Assembly: GCA_001940645.1 (NCBI GenBank)
Contig: MDVS01000001.1
Coordinates: 61,087-125,086 of the forward strand
Direction: 5' to 3'
Length of the DNA stretch: 64,000 bases
Origin: Candidatus Heimdallarchaeota archaeon LC_3
GTDB taxonomy: Archaea > Asgardarchaeota > Heimdallarchaeia > Hodarchaeales > LC-3
Shown here: positions 1 to 64,000 of the stretch, in pieces
Numbering within the stretch: position 1 is the stretch's first letter
How the letters are laid out: the number at the start of each line of letters is the position of its first letter
The notes under the pieces: model-generated
Told to the model about the DNA's origin: nothing
The model's database searches: none
Seen by the model: only the letters and a program-made list of their open reading frames with translations
Translations under genes and position numbers: made by a program

Positions 1-656
1 TAATAGGTTCGTTAGTAACTAAAATTAATAAAAAGCCACAAATAGGTGACATTTTTGAAAAAGGGTCTGTAAAAAGAGATTCATCACAAGCAATAGCTAA
101 AGCAGGCTTTGCTACATTTATGGCTCCATTATTAGTGTTTTTTGATTATCATCCGTTGATTTTAATGATGTTTATTGCTTCATTGGGAACTTCATTAACA
201 GATACTGTGGCTACAGAAGTTGGTATTTATACGCAAAGCCAGCCTCGTCATGTATTAAGACCTTGGAAAATTGTGCAACCGGGAGAATCGGGCGGTGTGT
301 CTCTGAAAGGGACATTAGCAGGATCTGTCACAGCAATCCTTTTTTCAGTTATTTTATTTCTTGGACTAGCCATTGATCCAAGCATACCAATGCAACTTCC
401 TGAAATTGCACTCATTCTGATTCCTATCGCTTCTATAGTTGGGATGTTTGTTGATTCAATACTTGGAATAACCATTCAAGAACAACGAAAGTGTTCAGTT
501 TGTAAAAGAAAAGTTGAAATTCTTAATCATTGCAATCAAGAAACAGAAAAGTTTTTCGGTTTAAGTTTTATAAAAAATGATACTGTGAACTTTCTAGCAG
601 TTTCTATCGGTGGATTAAGTATGATATTACTTTCTATCCCATTTTTACCTTTTTAA
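1..656 (+). CDS. DUF92 family membrane protein, C-terminal part (5'-truncated by window edge)
   Basis: The frame is open from position 3, so the true start lies upstream of the window. The first internal ATG at 120 is probably not the start, because conserved family sequence (GDIFEKGSVKRDSSQAIA) lies before it. The visible part carries DUF92 hallmarks: an SLTDTVATEVG stretch, a PGESGGVSLKGT loop, several hydrophobic membrane segments, a small Cys-containing loop (CSVCKRK) and a closing NDTVNFLAV segment. DUF92 proteins are integral membrane proteins related to the plant phytyl-phosphate kinase VTE6, so a CTP-dependent lipid-alcohol phosphate kinase role is possible but not shown here. The gene ends tail-to-tail with the next gene, the stops overlapping by a few bases. 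Confidence 0.8.
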   Translation, partial: IGSLVTKINKKPQIGDIFEKGSVKRDSSQAIAKAGFATFMAPLLVFFDYHPLILMMFIASLGTSLTDTVATEVGIYTQSQPRHVLRPWKIVQPGESGGVSLKGTLAGSVTAILFSVILFLGLAIDPSIPMQLPEIALILIPIASIVGMFVDSILGITIQEQRKCSVCKRKVEILNHCNQETEKFFGLSFIKNDTVNFLAVSIGGLSMILLSIPFLPF

Positions 657-1162
657 AGTTCAAATACTCCGCCTGGATTATCCATTACCCATAAAATGAA
701 GCTAATCAATAAATATAGAGTAATTAAAGGGAGGAGTAAGAAAACAGCATTCGTGGAGGTTTGGTATATTCTTCCTACGAGAGTGAGAGAATTTTGAGAT
801 TCTGAAATTTGGGATTGAATTTTAGTTTTTAACGAAGGATCAGATTGAAAAGAACTTACTTTTTCAATAAAATCCATTGTCAATTGCTCACTAGATGCAA
901 ACCAAGGATTTCGACGTAATTTGTACCATTTTGTGGGGAACCATAAACTAATCTTCTGATCATTCTCAAAATTCATTTGGATATACGGATTTCCTAGGAA
1001 AAACTTTACTTTTACGTCATTTAAAGAAGTCCATTCAAATTTTTTCGACTCAAATAATAATCCAATCTCATCTAACTGGACATTTCTTCTTTGGGTTGTA
1101 AATGGTTTTTCTGCGATTGTGCCTATAGCAGTTTCTACATCAGGAATAATAATTTTATCCAT
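653..1162 (-). CDS. Uncharacterised protein with one C-terminal membrane anchor, PH-like fold possible
   Basis: This 169-residue protein was not recognised. Residues about 28-75 alternate beta-like hydrophobic and polar stretches (for example KFFLGNPYIQMNFENDQKI), reminiscent of bacterial PH-like domains. A hydrophobic segment near residues 137-160 (FLLLPLITLYLLISFILWVM) is a probable single transmembrane anchor, which would leave the main domain in the cytoplasm. The start is the ATG at 1162. It is convergent with the DUF92 gene. No catalytic motif is visible and the PH-like suggestion rests on pattern alone. Confidence 0.6.
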   Translation of the reverse strand: MDKIIIPDVETAIGTIAEKPFTTQRRNVQLDEIGLLFESKKFEWTSLNDVKVKFFLGNPYIQMNFENDQKISLWFPTKWYKLRRNPWFASSEQLTMDFIEKVSSFQSDPSLKTKIQSQISESQNSLTLVGRIYQTSTNAVFLLLPLITLYLLISFILWVMDNPGGVFEL

Positions 1163-1262
1163 TTTATGATCAATTTTTTGGTCTTTCTAAACATCAAAAG
1201 ATTTTTTGTCAGGACTTTATAATTGTCTAATATTCATTTTAAAATCGAAATTTTTTGTTTAA

Positions 1263-1784
1263 TTAATTAATAGTTAAAAAATCTTCTTTTACCGTACTTA
1301 AGACTACATGGGAAATTGTTCTCTCTACATATTCCATACTCAGTAATTTTTTTGTAAAATCAGATAATTCTTCTCTTTTTTTAAACCTCGCAATAACTAT
1401 AATGTCTGTTGTTCCAGTAGAATCATATACAGCTAGACATTCGGGAAGGATTGCTATTTCTTGTTCAGTGGTTATTAATTGTCCTTTGGAAACTTGGATT
1501 TCAATTACAACTTTCCATTCTGATAATCCTAGCTTGTTAAAATTAACTTTTGCACAATATCCTGTAATAATATTTGCTTCTGATAATTTTTTCACCCTGT
1601 TTGATATAGTAGTGGGACTACTTACTCCTATTTTATCAGCAATTTCTTCGCGTGTTAATTCTGAGTTTTGACTCAATAATCTCAGTATTTTCCAATCAAT
1701 ATCATCAATTTTATAGTTTTTGTTTGTTTTTGAGGGTGAATTTTCATGTAAATTTTTTTCATTTACAGGGATATCTCTATTCAT
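1263..1784 (-). CDS. Lrp/AsnC family transcriptional regulator
   Basis: The 173-residue protein has a polar N-terminal extension of about 25 residues, then a winged helix-turn-helix (about residues 26-78: IDWKILRLLSQNSELTREEI, then VSSPTTISNRVKKL as recognition helix), then an alpha/beta RAM domain (about 88-165) with EWKVVIEIQVSKG and the glycine-bearing YDSTGTTDIIVIARFK ligand-binding stretch. This is the standard Lrp/AsnC layout, which senses amino acids as a dimer or octamer. It is divergently transcribed from the glutamate synthase operon across about 300 bp, so glutamate synthase is the obvious candidate target, as for bacterial Lrp and gltBD. The ligand cannot be read from sequence. 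Confidence 0.9.
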   Translation of the reverse strand: MNRDIPVNEKNLHENSPSKTNKNYKIDDIDWKILRLLSQNSELTREEIADKIGVSSPTTISNRVKKLSEANIITGYCAKVNFNKLGLSEWKVVIEIQVSKGQLITTEQEIAILPECLAVYDSTGTTDIIVIARFKKREELSDFTKKLLSMEYVERTISHVVLSTVKEDFLTIN

Positions 1785-2081
1785 TGTATTTCAGTTCTGT
1801 AAGGAATCCAAAATTCTTATGGAAATTGGTTTTATATTATCTTTTTCTACATTCTTTATAAACTTTATTATTTTTTTCTGCAATTTTAATGATAATTCCT
1901 GCACAATATAGATAGTTTATTAAAAAAGATGCATGTATATCCAATTGAATATAAATATTAATTTATGAAATTTTTTTCTTGTTAAAATACATTTAATCGA
2001 ATATTTCATTAATTTCATGGATTTTTTAAGTAAACCTCTAAACAATAATTGGACTAAACTTGAATCAATTAGGTACATAGT
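1785..2081. promoter_or_regulatory. Divergent promoter region between the Lrp regulator and glutamate synthase operon
   Basis: This 297-base non-coding stretch is extremely AT-rich and separates two divergent starts (1784 and 2082). Several TATA-like runs are present, for example around 1946-1965 (AATATAAATATTAATTTATG), but no single promoter can be assigned. No strong ribosome binding site precedes the start at 2082. Placement between an Lrp gene and an amino-acid biosynthetic operon makes it the likely site of Lrp binding and autoregulation. Confidence 0.5.
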
Positions 2082-3644
2082 ATGACTGAGTTATTCAAAC
2101 AACAATTACATACAGATAAAATTAAAGATAATCATTCAAAGGAAAATTTAAATTTTCAAAATGATTACATTTCTATTAAGAAAAAATCTAATTATAAGCG
2201 ATTCCAAATCAAGATCTCTCCTGCACCAGCAAAAAAAGGTCTTCCACATCCTTTTTATCCAAAAATCCAAAAAATTGGTCTTTTTAAACTTTTAATTAAA
2301 GAATTATTAGAAATTAACTTCAAATTAGTCAGAAAAAAGTATCGAAATCGTTTATTAGCTCGTCCATGTATCTATGGAGTTTTTAGTGGAAAATTAGGTG
2401 GATTTCATCCCATTAGAAGCAAATGTGTTGGATGTTTAAGATGTGTTCAAGAATACCCAGATTTCTGTACGGTGGAGAGGAATCCGAAATTTCTAAATTT
2501 TGCAGATTCGTATTGGGCACCAGATTCAAATTCTAAATTAGCTTCGCTTTCTACAGCATTTTCTACTGTTTGGTATGAAGCTGAATCAGGAAAAATACTT
2601 ATTAAAGGAATGGGATATAAAGGATCATTTTCAGACATTGGATGGGATACTATATGGACGGATATGTCAGAAATTGTTAGACCAACCCGCGATGGAGTAT
2701 ATGGAAGAGAATTTATATCAACAATTGTCAATATTGGGAGAAAAAATATTCTTGTTAATATTCTAGAAAAAATTGAAATTCCAAGTAATAAACAAATCAG
2801 TCTCCCCATTATATTTGATTATTTACCAGATAATATAAATAACGAAAATATTGCTCAGAGTATTTTCAAAACCACCACCGAAATTCAAACGGCTTGTTTT
2901 TTTACTCCAGAACAAATCAAAAAATATTCAATAAATTATTTGAATAACACTAGTCTGGGGATCTATATCAACAAAAAATTGGATAGTAAATCTATAAAAA
3001 TATTAGAACATGCAAGTATTATTGAATTAGATTATAATATCAAAATGGATATTTCTGAAATTAAAAAAATTAATCACAAAGCTCCTATTATTCTGAAAAT
3101 ACCTGTTAAAAAAGATATAGAAGATTTGATTTGCTCCTTAGCTAAGGATGGTGTCGATGGATTTCATCTATATGCTGATTATCATGGTCAATCATTTGAT
3201 AAAGAAAAACCAAAATTTATTATTGAATATATCAGGCTTATTCATACAAAATTAGTTGAAATCGGTGTTCGAAATCAACTTACTATAATCGTAAGCGGAG
3301 GGATTATTTCAGCAGAACATGTTCCCAAAGCTATTATTTGTGGTGCAGATCTTGTGGCTATTGATACAACAATCTTAGTGGCACTTCAAACAAAATTTTT
3401 TGCGGACTTTTCTAATTCTCAATCGGGTAATCTTATCCAGAATAAATTTGATTCTAAATGGGGTTCACAGCGGTTAACAAATTTATTAGCATCGTGGTAT
3501 AATCAATTAATTGAGGTTCTTTCAGCAATGGGAATTCGTGACATTAGAAGACTACGCGGAGAGGTAGGGAGAGCGATATTCAAAATTGATGTAGAAAAGG
3601 AAGCCTTTGATGGAATCGAAGGTTTTTTGGAGAGTCAACAATGA
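2082..3644 (+). CDS. Glutamate synthase-related protein: ferredoxin-like cysteine cluster plus diverged FMN-barrel domain
   Basis: The 520-residue protein has a basic N-terminal region, then a cysteine cluster C115-x2-C118-x2-C121-x7-C129 suited to an iron-sulfur centre, then a conserved EIVRPTRDGVYGREF stretch and a C-terminal half related to the FMN barrel of glutamate synthase (SGGIISAEHVPKAI, then GIRDIRRLRGE). The last 60 residues are clearly paralogous to the end of the next gene product (SKWGSQRLTNLLASW against PEWGAQRIINLFSSW). It lacks the glycine-rich GLGGHLL loop and the barrel cysteine cluster of that neighbour, so it may be an electron-transfer or structural partner rather than the synthase itself. 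It is first of a three-gene operon; its stop overlaps the next start (ATGA), implying translational coupling. Confidence 0.75.
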   Translation: MTELFKQQLHTDKIKDNHSKENLNFQNDYISIKKKSNYKRFQIKISPAPAKKGLPHPFYPKIQKIGLFKLLIKELLEINFKLVRKKYRNRLLARPCIYGVFSGKLGGFHPIRSKCVGCLRCVQEYPDFCTVERNPKFLNFADSYWAPDSNSKLASLSTAFSTVWYEAESGKILIKGMGYKGSFSDIGWDTIWTDMSEIVRPTRDGVYGREFISTIVNIGRKNILVNILEKIEIPSNKQISLPIIFDYLPDNINNENIAQSIFKTTTEIQTACFFTPEQIKKYSINYLNNTSLGIYINKKLDSKSIKILEHASIIELDYNIKMDISEIKKINHKAPIILKIPVKKDIEDLICSLAKDGVDGFHLYADYHGQSFDKEKPKFIIEYIRLIHTKLVEIGVRNQLTIIVSGGIISAEHVPKAIICGADLVAIDTTILVALQTKFFADFSNSQSGNLIQNKFDSKWGSQRLTNLLASWYNQLIEVLSAMGIRDIRRLRGEVGRAIFKIDVEKEAFDGIEGFLESQQ

Positions 3645-4924
3645 TTGTAGAAGAGTTAATACTTACACAGGAAAAACAAGTATCAAATATACACAAGGGA
3701 TTAGAATTATTACCTTCTAAAATTCATAAATCTGGAGCTCTTGGTAATAAGCGTTGGACAGATGAATTAATATTATCTACTTGGCAACAAGCGTCATCAG
3801 GAAAACCCCCAACTTCAGGATTAGAATATAAAATTGGTAAATCTAACGGAGGTTTTGATCGTTTACATTTTAAATCTAATTCTGTAAGTCAACTTAAACC
3901 TGATGAAGACATAGATTTAGTATTACCATTGAATGGAAGATCAGAGGGACCAAAAATAAATATCTCACTTCCTATTTATGGCGGAGGAATGTCATACGGC
4001 TCTATAAGTTTGAATTTTATGTTAGCTAGAGCAATTGCTTTTCAAAAAATTAATTCATTTTTTAGTACGGGAGAAGGTGGTTATCCCCCCGCTTTGTTTC
4101 CGTACAAAGAAAATATTATTACCCAAATAGCAACGGGTTTATTTGGAGTTAATGAAGAAACAATAAAAATGAGTCGTATTCTAGAATTTAAATATGCTCA
4201 AGGAGCAAAACCTGGTTTAGGAGGGCATTTATTAGCTGATAAGGTAACAACAGAAGTTGCGAAAATGAGAGAATCAGTAGATTTTTCCTCTTTATATTCT
4301 CCTTTTCCATTTCATTCTGTTTATTCTGTTGAAGATCATAAAAAGCATGTTGATTGGGTGAAATCAATAAATCCTGATGCTTTAATTTCAGTAAAAGTAT
4401 CTACACCTCGGGATGTAGATATGGTTGCTATTGGAAGTTATTATGCAGGAGCCAATATTATTAATTTGGATGGCGGATTTGGTGGAACTGGAGCAGCCCC
4501 TGAAATTGCGAAAAAGAATATTGCAATGCCTATTGAATATGCAATTCCTAAAGTTCACAAATTTTTGGAATCAGAAGGAGTTAGAGATGAAATTGTTCTC
4601 ATTGCAAGCGGTGGAATACGTACCGCCTATGATGTTACTAAAGCAATTGCATTAGGAGCAGATGGATGTGTAACTGGAACATCTGAAACCATAGCAGTTG
4701 GATGCACTCATTGTGGTAATTGTGAAAAAGGCCGTGGTTGCCAAGTCGGAATAACTACGACAGATCCATATTTATCGACTTTTATCGATCCAGAATGGGG
4801 CGCTCAAAGAATCATTAATCTATTTTCTTCTTGGAAAATGCAATGGGAAGATTTACTACGAAATTTAGGGTTGAAATCTATCCGTGACTTAAGAGGAAGA
4901 ACAGATTTGCTTTTGTATAAATAA
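3641..4924 (+). CDS. gltB: Glutamate synthase, FMN-binding central/synthase domain subunit
   Basis: This 427-residue protein is the GltS FMN barrel as a separate subunit, as is common in archaea. Seen motifs: YGGGMSYGSIS, the GAKPGLGGHLLADKV loop (about residues 187-201), ISVKVS, INLDGGFGGTGAAP, the phosphate-binding IASGGIRTAYDV and GADGCVTGT, and a cysteine cluster C355-x2-C358-x2-C361-x5-C367 for an iron-sulfur centre. The family makes glutamate from 2-oxoglutarate plus ammonia channelled from a glutaminase subunit, using reduced ferredoxin or NAD(P)H. No GltD-type NAD(P)H subunit lies nearby, so ferredoxin is the likelier donor (inference). The ATG at 3641 overlaps the upstream stop. Confidence 0.88.
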   Translation: MIVEELILTQEKQVSNIHKGLELLPSKIHKSGALGNKRWTDELILSTWQQASSGKPPTSGLEYKIGKSNGGFDRLHFKSNSVSQLKPDEDIDLVLPLNGRSEGPKINISLPIYGGGMSYGSISLNFMLARAIAFQKINSFFSTGEGGYPPALFPYKENIITQIATGLFGVNEETIKMSRILEFKYAQGAKPGLGGHLLADKVTTEVAKMRESVDFSSLYSPFPFHSVYSVEDHKKHVDWVKSINPDALISVKVSTPRDVDMVAIGSYYAGANIINLDGGFGGTGAAPEIAKKNIAMPIEYAIPKVHKFLESEGVRDEIVLIASGGIRTAYDVTKAIALGADGCVTGTSETIAVGCTHCGNCEKGRGCQVGITTTDPYLSTFIDPEWGAQRIINLFSSWKMQWEDLLRNLGLKSIRDLRGRTDLLLYK

Positions 4925-4943
4925 TCGTAAATGAGGAAAAAAA

Positions 4944-7490
4944 ATGTCTATAGAATCGATCATTTCTTCACGAAAAGAATTAATTAAAGATATTAGAACT
5001 AATCTAAATCAAAAACAAGAAGCAGAAGGTGGTTGTGGAGTATTGGGATTAGCTTCTTCCATACCAGTCAAGGGAGAGTTATTAATTTCTGCATTAATGC
5101 AAATGAGGAATCGTGGCAATGGAAAAGGTGGAGGAATTGCAGTTTTAGGATTATCTGCACCTGAACTTGGAGTTTCTCAAGAAATACTTGATAAATCCTA
5201 CATTCTTCAAGTAGCTTTTCTTAATACTAACATTATTGATGATTTAGAAAAAGAATTTATTTACTCACAATTTATCGTTCTTCATAAAGCAACAATCGGA
5301 ACGGTTGACGATTTTTCATCAATCGGATTAGATGTCAAGCCCCCTGAAGTAATAAGATATTTTATTTCCTGTAAAGATAATGTTATTGCTGAATTTATTG
5401 AAAAAAATAATTTTTCTGATAGACCAACAGCAGAAGATGAATTTGTTTATCAGAACACCTACAAATTGCATAAAAAATATTATTCATCATTGGGTGAAAA
5501 ACATGCCTTTGTATTATCCCACGGAAAAAACATGCTTGTTTTCAAAATTGTTGGTTATGCTGAGCAAGTAATTCAATATTATAAGCTTGAATCTTTATCA
5601 GCCTATGTTTGGATAGGTCATCATCGTTACCCAACAAAAGGAATAGTTTGGCATCCAGGTGGAGCACATCCTTTTATCGGTTTAAATGATGCCTTAGTTC
5701 ACAATGGAGATTTCTCAAATTATCATGGAGTAGCTGAATATCTAGCTCAATTCAATATCTATCCATTATTTTTAACAGATACTGAAGTCGCTGCTTATCT
5801 TTTCGATTTGTACAGTAGAGTTTTCAATTATCCAACCGAGAATATTATCGAAGCTCTAGCTCCCACAACTGAACGTGACTTTCACATGTTGGATCAAGAA
5901 AAAAAAGAATTATATAAAAACATCCAGTTATCTCATATTAATGGTTCCCCAGATGGTCCATGGTTTTTCATTATTGGAAGATCACAGCCAAATATTAAAC
6001 ACATCCAGCTATTAGGAATAACAGATACATCTATGTTAAGGCCACAAGTTTTTGCAATGGTAGAAGGAGATAATGGAGAAAATATTGGACTTGTTGCTTC
6101 TGAACGTCAAGCGATTGATGCAGTTTTAAAGAGCATTTCCCAATCTAATCAAAACATTTCTTCAAAAGCAGATATTTATTGGAATGCAAGAGGTGGAAGC
6201 CATACTGATGGTGGAGCATTTATTTTTAATGTGGATTTATCAGGAAGCGATCCTAAATTTACTTGTTTTGACAAATTTAATAATGAGATCAAAATTCCAT
6301 CTAAAAAAGAAACTTGGGACTATTTCAGCAACTTTTTAACAAAAACTTATAGCAATGGGAATGTTATTCATCCATTTACTCAATTTGAAACAATGATACA
6401 AAGATCAAATTCGTTATCTGATTTACTAGATAATTTAAAAAAAGAACATCTATCAAACAATCTAAGCAATATCAGTATTATAGAATTTTTAACATATACA
6501 TTAAACCGTATTCACTTAACAACATATAATATAAACGGCAAAGCAAAAGAAAAGATTGAACTTATCTTATATTCAGTATTTAGATCTTATTCAAAAATCA
6601 ATGAAACCAATGGGAAGAGAGAAGGAGTCTATTTAGATTTCAGGATCTCTAAGGAGATCAGAGGACCCTTTGGGAAAGAAAAATATCTTATTCTTGATAT
6701 AAAAGATTTTCCTTCAGAAGGAAAAGACTCTGCGTCATTAATAATAGTCAATGCATACAAAAAAGGTTGGAAGCAAATTTATTCTTTTGATTGGAAGGGA
6801 CAAAGATTTGGAGGATGTGGACTGGGTCCAAATTCCACTGGTTTTCGATTAGATGTGTATGGAAATCCTGGAGATTATCTAGCTTCAGGAATTGATGGTG
6901 CTGAAATATTTGTACACACCTCAGCACAAGACCAAGTGGGCCAAATATTCAAAAGCGGTAAATTAATTATATATGGAGATGTTGGCCAAACATTCATGTA
7001 TGGTGCAAAGGGAGGTGAAGTATATGTTCTTGGAAATGCAGCAGGAAGGGCACTTATTAATGCTGTAGGAAAACCACGTGTAGTTATAAATGGTACCTGT
7101 TTAGATTATTTAGCAGAGAGTTTTATGGCGGGAGATCCATTGAAAAAAGGTGGTTTTGTGATTTTAGGGGGTATTTCATTTTCAAGTTCAGGAATACCTA
7201 AAGTACTTGATACACCATATTCCGGAGGAAATTTATTTTCTTTGGCATCAGGCGGGGCAATTTATCTGCATGATCCAAATCATCGGGTAGAAATAGATCA
7301 GTTACATGGTGGAATGTTTAGCACATTTACTACTGAAGATGAAAAGGCAATAACTCCCTATTTATGGCAAAATGAAATTTTATTTGGATTAAATCTTGCT
7401 AAGATATCAAATGGTGGCCAAGAATTAGAAAAGGAAAATTTTCCAGAAATTTTTAGGAAAATAAGTCCAGGGATTTCTAAAATCATATAA
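4944..7490 (+). CDS. Glutamate synthase, fused class-II glutaminase and GXGXG domains
   Basis: This 848-residue protein joins two parts of glutamate synthase that are often separate genes in archaea. The N-terminal half is a class II (Ntn) glutamine amidotransferase: candidate nucleophile C31 in EGGCGVLG, RYPTKG, and HNGDFSNYHG. C31 must become N-terminal, so removal of a 30-residue propeptide is expected, as for bacterial GltB. The C-terminal part (about residues 615-780) is the right-handed beta-helix GXGXG domain, with GNPGDYLASG, GDVGQTFMYGAKGG and VLGNAAGRA repeats. It supplies ammonia to the FMN subunit encoded 19 bases upstream. A GAGG box precedes the ATG at 4944. Confidence 0.88.
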   Translation: MSIESIISSRKELIKDIRTNLNQKQEAEGGCGVLGLASSIPVKGELLISALMQMRNRGNGKGGGIAVLGLSAPELGVSQEILDKSYILQVAFLNTNIIDDLEKEFIYSQFIVLHKATIGTVDDFSSIGLDVKPPEVIRYFISCKDNVIAEFIEKNNFSDRPTAEDEFVYQNTYKLHKKYYSSLGEKHAFVLSHGKNMLVFKIVGYAEQVIQYYKLESLSAYVWIGHHRYPTKGIVWHPGGAHPFIGLNDALVHNGDFSNYHGVAEYLAQFNIYPLFLTDTEVAAYLFDLYSRVFNYPTENIIEALAPTTERDFHMLDQEKKELYKNIQLSHINGSPDGPWFFIIGRSQPNIKHIQLLGITDTSMLRPQVFAMVEGDNGENIGLVASERQAIDAVLKSISQSNQNISSKADIYWNARGGSHTDGGAFIFNVDLSGSDPKFTCFDKFNNEIKIPSKKETWDYFSNFLTKTYSNGNVIHPFTQFETMIQRSNSLSDLLDNLKKEHLSNNLSNISIIEFLTYTLNRIHLTTYNINGKAKEKIELILYSVFRSYSKINETNGKREGVYLDFRISKEIRGPFGKEKYLILDIKDFPSEGKDSASLIIVNAYKKGWKQIYSFDWKGQRFGGCGLGPNSTGFRLDVYGNPGDYLASGIDGAEIFVHTSAQDQVGQIFKSGKLIIYGDVGQTFMYGAKGGEVYVLGNAAGRALINAVGKPRVVINGTCLDYLAESFMAGDPLKKGGFVILGGISFSSSGIPKVLDTPYSGGNLFSLASGGAIYLHDPNHRVEIDQLHGGMFSTFTTEDEKAITPYLWQNEILFGLNLAKISNGGQELEKENFPEIFRKISPGISKII

Positions 7491-7494
7491 TTTC

Positions 7495-8193
7495 TTAGGG
7501 TTTTGAAATTAGGATCGCTCTATGAGATTTCTCAAATTCACTGATATCTAAAATTTCTAAGATTGTTAAACCATTTTTCTCTAAATAGTCAATTTGATTG
7601 GATTCTACTTCTTCCTCAGGAGCAATTGTGTCAATTGATTTAATTTTAACAATTAATATACCTTTCCCTCCTGATTTCAGAAACGAAAATACATTATCAA
7701 CAAAAATTTCTGCTTGATTAACTTGAGAAATATCTTGAAAAACAAAATCTATGTCCCAAATCATTGAATGATATCTATCTGGGTATCTGGCATCAGTTAC
7801 TAATGGTATTATATTTTTTCGTTGTTGACTCAGTTGAATTAGCCGTCGTGCTGGTCTAATAGAAAATTCTACTGCATAAACTTTCCCTCCATTATCCGCT
7901 ACTATATCTGAAACGTGAGAAACGGTGGTTCCAGTAGAGGCACCCAAATATAGTATATTCATTTTATTTAGATCAGGAGGAATTCCTTTCATACCCTTAA
8001 AAATACATGAAGCCAATTTTGAACGATAAGGATCCCATGTCCTATACTCTGTCTTTGTTTCTTTATCTGTATACAATTTTTCACCATAGACGTCCGTACC
8101 AGGGATAAAATTTTTAGTAGCAGGCCAAATCCTTGATTCACTAGCGACATTTAACAAAGCTACATTAGGCAAATAATGGTTTTTTACTCTCAT
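7495..8193 (-). CDS. flpA: Fibrillarin-like rRNA/tRNA 2'-O-methyltransferase
   Basis: The 232-residue protein has full archaeal fibrillarin length. It has a small N-terminal beta domain and a Rossmann methyltransferase domain with the SAM-binding LYLGASTGTTVSHVSD (residues 81-96), KVYAVEFS, and the catalytic region DIDFVFQDISQ. Fibrillarin is the catalytic subunit of archaeal C/D box sRNPs and methylates ribose 2'-OH at guide-RNA-selected sites in rRNA and tRNA. The Nop5 gene ends 17 bases upstream on the same strand, the classic archaeal operon. Its stop lies just beyond the convergent glutamate synthase gene. Confidence 0.95.
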   Translation of the reverse strand: MRVKNHYLPNVALLNVASESRIWPATKNFIPGTDVYGEKLYTDKETKTEYRTWDPYRSKLASCIFKGMKGIPPDLNKMNILYLGASTGTTVSHVSDIVADNGGKVYAVEFSIRPARRLIQLSQQRKNIIPLVTDARYPDRYHSMIWDIDFVFQDISQVNQAEIFVDNVFSFLKSGGKGILIVKIKSIDTIAPEEEVESNQIDYLEKNGLTILEILDISEFEKSHRAILISKP

Positions 8194-8210
8194 AGAACTA
8201 CCCTACTTAC

Positions 8211-9500
8211 TTATTTCTCATTCCTAAGGGGTTTTTTACTCCTTGTTCTTTTTTTCTGGCGAAAATCTTTATTCCTACCCTTTTCGTCTCTTTTTCTTCT
8301 ATCTCCCTTTCTACCATCCCTTCTTTGTCTCTTATCCTTATCTTTATAGGCAGGTTTTCTTTCTTTCTTACTTCTCACAGGTGCTCTGGGGTACTTTTTG
8401 GCAATATCTTCAAGCCTTTTCTTTAAATCCATTTCAAGCATAGCTGTTTTATCCTCTCCTGTGAAATAGTCAATTCTTGAAGCAATTGACAGTTTTCCAG
8501 CTAAAGCTCTAGCGATTTTGCCTCTTTGGTGGTAAGGAGCACTATGTATAGCAGCAGCTTGAAAAATGATCCCGTGTTTTGGTGGTCTTTCACCAGACTT
8601 TAAATGTCGAAATAAAGCTTTCTCAGCACCTAATAATTGAACAGTACTCGCTGGTAATTTTGCTAATTGGAATAAACTACCTGCATATGCTAATAATCTT
8701 GATGCAATCAAAGGACCAACTAATGCACAGGTGTTAGGCATTATATTTCCTGCAGAAATTTCGATGTACCTTTCTAAATCTGCACGTGTCTTAATAAGAT
8801 CTAATCCTTGTCGAGAAAGCGTTTGCATAGGTGCTAAATCCTCTTCCTCAAGCTCAACTCCTAGTGAATTTTGTGATAATTCAATAATTCTATTCCTTTT
8901 TCTTTCTGTCAGGTCTGAAAGAGACTTCTCATTGAAATTTTGACGTAATCCTATTTTTTCTATAAATTTAAATAACTGCCCGATATCTGTAGTGTTCTGA
9001 ATTAGCTCAGGAAAGTGCGGACCATACCACTCTGATGCTCTATTGGCGAATAAATTGATTGTTTTTGTTAGATCATCAACAGCATGTATTGCTTGTCCTA
9101 TAAAAACGTCTCTTGCTTCTGAATGTCTTTGGACAACAAAACTTGCATATATTTTAGAAACTTCATCAATTTTCTTCTTTTCTTCATCAGATAAAAATGA
9201 ATAAATTTTATTTCTTACATTAAATGTGCTTTTTTCATCTGTTATTTCTAAATTTGATATCCATTCTTTTTCAAATAATTCATCAAATAAAAATTTTTGG
9301 TCTGTTGTTATAGACATCATTTTCGATATAAATTCTTTGTAACTTTCTAATTCGGTATTTTCAATGATACTATAATATTTTTCGGCGATCTCTGATTCGC
9401 TTCCCTCAAATTTAACCCATTCAACAGTTTCTGGATTATTGTAATCAGTTGTACAAATACCGATAGGTGTTATAATTAGATATTTAGTCATATAAGCCAC
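8211..9500 (-). CDS. nop5: Nop5/Nop56-like C/D box sRNP scaffold protein
   Basis: The 429-residue protein has an N-terminal fibrillarin-binding domain (about 1-110), a coiled-coil region (about 115-215) and the Nop RNA-binding domain (about 245-350), with GPLIASRLLAYAGSL, LLGAEKALFRHLKSG and PKHGIIFQAAAIHSAP. The last 60 residues are a highly basic Lys/Arg-rich tail, like the KKE tails of eukaryotic Nop56/Nop58 but with few acidic residues. Nop5 bridges L7Ae-bound guide RNA and fibrillarin. It is encoded immediately upstream of flpA. The start is the ATG at 9500. Confidence 0.94.
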   Translation of the reverse strand: MAYMTKYLIITPIGICTTDYNNPETVEWVKFEGSESEIAEKYYSIIENTELESYKEFISKMMSITTDQKFLFDELFEKEWISNLEITDEKSTFNVRNKIYSFLSDEEKKKIDEVSKIYASFVVQRHSEARDVFIGQAIHAVDDLTKTINLFANRASEWYGPHFPELIQNTTDIGQLFKFIEKIGLRQNFNEKSLSDLTERKRNRIIELSQNSLGVELEEEDLAPMQTLSRQGLDLIKTRADLERYIEISAGNIMPNTCALVGPLIASRLLAYAGSLFQLAKLPASTVQLLGAEKALFRHLKSGERPPKHGIIFQAAAIHSAPYHQRGKIARALAGKLSIASRIDYFTGEDKTAMLEMDLKKRLEDIAKKYPRAPVRSKKERKPAYKDKDKRQRRDGRKGDRRKRDEKGRNKDFRQKKRTRSKKPLRNEK

Positions 9501-9768
9501 ATGCTGAAGATGGTATTTAAAATACCTTAATACAGTTAATTATAATCGTTATTTCAATTGTGACATAAGAAATTCTATTTTATAAACCAGAAAGAAACAA
9601 GATTAAGAATATAATAGTACAGTTAATTTAAGGTATTGATGTTTTTCATTATTGCAATGAACTATAAATAGTTGGTATTACTTGTTTTACTATTATTATT
9701 CTTAAAAAAATTGGAAAAATTAAATTATTTGTCAGTTAATTTAAATTTTATAATCGATTGGTGATTCC
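9501..9768. promoter_or_regulatory. Divergent promoter region with repeated CAGTTAATT elements and inverted repeats
   Basis: This 268-base gap separates the divergent nop5 and GPN GTPase genes. The 11-mer TACAGTTAATT occurs at 9531-9541 and 9618-9628, and CAGTTAATTTAA at 9620-9631 and 9733-9744. AATACCTTAA (9521-9530) is the exact inverse of TTAAGGTATT (9628-9637), and GGTATT/AATACC form an inverted repeat at 9512-9526. A TATA-like ATTTTATAAT lies near 9745-9754, close to the GPN start. Such repetition suggests binding sites for a regulator or duplicated core promoter elements. Confidence 0.45.
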
Positions 9769-10539
9769 ATGTCTGAAACAGGATTTGTATTTTTATTAGG
9801 AACAGCAGGAAGTGGAAAAACTGTACTAAGTGCAGTTTTACGACGATATTTATCAGATCAAGATATTCATGTTATCAATGTTAATTTAGATCCTGCTGTT
9901 CAAAAGATACCTTATACATGTGAAGTAGATGTAAGAGAATATTTTGATATTCAGGAAATAATAGATAAATATGAGTTAGGGCCAAATGCAGCTATGATAA
10001 CATCAGCGGATCTCATTGCTACTGAAATAAAGCTAATTAAGGAAGATATTGATGATTACCAAGCTGATGCTGTCATAATTGATACACCAGGACAACTTGA
10101 AGTATTTGTTTACAGAAACTCAGGTCCAATTATAGTCAAAGAATTTGATAGAGATTTCACAGCTTCATTGTTTTTGATGGATGGAAATTTAGTACGAACT
10201 CCATCTTCATGGATCTCTTTAAACTTGTTAGCAGTTAGTACACAATTTAGATTAGGAACTCCCATGATTTATGCCCTTTCTAAGATGGATTTATTGAAAG
10301 AAAATGAAATTGAGAACTTAGAAAGATGGAATGATGATGTTGATTTAGTAATATCTGATTTTCCAAAATATGAAGAAGGGGCTTCTTATTCATTATCAAT
10401 GAGTCTTGTCGAAGCAATTCGAGAAATTCAAGCTAATGTTCCATTGATACCAGTTAGTGCGTTAAAAGAAACAGGACTTGAGGATATTACTGGAAATCTG
10501 AGTAGAATATGGAAAAAAGGTGATGATTGGATTATTTGA
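9769..10539 (+). CDS. GPN-loop GTPase
   Basis: The 256-residue protein has P-loop GTAGSGKT (residues 11-18), the diagnostic GPN insertion (residues 71-73 in ELGPNAAM), G3 DTPGQ (105-109) and G4 LSKMDLL. GPN GTPases are dimeric; the eukaryotic ones (GPN1-3) act in RNA polymerase assembly and nuclear import, and archaea usually carry one copy of unresolved role. It sits in a block of RNA-metabolism genes. Transcription is divergent from nop5, and a T7 run follows the stop. Confidence 0.93.
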   Translation: MSETGFVFLLGTAGSGKTVLSAVLRRYLSDQDIHVINVNLDPAVQKIPYTCEVDVREYFDIQEIIDKYELGPNAAMITSADLIATEIKLIKEDIDDYQADAVIIDTPGQLEVFVYRNSGPIIVKEFDRDFTASLFLMDGNLVRTPSSWISLNLLAVSTQFRLGTPMIYALSKMDLLKENEIENLERWNDDVDLVISDFPKYEEGASYSLSMSLVEAIREIQANVPLIPVSALKETGLEDITGNLSRIWKKGDDWII

Positions 10540-10554
10540 TGCATTTTTTTGACC

Positions 10555-11799
10555 TCATTTTAGTAAAACTTCTTTTAATTTCTTAATTTGGGCGTTTGTT
10601 TTAATTCCAGTACCAGAAAAATGAGTAATAGATGCATTGAATCCAGCTTCTTTTAACAAGGATACTACAAATGTTGTGCTTGGTAAAGAACATTTAAATT
10701 GCTTTGATAACCAATGTAGATCGTAATACCAAGGAGAATCAATGGTATTCTCATCTATTTTAGCAGTTATATATTTTTGAAGTCTTTTAATTACTGAAAA
10801 ATCCTCTTTGGTACTTTTTTTAAGATTTTCGTTTATTTTTTTCAAGAATTCGTCTTGATGTAATACTCCTAACCATAATGGTCCAATTATTTCAGTAACC
10901 ATCGATCCACATGTACATACAAGGGATATTTCTTTAGATTTCTTTGATATTAGAGGAATGGTGGTTCTCAGATAGCATTTTTGACATTCGACTATAAAAC
11001 CAGTTTGCTGGATAATATTTTGTGTACTGCCTCGTTTCTTGTAAAACGCTACTCTCAGATAATGATCAATTGACGTAGAAACAGCAGGAATAACCATTTG
11101 ATCCTGTTTCATAAATTCTCTTTGAATATAACTAATAAATGCTCGTAATGCAATTTCATGACAATAAGATTTATTTCTAAAAGAAAAATGCGTTAATCCA
11201 TATCTTTTATACGCTTTAAAGGGATATTTTCCCACCCACACTGGCATGTCTGTAGCAGTGACAAATAATAAGCCAGGATTGGATAATAATCTGATTGCAT
11301 CATGAATAAATGGTTGAGGAGATCCAAAAGGATCAATATCAATGACTCTAAACCATGTATTCTCTTTATAGAGCCTAGCACATAATTTTCTAATATCCTC
11401 ATTATAAAAAACAATATTTGATGTAATTTTCTCGTTATATTCATTGATATTATATTTCGTTAATTCTACTGCATCTGAATTTAGATCATTACATATTATT
11501 GTCCCGATATGTGGTCCCTGCATTAAATATCGTAATATTCGAATTCCTGTTGCGCAAAATGGTTCAAATAATGTTTCCACAGGTAATATTAATTCTTCCC
11601 AACTTTTCAAGACTAGAATTGACATTTCACGATTAAATGCTTGTTTTTTATTATAAAAAACTTCATCGGATTTTCTAGGAACAACTGTTTTTCTTGAGTT
11701 GATTAATAAAGATCTTTTTTTTGGTTTAGGTATCCAAAAATTAATTGGGCCCTCGGATATACTTTCATATTTTTCTTTAGAAATCTTCTGGAGGGACAT
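10555..11799 (-). CDS. trm1: tRNA (guanine26-N2)-dimethyltransferase
   Basis: The 414-residue protein has the Trm1 layout: a SAM-binding methyltransferase domain with FEPFCATGIRILRY (about 79-92) and the catalytic IDIDPFGSPQPF (about 153-164), then a C-terminal domain with a zinc-binding C-x2-C (about 273) and C-x-C (about 296) pattern. Trm1 forms N2,N2-dimethylguanosine at position 26 of tRNA. The start at 11799 lies inside the 3' end of the FtsJ-like gene (23-base overlap), so the two RNA methyltransferases are very likely co-transcribed and coupled. Confidence 0.93.
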   Translation of the reverse strand: MSLQKISKEKYESISEGPINFWIPKPKKRSLLINSRKTVVPRKSDEVFYNKKQAFNREMSILVLKSWEELILPVETLFEPFCATGIRILRYLMQGPHIGTIICNDLNSDAVELTKYNINEYNEKITSNIVFYNEDIRKLCARLYKENTWFRVIDIDPFGSPQPFIHDAIRLLSNPGLLFVTATDMPVWVGKYPFKAYKRYGLTHFSFRNKSYCHEIALRAFISYIQREFMKQDQMVIPAVSTSIDHYLRVAFYKKRGSTQNIIQQTGFIVECQKCYLRTTIPLISKKSKEISLVCTCGSMVTEIIGPLWLGVLHQDEFLKKINENLKKSTKEDFSVIKRLQKYITAKIDENTIDSPWYYDLHWLSKQFKCSLPSTTFVVSLLKEAGFNASITHFSGTGIKTNAQIKKLKEVLLK

Positions 11800-12428
11800 A
11801 ATCTTTAATTATACCTCTTGTTATAATATATAATTCACTTGATTCAGATCTACTAGCTGGTGGTTTGTATATTTTAAAGTTTTCGTATCCCTCTTTGAGT
11901 AATTCTTTTAAGTCAGGAAAATCTTTTCCATCAAACACTTTTGCGACTAAAACATCCGCTTTCAAAGTTACAGCTATTCGGAATGCATGCATTACTAAAT
12001 ATATTTGTCGAGCGTGATCAGTAGCATAATTTCCACCCATTTTTGGAGAACAATCAGAAACAACTAGGTCAACTTTTTCTTTGGGTGGTGAAAAACTATT
12101 CATTATGGACTTTATTTGTTGAATAGCTTCGTTAGTTGTAATATCACACTGTAGACAATCAAGATTAAATATATCAGGTAGATTAACTTTAGCCAAATCA
12201 GCCAATATAATGTGAGAAGATTTAGGCAGTTTTTTTGCTAAGTATTGAGACCAACCTCCTGGTGCTCCACATAAATCGATTACTAATTCTTGTTTCTTTA
12301 ATAACCTAAATTTTTTATCCAACTGTTCAATTTTAAAAGCTGATCTGCTTCTGTAACCTTCAGCTTTTGCTCGATAATAATAGTAATCTGGTTTGCGTCT
12401 TTTTGAAGAGGGAATTTCAAAACCCCAT
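11777..12428 (-). CDS. rlmE: FtsJ/RrmJ-family rRNA 2'-O-methyltransferase with apparent N-terminal frameshift
   Basis: The uninterrupted ATG-initiated frame is 11777-12322 (181 residues), with the SAM motif DLCGAPGGWSQYLA, the catalytic VVSDCSPKMGG Asp, LVAKVF Lys and SSELY Glu. Family members begin about 35 residues earlier, and that missing part is readable upstream in the same frame (KRRKPDYYYYRAKAEGYRSR, then SAFKIEQLD). It includes the Lys of the K-D-K-E tetrad, so the short ATG form would be inactive. No in-frame ATG/GTG/TTG precedes it. An ATG at 12428 sits one base out of frame beside a C4 run (12423-12426) and an A4 run (12419-12422); removing one base restores MGFEIPSSKRRK. A homopolymer error, a true frameshift or a non-AUG start are the options. 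Confidence 0.8.
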
Positions 12429-12480
12429 TTATAATTAATTTACAAAAGAAATGTAATAGAAAAGGAAATTTACTGTATTA

Positions 12481-12726
12481 TTAGTCTCTCTCTTCGACAT
12501 ACTCATATTCTTCTTGATATTTAGTAATAGCGGCTGCTAAATAATCTCGCATCCAAATACAGGTCACTGGATTATATTCTTGACCGGATCCACATTGATC
12601 TAAATAAGGACAAGTAAAACAAACTACATTGAGTAAGAAGTCGTCAACCTCTTCTTCGTTAGGATTCTCTACCTCATTTTCATCCATTAATCGGGCATCC
12701 TGCGCGCTTTTAGCCATTTTAGACAC
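12481..12726 (-). CDS. Small Fe-S protein with the RPC34/RPC39 C-terminal cysteine signature
   Basis: This 81-residue acidic protein carries four cysteines at residues 36, 39, 45 and 56 (C-x2-C-x5-C-x10-C) in CFTCPYLDQCGSGQEY and NPVTCIWMRDYL. The spacing and the surrounding P-V-x-C-I/x-W/Y-M-x-x-x-L context match, as I recall it, the cubane-binding C-terminus of RNA polymerase III subunit RPC34 (RPC39/POLR3F) and its archaeal relatives. The winged-helix domains of RPC34 are absent. A stand-alone Fe-S module acting with RNA polymerase or TFIIE-like factors is therefore plausible, but this is inference. It lies between srp19 and the FtsJ-like gene on the same strand. Confidence 0.6.
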   Translation of the reverse strand: MSKMAKSAQDARLMDENEVENPNEEEVDDFLLNVVCFTCPYLDQCGSGQEYNPVTCIWMRDYLAAAITKYQEEYEYVEERD

Positions 12727-12768
12727 TAATAAGACCTCGAGATAAATAACTCATTTCGCTTTTGTTTT

Positions 12769-13209
12769 TCATCTTCTTCGTGGTTTGGGGCCTTTTCTTT
12801 GTTTATCACTTGATTTTGTAATACGTGAGGTTCCTTGATATCGTTTGTCTTTTTTCTTGTCAGCTTGCTTTTTATTTTCGATTTCTTTTCTTCTTTTTTC
12901 CTGTAATAATGGTCTGGAAAAACTTGTAGTTAACTCTGAAATTCTTTTTATGACTCCTGATTTTTTTATTTCCATTTCTCTAGGCAGTGTTATTACTAAC
13001 ATACCTTTCTTGTCAGTCGGAGAACTGGGATGTGAACTTTCTGGAAATAAGTCGGTTTCCAATCCCATTTTTTGAGCTGCAAGTTTAAGCTCAAGTAAAT
13101 TTGGATCTTTTATAGAATTATTTCGTGGTAATCTTCTACCAACTCTTCTTGAGACATTCCTATCAAAGTATTCAGGAAATAACCGAATTCTATTTTTTTC
13201 AATACGCAT
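12769..13209 (-). CDS. srp19: Signal recognition particle 19 kDa protein
   Basis: The 146-residue protein starts with the SRP19 fold: LFPEYFDRNVSRRVGRRLPR, a run of family-conserved residues in which the Tyr/Asp and GRRLP motif bind SRP RNA, followed by helix and DLFPESSHPSS. SRP19 binds helices 6 and 8 of archaeal SRP RNA and promotes SRP54 loading. It is longer than usual: residues about 95-146 form a very basic Lys/Arg-rich tail without known fold. The ATG at 13209 is the only sensible start. Confidence 0.88.
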   Translation of the reverse strand: MRIEKNRIRLFPEYFDRNVSRRVGRRLPRNNSIKDPNLLELKLAAQKMGLETDLFPESSHPSSPTDKKGMLVITLPREMEIKKSGVIKRISELTTSFSRPLLQEKRRKEIENKKQADKKKDKRYQGTSRITKSSDKQRKGPKPRRR

Positions 13210-13644
13210 TTAAAACACTTGAATAGCATTCTTTTGTCGAAATCTTACTACTAGTAACAAATTTAATAAAACAAGATGAACAATTCTAGCTAATATATAA
13301 GAAAGAAGGGGAATAGATATATATTACAATGGAATAACAAAGGTAAAAAGTTTTTTATTTGTTAAGTTTTTTCATTAATTATTTTACTTTTTCTTTTATC
13401 CAAGTTTTCGATGAAATTCTCTAGCGAATCATCTCTTTAAGACATGAATGTGGCTTGAAAGAAAAAATCAGGGAAAAAAACAATTTCTGTCTTTTAAGGG
13501 AAACCAAAAATAATATTTTCTTATGTTATAAAATAGGAAGGTTTTACTTAGAATATTTGATAAAATTGAGTCAATACTGATTTTTATTCTATTCTTTGCA
13601 AAAAATATTTACTATTTTGAAAAATCGTAAAATTAAAGGCATTT
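13210..13644. other. Long intergenic region, no gene seen
   Basis: These 435 bases separate the divergent srp19 and UPF0104 genes. The stretch is AT-rich with many stops in all frames. I see no coding potential, tRNA, repeat or clear structured RNA. It probably holds the two divergent promoters. Confidence 0.5.
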
Positions 13645-14829
13645 TTGGATGGAATTATATTTTTGAGTGAGTTAGGTTGGAAAAAATATTTTACAAAGAC
13701 TAGAATACTATTTACGTTCATAGTTTTAGTTATAATACTTTTATATACTTTAACTCTTGATTTTGCAATTCTTTTTTCCAAACTTTCCGATATTAAATGG
13801 GAAATTTTTGCTTTTTCTACTATAATAGGTATAATAGCTATATATTTTGATGGTTATGTCTGGAAATGGTTGATAGATAGAATATGGCCACAGCACAATA
13901 TCCCTATAAATTCTGCATTACAAATTCATTTTGCCGCTGTTGGTGTTGGTCTGGGTATTCCCATGGGTGGGGCTTCAGAAGTAGGAACAAGAGCTTGGTT
14001 GTTGAAAAAAAAATTTAATGTGACTCCTGAAGAAACAATAAGTTCAATGTTATTGTTTCGATTATTCTTTTATACAACAACGTTTGTTTCTACTTTATTG
14101 TTCTGTTCATCTTTATATTTGTTAGATGTTGTCTCTTTAGATAATGCAATAATTCTTCTAATTATTTTATACGTAATTGAAGCAATTGGTTTTATTTTGC
14201 TTGCGTTAATTTCATACAGACTAGATATTATCTATCGGATTATGTCATTTTTTCATAAAATTATACCCTTAAAAATCATAGAAAGATTAAACAATTATTT
14301 ATTAACCAAAGTTACTGTAATTAGTAATAATTTTAGTGAAGGAGGGAAAAAAATATTAAAAAAACGGTCTATTATCGTTTTTTTATTTATAATTTATCTT
14401 CAATATTTCATGCGTCAGATTAGTATTTGGAGCGCATTTCTCCTTTTAATACCTGGAATCACTCTACCCATGATAATAATTGCAACAACATTTACTACTT
14501 TTTTGTTGTCTATACCAATAACAATCCCTAGCATGCAAGGTATTCGTGAACTAAGTATTGTAGCAATCTTATCACTTTTCATGAAATCTGCTTTAGATGA
14601 AGAGCTTTTTCTTATTGGAACTCTTCAAACTCTTCAAATATGGATCTATTTCATCATAGCTTTGATTATAATACTTATATATGTGAATTTAACAAACTCG
14701 GATAGATTAAAACCTTCCGAGGTCTCATTAGAGATCGATGTTCATTCAAACCAATTAAAAACACAAGATTTCAATAATGAATCAGTAAATATTGATAAGA
14801 GATCAATGGATCATACCAAAAAAATATAA
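13645..14829 (+). CDS. UPF0104 / flippase-like (AglD, LPG-synthase TM-type) integral membrane protein
   Basis: This 394-residue polytopic protein has about eight hydrophobic segments. It has family features of the lysylphosphatidylglycerol synthase membrane region (UPF0104/AglD): an N-terminal membrane helix followed by WEIFAFSTIIGI, a GLGIPMGGASEVGTRAWLL segment (about 102-120) and IPITIPSMQGIRELSIVA near the C-terminus. Family members act in lipid-linked sugar or lipid translocation. The start is uncertain: only TTG codons (13645 or 13663) fit. It is tail-to-tail with a second UPF0104 gene at 14974-16053, so the locus holds two divergent paralogues. The last 50 residues are hydrophilic. Confidence 0.8.
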   Translation: MDGIIFLSELGWKKYFTKTRILFTFIVLVIILLYTLTLDFAILFSKLSDIKWEIFAFSTIIGIIAIYFDGYVWKWLIDRIWPQHNIPINSALQIHFAAVGVGLGIPMGGASEVGTRAWLLKKKFNVTPEETISSMLLFRLFFYTTTFVSTLLFCSSLYLLDVVSLDNAIILLIILYVIEAIGFILLALISYRLDIIYRIMSFFHKIIPLKIIERLNNYLLTKVTVISNNFSEGGKKILKKRSIIVFLFIIYLQYFMRQISIWSAFLLLIPGITLPMIIIATTFTTFLLSIPITIPSMQGIRELSIVAILSLFMKSALDEELFLIGTLQTLQIWIYFIIALIIILIYVNLTNSDRLKPSEVSLEIDVHSNQLKTQDFNNESVNIDKRSMDHTKKI

Positions 14830-14973
14830 ATCCTAATGAAAAAAAAACTTGTCTATATTACGGATCACAACCAAATACATCTGATCTTTTTTGATTAAAT
14901 TTTCTTAAAATTTCTGGTTAATTTAAGTTTAATTGCTAAAAAAAGAAAATTTCATTTGATTTATTCACATTGG

Positions 14974-16053
14974 TTATTTTTCTAAGTTATTTTCAAAATC
15001 ATCGATTACTGGTTGTTTCCTAATTTTTTTCCTTATTAAAAGGAAAATTCCTAATGAAAGTATGAATAAGGCAAATGTTTGTACTTGATTCATTAAAGAG
15101 GTGAACAAACTTATTTCAATTTGAGATTCTACTAATTTAAGAATTTCTGTTTGCACTATATCTCTTACTCCTGCCATACCAGGAATAAAGGCAGGTATCA
15201 TAGTTGTAAAACTTCCCAGTGTGGATGCAAGTACTATTATGTGAAATGGGAAATCTTGTAACACTAAAAAAATGTAATACATTGCTAAAAATCGTGCAAT
15301 CCAAAATAAACCTATGAAGAGTAATAGCAAATGTGTATACTTTTTCGATCCTTTTAGTAATTGAAATGACTGTGAAAACGAGTATGATGAGTTTTTGATT
15401 CTTATTTTGAGGTTTTGAGTCCTCTCAAATCTATTTATAGGAAAAAAAATAAGTGGAATAAATTTGTTGTTAAAAAAATCAACTTTCCAAGTCATCATTA
15501 TTATTAATCCTAAAATTATACTTAAAATAAAAAATGAAATAAATATAACACCGAATGCAATTTCAAGGGTTACTAGCTCGAAAGCTACGAGAACATAAAC
15601 AAATAGTGCCATAGTAGGATAAAGTGCGATAATAAAAATTGTTCTTACTGCTAAAATAGTCGCGAAAATTTTTTCATAGGATAAAGAAGTATTGTTTTTA
15701 ACATATTTTAATTTGATTGCAATATCCACTGCCCCTGCTGAAGGAATAATGACTCCTGCCATAGTGGAAAAATAATTTAATCCAAGAATATCTTTAAAAT
15801 TGATTTCTGACGGAGCAAGTGGTTTTAAAAAGTAGTACCATATTATTCCATCAGTTGTAAAGGCAAACAATGCGAAAAATGACGATAGGTAGAAAAATTC
15901 CATCCGTAATTCTGATACATAAGAAAAAAATATCGTCCAGTTAATTTGATAAAAATAGATGACTACTAATATTAATAAAATAGCTGTAAGTAATAGTTTG
16001 TATTTATTCTCCCGGATAATCATCTTAACAGATTTATTTTCGAAATTTATCAT
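14974..16053 (-). CDS. UPF0104 / flippase-like integral membrane protein, second paralogue
   Basis: This 359-residue polytopic protein has about eight membrane segments and the same family pattern as the convergent neighbour: an N-terminal helix, FSYVSELRMEFFYLSSFFA, NYFSTMAGVIIPSAGAVDIA in place of the GGASEVGTR loop, and TTMIPAFIPGMAGVRDIV near the C-terminus. The conserved Pro-Gly and Gly-x-Arg-(D/E) motif supports the assignment. Substrate is unknown; lipid or lipid-linked glycan translocation is the family theme. The start is the ATG at 16053. Confidence 0.8.
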   Translation of the reverse strand: MINFENKSVKMIIRENKYKLLLTAILLILVVIYFYQINWTIFFSYVSELRMEFFYLSSFFALFAFTTDGIIWYYFLKPLAPSEINFKDILGLNYFSTMAGVIIPSAGAVDIAIKLKYVKNNTSLSYEKIFATILAVRTIFIIALYPTMALFVYVLVAFELVTLEIAFGVIFISFFILSIILGLIIMMTWKVDFFNNKFIPLIFFPINRFERTQNLKIRIKNSSYSFSQSFQLLKGSKKYTHLLLLFIGLFWIARFLAMYYIFLVLQDFPFHIIVLASTLGSFTTMIPAFIPGMAGVRDIVQTEILKLVESQIEISLFTSLMNQVQTFALFILSLGIFLLIRKKIRKQPVIDDFENNLEK

Positions 16054-16226
16054 TAATTTATTTCAATAAAATAAAGTAATAATATTTTTTCTAGTTTCTG
16101 TAAAGTTTTCTAGGTAAAAGTATTTAGTGGGAATTTAGAATTACAATTGTTAATCGACTAATTATTAATTAAGATTTTTAATATCCTAATTACTTATCTA
16201 ATGTAAAATTAAGGATTAATTGAGGA

Positions 16227-17066
16227 ATGAATTCAGAATTACAAGAAAAATTAGAGGTTGCTTGCCAAGCAGTTAGAACTGCAGGAGAATTTTTGCTTCA
16301 AAATAGGTTTACCCCGTTAAAAAAATACATGAAAAACTTTGAAGAAAATGATTTTGCTACTCAACTTGACATAAGCACTGAAAAGGTGATCAAAGATATT
16401 TTACTTGTTAAATATCCTGATATTCCTATTATCGGTGAAGAAACGGGTTTAACTGGGAAGGAGAACGCAAAAGAAACTTGGTTTGTTGATCCATTAGACG
16501 GAACAAAAGCATTTTTTCAAGGAAATGTTGGATTCACTTCTGTTTCAGTAGCATTAACAACAACCCAAGAAGTTCTTGTCGGTGCAGTTTACAATCCATT
16601 TACAGATACCCTTTATTCTGCAACGAAAGATTCTTCTTCAACAATTAACAATCATCTAATTAATAAAAATATCTTTCCCGAAAAACTATCTGATTCAAGA
16701 TTTATACTAGATTTTTCTAGCAAATTGCCACTTGCATTAAAAAAGAGGTTGCTTGAACTTGAGTTAGAAAACCTTTTTTCACGGATTTTTCGATATGAAG
16801 GATCAATTGCACAGCATTTGTGTTTTATAGGATCGGGTGTCCATCATGCTGGTCTCTTCTGGGGACAAAATAAAGGACATTTTTGGGATATTGGAGCAGG
16901 CTTACTAATATGTAGACAAGCTGGGTTAAAAATTACTGACTTTCAAGGAAATGATATAACTCCTAAATCAAACAACTTCTCACAAATTATTCTGGGATCA
17001 AAAACGGCTCATAGTGAATTATTAAAAGTTGTAGAAGATCTATTACCTTTAAGTGTGAATAAGTAG
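16227..17066 (+). CDS. Inositol monophosphatase family phosphatase
   Basis: The 279-residue protein has all metal-binding signatures of the Li-sensitive phosphatase superfamily: IIGEETG (Glu 71-72), WFVDPLDGTKAF (Asp 88, Asp 91) and GHFWDIGAGLLICRQAG (Asp 221). Possible substrates are inositol-1-phosphate, fructose-1,6-bisphosphate or 3'-phosphoadenosine 5'-phosphate. Sequence alone does not separate them, although archaeal members often act on both inositol phosphate and fructose bisphosphate. An AGG-containing box precedes the ATG at 16227. Confidence 0.88.
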   Translation: MNSELQEKLEVACQAVRTAGEFLLQNRFTPLKKYMKNFEENDFATQLDISTEKVIKDILLVKYPDIPIIGEETGLTGKENAKETWFVDPLDGTKAFFQGNVGFTSVSVALTTTQEVLVGAVYNPFTDTLYSATKDSSSTINNHLINKNIFPEKLSDSRFILDFSSKLPLALKKRLLELELENLFSRIFRYEGSIAQHLCFIGSGVHHAGLFWGQNKGHFWDIGAGLLICRQAGLKITDFQGNDITPKSNNFSQIILGSKTAHSELLKVVEDLLPLSVNK

Positions 17067-17190
17067 AATACCTAAACATATTAATGCAAAAATGTTAATG
17101 TATTGATTGTTATAAGTATCAAAATTTATTCTTTTTTAAATAAATTTTTCAATAATAAATAAGTCAAATAAAATTATTGTTTTGGTTTAA

Positions 17191-18090
17191 ATGACAATTT
17201 TAGATATTCATCACCATTTTTTCAGTAAAAATACAGTTGTAGCATTCAGTAAGATATTTGGTCCGGAGTTTACAGAAAATTTCAAAAATTTTCAACCAGA
17301 AAGGTATAAGAAATTTACAGAGATTGCAGAACCAGAAAAAAGAGCAATACAATTAATGGATAACATGAAAGAAAATGATATTGAGAAAATTATTCCAATG
17401 GCATTTGTTTTCGATGAAGAAGGATCATTTGAAATTCATAAAAAATACCCGAATAAATTTCCAGGTGTAATTCCTTTTTTAAGCCCTGAACATCATAAAA
17501 ATCCAGATATATTAGAAGAATGGAAAAAAAAAGGAGCAATAACAGTTAAATTATATCCCGGATCCTGGACCAAACTATCACTTTCTTCAGAAGAATTATT
17601 ACCATATTTTAAGAAAATGGATGAAATCGGATTCCATCCAATAATACATACAGGGGTTATGAAAGGAGGTGATACTTCAAGTATGTGGCCAGTAAGTCCC
17701 ATGGAATTGAAACCCTGGCTAACTAATAAAAATTTAAAGAGTTTGAATTTTATCATAGCCCATTTTGGTGCTGGATACCTTAGAGAAATTTTTATGATGG
17801 CATATTCTCATAGTAAACGGATTTTCGTTGATACTTCAGGCAGTAATGACTGGATTGATTGGTCTTCTTGGCTAAGTTTAACTCAAGTTTTTGAAAAATC
17901 TATAAAAGCACTAACTACTTCAAATATATTATTCGGTACCGACTCAAATATCGAAATGCTTCGATCTGACGTAATTATTAGACAAAAAGGAATTTTACAA
18001 GATTTAATTGCAAGAAAAATAATTTCTCAGGAAGAAAGAGAAAAAATACTTTATGAAAACGCAAAAGAGCTTTATAATATTTCCAAGTAA
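17191..18090 (+). CDS. Amidohydrolase family 2 (TIM-barrel) metal-dependent hydrolase
   Basis: The 299-residue protein begins with DIHHHFF (metal ligands in an H-x-H at residues 7 and 9), followed by TVKLYPGSW, PIIHTG, IIAHFGAGY and the C-terminal FGTDSN aspartate. This is the amidohydrolase-2/ACMSD-type barrel, whose members hydrolyse or decarboxylate small ring compounds, or act as lactonases. The actual substrate cannot be read. It stands alone, 124 bases after the phosphatase gene on the same strand. Confidence 0.85.
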   Translation: MTILDIHHHFFSKNTVVAFSKIFGPEFTENFKNFQPERYKKFTEIAEPEKRAIQLMDNMKENDIEKIIPMAFVFDEEGSFEIHKKYPNKFPGVIPFLSPEHHKNPDILEEWKKKGAITVKLYPGSWTKLSLSSEELLPYFKKMDEIGFHPIIHTGVMKGGDTSSMWPVSPMELKPWLTNKNLKSLNFIIAHFGAGYLREIFMMAYSHSKRIFVDTSGSNDWIDWSSWLSLTQVFEKSIKALTTSNILFGTDSNIEMLRSDVIIRQKGILQDLIARKIISQEEREKILYENAKELYNISK

Positions 18091-18168
18091 TCTTTTTCCA
18101 GTAAAACAAGATATTAGTTACAATTATATTGCTACAATTTATTAAATTCATATTAGTAGAATATAATC

Positions 18169-18399
18169 ATGCAATTTAAAGTTATACTTGAAGTTCCAGA
18201 CGAATTATTTCAAAAATTAATCATTTCAAGAGAAGAAATTAGTGAAGAAACTATAGAAGGTCAGAATAATTTCGAGGACCTAGAATTCCAAAAAATATAT
18301 ATCAAAGACCTTATTGAAAACCTTACGAATTGTTCAGTTTTATCGATAAATCTTGCAGAGAATCACAGTATTTATAAAAAAAGAAATTCAAAGGGATAG
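18169..18399 (+). CDS. Small uncharacterised protein
   Basis: This 76-residue acidic protein was not recognised. It begins QFKVILEVPDELFQKL, looks alpha/beta and has no cysteine pair or membrane segment beyond C-terminal polar residues. The gene precedes a small membrane protein by 9 bases, so the two are probably co-transcribed. The ATG at 18169 is the only start. Confidence 0.5.
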   Translation: MQFKVILEVPDELFQKLIISREEISEETIEGQNNFEDLEFQKIYIKDLIENLTNCSVLSINLAENHSIYKKRNSKG

Positions 18400-18408
18400 A
18401 GACTTTAA

Positions 18409-18810
18409 ATGTATAATTATTCAGATAAAAGACTTCTTCAATACATTTTATTTGTTGGAGCAATTCAAGCTGGATTTTTTGGAGTAGTGTTGATTTTTAG
18501 AGAGTTTTATTATACGTGGGATTGGATTAATTTAAAAATCCCTTCTCCTTCTCTTTACGCTGATGTTTCAGCTGTATTTCTTTTAGTTATGTCCTTTTGG
18601 ACATTTTATATCGCTAAAAAGATGCAACCTGAATTCTGGATAATTATTGCAGGATCTTCTGCAGGTAGAATTATTTACTTTAATATAGCATTAGTAGGCT
18701 TTTTGACAAGCTCAAATGAATTTATGTATGTGCTAATTGGATTATCTGATTTATTAATTGGCATTTCCCTTATATATGTTGCATATAGACTTAAAAAAGC
18801 AATAAATTAG
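18409..18810 (+). CDS. Small four-helix membrane protein, unknown function
   Basis: The 133-residue protein has four predicted membrane segments (about residues 11-29, 45-65, 74-95 and 104-127), with a short basic C-terminus. A conserved-looking Trp-Asp-Trp in the first loop and FWIIIAGSSAGRIIYF in the third helix are the only notable features. It resembles small DUF4345-like membrane proteins in layout but I cannot assign a family. It follows the 76-residue gene by 9 bases. Confidence 0.6.
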   Translation: MYNYSDKRLLQYILFVGAIQAGFFGVVLIFREFYYTWDWINLKIPSPSLYADVSAVFLLVMSFWTFYIAKKMQPEFWIIIAGSSAGRIIYFNIALVGFLTSSNEFMYVLIGLSDLLIGISLIYVAYRLKKAIN

Positions 18811-18818
18811 TATAAATT

Positions 18819-19841
18819 CTAATTATCTTGCCAAAAAATCTCTATAAAGGTTCTAGCAACAAATGGTATAAATTGCCATCGAATGTTTGTTTGCTTAAAT
18901 GGAAATTTTCGCATTGTTTGGGGATATTTCCTAAACATCCAAAGGCCGGCAAATCCTAAGTAAGGTGCAAAAAGAAATCCATAGACTATACTTGTAAGAA
19001 AATTCCATCCATATGCGAAGGGAGAACCATGAAATGTTAAACTCCTCGAATAATCATTAAATCCTTCAGTTGTTTTATACGTGTATCCTGATAAAATGTT
19101 TGATTTTTTAAATCCTCTAAATTTGGCTGAAAAAAAGCTAGTAGCAAACACGACTCTATTTTTTATTACAGTGAAATCGACAGGTGTGGCATGGATTGCT
19201 CCCATTTCTGTTATGGTTGCGACGATTAAATACTGACTGGAGTTTATTATCTTCCATTCTTCTAATGATACTTTTTTTCCATTTTTCCAATGCGGTAAGA
19301 AAGATTTTCTTCTAAATCCTTTGAATAAGTTTTTGGGAATCCTTTTGAAGCTATGACTTCCAAAATTTATTCCAGACCAATAATTTACTTTAAAAATTTC
19401 AATTTTAACAAGTAACAACTTACTATTTTGTTTCCAAACTGAAGAATTGCTAAACGAGGTATTAAATTCGGTTTTTGAATCATTCCAATTGACGATATTA
19501 CCTATAAATAAAATTCCTTTGTTTTCAGTTGGGTCTGATTTCGAACTTCTGTGAGTGGTAATACTTATCGTTTTATAAACAATTTTACTTTTTTCAAGGG
19601 ATTTCAGGGTATTTTTATTATTAATGGTAAGAAAATAAAGAAAATTAATTTCTAGTTTCTTCATCCAAATTGGGGAAAAGCTTATTTTATCATCAAGAAA
19701 TCTTTGACATAGTAATGCCTCGGGATTGTTATTAATCCAACTTTTGATAATTTTAGAAACTTTTTCGGGTTTTGAATTAGGAATTACTACAAATCTCCAT
19801 AAATATATGTAAATAAGTCTGTTTAACGAAATATTTAGCAA
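18819..19841 (-). CDS. Protein with PNPOx-like split-barrel (FMN-binding-type) domain
   Basis: The C-terminal half of this 340-residue protein (about 193-255) reads as a pyridoxamine-phosphate-oxidase-like split barrel: QYLIVATITEMGAIHATPVD, VIKNRVVFATSF, FSAKFRGFKKS. The N-terminal half (about 60-165) contains beta-rich stretches (LLLVKIEIFKVNYWSG) that look like the end of another split barrel, so this may be a tandem fold. The C-terminus is aromatic and hydrophobic, including FLTSIVYGFLFAPYLGFAGL, which may touch membrane. Substrate and cofactor are unknown. The exact start is uncertain. Confidence 0.55.
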   Translation of the reverse strand: MLNISLNRLIYIYLWRFVVIPNSKPEKVSKIIKSWINNNPEALLCQRFLDDKISFSPIWMKKLEINFLYFLTINNKNTLKSLEKSKIVYKTISITTHRSSKSDPTENKGILFIGNIVNWNDSKTEFNTSFSNSSVWKQNSKLLLVKIEIFKVNYWSGINFGSHSFKRIPKNLFKGFRRKSFLPHWKNGKKVSLEEWKIINSSQYLIVATITEMGAIHATPVDFTVIKNRVVFATSFFSAKFRGFKKSNILSGYTYKTTEGFNDYSRSLTFHGSPFAYGWNFLTSIVYGFLFAPYLGFAGLWMFRKYPQTMRKFPFKQTNIRWQFIPFVARTFIEIFWQDN

Positions 19842-20092
19842 ATTTTTGTAATTTCTGGAGCAAAAAATTGTTCAAATTATCATAATATTGTTCATGTATA
19901 AAGGATTTATTCAGACTGAAAACTATGAATTTACATTAATTCAAACATATCGTTTAAGTTTCATTGCTAAATCTTATTGGTAAAATTGATACGATACTCT
20001 GACATTCAAAACAAGAAAAACTAAATCTCTATGTTAAATTAACTCTGAAACTTAAGAATTAACAATAAATACTAAATTAAATATTGATAAAA

Positions 20093-22765
20093 ATGAAAAA
20101 TATTTCTAGTTATTCTTTCTGTCAAGAAGGGCATATAAAAAAAAATAGTAGTGATTTACAATTCGTTCCTGAATCAGCTCCAAGGCATTATTCACCAGAT
20201 CTTACAATATTATGCAGAGATCTAGATGTTAATATACATTTTAAAGATTTGACTTCAAAAAAAGCAGATGTCACAGCTAAAATAACAGTTTCTGGTATGG
20301 GATCTGGTAGTAATGAAATTAGATTTAATGCAAAAGCTGATTCAATCAAAATTTCTCAACTAAAAATTAATAATACAATATTTAACGATTATTCCATAAA
20401 AAACGATAAACTAATTATTCACCGTTCAGTCAAAGCTGACGAAACGATAGAAATTACAGTTGATTATTTATTAGATTATCCAAAATCTGGAATTTATTGG
20501 ATTATTCCAGACCCCAAAAGACCTCAACGTCCTAGTCAGATTTGGACACAAGGTGAATCTGAAGAAGCACGGTATTGGCTGCCCTGTATCGATTCTCCTA
20601 TGCAAGTATATCCCACAAAATTTACTGTGAAAGTACCTAATGGATTTGATGTATTATCAAACGGGAAATTACTTGAAAAGATAGAAGAAGGAGATGAAAC
20701 AGTATTTGTTTGGTACCAGGATCAACCACATCCTGCCTATCTCATTACTTTATGTATTGGTAAGTTTGTCTTTTATGAAGATGCTCCCATTAGAGAAGAA
20801 GTTCCGTTAAGATATTTTGCAGATAAAGATCAATTCTCTTCTGATGATCTCTATAGGTCGTTTAAAGAAACTCCTCAAATGATAAAATTTTTATCAGAGA
20901 AACTTAATGTTGATTATGCTTGGGCAAAGTATCACCAAGTTGTTTTAGAAGATTTTACTGGAGCTATGGAGAATACATCAGCTACTTCATGGTTTTGGGA
21001 TAGCTTGTTATCAAAAGATGAATCTGAAATTTATCCTAACCCTCATATTACTGAAGAGGTGAATATACATGAATTAGCTCATCAATGGTTTGGTGATTTA
21101 GTAGTTATCAAACATTGGGCTTCAGCTTATTTAAAAGAAGGAATGGTCACTTATCTTACAAGTTGCTATTTAGAAGAATTCTATGGGAAAGATGTTCATT
21201 TTCTTGATATGTATAATAATCAAGAGTATTATCTTAAAGAACTGAAAACTCGATATGCTCGTCCTATTGTACACAATAAATATAATTATTCTTTCGATTT
21301 ATTTGATGACCATACCTATCCTGGTGGAGCATGGCGATTTCATATGATCAGGAGAATCATTGGAGATAAGTTATGGTGGAAAACATTAACTCAATATTTA
21401 ACAGTTAATAGACATAAATCAGTTGAATCTATGAATTTTATTAAAGCATTAGACGAAATTTCGGGGATAAATTTTCGTGAATTCTTTGATGATTGGGTTT
21501 TCAGCCCTGGTGTCCCAGATTTAAAAATTCAATATAGCTTTAACAACAAAACAAAAACAAAATTAGTAGTTTTGAACGTAGAACAAAGTCAAGCAATAAT
21601 GAAAACTAACAAGGATGATTCCGTTCAATTTGATTATGATAAACTTTTTAAATTAGATTTTCAGATAGGATGGCTTGATAAAGATCACGTATGGCATTAT
21701 GAAAGGATTCACATTCCTAAACAACTTTCAACAGCAGTATCTTTCCCTGTAGCGGAAGAACCCTTGGCTATATACATTAATTCAAATTTAGATGTCTTGA
21801 TGGAATATAAAGTCAAAGAATTTTCTACTAAAATGCATAAAAATTTAGCAGAATATGGTCCAGATACATTAAGCAGATTTCTAGCAATAAAAGAACTAAT
21901 CAAAAAAGAATTTGTTAAAGAAAGTAAATTTATTACTAAAATCATTAAGAAAGAAGCAGATTCTTGTATTCAATCATTTAGAAAAATGATTCATGAAGTT
22001 GGAGAAATTAGATCTCCTCTATCATTTAATATTTTGAAATCATTAATTGATGAAAAACGAGATAAACTTCCGGTAGTAGCATCTGTAATTCCATTGTTGG
22101 GAAAATTTCAAACAGAAAAAGCATTAGAACTCTTGTTATCTTTTACAAATCATCATAATACTGCACTTCAAAATTTAGCAATAAGACAACTTGGTTCTAC
22201 CCAATTTTCTGAAAAAGTTTTTGATTTGCTTAAAGAAAACGTTGATAAACCATCTTGGAATAGTAAAATGGCAATCAATGCTATTAATAGTTTAGGAGAC
22301 CTTTACGAACCAATATCTGAGATTGTTTGGTTTTTATTAGACATAGCTGAACAAACGAAATATCATTTTAATGTTCGTACAAATGCTTTGCAGGGTATTA
22401 TTTCTCATGCTTCAATGATCGATACAGGGTTAAAAGTAAAAATCATTCCTAGATTAGAAGTGTTATTAAGTGATCCTGAGGATAGAATAAGTAGAAAGAG
22501 CGCTTCTGTTCTTAGTAATCTTAAATCATTTAGTAGTAAACCATTAATTGAAACTATGATTAATACTTTATCTGATGGTCTTCAAAATCAAATGAGAACA
22601 GTAATGGAAAATTTTGGTAAAGACGACCAACCAACAAAAGAATTAACACAATTACGAAAAGAAATATTTAATGTTTCAAAAACTAACAAAGAATTAAAAG
22701 AAAAATTACTGAAATTAGAAACTATTGTTTTTTCAGACAAGAAAGGTTCAGATAATCAGAAATAG
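20093..22765 (+). CDS. M1 family zinc aminopeptidase with C-terminal HEAT-like region
   Basis: The roughly 890-residue protein has the M1 layout: an N-terminal beta domain, a thermolysin-like domain with the substrate-anchoring FTGAMENTS, and the zinc site HELAH followed 18 residues later by Glu in YLKEG (about residues 326, 330 and 349 from this ATG). The C-terminal third has alpha-helical repeats (LLSFTNHHNTALQNLAI, then VRTNALQGII) of HEAT/ARM type, as in long M1 proteins and TAF2-like relatives. It probably trims N-terminal residues of peptides in the cytosol. A TTG at 20084 is an alternative start. Confidence 0.9.
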   Translation: MKNISSYSFCQEGHIKKNSSDLQFVPESAPRHYSPDLTILCRDLDVNIHFKDLTSKKADVTAKITVSGMGSGSNEIRFNAKADSIKISQLKINNTIFNDYSIKNDKLIIHRSVKADETIEITVDYLLDYPKSGIYWIIPDPKRPQRPSQIWTQGESEEARYWLPCIDSPMQVYPTKFTVKVPNGFDVLSNGKLLEKIEEGDETVFVWYQDQPHPAYLITLCIGKFVFYEDAPIREEVPLRYFADKDQFSSDDLYRSFKETPQMIKFLSEKLNVDYAWAKYHQVVLEDFTGAMENTSATSWFWDSLLSKDESEIYPNPHITEEVNIHELAHQWFGDLVVIKHWASAYLKEGMVTYLTSCYLEEFYGKDVHFLDMYNNQEYYLKELKTRYARPIVHNKYNYSFDLFDDHTYPGGAWRFHMIRRIIGDKLWWKTLTQYLTVNRHKSVESMNFIKALDEISGINFREFFDDWVFSPGVPDLKIQYSFNNKTKTKLVVLNVEQSQAIMKTNKDDSVQFDYDKLFKLDFQIGWLDKDHVWHYERIHIPKQLSTAVSFPVAEEPLAIYINSNLDVLMEYKVKEFSTKMHKNLAEYGPDTLSRFLAIKELIKKEFVKESKFITKIIKKEADSCIQSFRKMIHEVGEIRSPLSFNILKSLIDEKRDKLPVVASVIPLLGKFQTEKALELLLSFTNHHNTALQNLAIRQLGSTQFSEKVFDLLKENVDKPSWNSKMAINAINSLGDLYEPISEIVWFLLDIAEQTKYHFNVRTNALQGIISHASMIDTGLKVKIIPRLEVLLSDPEDRISRKSASVLSNLKSFSSKPLIETMINTLSDGLQNQMRTVMENFGKDDQPTKELTQLRKEIFNVSKTNKELKEKLLKLETIVFSDKKGSDNQK

Positions 22766-23367
22766 ATATAAGAATCATCTTTTACCTCTTTCATCTCAAT
22801 TTCTTCAATTAATGTCGTTATAAGCATTCTCTCTTGTTGGTTAAAATAATGAATTTTTCCCTTTCTTGCTAACAGATTGATTAATTTTAATTGTAAGATA
22901 CCTAAAAATTCAGGAACTTTACGTGCATCGCTATCTAAAATATGCAAAAACAGCAACTGGTTTTTTTCTGGTAAAATACCAAATGAACTATGTCTTCCGT
23001 CTATATAATTTTGAAGAACCATTGCTTGTAGTGTTCTGAAATTATTTATTAAATCCTTATCAATTTTCCAATCAGCTGTTGATGATGGATGAGTCCTTAA
23101 TTGCTTTCTTAATGGATAAAGTGATGTGATTATTTTTGATTTACTTTGATAAGAAGATAGATCGGCTCTATATGCATCATCAATTAACGGAGAAAGGTTT
23201 TCAATAAAATCCGAGATACTTTCAAGTATATCAGTAGTGGAAGTATGTCTACTTCTTAGAATTTGACTAGAGTAATTAGTTACTACTCCACCATAAATTG
23301 ACAATGTTTTCGTTAAATTATCTGATATTAATAATGGTTCAGGATTAGGTTTTATCAAAATGTTCAT
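22756..23367 (-). CDS. Uncharacterised alpha-helical protein
   Basis: The 203-residue protein was not recognised. It is rich in leucine and helical segments (DILESISDFIENLSPLIDDA and LQLKLINLLARKGK), and the C-terminus has an acidic helix. There are no metal motifs, signal peptide or membrane helix. The end overlaps the end of the M1 aminopeptidase gene by 10 bases, tail-to-tail. Start is the ATG at 23367. Confidence 0.5.
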   Translation of the reverse strand: MNILIKPNPEPLLISDNLTKTLSIYGGVVTNYSSQILRSRHTSTTDILESISDFIENLSPLIDDAYRADLSSYQSKSKIITSLYPLRKQLRTHPSSTADWKIDKDLINNFRTLQAMVLQNYIDGRHSSFGILPEKNQLLFLHILDSDARKVPEFLGILQLKLINLLARKGKIHYFNQQERMLITTLIEEIEMKEVKDDSYIYF

Positions 23368-23548
23368 AATTATAGGTACTTAAAACACTTCATTCTATTT
23401 AAAGAGTTCTATTGGGGATTACGTAATTATAAGGAATGAATTGAAAGAAGGAAAAAATGAAAAAATATGGACTTAAGCATATTTAATTTAAAATTCCATT
23501 CTATACTAGTATTATGGAGACTTTTTTCATTTTCGTAGGTAATTTCAC

Positions 23549-24745
23549 ATGCGGATAGGAATATTCTCAGACACTTGGCTTCCAAACATTAATGGAGTTT
23601 CTTTTTCTGTCTTAAACCAACTGAAAGCACTTCATAAAGAACATGAGTTATTTCTATTCGTTCCTAAAACGTTTGAAGACAAATTTGAAAAAATTCCTGA
23701 TTCAGTAAAAGTTTTTGAATTTTCTGGGGTAATTTTCCCACCATATCCAGGCTATGTAATGTCCTTTCCTCCGGTTAGATCTTTAAAAAAAATAATGAAA
23801 TCCCAACGACTTGATTTAATACATACTCACACTCCATTTCTCCAAGGTTGGAATGGATTGTTTTACCGGAAAATGCAAAACACTCCGATTGTGAGTACTT
23901 TTCACACTCATATAGTGGAATATTTAGGGCATCTCTTAGCAGGTATTGCTGAGGATAAGGTTAAACGATTACTTGGAGAACCAGCTTGGTATTTAATTCG
24001 AGGTTATTATAATAAACATCATGCTGTTATCACACCAAGTGCCATCATGAAGCAGGAACTAGAAGAACATGGATTAAAGAATGTTCGATCAGTTCCAAAC
24101 CCAATATCACCTTTATTTTTTGAAAAACATGACAAAATGAAAATACAAGCGAAGAAATTCCGAAAAAAATTCTCTATTCCGTCTAATGCAAAGATAATAA
24201 TGTATGTTGGAAGAATTGCTTTTGAAAAACGTTTAGAAGTACTGTTAAAGGCATATAAAAATCTTAAAAAAGAGTATCCTGACTTTTTTTTGGCAATTGT
24301 TGGTGATGGACCACAGTTCAGTATGTATAAGGAGAAAGCAGCAAAAATGAAACTAATTGATTATGTATTTACAGGATACATACATCATTCCCAATTACCA
24401 GCTGTTTATCATGCAGGTGATATATTCGTCAGTCCAAGTAATACAGAAACACAAGGGTTAACTTTTATAGAAGCTATGTCACAGGGATTACCTGTATTAG
24501 GAGTTCGATCTAGAGGAGTTTCCGATTCGGTGATTCATAAGAAAAATGGATATTTAACAGAAAAATTAATTTCTCTTGAATTTGAAACTTTAATAAAATA
24601 TATCTTTGATCATCCAGAAGAAGTAAGTACTATAAACAAAGAGGCTAAACAAACAGCTTCATTATTTAGCTATGATGGTTATAGAAAAAGATTAACATCA
24701 GCATATTCGCTAGCAATAATGAATTGGAAAAAAAAGAATATTTGA
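23549..24745 (+). CDS. GT4-family glycosyltransferase
   Basis: The 398-residue protein has GT-B architecture: MRIGIFSDTWLPNINGVS (N-terminal Gly-rich donor loop), HTHTPFLQGW and STFHTHIVEY, then the nucleotide-sugar domain with IMYVGRIAFEKRLEVLLKAY and the E-x7-E motif in TETQGLTFIEAMSQG. This pattern matches monoglucosyldiacylglycerol synthase/alpha-glycosyltransferase-like enzymes that use UDP- or GDP-sugars. Acceptor may be a lipid given neighbouring lipid genes. The frame is intact with the start at the ATG of 23549. Confidence 0.88.
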   Translation: MRIGIFSDTWLPNINGVSFSVLNQLKALHKEHELFLFVPKTFEDKFEKIPDSVKVFEFSGVIFPPYPGYVMSFPPVRSLKKIMKSQRLDLIHTHTPFLQGWNGLFYRKMQNTPIVSTFHTHIVEYLGHLLAGIAEDKVKRLLGEPAWYLIRGYYNKHHAVITPSAIMKQELEEHGLKNVRSVPNPISPLFFEKHDKMKIQAKKFRKKFSIPSNAKIIMYVGRIAFEKRLEVLLKAYKNLKKEYPDFFLAIVGDGPQFSMYKEKAAKMKLIDYVFTGYIHHSQLPAVYHAGDIFVSPSNTETQGLTFIEAMSQGLPVLGVRSRGVSDSVIHKKNGYLTEKLISLEFETLIKYIFDHPEEVSTINKEAKQTASLFSYDGYRKRLTSAYSLAIMNWKKKNI

Positions 24746-24748
24746 GAT

Positions 24749-26422
24749 TTATTTCTTAAGTTCTTCTTGTCTCAACTCTCTTCTAAGAACTTTTCCAATC
24801 ATAGAGAGGGGTAAATCTTTTCGAATCTCTAATTCCTTAGGTTTTCGATATGAAGCAAGATTTTCTTCACAAAATTTCAGTAATTCTGTTTCAGTAGCAT
24901 CTTTACCTTCTTTTAGAACTACAAAAGCTTTAACTCGTTCTGTTGTTCGTTCATCAGGTACTCCTATAACAGCAGCGTTCTCAACAGCAGGATGTTTAAA
25001 TAAAACTTCTTCAACATCACGGGGGAAAACTTTATACCCAGAAACAATTATCATATCTTTGATACGGTCAGTAATGTAGAAAAAACCTTCTTCATCCATT
25101 TTTCCTACATCACCAGAGTGAAAATACCCATCAGAGTCTATTACTTTAGCTGTTTCTACAGGTTTTTTCCAATATCCCTTCATAATATGAGGACCTTTCA
25201 TACAAATTTCTCCCTCCTCACCTATTGGAACTTCTTCTCCTGTTTCTAAATTTACTATTTTCGAGTGGGTATTTGAAATTGGTATTCCCACTGAACCAAT
25301 TTTTCTTTTAGAATCATCTTTAGCAGGATTAGCATGGCTTATAGGAGACGTTTCAGTTAATCCATATCCCTCTAGAAGAACTGCACCAGTTAGTTTTTCG
25401 AATTGTTTTTGTACCTCAGCAGGTAGTGGAGCTGCCCCTGATAAACAGAATTTTATTGAAGAGAGATCATATTTCTTAATATCGGGATGATTTAACATTG
25501 CGATGTATAATGTTGGGACTCCAGGTAGGTAAGTTGCCTTTGTTTTTACGATTTGTTTTAATAAATTATCGATATCTCTTGGATTAGGTATTAAAACAAA
25601 TCGAGTTCCATGGTACGTCGCACTTAACAAACCTACAGTTAATCCATAAGAATGAAATAAAGGTAATGCTCCAACAAAAGCATCTTCTTCTGGGTTTACT
25701 GGTTGTGGCGTCCAATGTCCTAGGAAATCCGCCTGATGGGAGAAATTCCTATGAGTGGACATTGCACCTTTTGATGGACCTGTTGTGCCTCCTGTATAGA
25801 TCAATACTGCAACGTCTTCAGGATCCTTTCTTACCTTATTGGGCGAATCAAAGCTTCTTCCTTCAGAAATAGCTTTATTCCATAGAATTGCTGTTGGGTC
25901 TTTTTTCTTAGGAGTTGGAATTTTTCCAAGTTTTTTGCCTAAGAAGGAAGTAGCACCTGATAAAACATCTCCAATTGATGTAATAATTACTAATTGCAAT
26001 GAAGTTTCTTCTTTGATTGGTATTATTTCATCATACATGAAATCTGCCGCAATAATAGCTGTTGCACCAGAATCATTCAGTGTATGCTTAAATTCTGATG
26101 AAACATAAAGAGTATTTAATAAAGATCCCACTGCTCCCAAGTATTGGACTGCGAAGAAGGTTACTACAAATTGAGGGATATTAGGCATTAATATAGCTAC
26201 TTTATCTTCAGAAGTAATTCCATTCTTATGTAAAAATGCTGCCAGAGCTTTTACATCAGAATAAATTTCTCCATACGTCCAGGATTTCTTCATGAATTGC
26301 AAATAAGTACTGTTCTCATTTTCTGGAATATGTTTTGCTAACATATCAATTAAATTTATATCTAATAGTTCTAAATCTTTTGGAACACTTTCAGGCCAAA
26401 TTTTATGCCATACATAAGACAT
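24749..26422 (-). CDS. Long-chain fatty acid-CoA ligase (AMP-forming) family
   Basis: The protein of about 557 residues carries the ANL superfamily motifs: P-loop-like IYTGGTTGPSKGA, YGLTETSP, SGDVGKMDEEGFFYITDR and the catalytic Lys region GKVLRREL near the C-terminus. It has the FadD-type length and N-terminus, activating a carboxylic acid to acyl-CoA via an acyl adenylate. In an archaeon this may serve fatty acid import or degradation rather than membrane lipid synthesis. It is tail-to-tail with the GT4 gene 3 bases away. Start GTG 26431 is also possible. Confidence 0.87.
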   Translation of the reverse strand: MSYVWHKIWPESVPKDLELLDINLIDMLAKHIPENENSTYLQFMKKSWTYGEIYSDVKALAAFLHKNGITSEDKVAILMPNIPQFVVTFFAVQYLGAVGSLLNTLYVSSEFKHTLNDSGATAIIAADFMYDEIIPIKEETSLQLVIITSIGDVLSGATSFLGKKLGKIPTPKKKDPTAILWNKAISEGRSFDSPNKVRKDPEDVAVLIYTGGTTGPSKGAMSTHRNFSHQADFLGHWTPQPVNPEEDAFVGALPLFHSYGLTVGLLSATYHGTRFVLIPNPRDIDNLLKQIVKTKATYLPGVPTLYIAMLNHPDIKKYDLSSIKFCLSGAAPLPAEVQKQFEKLTGAVLLEGYGLTETSPISHANPAKDDSKRKIGSVGIPISNTHSKIVNLETGEEVPIGEEGEICMKGPHIMKGYWKKPVETAKVIDSDGYFHSGDVGKMDEEGFFYITDRIKDMIIVSGYKVFPRDVEEVLFKHPAVENAAVIGVPDERTTERVKAFVVLKEGKDATETELLKFCEENLASYRKPKELEIRKDLPLSMIGKVLRRELRQEELKK

Positions 26423-26584
26423 TTTAATCACTTTAATAATATTAGGAAGATTTAAACTAATCTTAAGATAAATTTGTATTTTTCAGTCATTATTATTTCA
26501 GATTAAGTAAATTTAGGGAAACAAATTTTTATAAAAAAACTGTATATGGAAAATAATGACCAAAATCTTAGTGAAATCTATCAA

Positions 26585-27742
26585 TTAAAGAAGATTAGGA
26601 ATATATCCTAAAACCAGAGCTAATATAAAACCAATGGTACCTGCAAAGATTGGAATAGGTAAAGCGGGTAATATTTCATATTTTTCTAACATTCGAAATG
26701 TGAGATAGGATCCTATTAAGATGCCAAGGAACGGTAATATTAACAACCATATATTATTATTTACCAATCCTTCATAAAAGGATTTAGAAATTAGTACCGA
26801 AAAAAATACAAAATCCCCAAGGCCAATTGAAATTTCTGGTGTGTGATAAACTGGAAGTGAGATGGGAATAGGTTGGTAGTCTAAATATTCCTCATTATTT
26901 CCTAAATTTTTTTGAGGGAAATGTATTTCTTTTGAAGGTTTTTCTTCTTCATAATCTGCGGTCGAATTATTTTCAGCAAAATTTTCTTCATCAGATAACG
27001 ATTCTATCATATCAGGATTTTCAACATATTGTTTGTTATCTGATGAATTTTTTTCGGGAAGAGGTGCAAACATTTTTTTAATAGGACCCCAAAACACTGC
27101 GTAAATATCATAAATCGCTAATGCAAGTAATACAAAAAAAAGTGAGACAGTACCAAAATTTATACCGAAAACTACACCCATTAATGATCCGAATAATATC
27201 ATTAATACATTGTGTATTTTCTGAGATCTAAATCGATTCAAACCTAAGACTAAGAAACTTATTATTCCAAATATTAAGCTTATAATTATCATAAACTCAT
27301 TAAGTATGAACACGGCTACTTGAAAAGAGATAAAATCTACGGTTGAGGGGAAAAAAATGAAAATCCAGAACGGTATCGTCCAAAAAACATAAACCCCAAA
27401 CGTAAATGTTGCAAATCCCATCATGGAAGCAAATAACAATTCTAATATCTTGATTTTACCCGTTCGAATTAAAAATACTAGGAAAAATCCTCCTATTAGT
27501 GCAATAAATACATAAATCAGAGCATTTGACAAACCTGCTGCAATTGTACCACCAACATCATCAGGATTTTCAACAGTAATTGGTGCTATATCTTGTACCT
27601 CTTGATCAGTGTAAATAAGTGCATTATTAACAAATATTGTAAAAAATGCTGTCAAAGAAATGGTGATTAATATTGGTATTATGAATTTCCTTGATTCTCG
27701 TAATTGTTGTAAAAAATCCCTAGTGAAGGACATTGTTATCAA
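26585..27742 (-). CDS. Presenilin/signal-peptide-peptidase-like intramembrane aspartyl protease (A22-type)
   Basis: The 385-residue protein has about nine membrane helices and all three signature motifs: Asp212 in IYDIYAVFWGP (helix 6), Asp310 in IGLGDFVFFS (the GxGD motif) and the PAL motif in ILPALPIPI. An approximately 85-residue hydrophilic, acidic loop between helices 6 and 7 fits presenilin topology. The family cleaves transmembrane helices after membrane insertion. It is divergent from thiL across 65 bases. An archaeal member retaining all motifs is likely active. Confidence 0.9.
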   Translation of the reverse strand: MITMSFTRDFLQQLRESRKFIIPILITISLTAFFTIFVNNALIYTDQEVQDIAPITVENPDDVGGTIAAGLSNALIYVFIALIGGFFLVFLIRTGKIKILELLFASMMGFATFTFGVYVFWTIPFWIFIFFPSTVDFISFQVAVFILNEFMIIISLIFGIISFLVLGLNRFRSQKIHNVLMILFGSLMGVVFGINFGTVSLFFVLLALAIYDIYAVFWGPIKKMFAPLPEKNSSDNKQYVENPDMIESLSDEENFAENNSTADYEEEKPSKEIHFPQKNLGNNEEYLDYQPIPISLPVYHTPEISIGLGDFVFFSVLISKSFYEGLVNNNIWLLILPFLGILIGSYLTFRMLEKYEILPALPIPIFAGTIGFILALVLGYIPNLL

Positions 27743-27807
27743 ATAAGATAAAAATGATTTATTGAAAAATCTTTTAGAAGGGGCAAAAGGACAAATCAGA
27801 TTTTATT

Positions 27808-28809
27808 GTGAACAAAATGGTAAATAAAGAAATTGAGTTTCTTTCAAAAATTAAGAAAATCTTGCATAATAATTCAAATTTATTAAACGGTAATGAAGAT
27901 GCTGTAGCAATTAAGACGTCGAATATAAAAGGTTCAAAAACGATTATTAATTTAGATTCAATTTCATGGTCTTCTGATGTTATAAAGACAGTACCATTTA
28001 CTTATGAGTTGTTTGGACGAAAATTGGTTTCTATAACTTTATCCGACATCTGTGCAAAGGGAGGAAATGGTAAATATTTTCTGAGTTCAATATCCGTTCC
28101 TGATAATTTCCTTGAAGAAAACTTAGAATCTATAATTCAGGGAATGGTTAAAGCATGCCAGAAATATTCCTTAGAATATTTAGGAGGGGATTTGGGAACA
28201 AGTCTTGAACCTGTTTTATCAGGGATAATTATTGGTGAATCTGATACCGTTCTTCGTAGAAATGCTTGTGAAATAGATGATGATGTATGGGTAACGGGAA
28301 GATTTGGTTTAACTGGTTTAGGATTTTTAGAAGCATTTGAAGATTATGAAATACCCAATGACTTACGTAGTCTTGTAGAACAAAAAATTCTTTATCCTAC
28401 AGCTAAGGTGAGAGAAAGTCAAATAATAAAAAAACATGCAAATGCATGCATTGATAGTTCCGATGGACTGGCAATCTCTTTGTATCATTTATCGAATGAA
28501 TCTCAAAAAAAGATCATTATAAATGAATTACCAATCCATGCGGATATTGTTTCTTTAATTAAAAATAATTCAGAAATAAAAAAAAATAAAATTATTTTTT
28601 ACGCTGGAGAGGAGTTTGAACTAATTTTCACTGCGCCTTCTGAAAAAGAAATAAAAATTCTTAAAGAATTTCAAGAACAAGGATTAGAAACTCCTTGTAA
28701 AATTGGAAAGGTTGTTGCTGGCGACTCTCAAATAATAGATAATACAATTACTCCTCCAAAAAATTTAGAAATTAAAGGATGGGATACTTTACAACAATCA
28801 ACATTATAA
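27808..28809 (+). CDS. thiL: Thiamine-monophosphate kinase
   Basis: This 333-residue protein is an AIRS-family member with the ThiL pattern: an N-terminal NGNEDAVAI phosphate loop, SDICAKGG, YLGGDLGTS, a VTGRFGLTGLG loop, CIDSSDGLAISLYHL and YAGEEFELIF. ThiL phosphorylates thiamine monophosphate to thiamine pyrophosphate with ATP. The central nucleotide motif is EDAV rather than the usual DDA(A/V), a conservative change. The ATG at 27817 is an alternative to the GTG at 27808. Confidence 0.87.
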   Translation: MNKMVNKEIEFLSKIKKILHNNSNLLNGNEDAVAIKTSNIKGSKTIINLDSISWSSDVIKTVPFTYELFGRKLVSITLSDICAKGGNGKYFLSSISVPDNFLEENLESIIQGMVKACQKYSLEYLGGDLGTSLEPVLSGIIIGESDTVLRRNACEIDDDVWVTGRFGLTGLGFLEAFEDYEIPNDLRSLVEQKILYPTAKVRESQIIKKHANACIDSSDGLAISLYHLSNESQKKIIINELPIHADIVSLIKNNSEIKKNKIIFYAGEEFELIFTAPSEKEIKILKEFQEQGLETPCKIGKVVAGDSQIIDNTITPPKNLEIKGWDTLQQSTL

Positions 28810-28969
28810 TCAATAAATCTTAATAATTCTATAAAAATAATCCAATTTTTAATATAATTACAATATATTCTAAATAATCATCCGAAAAGAATTCCTAGCA
28901 ATCTTCTTATAATTTTGTTTTCTTGTAAATTGTTAATAAATAAAATCATTTTTTTAGCTTGATGAGAAT

Positions 28970-29641
28970 ATGGATTTATTAAAAAAGAAAGAATTGCTTG
29001 TAAAAAAATTTAGAGAAAGCAATACTGCTAAGAATGAAGCCATCATTCAAGCTTTTTTAAAAGTTCCTCGAGAAGAATTTGTTTTAAAAAATTATATCCA
29101 AAATACATATGATGATCATGCTCTTCCAATAATGGCATCTCAAACTATAAGTGCCCCTCACATGTGTATATACATACTAAGTTTTGGACGTTTTGAGTTA
29201 GGAATTCAAAAAGTGTTAGAAATCGGAGCCGGATCAGGTTATCAAGCTGCCTTAATGGCTGAATTATTAGGAAAAAATGCACATATCTACTCTATTGAAA
29301 GATTAGATTTATTAGCTGAATTTGCACAAAAAAATCTAGAACGGACTGGTTATGGTGATAGAGTTACTGTCATTTGTGCAGACGGAACACGTGGGTATCC
29401 TGATCTAGAAATTCCCCCTTTTGATAGAATAATCATTACAGCAGCTGGACCTCAAGTGCCTCCTCCACTTATTGATCAGCTAATAATTAACGGATATCTT
29501 TATATGCCATTGGGGCACCCAGGATTATTTCAAGAATGGATTGAAGCTAAAAAAATAGCTGACCACAAATTTATTAAGAAAAGTTTGTTATCTGTAGGTT
29601 TTGTTCCTTTAGTTGGAGAATATGGAGTTAGTGAATACTAA
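28970..29641 (+). CDS. pcm: Protein-L-isoaspartate O-methyltransferase
   Basis: The 223-residue protein matches PCMT: PREEFV, the ISAPHMCIY substrate loop, EIGAGSGYQAALMAE SAM-binding motif, ERLDLLAEFA and the post-motifs FDRIIITAAGP and PPPLIDQL. PCMT repairs isoaspartyl residues in aged proteins. Length and start match the archaeal/bacterial family. It is convergent with the FEN1 gene; a T9 run lies between them. Confidence 0.93.
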   Translation: MDLLKKKELLVKKFRESNTAKNEAIIQAFLKVPREEFVLKNYIQNTYDDHALPIMASQTISAPHMCIYILSFGRFELGIQKVLEIGAGSGYQAALMAELLGKNAHIYSIERLDLLAEFAQKNLERTGYGDRVTVICADGTRGYPDLEIPPFDRIIITAAGPQVPPPLIDQLIINGYLYMPLGHPGLFQEWIEAKKIADHKFIKKSLLSVGFVPLVGEYGVSEY

Positions 29642-29668
29642 AATCTAGAAGAAAATTATTATTATATC

Positions 29669-29677
29669 TTTTTTTTT
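29669..29677 (+). terminator. Poly-T tract after pcm
   Basis: A T9 run 27 bases after the PCMT stop fits an archaeal U-tract transcription terminator. The downstream part of the convergent fen1 gene overlaps its end, so termination is expected before entering fen1. Confidence 0.45.
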
Positions 29678-30735
29678 CAGAAAAAAGAGTTAAGTGATTT
29701 TTGTTTTTGTTTTTTGGTTATACCCATTAATCGATGAGACACCCTTTCTTCACTAAAGTTTCTTTCGTCAACAAGGAATTTAGTTATACCTTTGATATCA
29801 GCGCGTTGATTGAAATTAATTGTTAAATCATCAATAGATGGAGGATTATTAAAATAATCTTGAATAATTTCAGGTGCTGCAGCAGGAAAATATGTTTCCA
29901 TTGTATCCCCTTCCTTAAAGAAGGTTTTAGAAACATGATCAATCAAATCATTCCATTCAGGAAACTGTTTAACCAATTTTAATCCAGTTTTTATACCAAC
30001 TTTAGGAATTTTATCATTAAAATCGGTTCCCACCAATAACCCTAGATTAATTAATTGTGTTCGTGAAATTCTCAATTCATTAAGAGCTTTTTCTAAATAA
30101 ATTTTCTCAGGAATCACTGTTTTCAATTGACCTCTTATCATTCGGGTTCGGCTAACAGTTACATTTCGTAAAACTAAGGGTGCTCCAAAAAGAAAAGTAT
30201 CATAATCTTGACTAGCAACAGCATCAATAAGACCCTGTTGTGCCATTACTGCCAATTGTGCTTCGGCATCATGAATAGCTGTAACGTAGGGAATTCCAAG
30301 TAAATCTAATAGTTTTTTAGAATCATCAACAATTTGTTCATCTATAGAAATCATTTGTTGAGCGAATTTTTTTGCTTTATCAAAATCTTCTTTTTCCATA
30401 GCAATCTTGTATTCCTCCTCAGCCCTTCTTTTCTTTTCAGCTCGCTTTGCTAATTCCCTTTTTTTGAATTCAGGAGGTTTACCATCAAAGCAATAAACTA
30501 AATTTATGCCTTCATCAACTAAAGACAAAGTTCTATTAAGTAATCCTTGCAAATGTGAAGTAGTTCTTCCTTGAGCATCAGTCAATGCATTTGCACTATC
30601 GTCATCAGATCGAATACGTGCTAACATCTGATAAATAACAACATAAGCGTCAATACCAATTTTTTTACCTTTTAATTCGCGTAATTTGAGTGGTTCACGA
30701 ATCTCATTAAGTAATTCTCCAAATTTGATTCCCAT
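29677..30735 (-). CDS. fen1: Flap endonuclease 1
   Basis: The start is taken at the ATG giving MGIKFGELL, typical of archaeal FEN1, 9 bases downstream of the Arf-like gene stop; an upstream start in the same frame is less likely. The protein is about 352 residues with the FEN/XPG N-domain (GIDAYVVIYQML, VYCFDGKPPEFK), the internal domain (IPYVTAIHDAEAQLAVMAQ) and helix-hairpin-helix region (LGLLVGTDFND). It ends in a PIP box, QKSLNSFF, binding the PCNA clamp. FEN1 removes Okazaki fragment flaps. It follows the GTPase gene and is probably co-transcribed. Confidence 0.94.
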   Translation of the reverse strand: MGIKFGELLNEIREPLKLRELKGKKIGIDAYVVIYQMLARIRSDDDSANALTDAQGRTTSHLQGLLNRTLSLVDEGINLVYCFDGKPPEFKKRELAKRAEKKRRAEEEYKIAMEKEDFDKAKKFAQQMISIDEQIVDDSKKLLDLLGIPYVTAIHDAEAQLAVMAQQGLIDAVASQDYDTFLFGAPLVLRNVTVSRTRMIRGQLKTVIPEKIYLEKALNELRISRTQLINLGLLVGTDFNDKIPKVGIKTGLKLVKQFPEWNDLIDHVSKTFFKEGDTMETYFPAAAPEIIQDYFNNPPSIDDLTINFNQRADIKGITKFLVDERNFSEERVSHRLMGITKKQKQKSLNSFF

Positions 30736-30743
30736 ATACTTAT

Positions 30744-31637
30744 TCATTCCTCTGGATTTTGAGCTAACCACCAAATATATTCAAGCAACCAATGTAATGA
30801 TGCTGGTAGTCCTTCTCCAGTAATTCCGCTTGCTGGAAAAACTGAAATTCTGTATGAACTTGAAGATATTTCATTAATTGATGAAACAATTGAACTTAAC
30901 TCTTTACTTGTAAGAAGATCTTGCTTATTAACAATAATAGAAAAAGGTAATCTCATAAAATTTGGATTTTTGAGTAGTTTTTCTAATTCCTGAATAGATT
31001 CCTGTATCCTTTCTCGATCATCTGAGTCAATCACGTAAATTATACCTGTCAAATCTTCATATTCCAACCATAAAGGACGAAAATCCTCTCTCCCGCTTAA
31101 TTCTAGAAAAACAGGTTCCCATTCAGCACCTAAAACACCGGGCATTGTAAAACGATTGAGACCAAAAGTAGGTGAATATTCCTCAATAACTTCACCAGTA
31201 GTAAGATAGGACAAAATTGCAGTTTTTCCAGCTTTATCTAAGCCAAATACTCCAATTGGTGTTTTATCATTCCATTTGATTGATTTTAATTTAAATTCAC
31301 TAGAAAATCTTAAGTGAGTTAACGTCCCACATTGAATTATCAGATTTTCAACACGATCCTTCAAAAATTCATTTGTGATCATCTTCTTTGCATTAGAATT
31401 GGAAAATCTATAGCGTAAATTTTTTAATTCGTCACAAATTTGTTTAGCAAGAACTGAATAACTTGGTTTAGGGAATTCGTAATCAAGTGCAATGATTACT
31501 TTTATGGCATCAAAGCCTTTGTATAACTCTTTTATCTTTAAATATTGAAATTGAGGATCATCTTCTAATCCCGGGTCGTACCCTAAAATAACATTGGTAT
31601 TTGAATATTCATATATGCCAATATCAGGGATAATCAT
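30744..31637 (-). CDS. Arf-like small GTPase with N-terminal extension and degenerate switch II
   Basis: The 297-residue protein has an unrecognised N-terminal domain of about 115-120 residues, followed by a small GTPase domain with Arf-type motifs: G1 GLDKAGKT (132-139), G2 PTFG (156-159), G4 NKQD (237-240). The RPLW of switch II (187-190) and the DSDDRERI strand match Arf. However, Arf G3 DVGGQ reads ELSGR here: Asp to Glu (179), Gly to Ser (181) and the catalytic Gln to Arg (183). That predicts impaired or altered GTP hydrolysis. There is no N-terminal myristoylation Gly2. Such Arf-like proteins are an Asgard hallmark. It sits directly upstream of fen1 (9 bases), an unexpected pairing. Confidence 0.82.
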   Translation of the reverse strand: MIIPDIGIYEYSNTNVILGYDPGLEDDPQFQYLKIKELYKGFDAIKVIIALDYEFPKPSYSVLAKQICDELKNLRYRFSNSNAKKMITNEFLKDRVENLIIQCGTLTHLRFSSEFKLKSIKWNDKTPIGVFGLDKAGKTAILSYLTTGEVIEEYSPTFGLNRFTMPGVLGAEWEPVFLELSGREDFRPLWLEYEDLTGIIYVIDSDDRERIQESIQELEKLLKNPNFMRLPFSIIVNKQDLLTSKELSSIVSSINEISSSSYRISVFPASGITGEGLPASLHWLLEYIWWLAQNPEE

Positions 31638-31810
31638 CCAGATTTTCTGTATAATGACTAGACACCAGAAGAAAAGCTATTAAAGATAATTAAATAAAGG
31701 AAAAGAATTCTTTATTTCTAAACGACATATTGTAATTTGAATTTATAAAAGATGTTGAATAAAAATTGATTATTATCTTTGCTAACAAAGCAATTAATGA
31801 AAAAAGATGG

Positions 31811-31920
31811 TGAGCCGCAGCAGATTTGAACTGCCGACCCTCTCGGTGTAAGCGAGATGTCATATTCCCGTTTACAGTCCCTAATCGGAATCTACAAAAA
31901 CCGGGCTAGACCAGCGGCTC
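31811..31920 (-). tRNA. tRNA-Val (UAC) with 35-nt intron in the D-loop
   Basis: Read on the minus strand, the acceptor arms GAGCCGC and GCGGCTC pair perfectly with discriminator A at 31811. The anticodon arm TCTCG-CTTACAC-CGAGA gives anticodon UAC (Val), and the T-arm is GGCAG-TTCAAAT-CTGCT. The D-arm is closed only if about 35 bases are removed: exon 1 is 31920-31899, intron 31898-31864 and exon 2 31863-31811, giving a 75-nt tRNA with D-loop CCCGGTTATGAC. The intron is at a non-canonical position (not 37/38), and its junction bases CCCG/CGGG and TTT/AAA can pair. The exact splice bases are uncertain by one or two. Confidence 0.85.
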
Positions 31921-32136
31921 TCTTTTAAACAGATATTGAATTGTTATAAATAACAACTCTATTTAAGATGATATAAGGATAAATATAAATTTCTTTTAAT
32001 ATGTTTACTTGGAATTTAAGAAAATAAGTTATTGATTAGTGCTGAAGAATTTAATTCAATTATTTAAGCAATAGCATTTATTTTGTGAAAATTAGTAATA
32101 TTCAATTTATAAATTACTATCATTGGCGAAAATTTG

Positions 32137-33594
32137 ATGAAGATTTATAATACTCTAACTAGGTCGATCGAAGAATTATCTACAATTAAAAAAGATAAAG
32201 TAAATATCTATTGCTGTGGTCCTACAGTTTATGGAATGCCACATGTAGGTAATTTTCGCACATTCTTTTTTGGTGATCAATTTCGTCGTTATTTGATATA
32301 CCGTGGTTACAATGTTCTCTATGTTATGAATATAACCGATATTGATGATAAAACGATTCGAGATTCAAAAAAGGAAAAGCTTTCGTTAAAAGAGTTTACA
32401 GAGAAATATACTTTAGAATTCTTTCGAGGATGTTCTTGGCTCAACATAGAACCAGCTAATGTACACCCTAAAGCAACCGATCATATAGATGATATGATTG
32501 AACTAATCAAAACTTTAGAGAAAAAGGGATTAGCATACGAAAAAGATGGATCAGTTTATTATTCTATCGAAAATTTTTCAACCTATGGAGATTTAGCCCA
32601 GCTTAAAATGGAAAATCTTGCAATTGGTAAGTCTGTAGATGTAGACGAATACGATAAAGATAATCCAGCGGACTTTGTTTTATGGAAAGCGGCTAAAGAA
32701 GATGAAATAAAACGTAAAATCTATTGGGATTCCCCTTGGGGTAAAGGGCGTCCTGGTTGGCATTTAGAATGTTCAATCCTTTCAACGAAATATCTTGGTG
32801 ATTCTTTTGATGTCCATATTGGTGGAGTTGACTTAATTTTTCCTCATCATACTAATGAAATTGCTCAATCTGAGGGTGCTAGAGATTCTAAAGATCCCTT
32901 TGTTAAATATTGGGTACATGGTGAATTCTTAATTGTCGATGGGAAAAAAATGTCTAAATCATTAGGTAATTACTTCACTATGGATGATTTAGTCAAAGAA
33001 CACGATCCTAATACTATTAGAATGTATTTCTTAAACAGTCATTATCGTGATGTACTCAATTTTACTATTGATTCTTTAAAACAGGTAGATTCGCAACGAG
33101 AACGTGTTAAAGTAACACTTGATGATTTACACTCAGAATTAAGCAAAAAGAATTACCTCACAACTGAAAAATACGGTAAAGAAGATATTAAGCTACACGA
33201 AGAACTTCTGAAATTTAAACATGACATCATTGAAGCCATGGATAACGATTTTTCTACACCTACAGCCATGAAAAGTTTAAATAACATGATAAGATCAATT
33301 AATAGTTGTTTACAAAACGAAAAATCTAGCTTAAATCATAGTTCGATTCATTTTGCTCATTCAATGCTTCGCGAGATATTTGACCTATTTGGTTTATTTC
33401 CAGAAACAAGTAGTGGAGGATATGAACAGGAATTTGTTGAAAAACTAATTCAGGATATAATTGATTTAAGAAATGAATTTCGAAAAGAAAAACAATGGAA
33501 AATTTCTGATCAGATTCGTGATTTGATGAAAGAAAATGGTATTGAACTAAAAGATCTTCAAGAAGGTTCTCGTTGGAGAAAAATTGATAAATAG
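32137..33594 (+). CDS. cysS: Cysteinyl-tRNA synthetase
   Basis: The 485-residue protein has class I features: CCGPTVYGMPHVGN (the HIGH motif as HVGN with the zinc-ligand Cys just before), ECSILSTKYLGDSFDVHIGG with GGVDLIFPHH, and KMSKS (GKKMSKSLG). Cys, His and Glu zinc ligands are in place. C-terminal DALR-like helices follow. It charges tRNA-Cys directly, so this organism does not depend only on the SepRS/SepCysS route. The start is taken at the ATG at 32137; a TTG codon is immediately upstream. Confidence 0.94.
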   Translation: MKIYNTLTRSIEELSTIKKDKVNIYCCGPTVYGMPHVGNFRTFFFGDQFRRYLIYRGYNVLYVMNITDIDDKTIRDSKKEKLSLKEFTEKYTLEFFRGCSWLNIEPANVHPKATDHIDDMIELIKTLEKKGLAYEKDGSVYYSIENFSTYGDLAQLKMENLAIGKSVDVDEYDKDNPADFVLWKAAKEDEIKRKIYWDSPWGKGRPGWHLECSILSTKYLGDSFDVHIGGVDLIFPHHTNEIAQSEGARDSKDPFVKYWVHGEFLIVDGKKMSKSLGNYFTMDDLVKEHDPNTIRMYFLNSHYRDVLNFTIDSLKQVDSQRERVKVTLDDLHSELSKKNYLTTEKYGKEDIKLHEELLKFKHDIIEAMDNDFSTPTAMKSLNNMIRSINSCLQNEKSSLNHSSIHFAHSMLREIFDLFGLFPETSSGGYEQEFVEKLIQDIIDLRNEFRKEKQWKISDQIRDLMKENGIELKDLQEGSRWRKIDK

Positions 33595-33729
33595 GATCTC
33601 TCTATTCTAAAAGCTAATTTATTATTGGATACTGAATTTATTTCATCATTCAAAAAAAACATTAATGAAATTGCATTAAAAGTTATAACTAGACTTTAAA
33701 TTTATGTTCTAAGAGGATTTTTGGTTTTA

Positions 33730-34035
33730 ATGAGAATTACTGCTGTTGCTGATGGACAAACATGTACTTGGTTGAAAATGAGTGGTATTGGACAAGTTCA
33801 TCCCATAAATGACCCTTCAGAAGCTGGAGATATATTAAAACAATTAGCAAAAGATATAGACCTTGCTATTGTTTTAATCACACCTGAGGTGGCTAAAGCA
33901 AATTCAAGAATAGTACAAGCAAATCTTGCTAAAAAAGATGTTTTTCCTATCATGCTAGAATTACCAATTGGTGAAACAAGTTCTGGGTTACAGGATCTCA
34001 TTTCATCAGCACTTGGTATAGAATTTCAATTTTAA
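33730..34035 (+). CDS. atpF: A/V-type ATP synthase subunit F
   Basis: The roughly 101-residue protein has the small Rossmann-like fold of subunit F: MRITAVADGQTCTWLKMSGIG, DPSEAGDILKQL, DLAIVLITPEVA and a C-terminal DLISSALGIEF helix. Subunit F sits in the central stalk next to subunit D and modulates ATP hydrolysis. It is separated from the I, C and K genes (about 5-10 kb away, opposite strand). A TTG at 33721 is a possible longer start, but the ATG at 33730 matches family length. Confidence 0.75.
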   Translation: MRITAVADGQTCTWLKMSGIGQVHPINDPSEAGDILKQLAKDIDLAIVLITPEVAKANSRIVQANLAKKDVFPIMLELPIGETSSGLQDLISSALGIEFQF

Positions 34036-34067
34036 ATTCGCTTATACAATATATATCAAATTGTTTT

Positions 34068-34152
34068 GCGGGGGTATCCGAGCCAGGTCAAAGGAGCAGG
34101 ATTTAGGTTCCTGTCGCGTAGGTGTACGGGCGTTCAAATCGCCCCTCCCGCA
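34068..34152 (+). tRNA. tRNA-Leu (UAG)
   Basis: Acceptor GCGGGGG and CTCCCGC pair (one G-U). The D-arm is TCC-GAGCCAGGTCAAA-GGA. The anticodon arm CAGGA-TTTAGGT-TCCTG gives anticodon UAG. A long variable arm of about 14 bases precedes the T-arm GGGCG-TTCAAAT-CGCCC, and discriminator A follows. The long variable arm and anticodon make it Leu. No intron is needed. Confidence 0.93.
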
Positions 34153-34161
34153 TTAAAAATA

Positions 34162-34169
34162 TTTTTTTT
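34162..34169 (+). terminator. Poly-T tract after tRNA-Leu
   Basis: A T8 run begins 10 bases beyond the discriminator base, fitting U-tract termination of the tRNA transcript before the translin gene (start 34193). Confidence 0.5.
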
Positions 34170-34192
34170 AAACAATAAATTAGGGTTGTATC

Positions 34193-34840
34193 ATGGAAGA
34201 TCAATTGCAAGAAATTTTTGCCTTTATTCATAATCGTTTATCTGTTTTAGACACAAAAAGAGAACAAATTCTAATAGCTAGTAGAGAAATTATTCGGAAT
34301 TGTTCTGTTACAATCAAACATATACACAGAAAAGACATAAAACTAGCTGAAGAACTAGCTTCAAAGGTTAGAGAATCTTTAAAAGAATTAGAAAAAATTA
34401 GAGATCCTTCTCTTAATGTAGATAATAATGTTTTAACAGCGTATCAAGAATATGTAGAAGCTATTCAATTTCTCCACTTTTCTTTATCTAAACCTTTTAT
34501 GAAGCCGCAAGAAGATGAACAAATCCCAATATTGGCATATTTGCATGGCATGGCTGATTTGGTTGGAGAATTAAGAAGATATTGTCTTGATAAACTTAAA
34601 GATTCCTCTACGTTTTCAGATGCCGAACGATCAATGAATTGCATGGAGGATGTTTATGACAGCTTACTTTCACTTGATTTTCCCTCAGGATTGATAGTGG
34701 GTGTAAGAAAAAAAACTGATATTGCAAGGAATATTGTTGAAAAAACTCGTGGGGATCTGGTTTTGGCTTATAATCGAGGAAAAATTGAAGAAAAAATCGA
34801 TAGTCTTCTTAAAACTATTAAAGAAGATGAAGGCAAATAA
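34193..34840 (+). CDS. Translin family protein
   Basis: The 215-residue all-helical protein matches translin/TRAX: REIIRNCSVTIKHIHRKD, the AYLHGMADLVGELRRYCLD signature (about 118-136) and the C-terminal GVRKKTDIARNIVEKTRGDL. Eukaryotic translin-TRAX (C3PO) is a single-stranded nucleic acid octamer with RNase activity in the TRAX subunit; archaeal homologues have similar ring structures and RNase activity in some cases. Glu and Asp candidates occur in the conserved helix, but catalytic competence is not proven. It stands alone after tRNA-Leu. Confidence 0.85.
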   Translation: MEDQLQEIFAFIHNRLSVLDTKREQILIASREIIRNCSVTIKHIHRKDIKLAEELASKVRESLKELEKIRDPSLNVDNNVLTAYQEYVEAIQFLHFSLSKPFMKPQEDEQIPILAYLHGMADLVGELRRYCLDKLKDSSTFSDAERSMNCMEDVYDSLLSLDFPSGLIVGVRKKTDIARNIVEKTRGDLVLAYNRGKIEEKIDSLLKTIKEDEGK

Positions 34841-34874
34841 TTTTTTGTTCAATATTTAAAGAAAATGTAGTTCT

Positions 34875-36386
34875 TTATTTTTTCATCCTTTGACTTAACT
34901 TTGGATTTCGTGCGGCTAAAACATCATCAATCCTACCAACAGACATGTTATGAGGAGCATTTTTAATAATTTCTGGATTTTCAAATGCTTCTTTCGAGAT
35001 ATTTTCTAGAGCGTTTATGAAGCGATCCAAATTCTCTTTAGGTTCAGTTTCAGTTGGTTCAACCATCAAAGCTTCTGGAACTATCATTGGAAAATATATA
35101 GTTGGTGGATGTACGTTAAAGTCTATTAGTCTTTTAGAAACATCAAGAGTAGAAATTCCTGTTTCTTTTTTTAATTTCTCAGCTGATGCAACAAATTCAT
35201 GCTTAATTAAACCTGTTTTTACATCTTTGTATGGAATGGTGATTCCTTTTATTTTTTCTACAAAATGTGCCATGTAATTTGCATTTAAAACAGCATGACT
35301 TGCTGCAGCTTGTAATCCCTCCCATCCCATCATGAAAATGTAGACATATGCTCTTACCAGTACACCAAAATTTCCTAAATATGCTTTGACTTTACCAATG
35401 GAGTCTTTACGATCATAATCTAATAAATATTGACCATCTCTTTTAATAATAGCGGGTTTTGGTAAGAAAGGAATCAAATCTTCTCGGACTGCCACTACTC
35501 CTGCTCCTGGACCTCCACCTCCATGGGGAGTAGAAAATGTTTTATGTAAATTTGAGTGAGCAACATCAAATAACATATCTCCTGGTCGAGAAATAGCAAC
35601 AATTGCATTTAAATTAGCTCCATCGTAATAACAGAGTCCACCAGCCTCATGTATAATAGTTGTAATTTCCTTAATGTGATATTCGAAAATTCCTAATGTT
35701 GATGGATTTGTTAACATGAATCCTGCAGTTTTGGGGCCAACAGCTGCTCGTAATGCATCGAGATTCACCAATCCCTCTTTAGTTGAGGGTATTATTACTA
35801 CTTTGTAACCAGCCATCGCTGCTGATGCAAAATTTGTTCCATGAGCTGAATCTGGAATAATTATTTCTCTTCGTTCTTTATTTTCTCCATTCTTCTTGTG
35901 GTAAGCTCTTATTACTAAAAGCCCAGTATATTCACCTGCTGCACCTGCTGCTGGTTGTACTGTAACCCCAGGTAATCCAAAAATTTCAGCAATGTACTGT
36001 TGTAGCTCATAGATTATTTGTAAACTACCTTGGATAGTTTCTACAGGTTGATCGGGATGAGTTAAACCTATTTTATGTGAACTAGCAATTTTGTCATTTA
36101 TAATTGGGTTATATTTCATTGTACAAGATCCTAACGGATAGAAACCACTAGTAACACCAAAAGTCATTTGTGATAATCGAGTATAATGCCTTAATACCTC
36201 TAATTCACCAATTTCAGGTAAATTTAATTTGGTTAATCTTTTTATTCTTCCAATTCTCTCTAATTGCTTATTAACATGATTTATTAGTTCTTCAGGAAGA
36301 TTGGGAATCTGATTATTTCGAAGTCCTTTTTGTCCTTTTTCAAAAATGACGGGCTCATTCCAGATAGCTTGTTGTTCAAAATCCAT
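34875..36386 (-). CDS. gcvPB: Glycine dehydrogenase (decarboxylating) subunit 2
   Basis: This 503-residue protein is the PLP-binding C-terminal half of glycine decarboxylase as a separate gene, with ANLNAIVAISRPG, the HSNLHKTFSTPHGGGGPG pyridoxal-phosphate lysine region and GAGVVAVR, and N-terminal TSGFYPLGSCTMKYNP. It works with subunit 1 to decarboxylate glycine and pass the aminomethyl group to lipoylated GcvH. It follows gcvPA with a 1-base gap. GcvT, GcvH and Lpd are not in the window. Confidence 0.95.
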   Translation of the reverse strand: MDFEQQAIWNEPVIFEKGQKGLRNNQIPNLPEELINHVNKQLERIGRIKRLTKLNLPEIGELEVLRHYTRLSQMTFGVTSGFYPLGSCTMKYNPIINDKIASSHKIGLTHPDQPVETIQGSLQIIYELQQYIAEIFGLPGVTVQPAAGAAGEYTGLLVIRAYHKKNGENKERREIIIPDSAHGTNFASAAMAGYKVVIIPSTKEGLVNLDALRAAVGPKTAGFMLTNPSTLGIFEYHIKEITTIIHEAGGLCYYDGANLNAIVAISRPGDMLFDVAHSNLHKTFSTPHGGGGPGAGVVAVREDLIPFLPKPAIIKRDGQYLLDYDRKDSIGKVKAYLGNFGVLVRAYVYIFMMGWEGLQAAASHAVLNANYMAHFVEKIKGITIPYKDVKTGLIKHEFVASAEKLKKETGISTLDVSKRLIDFNVHPPTIYFPMIVPEALMVEPTETEPKENLDRFINALENISKEAFENPEIIKNAPHNMSVGRIDDVLAARNPKLSQRMKK

Positions 36387-36387
36387 T

Positions 36388-37797
36388 TTACCCTACTCTC
36401 CCTTTTAAAAAAGACTTAATGGCATCTGTCAGTTTATCAAGATCTTCTAGTGAATGTTTTTCACTGACACTGATTACTACTACATCATTCTCTCCATTAT
36501 TAAATATGGATCCAAAATTTTTACCTATGAGTACTTTAATGCTTAATAAGTAATTTTTAAAATCTTCATAGCTTCCTTTAGGCAATTTCAAGAGAATTTC
36601 TTTAAAAAGTGGTTGCGAATGGTAAGGAACCGCGGAGTCACCTAATTTATCTAAAATATATCCCACTCTTCCCATTAAGTGATGAGCTAATTCTTCTAAA
36701 CCTTTAGGACCTAATAATGCTAAATAAGCAGTTGCACTTACTGAAAATAATGCTTCATTTGAACAAATATTGGATGTGGCTTTTTCTCGACGAATATGTT
36801 GTTCACGTGTTTGTAGCGTCATTACATATGCATCTTTAGAACCATCTTTAGTTTTAGTATAGCCAATCACTCTTCCTGGAAGATTTCTGATAAAATTCTT
36901 TTCAGCTTTGGAAGTAAAAATACCCAGTAGCGGACCACCAAAATTAGGCGCATTTCCTAAAGCTTGTCCTTCTCCAACACAAATATCAGCATTAAGATTT
37001 CCAGGAGCTTCGAGAACTGCTAAAGATATAGGATCAATTCCTATTACGGCTAATGCATCTAAAGAATGTGTGATATCAATAATTTCTTTTATTTTCTCCT
37101 CAATAACACCAAATAAGTTCGGAGTTTCAATGTAAACACCTACAACATTGTCATTTAATAAAGATTTGAAATTTTTTATATTTATTTGTCCAGTAGAAGG
37201 ATCAAAGGGGATAACTTCAACTGAAATACCTAAGGGTTCAGTATATGTTAACACTGTCTCATAACGTTCTGGCAATATTGTTTGAGCTACTAAAAATAGT
37301 GGATTTGATTTATAATTTTTAATCCGAGCACACATTAATGCAGCTTCCCCTATTGCGGTTGCCCAATCGTATGTAGAGTTATTTGCAGCTTCTAATCCCG
37401 TTAATTCACAAATCATTGATTGATATTCATATAGTGCAGTTAATAGACCCTGACTCATTTCAGGTGCGTAGGGGGTGTAAGAGGTTTTAAACTCAGAACG
37501 ATTTTGGATCTCTTCCACAACAGCAGGAACATAATGATCATATAATCCACTTCCCAAAAAACTAAGAAATTCAGCACCTGATTTATTTTTGCTTAAAATC
37601 GAAAACAAATATCGAAATGCTTCCATTTCTGAATGAGGTTTGGGGAATTCTTCAGGTCTTTCCTGAATTTTTAATTCTGGAGGAATATCGTTAAATAAAT
37701 CTTTTAATGATTGCAAACCTAGCTCTTTAAGCATAGATTGAACAACTTCATCACTGTTTGCACGAAAGGCAAAATGGTTATTTGTTTGACTGGTCAT
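36388..37797 (-). CDS. gcvPA: Glycine dehydrogenase (decarboxylating) subunit 1
   Basis: The 469-residue protein is the N-terminal half of glycine decarboxylase: FLGSGLYDHYVPAVV, the SYTPYAPEMSQG region, a conserved glycine-rich ALGNAPNFGGPLLGIF and TREQHIRREKATSNICSNEA. Subunit 1 lacks the PLP lysine and forms an alpha2beta2 complex with gcvPB. It is the upstream gene of a two-gene operon, with a possible hairpin 47-75 bases before its start. Confidence 0.95.
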   Translation of the reverse strand: MTSQTNNHFAFRANSDEVVQSMLKELGLQSLKDLFNDIPPELKIQERPEEFPKPHSEMEAFRYLFSILSKNKSGAEFLSFLGSGLYDHYVPAVVEEIQNRSEFKTSYTPYAPEMSQGLLTALYEYQSMICELTGLEAANNSTYDWATAIGEAALMCARIKNYKSNPLFLVAQTILPERYETVLTYTEPLGISVEVIPFDPSTGQINIKNFKSLLNDNVVGVYIETPNLFGVIEEKIKEIIDITHSLDALAVIGIDPISLAVLEAPGNLNADICVGEGQALGNAPNFGGPLLGIFTSKAEKNFIRNLPGRVIGYTKTKDGSKDAYVMTLQTREQHIRREKATSNICSNEALFSVSATAYLALLGPKGLEELAHHLMGRVGYILDKLGDSAVPYHSQPLFKEILLKLPKGSYEDFKNYLLSIKVLIGKNFGSIFNNGENDVVVISVSEKHSLEDLDKLTDAIKSFLKGRVG

Positions 37798-37843
37798 GAG
37801 AGATCACAGAAATAAAAAACTGCTTTTGAATACAATTTCTAGG

Positions 37844-37872
37844 AGTAAAAAGAACTTAAGTCAATTTTTACT
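37844..37872 (-). promoter_or_regulatory. Possible hairpin in the leader of gcvPA
   Basis: An 8-base perfect inverted repeat (AGTAAAAA at 37844-37851 and TTTTTACT at 37865-37872) with a 13-base loop lies 47-75 bases upstream of the gcvPA start. It can be lengthened by CTA/TAG with a bulge. It is AT-rich and could be a regulator site or leader structure; the bacterial glycine riboswitch consensus is not evident. Confidence 0.3.
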
Positions 37873-38069
37873 TAGGGCCTTAGTTGTTGAAGTTTTTTCT
37901 TAAACGCAAAATTGTACTGCTTTGATTAGTTTTCTTTAAAATCTCACTAATTATTTCTATAAAATATATTTTAAAAGACCTTGGCTAGTAGAAAAGTAAA
38001 TTAAGGTCCGAAACAGATTGAAATGAGTTGAATGTGTAAAAAAATGGCAAAAAGAATAATATGATTAAT

Positions 38070-38780
38070 TTAGATTCTTTTCATCTTATTACGTCTATTT
38101 TTCTTTGACCAGAAAAAACTCATCCCAATTGCAATTACAACAGGTACAAGGATAAATATTATTGGTGATAGGAAATTTATATCAAAGGTAGCTCCCCCAA
38201 AATCGTCAATCAATATTGGTTCTGCGCTAGCATTTGTAATTTCAAATGTAAGTATTGATGGATCACCAGTAGGTCTAATATCTGAGTTCTTCCAAGCAGG
38301 AAGGCGATATTCTCCATAATCATATGTCACATTCAGACTGGGTAATGCAATTGAGCTAAATGTTTTATTCCCGATACCCATTACAGTAACATTAAAGGTT
38401 TCACGCTCTCCTGGGAGTATAAAATCAAATGTATGACTTGCCCATGTATCATTAAAAGTACCAGGGTTGACATTTGTAATATTCAAAGTATTTTTATCAG
38501 TCTCTTCTGGGATAGTTTGATTAATCATAACATCGGAAACAATAGTGTCTACAATATTATCAATTAAGATAACAATTACAAATTCAGTTCCCACTTCTAA
38601 TTGTTTTGATGCAATCTGTGGAATTCTGTTAACACTAATATGATCATTAACGGCTTGGTTAGAATCTGCATCAACAGTAGTTATTAATGGGAGTTGACTA
38701 ACAGATCCAAATAATAAACCGATAACAAGTAAACTTAAGACAAGAATAGATACAAATGTTAAAAATTTTTGATTCATCAA
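38070..38780 (-). CDS. Membrane-anchored extracellular protein of unknown function
   Basis: The 236-residue protein has an N-terminal hydrophobic signal (about 7-27, ILVLSLLVIGLLFGSV), a roughly 170-residue extracellular beta-rich region containing many possible N-glycosylation Asn-x-Ser/Thr sequons, and a C-terminal membrane helix (IIFILVPVVIAIGMSFFW) followed by basic residues. This is typical of an archaeal surface protein. The repeated FNVTVMG-like strands suggest an Ig-like or CARDB fold, but no family was recognised. Confidence 0.65.
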   Translation of the reverse strand: MMNQKFLTFVSILVLSLLVIGLLFGSVSQLPLITTVDADSNQAVNDHISVNRIPQIASKQLEVGTEFVIVILIDNIVDTIVSDVMINQTIPEETDKNTLNITNVNPGTFNDTWASHTFDFILPGERETFNVTVMGIGNKTFSSIALPSLNVTYDYGEYRLPAWKNSDIRPTGDPSILTFEITNASAEPILIDDFGGATFDINFLSPIIFILVPVVIAIGMSFFWSKKNRRNKMKRI

Positions 38781-39011
38781 ATCGGTCCTCTGAAGAATTT
38801 AGAGTTTCTAAATAAAGATCATTTTAAGTGTTTTCATAAATATTTTTGATGTTATGGTTGTAAAGTCATATTTAGAAATCTAGCAATGTAATCATTCAAT
38901 AATTTTTTTTTTGTTGTTTTACAGGATAAAAATTGAAATAAAGTGTATTTCACCGGTATTAAAGATTATTTTCAAATTTATTTTTCAATAACTCATTTAG
39001 TTAATTAGTAG

Positions 39012-39332
39012 TCAGGGAGATTTTTCATCTTTTTGAATTTCTTTTGAAAATAGAGTATTTTTTACAATTTCATGTCTTTTTTCAAAAGATTCTTGGTTTT
39101 TAACAAAGGCTACTTTATCTGCTTTGTGTTCTTGAAGGGCCAAGCTGATAGCAGGAATTAATGATAATATAAAAAAAATAAACCCTCCAAACATTGCTCC
39201 TAAGCTGGAATTTTCAGAATTATTACCACCAAATAAATAATAACCAGCGACTACACCAACAATAACAAAAATTGGTATATCAGCTAAAACGATAAAAGAT
39301 TTGTATTGCTGAGAGCGATTAGGTTCTGGCAT
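39012..39332 (-). CDS. Small two-helix membrane protein, AtpI-like candidate
   Basis: The 106-residue protein has two membrane helices (about 11-31 and 41-66) and a charged C-terminal tail. The pattern and its position downstream of the ATPase proteolipid gene resemble AtpI/AtpR-type assembly proteins of ATP synthases, but similarity is only in layout. A hypothetical membrane protein is the safe description. Confidence 0.45.
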   Translation of the reverse strand: MPEPNRSQQYKSFIVLADIPIFVIVGVVAGYYLFGGNNSENSSLGAMFGGFIFFILSLIPAISLALQEHKADKVAFVKNQESFEKRHEIVKNTLFSKEIQKDEKSP

Positions 39333-39461
39333 AGCGATCTAAATAAATTAAACAACAAAATAAAAATTATTATGCTAATTTTGTTGTATAGAGAAAATTT
39401 GAAATTTGAATTGTAGGATTAAAAAGAAAACTATTTTTCTTTTAATTTTCAATTATAGAAT

Positions 39462-39836
39462 TTAAGCTATTAATCCGAATAATTGGAACGCGATAACGAA
39501 CCCAAAAATTGCAATACCTTCGATAAATGCTACGAAAATAATAGATCTACCGAAAGTTTCTGGTTTTTCAGTTATAGCTGCAATGGCTGCTGCTGAAGCT
39601 GTTCCAGCACCGATACCAGCACCTAATCCTGCTAATCCAATAGCTAACCCTGCGCCAATAGCTACAAAACCCATTCCTTCATTAGTAATTGCACTAACAC
39701 TTGCAGTTGAAGATACGGCATTTCCAACAGCATTACCTAACTGGTAAGTTAATATACCGAGAATTGTAGCTCCAATAACTACAATGAACTGTATTTTAAG
39801 CATTTTTTTTGTTTTAGAATCCAAAAATTTCACCAT
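39462..39836 (-). CDS. atpK: A/V-type ATP synthase subunit K (c-ring proteolipid)
   Basis: The 124-residue protein ends with the proteolipid hairpin: a Gly/Ala-rich helix (AIGAGLAIGLAGLGAGIGAG), the polar loop ITEKPETFGR, and the ion-binding helix with Glu106 in FIEGIAIFGFVIA. An additional N-terminal hydrophobic segment (about 17-38) makes it longer than the two-helix c subunit; it may be a signal or a third helix. It encodes the rotor ring. Na+ or H+ specificity was not decided. Confidence 0.9.
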   Translation of the reverse strand: MVKFLDSKTKKMLKIQFIVVIGATILGILTYQLGNAVGNAVSSTASVSAITNEGMGFVAIGAGLAIGLAGLGAGIGAGTASAAAIAAITEKPETFGRSIIFVAFIEGIAIFGFVIAFQLFGLIA

Positions 39837-39969
39837 AATTCTATTTTAAGTCAATTTGGCTGTATTTTATATTTTTCTTTATAATTGAGGTTTTATTCTA
39901 AATTTTTAATGTTTTTTTATAAATATTCAAATTAAGTTAGGTTAATCCATATCTATAATTTTTTGTTTG

Positions 39970-41043
39970 TTACCAGATTTGTATCATATCTTTTATTGCA
40001 TCCTGGCTTAAGTTTGATATTTTACCAATTATTATTGCTCGAACATTTTCAAATTCTACACGTTTGAGAATGAAATAGGCATAAAAAGTTCCAAGGTTAA
40101 ATGTTATCCCTCTAAAAGCTTTAATTGCTTGATGAATAACATATTGTTTCATAGCTTGTTCATACAAGCTTAAATTTAGTTCATCACCGGATTCAATTAT
40201 TTCTTGAACTCGATTAGCAAAATCTCTGTAATTAGAGTTATATAAAATATTGATTATATCTAAAGGTTTGGCAGATAGATATAGATCAAAGCTTCCTATT
40301 CTATATTTGATTGGGATTAACCATCTTTGAATGGACTCCCGTTCCATTCCCATCAGCTTACTACGTAAAATGGTTTCAATATTAATTAAATCAATTTCAG
40401 TCCCAATTAAACGCAAAGCAGGTAAGGCTTGTACACCTAAAGAGGCTGCTTCTTTCCAAATTTCTGAGTAATATCCAATATTTATTGCCTGTTCAAGAAC
40501 GGTACTGGTGTTGGTTTGTTCGTAGATGGGAATCGCTTCTAACAAAATCTTTCGAATTTTCCATTCTGGAATGACATCAATAATTTGTGTTAAATTATTG
40601 TAATCCATTAGACGATTTAATGTATCCATTTCCTCAATGTTAGGGGATCGAACATAGGATTTAAATTCTTTTTTTTCTAAATTCAAGTGTTTAGATCTAA
40701 TTATTACTTTTAATGAATCATAATAAAATTTTTTACAAAATTTATAAGCAAATTTCTGGGCAATACGAGGAAGATGTTTAGTTAAATCAATGATGTGTTT
40801 TTGGAAGTCATCAGTCATTAAACCATCAATTTCTTGACTTGTAATTGGTTCTTTTTGCTCTATCAATTTTTGAGTTAATCCAATCTCACCATAAGTAGTA
40901 TTACTTAAGTTTCTAGCAATTTCTTCAACATTTGATGTTTTAATTAACCGGTCATAATCACCAAATTGAAGTAATTTTGCTTTTTTTGCAACGACTTTCA
41001 CGTTAAAATAAGCATAATTTATTGGATCTTTAATAAATGACAT
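39970..41043 (-). CDS. atpC: A/V-type ATP synthase subunit C (d-like)
   Basis: The 357-residue all-helical protein has the AtpC/VMA6 pattern: NYAYFNVKVVAKKAKLL at the N-terminus, ARNLSNTTYGE, and a C-terminal IKAFRGITFNLGTFYAYFIL, RVEFENVRAIIIGKISNLS. The RVEFENVRAII segment is conserved across the family. It couples the central stalk to the c-ring. It lies 50 bases after subunit I and 133 before subunit K. Confidence 0.92.
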   Translation of the reverse strand: MSFIKDPINYAYFNVKVVAKKAKLLQFGDYDRLIKTSNVEEIARNLSNTTYGEIGLTQKLIEQKEPITSQEIDGLMTDDFQKHIIDLTKHLPRIAQKFAYKFCKKFYYDSLKVIIRSKHLNLEKKEFKSYVRSPNIEEMDTLNRLMDYNNLTQIIDVIPEWKIRKILLEAIPIYEQTNTSTVLEQAINIGYYSEIWKEAASLGVQALPALRLIGTEIDLINIETILRSKLMGMERESIQRWLIPIKYRIGSFDLYLSAKPLDIINILYNSNYRDFANRVQEIIESGDELNLSLYEQAMKQYVIHQAIKAFRGITFNLGTFYAYFILKRVEFENVRAIIIGKISNLSQDAIKDMIQIW

Positions 41044-41093
41044 TCAATTTTTCCTCTAAATTGTAAGAATTAAATGATTTAATGATTGATTAA

Positions 41094-43301
41094 TTAAGAA
41101 GTGATATTTACTAATACTTTGGTTAATTCATCAATACTAGAAGGTTCGGTGAACTTTCTTATTGCTCTAAATGCATTAAATTGATGTCCACCGCCTTGGT
41201 AATGCATTTTTGAGAACCATTCTACCCAATGAAGACGTATAGATTGAATCGTTGTTATAAGAAATTCTAAACTCATAACTATAGTTGCTCCTAATAGTAG
41301 AGTGAAGAACAATGGGAAATATTGTGTGATTAAAGTAATAAGATTAGGAATAGAATTTACAACTAAATCTTGAATTGCTTCAAACATTGAAGGGAATTCT
41401 CCGTGAACTCCATGTTCGAATATTCCTTCATCGTGGCTAGGTAATACTCCAAACAAAGAGGAAAATAATCTAGCTAAAATTCCATGTACAATAAATACTG
41501 CAAATAGACGAGCATAACTTACTGAATTACTTAACAATGTTAGTAAGAAGTCAATAGCTTCGGATACACCATTCATCTTTTCAGAAAAAGACATGTATGC
41601 GAAAAACACTATAAAAATAAGTATCATAGGTCCTGAAACTAATAAAGCACTCGGAAGTTTAATTAAAGCATTTTCATTATAGCCTAATATTGGGACAATA
41701 GAAATATCAAAAGACCCAGATTGTGTCGAAAACCATGCGCTAAAATCTAGACCATAAGTAAAAACTAATAGTATGGCTAACGTGTATCCTACAAATAAAG
41801 CAACTGGGAAAAAGAGCATTTTGACCTTCTCGTTGTGTTTCCACATCCCGATAGACATTAAAGCTAATCCTGAAAGGATATGAATATTTCCTACTAAGAA
41901 AGATAACTGTAATAATGCAAATTGACCTGAAGCACCTCCGAATTGATGGATAGAAGGTAATTCTGGACTGAACCATAATGCTGGTATTGGACTAAGTTCT
42001 CCTTCTAGGCCAAGAAACGAACCAAACATTAATCCAAAAAACATTGCAGATATTGCAAATGCTAATAAAATTCCTTTTGCTTGAGCTAATAATCCTTTTA
42101 ATCCACCTTGATTTGGATCGAATCTAAAACCTAAAATAGCTAAAGTAAGTACCAATAGACTATGTCCAACATCTCCAAACATTATTCCGAAAAATAATGG
42201 AAATGTGAACATCATTAGGAGTGTAGGATCCCAATCATGTTTGTAAGTAGGAGCGCCGAAAGCATATACTAAGGATTCAAATGGTTTTGCCAATTTGTTA
42301 TTTTCTAATAATGTAGGATATTCTTCATGGGCGAAATGTGGATCCTCAAATGTTACTAACGAATCAGGATCAATAGCTAGTACTATATTCTCAATAATTT
42401 GTTTCTGTTTTGTTGGTACGAACGCCCATAACTCGACAGTATAATCTGTTCGTCTAAATTTTTTACGAGCATCTAATCGTTCCTTTTCAATATTAAGTTG
42501 TTCATAAATTGAAACTAAGATATTTTGGTGTTTTTTTGCTAATCCTATTCTGTGGTTTTCCCATTCCTCAAGTTCTGCTTCCTTTTCACCAATTTTCTTT
42601 TCTGTAGATGCCAAGACTTGGTTTGGATCACCAGTAATATTTTTTGGTATTTCAAATTCTGAAAAACCAAAGGATGTTAAAATTCTTGTGAGATCAGACT
42701 CGAATTTTTTTATAACACCCACAACGACAACATTTTCTGTTTTACTAAATGATGCAGCTGATAAGAAATATTGATCCTCTGTTAATTCTTTTACATTCCA
42801 GTCTAATCTGGATATCCTATCACTTTTTACGAGTCCACTTACTAGATAGAAATGCGAACCTTCGTGTAATAGATCAAATGTTAATCCTAAGGGTTTTAAA
42901 CGCTCTGCAATGTCTTTTATTGTTTTTAAATCTGCCATTTCACTTGCGATCTTGCTATTATTGTTACGGAATTTTTCAATATCAGGAAAAATATTTTCAA
43001 GAAATCCTGATAATTCTCCGACAAGATCCTGTAAACTATCTTCAGAAAACTGTTTTCTTTCAGATAATAAGGTTTTTTCAGGAGTTATACTTAAAGTATC
43101 TAACGCTGAAGATACATTTGATAATAACGCTAATATTTCGCTTTCATGCTTTGAATCAGAAGAAACAAATCCTGCGGATCCTTTTTGTTCAACATCTATG
43201 AGTTCGATAGTTGAGTAGTCATTGAGAGCTCTGACCATTTTACGTTCTAAACGTGTTTTGGTTGTAATTTTGACTACTTCGATATTTGCTGGAGCTAGCA
43301 T
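41094..43301 (-). CDS. atpI: A/V-type ATP synthase subunit I (a-like, ion channel)
   Basis: The roughly 735-residue protein has an N-terminal cytosolic half (MLAPANIEVVKITT, coiled coil, ferredoxin-like subdomains) and a C-terminal membrane half with about seven helices, including MMFTFPLFFGIMFGDVGHSLLV, NSVSYARLFAVFIVHGIL with the essential Arg, and a C-terminal GGGHQFNAFRAIRKF. This is the stator a/I subunit that forms the ion path. The start is taken as ATG 43301; a longer TTG-initiated frame runs to 43337. It is the upstream gene of the I-C-K set. Confidence 0.93.
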   Translation of the reverse strand: MLAPANIEVVKITTKTRLERKMVRALNDYSTIELIDVEQKGSAGFVSSDSKHESEILALLSNVSSALDTLSITPEKTLLSERKQFSEDSLQDLVGELSGFLENIFPDIEKFRNNNSKIASEMADLKTIKDIAERLKPLGLTFDLLHEGSHFYLVSGLVKSDRISRLDWNVKELTEDQYFLSAASFSKTENVVVVGVIKKFESDLTRILTSFGFSEFEIPKNITGDPNQVLASTEKKIGEKEAELEEWENHRIGLAKKHQNILVSIYEQLNIEKERLDARKKFRRTDYTVELWAFVPTKQKQIIENIVLAIDPDSLVTFEDPHFAHEEYPTLLENNKLAKPFESLVYAFGAPTYKHDWDPTLLMMFTFPLFFGIMFGDVGHSLLVLTLAILGFRFDPNQGGLKGLLAQAKGILLAFAISAMFFGLMFGSFLGLEGELSPIPALWFSPELPSIHQFGGASGQFALLQLSFLVGNIHILSGLALMSIGMWKHNEKVKMLFFPVALFVGYTLAILLVFTYGLDFSAWFSTQSGSFDISIVPILGYNENALIKLPSALLVSGPMILIFIVFFAYMSFSEKMNGVSEAIDFLLTLLSNSVSYARLFAVFIVHGILARLFSSLFGVLPSHDEGIFEHGVHGEFPSMFEAIQDLVVNSIPNLITLITQYFPLFFTLLLGATIVMSLEFLITTIQSIRLHWVEWFSKMHYQGGGHQFNAFRAIRKFTEPSSIDELTKVLVNITS

Positions 43302-43337
43302 ATCATCCACGTCGAAAAATAAATTTTTAATAAACAA

Positions 43338-43659
43338 ATAGTAAGATTATGACTTTATTTTTGAAATAAAGAAGTTATTTGCCTTAATTTTCTTCTTTAA
43401 TACTAAATTAACTATTTTATTATATTATTTAATTGTTTTAGATGAAAAAAACCTTTAAAGAAATTACAATAATCAGAAAACCACCACTTATCCAAAATGG
43501 TAAAGGTGTTAATATTATTAAATCACATATCTTTAATTTTGTTAACAATTTATTTTATAGTAAAATTCCTAATAATTTGTTTAACTGATTAGTTTTACTC
43601 ATTAAAAGGAATACTATTTAACAAAATTTAATTCTTATAAAATTACTGGGTCTGGACTA
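43338..43659. other. Divergent intergenic region, no gene seen
   Basis: About 320 AT-rich bases separate atpI (minus) and the next plus-strand gene. I see no RNA gene or coding frame; it probably holds both promoters. Confidence 0.45.
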
Positions 43660-44448
43660 ATGGAATCAAATCCATACAAAGATACTGCTTACAGGGGTTT
43701 ACTATATACTGCAGTTACTGATACAGGACCTAAAGTTATATATAATCTTACACAGCTCGATGAGGATCATACATTCCCACTTTCCGTTCAAGCTTTTACT
43801 CTATTAGGACTTGGTAGCGGTTCAAGGACAGCGGGAAGTTGGATGGAGTATTGCTATGGACCATTACCGTTTCCCACAGGCAGACCATTAAACACCATGA
43901 TATTTTCATTCCTTGTAGAAGGATCTGATTCAATGGATGAGCGTGTTAAGAAAGCAGGTCGTTCAGCTGCTTTAGTTATACTAGTTACTAAACAATTTAA
44001 AGAATATGATAAATTAAGAGATTATCTTAATGAATATCTCCCTAAATGGATTAAGGATCATAAATCTCTAAAAGAAAAGCATTTTAAACAGCTTAATAAT
44101 GTGATTGAAGGAAAGGCATTTTTTAAGCTAAATTTGCAAGATTCTGGTATTGAAGTAGCTGAATCTATGAAAATTACTACCCATGATGAATCAACCACAG
44201 AAGTTTCTGACACCAAAGATAATGGTTTAAAAAAAGTAAAGAATAAATTTCTCTTTATGGAAAAGCTTCTTGAGTTAGATAATCTTTCGAAATCTCTTTT
44301 GATTCTTTATCAAACTACTCAGAACCCTACAATAACTGAGTTAACCAAAATCTCTGGCTCGTCAAGGATTATGACTTCGTTTTCTTTAAGAAAATATGTT
44401 AAAAATGGAATTGTTGAACTTAATGGAGATAACATTCGATTTCTGTAA
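43660..44448 (+). CDS. Uncharacterised protein with longin/roadblock-like N-domain and C-terminal winged-helix-like domain
   Basis: The 262-residue protein was not matched to a family. Residues 10-130 read as an alpha/beta domain (YRGLLYTAVTDTGPKVIYNL, then RVKKAGRSAALVILVTKQFK, then LRDYLNEYLPKWI), reminiscent of roadblock/longin-type folds common in Asgard archaea. After a polar linker (about 160-195), residues 200-262 look like a winged helix (LLELDNLSKSLLILYQTTQN, ITELTKISGSSRIMTSF). A small-GTPase-linked regulator or DNA-binding protein would fit, but this is fold-level guesswork. Confidence 0.45.
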   Translation: MESNPYKDTAYRGLLYTAVTDTGPKVIYNLTQLDEDHTFPLSVQAFTLLGLGSGSRTAGSWMEYCYGPLPFPTGRPLNTMIFSFLVEGSDSMDERVKKAGRSAALVILVTKQFKEYDKLRDYLNEYLPKWIKDHKSLKEKHFKQLNNVIEGKAFFKLNLQDSGIEVAESMKITTHDESTTEVSDTKDNGLKKVKNKFLFMEKLLELDNLSKSLLILYQTTQNPTITELTKISGSSRIMTSFSLRKYVKNGIVELNGDNIRFL

Positions 44449-44472
44449 ACCATTTCAGGGTAAATTCTTTTT

Positions 44473-45807
44473 TTAGTCATGTAGACCTAAAGTTGCTAGA
44501 TCCATTTGAAAGCCAAAGCGCAATTCTGAATTAAAATCAAAAAAGACCTTAATTCTTTGGGCAAACTTTTCACTCAAATTACTTTCAAACCAACCCGTTT
44601 TTCGTCCCAATTCTAATTGGAAGAACGCTTGCTGCATCCCAGCTTTAACACGTTCACTATTTGCAAGATTAATCATTTTTGTAACTTTAGGATGACGAGT
44701 AATGTCCCAACCAGGTCGATTATCGCCTTGAAAACTTGCATATCGACTTGAGATCCAATCGTCGAGTCTGCCTGAGTAGTTTCCAGGTTTAATCCATAAC
44801 GGATCAAATAATCCAAAATCTATCTCCTGAATGCTTCTGGATCCATCATCAAGGTTGTGAATTAAATAGTTACCTAGATGTCTATCCCAACTACCACTAC
44901 ATACATCAAACACAAGCATTTTCCCTAACATTTCAGGATTTTCTTCAGCTACTTTCTTAATGTCATATTCAGAAGCATTACTTAGAGGTTTACTTTCTGG
45001 AGTTAAATCTTCAATAAAAACAGGACATTTTTCTCCAAATTGATCAATTATTTTATCTTCTCCTCCTTTTAGAATTATTGCATTTTGAGGGACGTCAGCT
45101 TTTAAGAAATTTCCTAAAAGGATAACTTCTATTTCTCTATCTACAGCTCCTCCATATTCTGGATCTGCAAGGGATTTAATTAACATTCCTGTTCCTTTAT
45201 TAATAGCCTCTTCCTCATCTTCACCAGTATCTAAGAAAGAGAAGAATAAATAAGTAAAATTTGCTGCAGAATCAGTTGGAATTTGATAGAGCAAGTAAGG
45301 TGTTTGGGTACCTGCATCCTCAGGTAAAACCAAGTGTTTAAAACGAAAAAAGAATTCTAATGCTTGCTTGTAATATTCCCAATTCTTCTCACCTCGTGTA
45401 AGAATAAGGAAGGGACCTAATCTAGCTCTTGTTAATTTGCTTTTTTTTATTGTTTCTAGTTCTTTTTTGGTTAAATATTCTGATTTGAGAAATATTCCAA
45501 AACTTTCATTTGGTGATTCTGGTAACCATTTTAGCGTTCTGTTAAGAATATGCTTTATAATTGATGTTTTATCTTTGAAGCTATTAATGAGTTCATCTAT
45601 ATTTTTGCCTACTTTATTAACGGTAATTCTTCTTTTTTTGGGAAAAATTTCATAATCATCATTTTGTAGGTCTTTCCAATTAGTTTTCCCTGCAGGTTGA
45701 ATCATATCCCAAACAGAAATTACATGGGATTGACTGTATTCATCAAATTTCCAACTAAATTTAGAATCAGGTATGTGAGATGAATCTATATTGTTATTAA
45801 TTGTCAT
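44473..45807 (-). CDS. PI3/4-kinase-like or HipA-like protein kinase homologue, uncharacterised
   Basis: The 444-residue protein contains, near residues 300-330, a catalytic-loop-like GSWDRHLGNYLI followed by an IQEIDFGLFDP metal-binding motif. The order D-R-H-x-G-N then I-D-F-G matches phosphatidylinositol 3/4-kinases and HipA/fragmin-kinase-like families rather than ordinary protein kinases. The N-terminal half has Lys residues and a LGPFLILTRG stretch but no clear P-loop. Substrate is unknown, so this may be a lipid or protein kinase. It is divergent from the PAP2 gene. Confidence 0.5.
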   Translation of the reverse strand: MTINNNIDSSHIPDSKFSWKFDEYSQSHVISVWDMIQPAGKTNWKDLQNDDYEIFPKKRRITVNKVGKNIDELINSFKDKTSIIKHILNRTLKWLPESPNESFGIFLKSEYLTKKELETIKKSKLTRARLGPFLILTRGEKNWEYYKQALEFFFRFKHLVLPEDAGTQTPYLLYQIPTDSAANFTYLFFSFLDTGEDEEEAINKGTGMLIKSLADPEYGGAVDREIEVILLGNFLKADVPQNAIILKGGEDKIIDQFGEKCPVFIEDLTPESKPLSNASEYDIKKVAEENPEMLGKMLVFDVCSGSWDRHLGNYLIHNLDDGSRSIQEIDFGLFDPLWIKPGNYSGRLDDWISSRYASFQGDNRPGWDITRHPKVTKMINLANSERVKAGMQQAFFQLELGRKTGWFESNLSEKFAQRIKVFFDFNSELRFGFQMDLATLGLHD

Positions 45808-46033
45808 TTATAAATCCTGTATCTATATTAGTTATGGAAAGAATTCAATAAGCACAAATAAAAATTAATAATTTTTGTAATTTATTATTGTTCTAATATA
45901 TTTGTTTAATGATTTTTTGACAATAGAACAACTACTTTTATAGGATATAGGTTCTGCCGTCACATTGGATCTTAATCAACTTATAATATCTTGAATATTT
46001 CAGTAATTTTCGTTGAGCAGAGGAAAATAAATC

Positions 46034-46753
46034 ATGGTCGAATTAACAATAGATCAAGCAATTATTACGATTACTAATCCGAATAATCTGATTGCTGTTA
46101 TATATATGCTAACAATGCTAGCGGTTTGGTGGTCAGCAAGGTTTTGGCAAACTCCTGAATTTGTTGGAAGACGTGCCAGATTTTTTAGTCCCAAATGGAC
46201 AATTTTGTTTCAAAAAAAATTTCGATCCAAACTTTTAGATGATATTACTTCTGCTGTTTGGTTTTGGGGCTTTACGATTACCATATTTCTTATGTGGGGC
46301 ATCTCCTTGTTCCAAGGAGGTGTTGCATGGCGAATTGGTGTTTTTGTCCTAGCAACCGTAACAACATCATTGTTGATTCAAATCCTTTTTCCAGTTATCG
46401 TTCCTATGCGATATCCTGATTTCAATAAACCTACCAAAAACTTTGAGCCTATTAGATTGATTACCCATAAAAACACTGATATAGTTAATGGATTGCTATA
46501 CAATGGACTACCATCGAATCACTTTGGTATGATGCTTACGGGAGCATTCATATGCTTTTACGTATATAACTATGATCCCTGGTATGTGTGGATCGTTATT
46601 GCTATAATATTTTTATTCATTGCATTTATTTTTGCATTTAGTGTTATTTATTTAGGAGAACACTATCCACACGATTTGTTAGCATCTTTAATTGTTTATC
46701 CAATCGGGTTGGTTGTATATAATGAAATTTCAATTATTATTTTTCCATTTTAA
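46034..46753 (+). CDS. PAP2 superfamily membrane phosphatase
   Basis: The 239-residue protein has about five membrane helices and PAP2-type motifs: PSNHFG (the P-S-x-H signature) and YLGEHYPHDLL (H-x3-D) toward the C-terminus. Positively charged residues before the first motif (RLITHKN) may fill the first site. PAP2 enzymes dephosphorylate phosphatidic acid, isoprenyl pyrophosphates or related lipid phosphates at the membrane face. In archaea polyprenyl pyrophosphate recycling is a sensible role. The AGAGG box precedes the ATG at 46034. Confidence 0.82.
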   Translation: MVELTIDQAIITITNPNNLIAVIYMLTMLAVWWSARFWQTPEFVGRRARFFSPKWTILFQKKFRSKLLDDITSAVWFWGFTITIFLMWGISLFQGGVAWRIGVFVLATVTTSLLIQILFPVIVPMRYPDFNKPTKNFEPIRLITHKNTDIVNGLLYNGLPSNHFGMMLTGAFICFYVYNYDPWYVWIVIAIIFLFIAFIFAFSVIYLGEHYPHDLLASLIVYPIGLVVYNEISIIIFPF

Positions 46754-46799
46754 CTTAATGGGTAAGGAGTCTTCTTCGTTCACTGATCCTAAATTAATT

Positions 46800-47197
46800 C
46801 TAAGAGAAAAATGGTTTAAGCTTACTTTCTTCTTCTGAATTTTTCTTTATTTGTTTTTTTGATTCTTCCAGTGACGTTATTGAATTTTCGATAATACTGG
46901 ATATCTTATGAACGAAATTAGCTGTTTCTGTAACAATTATCTAAATATTTTTTCAGCAGCTTCTTTACTAAGGCGTGTCTCGGTAAAACCCAGTTCAAAA
47001 AATTTAATGTTTACAGGTTTGCTAACACCTAAAATTTTAACAAAAAGTTTGATTCCATTAACGAAATTTTGTTCATCCAATTGGAATTCAAAAGATTCTA
47101 TGTTCATTTCAAGTTTTATTTGGCTCAGATAACTTTGTAAATCTTTTACAATAGCAGATTTTGGCTTTTCTAGGATATCTTCAGGATCTTCTGACAT
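46800..47197 (-). pseudogene. Small protein gene with probable frameshift near 46937-46942
   Basis: A 86-residue frame (47197-46937) encodes a mixed alpha/beta protein ending TRLSKEAAEKIFR. Directly after its stop another frame stays open for 46 codons (46940-46800: IIVTETANFVHKISSIIENS, then EESKKQIKKNSEEESK) with strongly coding-like composition and no usable start codon. Joining the two needs a single-base insertion (or a two-base deletion) between AGA and TAA. Read together they give a roughly 132-residue protein of unknown function. The alternative is a real 86-residue protein and a chance open stretch; composition argues against chance. Confidence 0.5.
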
Positions 47198-47507
47198 TAT
47201 TATATTACTCCTATTTTATTTAATAATAAAATGATAATGATTTATATAATTAACATACTTTTGTGAAGCGATTATTTTTTTCTTTAGCTGTATTTAATAT
47301 TTTTACTCATTTTATAAATAGTTGTTTGAATTACTGATAATGAAAAGTTCTGATTAAACCGCTACATTTAAAAGATATTTACAGAGATTTTATGGGCTTT
47401 ACTATTTTTATTATGACAACAAAACCTTTAAAAAAATATCTTTTAAGAGGAGTCTAAATTTATTTTATTTTTATAATTTAATATTACACTAAACATTATT
47501 TTTTGAG
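47198..47507. promoter_or_regulatory. Intergenic region with a perfect 13-base inverted repeat
   Basis: TTAAAAGATATTT at 47368-47380 is the exact inverse of AAATATCTTTTAA at 47434-47446, with 53 bases between. It lies 62-140 bases upstream of the DUF362 gene start. The repeat could be an operator or the stem of a leader RNA. No coding frame was seen here. Confidence 0.4.
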
Positions 47508-48869
47508 TTGCAATTCATTTTGGTTAATAATAATCAAGTTTTTTTAATAGATTGCAAAAAATATGACCCAATTGAGATAAAAAATAAAATTTTAGGAGGT
47601 ATCAAAGCTTTAGATATAAAATTTAAAGGCAGAATCACAATAAAGCCAAATGTTGTGATAGCTCACAAAAAAGCTGCACAAAACTCCTATACGAGACCAG
47701 AATTTTTAGAAGGACTTATTTCAGCAATAAATGAAATTAATCCAGTTGAAAATCCAATAAGAATAGTAGAACGTTCAGGTGCAACACTTTCTACTAAAGC
47801 ACAGTTTAAACGAGCTGGATACTATAAATTAAAAAAGAAATCTAAGATACCAATTAAATTAGAACCAATGGAAAAAACAAAGACCATACAGGTTGAATTA
47901 AAAAAAGGGGTCCTTCATGATAAAATAACAGTAGCTGAAAGTATCGTAGATACTGAGAATTTAATTTATGCAACCAAATTTAAATTCAACATTTTAGTAA
48001 ACGGAATAACTGGTGCATTAAAATTAAACATTGGCCTTCTAGATGATGAGGAAAGAATGATGTTTCACGATATGCGTTTAGATGATAAAATTGTTGATTT
48101 ACATGAAGTTGGAAAACCTAATTTTATAGCTGTTGATGCTATTATTGCCGGTCATGGTGGATCTCAACTTACAGCTCAACCCTACCCGCTTGGTTTAATA
48201 ATTCTAGGGACGAACTCTCTAGCTGTTGATGTAGTGTCTAATTGGATTATTAATCATGATCCCAAACAAATTGGTCACTTAATTAAAGCACATCAAAGGG
48301 GAATTGGACCAATAGATATTGAAGATATAGATATTTCAGGAGAAGATATTAAAATCTTTCAAGAAAGAGCAATAGGATTTGATAAGGGATATGTTCCCGT
48401 AAATGAGTTTCCAACAAACATTGATATATTAGTCGGTGATGGGGTTGTTGAAGATGACACTGGAAAACACCAGAGTTATTGTCAAGGAGGGTGCCATGGC
48501 ATTGTATTGGATGAATTGCTTATGGCTAAGGATCGTAACCCTAATAAACCTAAAAAGTTCAGAAAAGATATTAAACTAGTAATTGGAAACTATAAAGGTA
48601 ATGTTGAAAGTAAAATAGTACTTCTAGTTGGAGATTGCTCGAAAGTAGATGGGGAAATTAAATCTAAAAAACTTATCAGAGTCAAAGGCTGCCCACCTAC
48701 ACATAAAGAATTGATGGTCGCTTTGGCTTTAGATGCTGGATTGTATCCAGATTTATTGAGATTTTCTTTAGTTTTACCGGAATTGCTTTTTATTACTCCT
48801 AAATTTTTAAAACGGATCCATAAACTCCAAGCATGGAAATCAGTTCCTGAAATACTAAAACATTGGTGA
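47508..48869 (+). CDS. DUF362 domain protein
   Basis: The 453-residue protein matches DUF362 layout: KGRITIKPNVVIAHKK, RIVERSGATL, KFKFNILVNGITGALKLNIG and a C-terminal GLIILGTNSLAVDVV. DUF362 proteins are often ferredoxin-linked and poorly defined. Here the C-terminus adds a Cys-containing extension (QSYCQGGCHG, LVGDCSKVDG, RVKGCPP), so a metal site is likely. The only fitting start is a TTG at 47508. Confidence 0.7.
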   Translation: MQFILVNNNQVFLIDCKKYDPIEIKNKILGGIKALDIKFKGRITIKPNVVIAHKKAAQNSYTRPEFLEGLISAINEINPVENPIRIVERSGATLSTKAQFKRAGYYKLKKKSKIPIKLEPMEKTKTIQVELKKGVLHDKITVAESIVDTENLIYATKFKFNILVNGITGALKLNIGLLDDEERMMFHDMRLDDKIVDLHEVGKPNFIAVDAIIAGHGGSQLTAQPYPLGLIILGTNSLAVDVVSNWIINHDPKQIGHLIKAHQRGIGPIDIEDIDISGEDIKIFQERAIGFDKGYVPVNEFPTNIDILVGDGVVEDDTGKHQSYCQGGCHGIVLDELLMAKDRNPNKPKKFRKDIKLVIGNYKGNVESKIVLLVGDCSKVDGEIKSKKLIRVKGCPPTHKELMVALALDAGLYPDLLRFSLVLPELLFITPKFLKRIHKLQAWKSVPEILKHW

Positions 48870-48920
48870 ATTATTTTATTAGAAAAATAAAGAGAAGAAG
48901 AGTTTAAAATTAAAATTTTC

Positions 48921-50465
48921 TTAGGTTGAAGGAGGAGCTATTACATTGATATCTAAAAACATAATAGCATGACTAGCTCCACAGAAGAAAGTACATCGAA
49001 TTTCGAATGAACTATCTTGTTCTGGTGCAGTCCAATATAACTCAAGGATTTCATGTTGAGGTAGTGTTCGAATCAAAGATTTTCCAAAATAATCTAATTC
49101 TGGTTCGCCTTCAGCTCCCAATACAAAACCGTGTTCTGTATCTAAGGCCTTCAAAACAAATCTTACAGTTTGTCCATAAAATACAGTAAAACCTGTTGTT
49201 TTTAATCCACCATAATCTTCATCTAATATATAATCAACCCCTAGCATTTCCCTAAGTGCTGGATCAATTAGTTGGTTTAAGTGATAAGCTTGTTTCGAGT
49301 AAACGCTCACAGGATCAACAAACTCAGTTAATTCAGGATCTAATAATTTATTCTGATATACAGTTGCATTAAATGTCCAAGGTTTAATCTGTGCTTCGAT
49401 AACAATCTGTACGTCGACTTCACTATCTTCTAGATGAGTTTCTGCTATTCTAGGTAATGGAAAAACAAAAATAGATATCACAAAGACTCCAACTATTGAT
49501 AAAGGAATTAATGTTGAAGTTAAATTCCAGTTTCTTCGTTTAGCATTAACAATGAGATAAACAAATCCTATTCCAATAAATGCCAAAAAGAAGAACATAG
49601 CAGTTATTGGAATCACAGCGTTTTCTAATCCTCCATCGGATAAGAGATTGCCGAAAATTGGATCAAGAAATTCGAAAATATCAAACACCTCAGCTTTTGG
49701 TTTTAGTAATTCAGGATAAACATCTTCAGGATTTTCTTGTAAATAGACTGCCTGACTTATCAAATAACGATTATCATCATGATAATTCATCATTATCTCA
49801 ACTCCAGGGGTTAAAGGATCAGGAGCTAATGAAGAGCTAACAATAAAATAAGCGCCATTTTCATCACCTACAGGTAGATCAATATCTATTGGTATTCCAT
49901 TATCTGTTGTAACTTCATCAACTGTTTCTAAAGGATAAACAAATTCTAATATTGCGTTTTCTCCGTCATTTGTTACTTTAGCAAAAAGAGTATCATTTGT
50001 TCCCCCAATAAGGGTGTCTGGAACATGATTTCCGGTTATTCCATAGTCATCTCTTACGACTTCATTGCCATTGGATAGTTTTTCTCCAATAATGATATTT
50101 GTGTCTTCCATTATAGAAGCACCTGCTGTCGTAGGCTTATCTAATCGCCAACCTATAGCAACATAGCCTTGAGATGTTGTAGAAACTAGAATGTGTAAAT
50201 GAGTTCCATTATGCTCCCAAAAAATTTGAAAAATTTGTCCTGCTGGTGTTTCGATTTCAAATTTATTATTTTGATTAACAAAATCTGCTGAATCTCCGTC
50301 TATATTACTTGATTCAAAATTTCCTTCCACAATCTCGATCATAGGATCGAATGCTGAAATTTCTTTCCCCTGAGTAACGGAGGCAGTTCCCACTAATGTA
50401 CTTAATAAAGTAAACATAAACAGGCTCAATGATATAAATGCAAATAATTTTTGCCTTTGTCTCAT
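48921..50465 (-). CDS. DOMON domain fused to a two-helix, CuA-type cupredoxin (COX2-like) domain
   Basis: The 514-residue protein has a signal peptide (about 1-30), a DOMON-like extracellular beta domain (about 60-235: QGYVAIGWRLDKP, DYGITGNHVPDTLIGG), then two membrane helices (about 285-308 and 317-340) and a C-terminal cupredoxin with the CuA pattern: His445 in DTEHGFVLG, then Cys491-x3-Cys495-x3-His499-x2-Met502 (CTFFCGASHAIM). This is the ligand set of cytochrome c oxidase subunit II. The bridging Glu of C-S-E-I-C is Phe here (only its carbonyl is used). No COX1 lies nearby. DOMON usually binds heme or sugar. The fusion suggests an electron-transfer chain component on the outer membrane face. 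Confidence 0.75.
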   Translation of the reverse strand: MRQRQKLFAFISLSLFMFTLLSTLVGTASVTQGKEISAFDPMIEIVEGNFESSNIDGDSADFVNQNNKFEIETPAGQIFQIFWEHNGTHLHILVSTTSQGYVAIGWRLDKPTTAGASIMEDTNIIIGEKLSNGNEVVRDDYGITGNHVPDTLIGGTNDTLFAKVTNDGENAILEFVYPLETVDEVTTDNGIPIDIDLPVGDENGAYFIVSSSLAPDPLTPGVEIMMNYHDDNRYLISQAVYLQENPEDVYPELLKPKAEVFDIFEFLDPIFGNLLSDGGLENAVIPITAMFFFLAFIGIGFVYLIVNAKRRNWNLTSTLIPLSIVGVFVISIFVFPLPRIAETHLEDSEVDVQIVIEAQIKPWTFNATVYQNKLLDPELTEFVDPVSVYSKQAYHLNQLIDPALREMLGVDYILDEDYGGLKTTGFTVFYGQTVRFVLKALDTEHGFVLGAEGEPELDYFGKSLIRTLPQHEILELYWTAPEQDSSFEIRCTFFCGASHAIMFLDINVIAPPST

Positions 50466-50618
50466 GAAATCACTTTTTTTTATTGTAAAAATTGATTGAT
50501 TAATTAGGTATGCCTTATTTTTTCAGCTTTTTAAAAAATAAGGTAAGAAAAAACTACGAATCCTGTAGTAGAGTAATTTCAGGAATCAATAATTGGGTTC
50601 CAATTTTAAATAATTATT

Positions 50619-51791
50619 TTATTTCAAAATCATTTCTGATATCGGATGGGATTCAATTAATTGTGTCCCTAAAACACTCAATATATCGCACAATTTCTTA
50701 TTTTCACCAGATTGTGAACGATTAAGCAAATAAACTCCAGCAAAAAAGTCTACAGGAATCATATTTGATGAATATAGCTCTTTTAACTTGGGATAAAGCA
50801 AAGTGTATGAATTTAATATTTTTGGTGCTGACTTAACCAGTAACTGGTCTAATGCTTGAGATAATATTTGTCTTGTAGAAATATTTTGTGGATCAGCCTT
50901 TCGAAGAGCATTTTCAACATATTTTTCAGCAATAGTAGACAGTAGAAAACCAAGATCATCTGTACGATCAGATCCAGCATTTAATATTGGATCTATTAAT
51001 GTTAGCGAGTCTAATCTTCCTTTACCTGGGACTAAAGCATTATATTGAACAGAATTAAGAGAATATTCTCCGAAACCAAATTCCAACCCTCCTTTGCTAG
51101 ATTCTAGTACATGCTTCCAATTATTTATCTCTTCTTTTTCAATATCAAGGGAATGGAGAAAAGGAAACCATTCAGAGTAATCACGAGTTAGTGGTTGAGG
51201 TTCTTGAAATCCGTGCATTCGAGATAATGCATATCCTGCTAATGAATAACGTGATTCGGGTGAAACTCCACTTTTGGGTCTAGAAATAAATCTCGGTAGA
51301 ATTTCAAATTGAATTATATATGTTTCATCATCTTTTGTTTGAAGTCGTGGAGCAAATATTGAGTCTGGAAAATTATATTTTTTAATTTCATTTTGATTTA
51401 TACTTCTTTTAATGCTTTCCCATTGGCTTTGTCGTGATTCTAGTAGATTTAAAAAATTCTCTGAAGTATTAATGACATGTTTATAATAACTCTTATCATT
51501 ATAAATTTGTTTAGCAATAAATCCTATGGAATACCCTTGTTGTGATCCTTCAGACATTAACTGAACTTCAAGGATTCCTGTGATTCCAAATTGGTTAGTC
51601 ACAATCGTTCTAGACAATTCTTGAAGATTAGAAAAATCCAATCCAATCTGGAGACTAGTTAGTTCAAGTATACTTTGTGCTGCATTTTCTAAAGTAATAT
51701 CTAACCAGTTTTGAGTCATTGTTTGTAACCAACTGCAATAAATAGCGTTTAATAATCCAACTACGAAAAATACAAAAAGGTTATCATACAT
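50619..51791 (-). CDS. Aminoglycoside-phosphotransferase-like kinase homologue, divergent
   Basis: The 390-residue protein shows weak APH-like features: IGFIAKQIYND (Lys near 95), YALSRMHGFQEPQ, LNSVQYNALV in place of H-G-D-x4-N, and LTLIDPILNAGSDRTDDLGF resembling the D-F/W-E metal motif and DLA loop. The canonical HGD catalytic motif is altered (GFGEYS), so it could be a pseudokinase. A hydrophobic N-terminal segment (about 5-23) may be a membrane anchor, or the true start is ATG 51719. Function unknown. Confidence 0.4.
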   Translation of the reverse strand: MYDNLFVFFVVGLLNAIYCSWLQTMTQNWLDITLENAAQSILELTSLQIGLDFSNLQELSRTIVTNQFGITGILEVQLMSEGSQQGYSIGFIAKQIYNDKSYYKHVINTSENFLNLLESRQSQWESIKRSINQNEIKKYNFPDSIFAPRLQTKDDETYIIQFEILPRFISRPKSGVSPESRYSLAGYALSRMHGFQEPQPLTRDYSEWFPFLHSLDIEKEEINNWKHVLESSKGGLEFGFGEYSLNSVQYNALVPGKGRLDSLTLIDPILNAGSDRTDDLGFLLSTIAEKYVENALRKADPQNISTRQILSQALDQLLVKSAPKILNSYTLLYPKLKELYSSNMIPVDFFAGVYLLNRSQSGENKKLCDILSVLGTQLIESHPISEMILK

Positions 51792-51952
51792 ATCTATTCA
51801 TCAAAGAAAAATAATTATTATCCTATGATTACGGGTAATAATTTTAAATTTAATAAAAAACATAATAACAGACATATAATAATATATTAATAGCTATTTC
51901 AAGAGAATTTTCTATTTATCTCTGAGAATTCTTCACTTAGGTCATATGAATA

Positions 51953-52831
51953 ATGTCACAAAGCATTAATACTACAACAAATTTGTTCACAACTGGCTAT
52001 TTGATGGAAAAAACACCATTCTCTATTCCTTCGGTAGACCTAATTAGAAGTATCTTACGTACAAGAGAACTTGCTGAACAACATAGAAAAGCAGATCGCT
52101 GGCAACTATACGCCTTATTAATGTTTTCTTTGTTTGATGTAACAAGTAAATTTGCAGATTTAAGTCATTGTTTAGATATTGCTCAAGATTTTGCAAAAAA
52201 AAGTAAAGATAAGTTTCCCAAAGAGACTTTGGACTTCATAGGAAATTCATTGAATGTCTTCAAATCTACATCTAAAGAAGGTAGACATACAATTGCTACC
52301 CGGCTTGCATACTCAAGATTAAAGATGCAAGCTGCAACTCTCCAGTTAGAACATAAGAAGGAATACAGCTTAGCAAATGTTCGTGCAGAACTGTTTCATT
52401 CAATACCTTTAATTCAAGAATTGAATTTTATCATTGTGTTAATTAAAACAGAAAACTATCTTAAAGCAACTCTATTTCTGGTTGATCTTGAACCCTTATT
52501 TGTAGGTAATAAATTAGATTCAAGATTAGCTCTTCCTTATTTTGAATTAGCTTGTTTGGGTTATTTGGGTCAAAAACAATTTTCTAAATCACTAGAATCT
52601 TTGGAAAAAGGTTATGCACTTTGCCAAAAAATGTCTAAATCTTCTTTTCAAGCTATCCGTTATATTACTTTCTTCGAAAAAGTAATTAAATTATTCGAAT
52701 CAACAGAGGATAACGAAAATATCATAATTCCTCCTTTTTCCGAATTGATTGTTCCAGGATACATTTTTGATAAAATCTTCCTTGATAAAGAATTTTCTCC
52801 CGATTCAGACTCAATTTTAGTCGAGCTTTAA
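51953..52831 (+). CDS. Helical repeat-like protein, uncharacterised
   Basis: The 292-residue protein is almost wholly alpha-helical with repeating hydrophobic-charged helices (AEQHRKADRWQLYALLMFSL, NFIIVLIKTENYLKATLFLV, LGQKQFSKSLESLEKGYAL), a TPR-like pattern. No enzyme motif, membrane helix or signal is present. It is divergent from the kinase-like gene, 161 bases apart. A scaffold or adaptor role is a guess. Confidence 0.5.
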   Translation: MSQSINTTTNLFTTGYLMEKTPFSIPSVDLIRSILRTRELAEQHRKADRWQLYALLMFSLFDVTSKFADLSHCLDIAQDFAKKSKDKFPKETLDFIGNSLNVFKSTSKEGRHTIATRLAYSRLKMQAATLQLEHKKEYSLANVRAELFHSIPLIQELNFIIVLIKTENYLKATLFLVDLEPLFVGNKLDSRLALPYFELACLGYLGQKQFSKSLESLEKGYALCQKMSKSSFQAIRYITFFEKVIKLFESTEDNENIIIPPFSELIVPGYIFDKIFLDKEFSPDSDSILVEL

Positions 52832-53124
52832 ATATTTAACAAAAAAATTTATTCTCAATTTAGTTTTTGATTGATTATTTTCCTTTTCAAGAGAATTCAT
52901 ACTTAAGTTACTCATTAACCAACGGGTCAATTCTCAATCAGCGTTTGAATTAAGTTATCTAATTTCCTTTGAGGTTGAATAGCTTAAGGTGTATACCTAC
53001 TAAACAAAAATAATACCTAATTGAGCATGATTATTTTTAAAAGGAAAGTTCGATTTTGTTCATGCTTAAGATTTTAATTTAATTTTCATTTTAAACCAAT
53101 TTTAAAAGATAGGGATTAAAAAAA

Positions 53125-54393
53125 ATGTCAAATCAAACTGCAAAACTAATATTAAATGGAAAAGAATATGATTTTCCAGTTATTGTAGGTTCTGAAGGCG
53201 AAATCGGTATTGATACTGCCAAGCTTCGAGGAACAACTGGAGCTATTACATTAGATCCAGCATATGGTAATACAGGATCCTGTACTAGCAAAATAACATT
53301 CGTAGATGGTGAAAAAGGAATTTTAAAGTACAGAGGTTACCCCATTGAGCAATTAGCTGAGAAAAGTAACTTTCTTGAAACTGCATACCTTTCAATTTAT
53401 GGTGACTTACCTAATAAAGAGCAATACAACAAGTGGAATGACGCAATAATCAATCATAGCTTAATTCATGAAGATATGAAGAAGTTCCTTGAAGGTTATC
53501 AAATTACTGCTCATCCGATGTCGATTTTATCTGCATTGTTAGTATCTTTATCACAATATTATGATACGAAAGATGTAGATCTAAATATCATCCGATTAAT
53601 GGCAAAAATGAAAACACTTGTAGCGTGGTCATTTAAGGCTCATTTAGGTCAACGGTATATATATCCTCGTAACGATCTTTCCTATGAAGCTGATTTTCTG
53701 CATATGATGTTTGCTATACCCTCAGAAGAATATAAAATATCACCAGTAGTTGAAAAAGCACTACGATTACTTTTAATACTTCATGTCGATCATGAACAGA
53801 ACTGTAGTACATCAACGGTAAGAATGGTTGGAAGCAGTCAAGCTAATCTTTTTGCATGCATGGCAGCAGGTGTTTGTGCCTTATGGGGTCCTTTACACGG
53901 AGGGGCCAATCAGCGTGTGTTGGAGATGCTTAATAATATTGTGCGAGACGGAGGTGACTATGAAAAATACATGAAAATGGCAAAGGATAAAGAAAGCGGC
54001 TTTAAATTAATGGGATTCGGGCACAGAGTTTATAAGAACAGAGATCCAAGAGCTGAAATACTTAAAAATGCCGCTGATGATGTATTATCAGAAATAGGAG
54101 TAAAAGATCCCTTATTAGAAGTAGCAAAAGGATTAGAAAAAATAGCATTAGAAGATTCTTATTTTGTTGATCGTAAGCTTTATCCAAATGTTGATTTCTA
54201 TTCTGGTATTATCTATAAAGCATTAGGAATTCCTGTTGATTTCTTCACACCAATGTTTGCTTTGGGAAGACTTCCTGGATGGATAGCCCAATGGAAAGAA
54301 GAAGTTGAGAGACCAGGTGCTAGGATTCACCGTCCTAGACAAATCTTTACTGGTGAGACTGATCGGAAATACGTTGAATTAAATCAGCGCTAG
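53125..54393 (+). CDS. gltA: Citrate synthase
   Basis: The 422-residue protein has the citrate synthase signatures: LRGTTGAITLDPAYGNTGSC, KGILKYRGYPIEQL, the catalytic-His HVDHEQNCSTSTVRM and LHGGANQ, and the GFGHRVYKNRDPRA motif, with Asp in PNVDFYSGI. It condenses oxaloacetate and acetyl-CoA, entering the TCA cycle and glutamate synthesis. A GATAGGGA box precedes the ATG at 53125. It is one of few central metabolism genes in the window. Confidence 0.96.
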   Translation: MSNQTAKLILNGKEYDFPVIVGSEGEIGIDTAKLRGTTGAITLDPAYGNTGSCTSKITFVDGEKGILKYRGYPIEQLAEKSNFLETAYLSIYGDLPNKEQYNKWNDAIINHSLIHEDMKKFLEGYQITAHPMSILSALLVSLSQYYDTKDVDLNIIRLMAKMKTLVAWSFKAHLGQRYIYPRNDLSYEADFLHMMFAIPSEEYKISPVVEKALRLLLILHVDHEQNCSTSTVRMVGSSQANLFACMAAGVCALWGPLHGGANQRVLEMLNNIVRDGGDYEKYMKMAKDKESGFKLMGFGHRVYKNRDPRAEILKNAADDVLSEIGVKDPLLEVAKGLEKIALEDSYFVDRKLYPNVDFYSGIIYKALGIPVDFFTPMFALGRLPGWIAQWKEEVERPGARIHRPRQIFTGETDRKYVELNQR

Positions 54394-54424
54394 TAAACAA
54401 ATTTTGGATAATAACCAACATTTA

Positions 54425-56401
54425 TTATTTCTTTTTTCTTTTATTAATCAATATTATAGTTGTTAGTGTGCCCACAGTAAGTAAAGCAAAACTACCTGTA
54501 AATCCATTTGTAGTAGTTGTGGTTATTGAGGATTTAATCTCGGTTGTAATTGTTTCTGAACTTGTTGTAGAAGAGGGAACCTGAGATATATCTGTTGGTA
54601 CTAATCCAGTAAAGTCAAATAGATAAAAACGATAATGAATAGAGTTAGATTTATTAGGTGTAGCAGGATGATCGACTAACCAATCTTCAGCTTGATAAGC
54701 ATTAATTGAATAACCAGATTGGGTGGTAAATATTCGATTTCTAGGATATTTATCCCATGCATCTGAGGGAACTAAATCAGGATCATAAAGACTAGTAACA
54801 TCAGAAGTCAATAACGATTGCCAATACGATTTCATGGATGACTGATAACTATTATTAGTTGAATGAATTTGAGTCGTCAATTGATAATTAGGCTTTGGTA
54901 AAAACGTGTTTGATGCAATTAAAACTTCTGAAGATTGAGTAAAAGTTTGATTCAACATGTTTACAATTATTTCTCTATCAAGAAATCCTTCTCCAACAAT
55001 AAAATCAATGTGCATGTTTAGAGGAGGAGATTTCTCACCAAAACCTGACTGTTTTCTTAATTGGCCAAGTTCATTTTCTAGATCTATTAATTCACCCTCT
55101 AAGGATTTAAACAATAATTGGATTCCTGTATAGTTTCCTTGATATAAAAGATTATTGATTTCGAACAGTTGATTCTCTAAATAAAACATCGTGTTATTTT
55201 GAGTTGAATTAAGTGTTAATGATTTATAATATTCGATTTCATCTTCATATTTGCCAATTAATTGTAAACTAAGACCATTAAGAACTAAATCAGTATTTAA
55301 ACTATCAAATTTAGCTGAACGTGAGTAATATGTCATGGTTGATTCTGTTATAGAATCCAAATACCAAGCACCTATATCATGTGGGTGAGGTATCCCTATA
55401 GAATGTCCTAACTCATGAAGAACTGTTGAATCTAAATTATCACGCGGTTTTTCAGGATCGCCTCCATAAAAATAACTTAACTCATTTCTTCCTTGAATTG
55501 TCCATGATCCAATATCTGAATATGCTGAATTTATTTGTCCTAATCCACCAATTTTACCAAATCCTGGATAATACAAAGTAACACCAGATTGGAGCAATAA
55601 CATTGACGGAAATATTAAATCATACTCAGATGAGTTAAATGTCGTTAATATATTATGAATTATAGTATCTGTTTCAGATAAAAACTGAGTTGTGGTTTGT
55701 AAAAGAAATACATCTTCAGGTTCACTCCAGACAGAATTATTATAAATCAGATCATTAAAAGAAGATAAATTGACAGGATCAAACCATAACAAGTCTGTGG
55801 TAAAGTTCAACAAAGGAAATTGAGTATTTAATGTATTTTGAACTAAATGAGGATTAACTATCCATTCTGACAAGCTTGAATTTTCATAACCTTTACTAGT
55901 CATATTATCATATACTATTAGGGGAGCCCAAATATTAAAAGACTTCAGATTCTTAGCATAATCTAGTGATAAATCACCCGTGGTCAGTCGTTCAGTTAAT
56001 GTCTCAAAAAAATACTGAATACAGTTACTTTGGTCTTGAATGCTTGTTAACTTATGAAAATTATTTTCGCAATTGCTTGCCAGAGCATTTCCCCATACAT
56101 TTTGAACCCAATCAGAAAACCATTCAAATGCTCCGAGATCAAAAAAAGCAGAGCGGGAATCGGAAAGGAAACCACGAAGAGGTAGGGAATAAGGTACATC
56201 TGTTAAAGAAAAAAAAGGAACCCATTCGGAGTTTCCAGCTGGATTCTGATATTGATCTAATGTATACCAGTATTTATCTTCATCAAACGACTGGAACTTA
56301 ATATTATCGCTTGATGTGCTAATAACATGACTAATAGGAGTAAAAGAGAAAATTCCAATTAATAAGAAAACTGAAAATCCTAAAAAATAAGTTTTTTTCA
56401 T
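54425..56401 (-). CDS. Secreted, membrane-anchored metzincin-type zinc metalloprotease
   Basis: The 658-residue protein has a signal peptide (about 6-26) and the extended zinc motif HExxHxxGxxH at residues 329-339 (HELGHSIGIPH), followed by a Met-turn-like STMTYYS. The C-terminal 50 residues are Ser/Thr-rich (TTTTT runs), then one hydrophobic helix and KRKKK, so the protein is anchored to the membrane with its catalytic domain outside. Pappalysin/matrixin-like. Inserts between motifs are long. It likely degrades extracellular or surface proteins. Confidence 0.8.
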   Translation of the reverse strand: MKKTYFLGFSVFLLIGIFSFTPISHVISTSSDNIKFQSFDEDKYWYTLDQYQNPAGNSEWVPFFSLTDVPYSLPLRGFLSDSRSAFFDLGAFEWFSDWVQNVWGNALASNCENNFHKLTSIQDQSNCIQYFFETLTERLTTGDLSLDYAKNLKSFNIWAPLIVYDNMTSKGYENSSLSEWIVNPHLVQNTLNTQFPLLNFTTDLLWFDPVNLSSFNDLIYNNSVWSEPEDVFLLQTTTQFLSETDTIIHNILTTFNSSEYDLIFPSMLLLQSGVTLYYPGFGKIGGLGQINSAYSDIGSWTIQGRNELSYFYGGDPEKPRDNLDSTVLHELGHSIGIPHPHDIGAWYLDSITESTMTYYSRSAKFDSLNTDLVLNGLSLQLIGKYEDEIEYYKSLTLNSTQNNTMFYLENQLFEINNLLYQGNYTGIQLLFKSLEGELIDLENELGQLRKQSGFGEKSPPLNMHIDFIVGEGFLDREIIVNMLNQTFTQSSEVLIASNTFLPKPNYQLTTQIHSTNNSYQSSMKSYWQSLLTSDVTSLYDPDLVPSDAWDKYPRNRIFTTQSGYSINAYQAEDWLVDHPATPNKSNSIHYRFYLFDFTGLVPTDISQVPSSTTSSETITTEIKSSITTTTTNGFTGSFALLTVGTLTTIILINKRKKK

Positions 56402-56775
56402 AGTTAACTAGCTAATTTTCATATTATTTTAACAAAACTATTTATGAAATTTAATACAACACTAAATTCATCTGTCGTTTTAGAATTTCATTTTTGATTG
56501 TATAAATTATATCAAAATCAATTCTTGGGGGAAACCGGATTCAAGCTTGAATCATAAATCAAGCCTTCGGATATCAGCTTAAGAATCTGGTTAAGTTGGG
56601 TTCTAAAATAAAAGAATGGATACCAATAGAGGTAATTTGGTTATATAGTAAAATAAATTCTGAATTGGTAACAAGAAATAATCTTAAAATATTGAACCAA
56701 ATCATCAATAAAGGTAGAATTAACCTTTTCCTGTGGGTATAATCCCATCCCCCCCATTCTGGCCGAATCAGAGTA
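56402..56775. other. Intergenic region with a compact hairpin-bearing stretch
   Basis: Around 56524-56582 the sequence is unusually GC-rich for this genome and can fold: ATTCAAGCTTGAAT is a perfect palindrome and GCTTGA/TCAAGC pair. A second GC-rich patch with a run of seven C lies at 56748-56756. A non-coding RNA is possible; no C/D or H/ACA boxes were recognised. An open frame here overlaps the tRNA and is spurious. Confidence 0.3.
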
Positions 56776-56886
56776 CGCTCAGGGTGAGATTTGAACTCAC
56801 GAGTCGTGAGACACCACATTTCTTGATTCAGTGATGGAAATCACTTTTTTCCAGTGTGGCGCGTTACCAAGCTGCGCTACCTGAGC
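56776..56886 (-). tRNA. tRNA-Ser (GGA) with 29-nt intron at canonical 37/38 position
   Basis: On the minus strand, acceptor GCTCAGG and CCTGAGC pair, with discriminator G. The anticodon stem CCACA/TGTGG closes on loop CTGGAAA, giving anticodon GGA. A variable arm of 13 bases with GTC/GAC stem and the T-arm GTGAG-TTCAAAT-CTCAC follow. The intron is 56848-56820 (29 bases, with AGTGAT/ATCACT hairpin), between positions 37 and 38; exon 1 is 56886-56849 and exon 2 56819-56776. The mature tRNA is 82 nt. Confidence 0.87.
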
Positions 56887-57103
56887 TTAATTAGTTATTC
56901 TGTATTTTTTGATTGAACACGTACGAAAATGTCTCTTACCTTTAATTCCAATACATAACCGGGCTTGGCTACCTCAACATCATTAAATTAATTTGTATTT
57001 CAACTATTTATAATTAATTTTATCTTTTACATAAGTCAATTTATCGATTATTATTTGAATATTGTTATAGTATAGATTTCTTTCAATTTTCACTTTTTTT
57101 TTA

Positions 57104-58552
57104 CTACTGATCAATGAATTTTTCGATTTCATTAATAGTATAATTAATGTATTCATCATTTTCGAAAGGAAAAAAATGGTTTCCTCCCTCTATTACTTTC
57201 AGAGATACATTTTCAAGTTTTTTCAGAGATATAATAGATTCTGGAGGGAAAATTGGATCGTTACTTCCAACCATTGCTAATATTGAAATACCCTTTAATT
57301 TCTTATGATTTATTTGTTTTTCGAATTTTTTATCTCCAACTGATCGAAACATTTCTGTAAGGACATTAGCATCCGAAATAATTGGTTTTTCTAAAATTTC
57401 ATTAATATAAGTTGATTGTTGATTTGTGAATAACATTTCTTTGGCTTTCTCTTTAGCTTGGTCTTTGAGAGGTAACCATACTTCTGGAGTGGGTATTCTT
57501 CTACAAATTTTTGCAAATTCTTTAGAAATGTGATCACTTGCACTTAGTAATACGACTTTTTTCAGACTTTTTGGGACTTTTTTTTCTAAGTAATGTGTTA
57601 ATATCATTCCTGTCGAAGAAAATGCAATAATAGTAAGGTCAACAGAATCTGAATCTAATTTATTTTCTTTTATAAATTCATCTAAATCATCTTGAATATC
57701 TTTATATCTACATTGTTTAAGTTTTTCTGGTCTTTGCGTTTTTCCGTGTCCTCTTAAATCATAAGATAATATTCTAAAATTATCCAAGTAAAATTTTGAG
57801 ATATATTTTCTCCATAATTTGTAATCAAAACCTATTCCATGTAGTAACAATAATATCTTTTTGGATTTTTCATCTGAGCTTTGATCTTTCTCTTTTATAG
57901 ACTCAAAATTTTTGTTCTGAACTGAATTGGTATCGATATAGCAAGTAAGAACCTTATTTATTGAGATGTATTCCTCTTTGAATTTTATTATTTCGATTTT
58001 TTCCTCATTTTCTTCTTTCTGTTGCAAAAGTGGTAATCCGAATTTATTCAATGATCGAATACCTTTTTTTAAAGTTTTTTGAATGTTAGAAACTCCAACT
58101 TTCACTAAGGATAAACCAATTTGAATGCTTTGACGCACAGGATCCACAAATACTAATTCAAATGAATTTAAGAAATATATAAGGGGATCATCCTCTAACT
58201 CTTCACTATTAACATCAATAATTTCCTCATTCTTATTAAATAACAGATCAAGTTTCTCAAATAATACAGAAACAGGTATTTCTACGGATTTCAATTCTAT
58301 TTTAGATTCAATAAGTTCTCCCATGCGTTCAAGAATTTGTGCATATAAAATGATATGATATGAACCATTTCTTTTTTCAATAAATTCTGTCTTATGAATC
58401 TGATCGGGCCTTAAAGTCAAAATTAGTAACGTATCAAGTGGATCTTCAGAATTTGATTTACGAAAAGAAATTCCCTTCTTTCTTATAATTAATTGATATT
58501 CACCCTTATTCAATCGACTTGAATTTGATTGAACTATCTCTATAATTGGCAA
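57104..58552 (-). CDS. Alpha/beta hydrolase with unique N-terminal domain
   Basis: The C-terminal half (about 230-482) of this 482-residue protein is an alpha/beta hydrolase: LLLLHGIGFDYKLWRKYI (oxyanion), LSYDLRGHGKTQRP, nucleophile elbow AFSSTGM (Ser near residue 315), GSNDPIFPPES (acid) and GGNHFFPFEN (His). The N-terminal 200 residues are beta-rich and unrecognised (GEYQLIIRKKGISFRKS). The substrate is unknown; the family includes esterases and lipases. Soluble. Confidence 0.8.
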   Translation of the reverse strand: MPIIEIVQSNSSRLNKGEYQLIIRKKGISFRKSNSEDPLDTLLILTLRPDQIHKTEFIEKRNGSYHIILYAQILERMGELIESKIELKSVEIPVSVLFEKLDLLFNKNEEIIDVNSEELEDDPLIYFLNSFELVFVDPVRQSIQIGLSLVKVGVSNIQKTLKKGIRSLNKFGLPLLQQKEENEEKIEIIKFKEEYISINKVLTCYIDTNSVQNKNFESIKEKDQSSDEKSKKILLLLHGIGFDYKLWRKYISKFYLDNFRILSYDLRGHGKTQRPEKLKQCRYKDIQDDLDEFIKENKLDSDSVDLTIIAFSSTGMILTHYLEKKVPKSLKKVVLLSASDHISKEFAKICRRIPTPEVWLPLKDQAKEKAKEMLFTNQQSTYINEILEKPIISDANVLTEMFRSVGDKKFEKQINHKKLKGISILAMVGSNDPIFPPESIISLKKLENVSLKVIEGGNHFFPFENDEYINYTINEIEKFIDQ

Positions 58553-58776
58553 CCGATGAGACCTGTTTCACTTGTTAATTTGTTTCTCTCCAATATTATG
58601 TTTTAATAATATTGGTTGATGGTTATTGTAATTAAAAACGTGATTAAAATCCTATTATTCTAGTATTAATAGGAGTACAGATTCTCAATGGGTATTTTAA
58701 AAAATTTGAGTTAAGAATGGAGCCTAGAAAGCTTTAATTGTAAAAAAGAATAAATTTATGATTTGTTATAAGATTT

Positions 58777-59079
58777 TTATCCGAAAAGGGAGTCTAATCC
58801 TAAATCTTCATCATCTTTTTTCTCTTCTTTAGGTTCTTTCTTTGGAGCAGCTCCACTATCAGCGGATGCGGCTGGAGCAGCTGCGCTTGGAACAGCGGCC
58901 ATCATAGGAGAGGAAGCAATTGCTTCTTCTATATTAACTCCATCCAAGGTTGCCACTAAGGCGTTAATTTGTGAATCATCAGCTACTACACCTGCTGCTT
59001 TAGCTATTTTTTTCAAACTATCTGCTGTGATGCTTTTTCCTGCTGAATGTAACATTAGTGCGGCATGTAAATAAATCAT
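58777..59079 (-). CDS. rpl12: Ribosomal protein P1 (L12e) stalk protein
   Basis: The 100-residue protein starts MIYLHAALMLHSAGKSIT, the archaeal P1/L12e N-terminal dimerisation and L10-binding domain, then an Ala-rich hinge and an acidic C-terminal tail ending DLGLDSLFG, which binds translation GTPases. It forms the lateral stalk of the large subunit. L10 and L1 are not adjacent here. The second ATG (59079) is preferred over 59085, as the family begins M-x-Y-x-H-A-A-L. Confidence 0.93.
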   Translation of the reverse strand: MIYLHAALMLHSAGKSITADSLKKIAKAAGVVADDSQINALVATLDGVNIEEAIASSPMMAAVPSAAAPAASADSGAAPKKEPKEEKKDDEDLGLDSLFG

Positions 59080-59279
59080 TATCATTTTTCTCCTGTAAGA
59101 AATTTTTCCTTATAAATTTAATTAGTACGTAATAATTGATAGTTATAATTATCCCTTAAAAGACAATTTTAAAATCTTGATAACAAACTTTCTTTTTTAA
59201 AATCAATTCTGATATCAAAATTAAAAATGAATATTTATTTGCACCAGAAAAACCTGATAATAAAGGAAAATCTCTTAAT

Positions 59280-60206
59280 TTAAATCATTTTCAAATTTTT
59301 CAAATTCTTATCTAAATATTCGAATACATCTTGAAAAAATCTTTGATTAGGTTGTATTTCGACCCCATCTTCATATTTTTGTACCAAATTATCTAGTTTC
59401 TCTATCATTATTGGGTTTACTACAACTTTTTTGGCGAATAATTCATCAATTTTCTCAAAATAATCAATTACTTTGTAATTTTCCAGAGTGTTCATTACTA
59501 GAATAAAAACACAATCAATTGCAGCCAAAAGGCTTGTTCTTATTTGTCTGTAGTATGCCTCCAATATTCCTGCATCCATTGATTGTCTCGCATCATTATA
59601 TGAATCTACTGAGGTTTTAAATAAGGTGAATGAAATTTTTTGGATCTCAGTATCATCAGGAGATCCACCCTCTTTCCAAGAAACGATAAGGTCAGAAATA
59701 CTTGCTTGTTTTGATTTTTTATCAATTTCATCTTTTATTCGATCAATTTCTCGTTTCAGTTCAATAATTTTTTCTTTTTTCGATTGGGTTACTTTTTCAA
59801 GCTGTTTTTCTCGATCCTGTAATTGAATTGTTCTACTTTCCAAAAAGAGATTAGAATCAAAGGATCCGAGTTGTTTTTCTTCCTTATTTTTTTGGATCGT
59901 GTTTGAGAGATTGTTTATTCGTTTATCATATTCTTGAATTGACGATTGATTTCCCTTTACTTGTTCTTCTAATTGATAAGTTAATTTTGATTCTAAATCA
60001 ATTGTTTCCTGAATATTAAATATTTCCTGCCTTTTTTGGGGATCTTCAAACGATTTGTTTCCAGTTTTTTCTATTCTTTTGTACTCCTTTAGTTCTTTCA
60101 ACAATTGAGTGTGTTTTTCCCGATTTTGAGCTATTCTAGAAGCGAGATCTAACTTGTTTTTATTATATGTTTGATCTGCAAATGAATGATCAAAAGATTG
60201 GCTCAA
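59280..60206 (-). CDS. Coiled-coil protein, unknown function (second of a pair)
   Basis: The 308-residue protein is dominated by coiled coil (about 15-175; ESKLTYQLEEQVKGNQSSI, KEKIIELKREIDRIKDEI), followed by a helical globular C-terminal domain (about 175-308; SFTLFKTSVDSYNDARQS, YYRQIRTSLLAAIDCVFILV). No known family was recognised. Its start overlaps the stop of the upstream coiled-coil gene by four bases, so they are translationally coupled and may form a complex. Confidence 0.6.
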   Translation of the reverse strand: MSQSFDHSFADQTYNKNKLDLASRIAQNREKHTQLLKELKEYKRIEKTGNKSFEDPQKRQEIFNIQETIDLESKLTYQLEEQVKGNQSSIQEYDKRINNLSNTIQKNKEEKQLGSFDSNLFLESRTIQLQDREKQLEKVTQSKKEKIIELKREIDRIKDEIDKKSKQASISDLIVSWKEGGSPDDTEIQKISFTLFKTSVDSYNDARQSMDAGILEAYYRQIRTSLLAAIDCVFILVMNTLENYKVIDYFEKIDELFAKKVVVNPIMIEKLDNLVQKYEDGVEIQPNQRFFQDVFEYLDKNLKNLKMI

Positions 60207-60652
60207 ATTTCTCTCCTCCTATTTTGTTGAAGTAATTCTTTAAGAGATTCTTCCAAATCTGCTATGTCCTTATTCATTTGTTTGTCAAACTCTTCTAATT
60301 TTGTCACACGACTTTCGGATTCCGTAATTTCGGGATCTTTAGTTTCCGATAACTCATTCATCAATTCCTGTAAAGCATTTTCCATATCCTTCACAATATT
60401 TTCTTTTATAGACAATTGTGATTGTAGAGTTCTTAGTTGAAGCTGATTTTCGTTATTTTTTTTCCTAATCTCTTGTAATTCTCTTTCCAACTTTGCTTTT
60501 TCAAATTCTGGAGAAGAACTAAGATCAATTGATCCAAATTTTGATCTATAATCTATTAAAAGATTGTTAAGTCCTTCTATCTCGGCTTCTTGTTGAGCAA
60601 TGTGATTTGAATATATATCTAAAACTTTTCGAGGGATTCCAACTCTTGACAA
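60203..60652 (-). CDS. Small coiled-coil protein, unknown function (first of a pair)
   Basis: The 149-residue protein is almost entirely coiled coil (NHIAQQEAEIEGLNNLLIDY, KAKLERELQEIRKKNNENQL, AIADLEESLKELL-like heptads), probably a rod. It lacks a signal or membrane helix. A TTG at 60652 is the only clear start in frame. It overlaps the next gene by four bases. Function unknown; cytoskeletal or scaffold roles are guesses. Confidence 0.55.
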   Translation of the reverse strand: MSRVGIPRKVLDIYSNHIAQQEAEIEGLNNLLIDYRSKFGSIDLSSSPEFEKAKLERELQEIRKKNNENQLQLRTLQSQLSIKENIVKDMENALQELMNELSETKDPEITESESRVTKLEEFDKQMNKDIADLEESLKELLQQNRRREI

Positions 60653-60875
60653 GAAAATACAACATCCATGATTTGTTATAATTAATATCTGAAAGATTTA
60701 GGTGTTTGTTTTGAATTAGAGCAAATGTTTTGCTATAATCAGCAGAATAACTGACTAGAAAATTCCAATTATTGATTCTCTAAAAAGGTTAATTTATTTA
60801 ATTTGTTATTTTAATGCTTAATTTAATAAATTTATTATTAAATTATATCTATTTTTTTTGTTGTTTGTGATTTTA

Positions 60876-63305
60876 ATGAGTTTAAATGATAATCCTGATA
60901 TAAATAATGCAATTGAGAACAAAGAATTTGATAAAGCTGTAAATTTATGCCTAAAGATTAAAGATGAAGATAATTCTAGTCGCTTAATAGCAATATCCGC
61001 AGCTATTAATCTGTCAAATAATGATTTATCTGAAAAATCACATAAAAAAATAATTGCAGCAATAAATGATGCTTTAACTTTAAATCCTGATGAGGAATGG
61101 TCAACAAAAGCATATAATTACATGTTAAATGCTGTGCAAAACGTAAATATTTCTGAAATAGACAAGGCGAAAAATTTTCTTATAATATCTGATTTTATTG
61201 AGCAAAAATCTACCGGATTAGGTAAAGATGGTTATATTAAAGCTGGAAATGAATACCATAAAATTCTTCAATTTGAATTAGCTAAAGAATCTTATGACAA
61301 AGCCAAACAATATGACAGATCCTTTTTTATGTTTCAGGAAGATATAAAATATAATTTTCAGGAATATAATATCAGTAAAGCAATAAACATTCTAGATAAG
61401 TTTATTCAATGGAATAAAAACATTGATTATAAAAATCGTGATGTAATATTCGAATTTTGGTATGAAGAAACCAACAAAATACTCGAAACACTAGTAAACA
61501 CGGAATTATTTCTTAATTTAAAGAAGAAAATAAAAAGAGAAGATTCTATTACAGTATTACATGAAAGTATTTGGGAACAGGCTCTAGCTGTTAACAAAAT
61601 AAGTTTAGAAGTTTGGGATTGGTATTTTCAACAAGCATTATCCATGGAACTAGTTTCTTTACTGGATTATTGGATAGACAAAGCTATAAAAAGCTCTTTA
61701 TATAATATTCAAGAATTAGGATCCTATGTAAATAGTAAGATAGAAAAATTAACATTAGAAAATTTAATCCAATTTGCTCCTTTATTTATACGGAAGTTTC
61801 AATCTGAAAAAGTTGTTTTATCTCCCTTTGCAGTGTATTTAGAAAATTCTTTCTCTACATCTATACCACCACAAATTCAATTAAATGTTATTAATCAAAT
61901 AATTTTTCTTTTTCAGCACTTAGAAGAGACTTTTAAAACACTTTGGTGGAAATTACAAAGAGCTTCAGTTTATTATCGACTTATAAATATAGAAAATGTA
62001 CTTAAAGATCTTGAAGAAATAGGATCTCTTTCTAAAAACAATAATGAGTATGTGAACAAACTCGGAGAATCATTTTTGAACTTATCTATGAAAATGACGA
62101 GATCTAAAGATTATGAACTAGCAGAACAATCTTTTGACATCCTCATTGGAATGTATCAATCAATTAATGATGTTTCTAAAGCAGGTAGAATCCTAGGTGA
62201 TCAATCCGCATTATTTTATGAACATAAAAGAAAAAACGCATCGGATATTATGAATAAAGCAATAACAATTTTATCAGGAAGCGAACATATTAATCTTAGG
62301 GGACAAATTCACCAAAAAATAGGTGAATCGCTTTTTAACATAGATCAAGAATCAGAAGCATTAGAACTTTTTAAACAGGCAAATAAATTGTATCTAAATG
62401 ACAAAACTAATTCAGTAAATAATGCTAAAACTCTTGGTAGTGGATTAGAGGTTTATTCCAGACAACTTCTTCAGGATAAGAAAAAACGAAAACTTTACGA
62501 GAAATATTATTCCTTCATGGAATCAGTTTTTCAAGATTGGGGCCTTGGAGAAGAGTTAAGTAAAACACTGGTTTTTGAGCTTAAACGGTTAATTGATTCA
62601 AGCATTGATCCAGAAGACATTGCAACGATGGCTGAAAAAACAGGTTCAAGATTACGAGCTGACCAAGAAATTAATTTATTTGCAAAAATGCTCCAAAGTT
62701 ATATTGATTATCTCATTGGCAATAATGATATGAATAATGCTTCTAATATATCAGCTATTCTTTTAAAAGCTCTTGAAAGTCTCAAAAAGATTGATCTTGT
62801 TAAAAAATATAGTGTAGCATTAGCTATGAACTATTTCAAAATAAAAGAGACTATTATTGCTGAAGATGTATTAGAAAAAGCAATTCAAGCCTATGATCGT
62901 GACGAAGAGTTTCAACCTATTGGCGATGCATTACTAAAGGCAGGAATAATCCTTGCAAGGGCAGGAAACCATGAACAAGGTGTAGCTTCAATTGGACGGT
63001 CAATTCCTTATTACGAGGATGCTAATAATCCTAAAAAAATTGAAGACGCAATTGCAAAGTGTTTAGAAATTGCAAAAAAATTAGGAGACCGAGGAAAAGA
63101 AGAAGCTCAATTGTATATTACGAAAGCAAATAAGATTATGAACCAATCAGGTGTTAAACTATCAGAAACCATAACTGATACGGTATATACCTCTTATTCT
63201 GAGCATTTATTAACAAAAACAGAAGAATTAATTAGAGAAAGATCTTCGCATAGGAAATATAGGAAAAAAAGACAATTTTTTAAGAAAAAAACTGAAGAAT
63301 TTTAA
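60876..63305 (+). CDS. Large TPR-like helical repeat protein
   Basis: The roughly 809-residue protein is built from helix-turn-helix repeats: KEFDKAVNLCLKIKDED, YELAEQSFDILIGMYQSIND and IGDALLKAGIILARAGNHE with Ala/Gly spacing typical of TPR/SEL1-like solenoids, spread over most of its length. There is a basic, charged C-terminus (RSSHRKYRKKRQFFKKK). No catalytic motif was seen. Such solenoids serve as scaffolds; similar large TPR proteins are plentiful in Asgard genomes. ATG 60876 is chosen over an upstream TTG (60858). Confidence 0.65.
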   Translation: MSLNDNPDINNAIENKEFDKAVNLCLKIKDEDNSSRLIAISAAINLSNNDLSEKSHKKIIAAINDALTLNPDEEWSTKAYNYMLNAVQNVNISEIDKAKNFLIISDFIEQKSTGLGKDGYIKAGNEYHKILQFELAKESYDKAKQYDRSFFMFQEDIKYNFQEYNISKAINILDKFIQWNKNIDYKNRDVIFEFWYEETNKILETLVNTELFLNLKKKIKREDSITVLHESIWEQALAVNKISLEVWDWYFQQALSMELVSLLDYWIDKAIKSSLYNIQELGSYVNSKIEKLTLENLIQFAPLFIRKFQSEKVVLSPFAVYLENSFSTSIPPQIQLNVINQIIFLFQHLEETFKTLWWKLQRASVYYRLINIENVLKDLEEIGSLSKNNNEYVNKLGESFLNLSMKMTRSKDYELAEQSFDILIGMYQSINDVSKAGRILGDQSALFYEHKRKNASDIMNKAITILSGSEHINLRGQIHQKIGESLFNIDQESEALELFKQANKLYLNDKTNSVNNAKTLGSGLEVYSRQLLQDKKKRKLYEKYYSFMESVFQDWGLGEELSKTLVFELKRLIDSSIDPEDIATMAEKTGSRLRADQEINLFAKMLQSYIDYLIGNNDMNNASNISAILLKALESLKKIDLVKKYSVALAMNYFKIKETIIAEDVLEKAIQAYDRDEEFQPIGDALLKAGIILARAGNHEQGVASIGRSIPYYEDANNPKKIEDAIAKCLEIAKKLGDRGKEEAQLYITKANKIMNQSGVKLSETITDTVYTSYSEHLLTKTEELIRERSSHRKYRKKRQFFKKKTEEF

Positions 63306-63329
63306 ATAATGTTACAAAAAACTTTTTAT

Positions 63330-63686
63330 TCAGAGGAATGTTAATAATGATTTCGACTTTGGCTTATTAATATCACTTTCATCAATATTTTCGATATTCT
63401 CGATATTTTTTTTGTTAAATACTCTTCTGCTTTTTACTCTTTCTTCGTATTTTTTCGCGATTTCATTATGTTTACTACTAATTTTGACTAAATGCTTTGA
63501 TTTACTAACAAATGCACAAATACCATTAATTTTACAATCAATTTTCGCTGTAAATTTCTCTGTCGATAGTGTGTCAAAATGTAACTCTCCTCGTGAACAT
63601 TCGCATATTAATTGAAAAGCATCATCGCTTTCTTCCTGTACTGGTGTTGATAATTGGTTTAAAAAATCGATGTAAAGTGATCCCAT
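63330..63686 (-). CDS. Small uncharacterised protein with clustered cysteines
   Basis: The 118-residue protein has Cys residues at about 28, 30, 50 and 56 (LICECSRGE, KIDCKINGICAF), which could bind metal, and a basic C-terminus with an acidic ENIENIDESD stretch. No family was recognised. It is tail-to-tail with the TPR gene. Confidence 0.5.
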   Translation of the reverse strand: MGSLYIDFLNQLSTPVQEESDDAFQLICECSRGELHFDTLSTEKFTAKIDCKINGICAFVSKSKHLVKISSKHNEIAKKYEERVKSRRVFNKKNIENIENIDESDINKPKSKSLLTFL

Positions 63687-63889
63687 ATGAATTTCCTGCC
63701 TGTATGAATTTTTTCAACTATTTTTTCCATTAGCTAGATTAAATGTATTTGGAAAAATAATTCGACAAATTTCTTTAATTGTCAATCAATCCCGACAAAA
63801 TGATTAATAATCCTTGTATTACTGGGTTATCATATTACCTAGATAGTGCTAAAAAAAAAGGAAAAATTCTATTGAAAAGAAAGGATTAA

Positions 63890-64000
63890 TTAATCGTCGG
63901 TAACTTCAGGTGAACTGGTTAGTACCAATTCTGTAAATGCTTCTCCTGCTTGATATTTAGCATGAAGTTTGATCGGATACTCTTTTCCTAGAATTCCTGC
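63890..64000 (-). CDS. C-terminal end of an uncharacterised gene (cut by window edge)
   Basis: The minus-strand frame is open from the window edge to a TAA at 63892-63890 and encodes the last 36 residues: a beta-like GKEYPIKLHAKYQAGE followed by FTELVLTSSPEVTDD. The acidic end and in-frame continuity suggest a real C-terminus. Nothing identifies the family. Confidence 0.45.
   Translation of the reverse strand, partial: AGILGKEYPIKLHAKYQAGEAFTELVLTSSPEVTDD

Follow-up and report, generated by a model that had tools for sequence, protein, structure and literature searches.

The gene described here raises the question of what a protein might do in which a DOMON-like domain is joined to a CuA module of the type found in subunit II of cytochrome oxidase (COX2), and whether such a protein should be counted as a COX2 at all. 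In this work a 64,000-nucleotide stretch of DNA from Candidatus Heimdallarchaeota archaeon LC_3 (hereafter the window) was analysed. An earlier note, made from the letters alone, had placed a fusion of a DOMON domain with a COX2-type CuA module at 48921..50465, and this order of domains is confirmed by our analysis (Table 1).

Gene structure and domain order

The 514-aa reading frame starts with ATG at 50465 and is read on the minus strand down to 48921; on the plus strand the same interval has stops throughout and no open frame. A hydrophobic N-terminal segment, which is also present in three relatives (P0003, P0004 and P0005, described below), is followed by the DOMON-like domain, a variable linker, a membrane hairpin and the CuA domain. 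The hairpin has hydropathy peaks at residues 284-302 and 319-337, separated by the K/R-rich loop VNAKRRNWNLTST, and corresponds to the two membrane helices which had been described as standing ahead of CuA as in COX2. C491 and C495 are the only cysteines of the protein, and a six-frame search of the 64-kb window for Cx3Cx3HxxM gave a single match.

Table 1. Position of the DOMON-CuA gene and of the features of its product within the window.
Feature	Position	Strand	Remarks
CDS, 514 aa, DOMON-like domain + COX2-like TM hairpin + CuA domain	48921..50465	-	full-length relatives
N-terminal hydrophobic segment, residues 7-25, signal peptide or anchor	50391..50447	-	hydropathy peak 2.24
DOMON-like beta domain, residues 41-244 (about)	49734..50345	-	beta-rich
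M119, candidate heme axial ligand	50109..50111	-	invariant 5/5
H229, candidate heme axial ligand	49779..49781	-	invariant 5/5, within YH pair
Two-helix membrane hairpin with K/R-rich connecting loop, residues 283-339	49449..49619	-	
CuA-type cupredoxin domain, residues 345-512	48930..49433	-	beta-rich; Foldseek, NCBIfam below cut-off, hhalign
Insertion inside CuA domain, residues 372-424	49194..49352	-	exceeds length in COX2 compared
H445, putative CuA ligand	49131..49133	-	invariant 5/5
C491-T-F-F-C495-G-A-S-H499-A-I-M502, putative CuA ligand loop	48960..48995	-	F493 where COX2 compared have Glu

Distribution and conservation of the family

Three protein searches (~5.8 billion proteins) returned an identical set of four relatives, within the reach of a method that depends on shared 5-residue words (7,993, 7,996 and 321 candidates were scored) and beyond which distant relatives may exist. 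The four are a near-identical marine sediment (LCGC14) fragment differing at 2 of 402 residues (P0002), a protein of Candidatus Hodarchaeales whose name in one source includes "heme/copper-type" (P0003), a protein from a MAG labelled Thorarchaeota (P0004), and HeimC3_46830 of Heimdallarchaeota LC_3 (P0005). No relatives were found in 84,980 species genomes by two peptide-pattern scans (13 and 69 pattern matches), in viral contigs by a peptide-pattern scan (44 pattern matches) or in plasmids by tblastn, it being understood that exact peptide patterns and tblastn can miss distant kin in such collections. A count of DOMON matches in plasmid records (0/11) was uninformative, as the control also gave none (0/14). 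The protein is rare and its known relatives are those of Asgard archaea.

Over the whole protein the query is 60% identical to P0003 and 48% identical to P0004, with 55% and 45% in the DOMON part and 69% and 59% in the CuA core. The hairpin, at 72% and 61%, is conserved about equally to the CuA core; TM1 is 78% identical to both relatives, and TM2 is 68% identical to P0003 and 45% to P0004. The start of the CuA domain (350-371) is identical to the extent of 100% in P0003, 82% in P0004 and 82% in P0005. The hairpin precedes the CuA domain in three of the four full-length members, the query included. The exception is P0005, which has both soluble domains without the central hairpin and carries a C-terminal hydrophobic stretch instead; this may reflect a real rearrangement or an assembly fault.

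The CuA module

The numbering given in the earlier note for the CuA ligands (H445, C491, C495, H499 and M502) is correct; they are the ligands of COX2-type CuA and are invariant in 5/5 members, all of which share the loop consensus C[TS]FFCGA.H..M. On sequence grounds we strongly infer that the module holds a binuclear copper centre. When the CuA part was modelled alone, Foldseek ranks 1-27 were all COX2 or CuA structures, the best being 6ci0_B and 2gsm_B; confidence in the structure models is low (mean pLDDT 50 and 65, TM-scores < 0.6), and at that level the cupredoxin fold was not refuted. Profile comparison of the CuA domain with seven COX2 by hhalign gave 94.6%.

The NCBIfam CtaC/CoxB models matched the query below cut-off (TIGR02866 at 20 bits against 147.7 bits, NF050117 at 28 bits against 250 bits), and PF00116 had no match in 5/5 members at E up to 1. 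Of the HMM searches that had been proposed for the two domains, that with DOMON gave matches below the Pfam cut-off and that with PF00116 gave none. When three COX2 were compared with the window by tblastn, two matched the gene (E 0.003 and 0.061) and the third did not. A PDB search with P0003 gave 13 matches, none of them DOMON, with weak COX2 matches (best E 1.2) among unrelated proteins.

The Glu of CxExC, present in 7/7 COX2 compared, is Phe in 5/5 members. Ordinary COX2 membership was rejected on two counts, the curated scores and the loss of this Glu; the failure to find COX1 in the window and the missing hairpin of P0005 also set the protein apart from an ordinary COX2. In COX2 the backbone of this Glu ligates CuA and its side chain ligates Mg at the COX1 interface; CuA can survive the exchange of Glu for Phe, with a contact to COX1 that would differ. 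Some B-type oxidases likewise do without the Glu of CxExC. A Glu and a Trp are typical at the start of TM2 in COX2, and neither was seen in the hairpin. The electron-entry motif of COX2, QW.W, was present in the COX2 compared; the family instead has AQ[IL].PWT, with one Trp and an alignment that is ambiguous by 1-2 residues. Should the family have lost the Trp at which cytochrome c delivers its electrons, a donor within the protein itself, for instance the DOMON heme, would be a natural substitute. The extra segment at residues 372-424 has some parallel in COX2, since that of Tsukamurella carries a long insertion nearby and that of Amphritea a shorter one.

In a tree of 15 CuA domains the family is recovered as a single clade (100/98), whose branch is 2.96 changes per column long. 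It falls on the side of nitrous oxide reductase (NosZ) with respect to the midpoint root, a placement on a long branch for which long-branch attraction is flagged, and NosZ itself formed one group in only 48% of bootstraps. This tree, of the kind that had been called for, is compatible with a position nearer to either COX2 or NosZ.

The DOMON-like domain and candidate heme ligands

The best match of the Pfam DOMON model (PF03351) was to P0003, with 26.1 bits and E 1.1e-5, and the query scored 16 bits, the gathering threshold being 32.7. The model of the DOMON part, a beta-sandwich of low confidence, matched 2ivf_C, 7b04_C and the CDH cytochrome 1d7c_A. The best matches belong to two molybdenum enzymes, ethylbenzene dehydrogenase and the nitrite oxidoreductase of Kuenenia, of which they are the gamma subunits, and 2ivf_C and 7b04_C carry heme b; the top match stood 2.2 Z units above CBM9. 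The DOMON fold proposed earlier was likewise not refuted, residues 41-244 matching DOMON-like heme subunits in models of low confidence. By sequence, a PDB search with the DOMON alignment gave 0 matches at E up to 10, and hhalign of the DOMON part against three CDH-type cytochromes gave 1.3%, with no relation detected.

M119 and H229 are invariant in 5/5 members and both lie in stretches with pLDDT < 50, M119 just ahead of strand 122-129 and H229 just ahead of strand 233-235 in the model. It should be noted that their invariance is weak evidence, because many other columns are invariant too, among them H147 (5/5) and H91 (4/4). A published study (PMC10691727) describes Met + His ligation in CDH, its conservation in the animal CYBDOM DOMONs examined, and its lack of conservation in DBH or sugar-binding DOMONs. 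Over 186 aligned residues the sole difference of 1pl3 from CDH is a His at M65. The CxxCH motif is absent from 5/5 members. Taking the model and the conserved residues together, the N-terminal domain probably binds heme, with M119 and H229 as plausible ligands.

Genomic neighbourhood

A same-strand neighbour of 390 aa (50619-51791), for which no family match was found in Pfam or NCBIfam, lies 153 bp upstream, and the other flank is a convergent DUF362 gene; the DOMON-CuA gene is probably transcribed on its own. That no COX1 gene is near, as had been pointed out, holds for the window, where six N-terminal COX1 pieces gave a best E of 0.071, inside an Arf-like gene. Scanning against Pfam and/or NCBIfam covered 26 of the 58 distinct window ORFs (floors 80 or 100 aa), the others being read by eye, and within these 26 energy metabolism was represented by no more than two ATPase subunits and the citrate synthase encoded at 53125-54393. 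The scan of the neighbours did not reveal a reductase.

The window also encodes an Arf-like GTPase, two V/A-ATPase subunits and a presenilin-like protein, genes in keeping with the Asgard source. The presenilin-like protein is encoded at 26585-27742 (-) (PF01080, E 2.3e-25), and the Arf-family small GTPase at 30744-31637 (-) (PF00025, E 1.3e-29) has ~120 extra N-terminal residues and adjoins the gene of a FEN1-like nuclease, the latter called by eye. Reading by eye also suggested that the product of 54425-56401 (-) is probably secreted; it contains HELGHSIGIPH, a metzincin-like zinc motif, and a C-terminal hydrophobic stretch, and it matched neither a Pfam model (E up to 0.01) nor an NCBIfam model (E up to 0.001). 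A split glutamate synthase occupies 2082-7490 (+), where 3641-4924 matches the large-subunit model at 864-1172 and 4944-7490 (+) unites glutaminase-like and GltB C-terminal-like parts in a single protein.

Proposed function and alternatives

An electron-transfer protein, as the earlier note had suggested, is the reading best supported; the domain order, the conservation of the ligands and the rarity of the family are shown by the data, and the heme and copper content, the direction taken by the electrons, the partner and the function are predicted. Our leading explanation, which we put forward tentatively and rate at not quite an even chance, is a membrane-held extracytoplasmic relay that would lead from a DOMON heme b through CuA to a terminal reductase, for which a heme-copper oxidase is the likeliest choice. 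That the protein is exported and anchored so that its two soluble domains face outward is supported by its hydrophobic N-terminus and by the K/R-rich loop, and the COX2-type two-helix hairpin would serve as the membrane anchor. The DOMON domain would carry a b-type heme ligated by M119 and H229, as its fold and the conserved Met/His suggest, and the cupredoxin would hold binuclear CuA through H445, C491, C495, H499, M502 and the backbone of F493. Electrons would enter at the heme and cross to CuA within the molecule, a route suggested by the fusion and by analogy with caa3 oxidase, in which COX2 is fused to a C-terminal cytochrome c. CuA would then hand them to the terminal reductase, the best candidate for which is subunit I of a heme-copper oxidase whose gene lies elsewhere, and the heme b domain would stand in for the cytochrome c, soluble or fused, that serves other chains. 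Subunit I is the first-choice partner because the hairpin is of COX2 type and, where present, is conserved like the CuA core, which in P0003 and P0004 is what would be expected if it packs on a membrane partner. The low COX2 scores, the lost Glu of CxExC, P0005 without its hairpin, the 45% identity in TM2 of P0004 and the want of the Glu and Trp at the start of TM2 all count against an oxidase relay, and the negative sequence comparisons of the DOMON part count against its heme end.

The main rival is a free heme b/CuA carrier that would not be an oxidase subunit at all, the hairpin being a mere anchor, and that would connect a donor facing outward with a molybdenum-type reductase (e.g., nitrate reductase) or with extracellular acceptors. 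We consider this possible, if doubtful, and give it second place because the LC_3 member has a C-terminal hydrophobic segment in place of the hairpin, the Glu lost is that of the oxidase interface, and the DOMON model most resembles gamma subunits of molybdenum enzymes. Such a carrier would also suit the NarGHIJ inferred for the Hodarchaeales ancestor (PMC10307638) and a survey that, where it lists such groups, has Heimdallarchaeota without heme-copper oxidases (PMC7618691). However, the conservation of the hairpin in P0003 and P0004 at the level of the CuA core goes beyond the need of a mere anchor, and the scan of the neighbours yielded no candidate reductase.

A divergent COX2 with a heme-free N-terminal module of DOMON/CBM9 type, either structural or binding sugar and used for example in surface docking, is improbable, as M119 and H229 are invariant in 5/5 members and the top match, which exceeds CBM9, is a heme subunit. 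A redox sensor or copper-handling protein, with a CuA-like site binding copper outside any electron chain, would accord with the few energy-related matches among the 26 window ORFs scanned and is very improbable indeed, given that a two-Cys CuA set and not a one-Cys blue-copper set is kept in 5/5 members and that the 514-aa protein showed neither a kinase nor a regulatory domain in Pfam and NCBIfam scans.

Respiratory context

How the preferred relay to an oxidase fits its hosts depends on a literature that is divided on oxidases in Heimdallarchaeota. For the Hodarchaeales ancestor CI, CII and CIV have been inferred beside NarGHIJ, with quinones and cupredoxins as carriers (Eme et al., 2023; PMC10307638); the main text of that paper contains neither "cytochrome" nor "CIII" or "complex III", which is no proof of genomic absence. 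A review has cytochrome c oxidase encoded by Heimdallarchaea (PMC12993045), and heme A synthase has been reported in Heimdallarchaeota (PMC12808453) and in Asgard (PMC8239418), as against the survey cited above (PMC7618691).

A wider scheme, which we regard as rather unlikely, is that in Hodarchaeales and their kin one heme b-CuA protein replaces complex III and cytochrome c, and would supply oxygen or nitrate reductases with electrons taken either from the quinol side or from an outside donor. If true, a DOMON cytochrome and a COX2-like CuA module would together make up a respiratory connector specific to Asgard archaea. The probable joining of heme b and CuA in one protein offers a concrete candidate for a missing link among respiratory carriers that are poorly known, in a host lineage, the Asgard archaea, that comprises the closest known archaeal kin of eukaryotes.

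Comparison with known systems

CuA is not known to occur elsewhere in fusion with a DOMON cytochrome, and its fusion to cytochrome c is the closest parallel; no DOMON-CuA fusion was recognised in the literature, by titles and abstract openings, among the matches listed. The protein would work like a heme-fused COX2, yet we do not call it a COX2 member because the curated scores and the Glu of CxExC were tested and neither agreed. With COX2 (COX2/CtaC/CoxB; TIGR02866, PF00116) it shares a two-helix hairpin followed by a CuA cupredoxin and the ligands H, C, C, H and M, and it differs in the extra N-terminal DOMON-like domain, in CxFFC instead of CxExC and in the CuA-domain insertion. Like subunit II of caa3 oxidase (2yev), of which 2yev_B was among the Foldseek matches, it joins a donor heme domain, here a putative one, to CuA, whereas the fused domain here is DOMON-like and N-terminal and lacks CxxCH.

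NosZ also has a CuA cupredoxin (hhalign 84.7%), and in three of the four NosZ compared the central position of the Cys loop is aromatic (CQWFC twice and CTYFC, the fourth being CTDFC). In contrast to NosZ, the second Cys is here followed by Gly, giving CG as in 7/7 COX2 compared and not CH or CS, and a hairpin is present. NosZ has a beta-propeller N-terminal to its CuA domain, a position that is taken here by the DOMON-like domain. Finally, the heme DOMONs (the CDH cytochrome domain, CYBDOM and ethylbenzene dehydrogenase gamma) resemble the N-terminal domain in the beta-sandwich model match and in a Met and a His, here candidate ligands, that stand about 100-116 residues apart and ahead of strands; a sequence relation to CDH was not found by profile comparison, and the domain differs from all of these in being joined to a CuA module.
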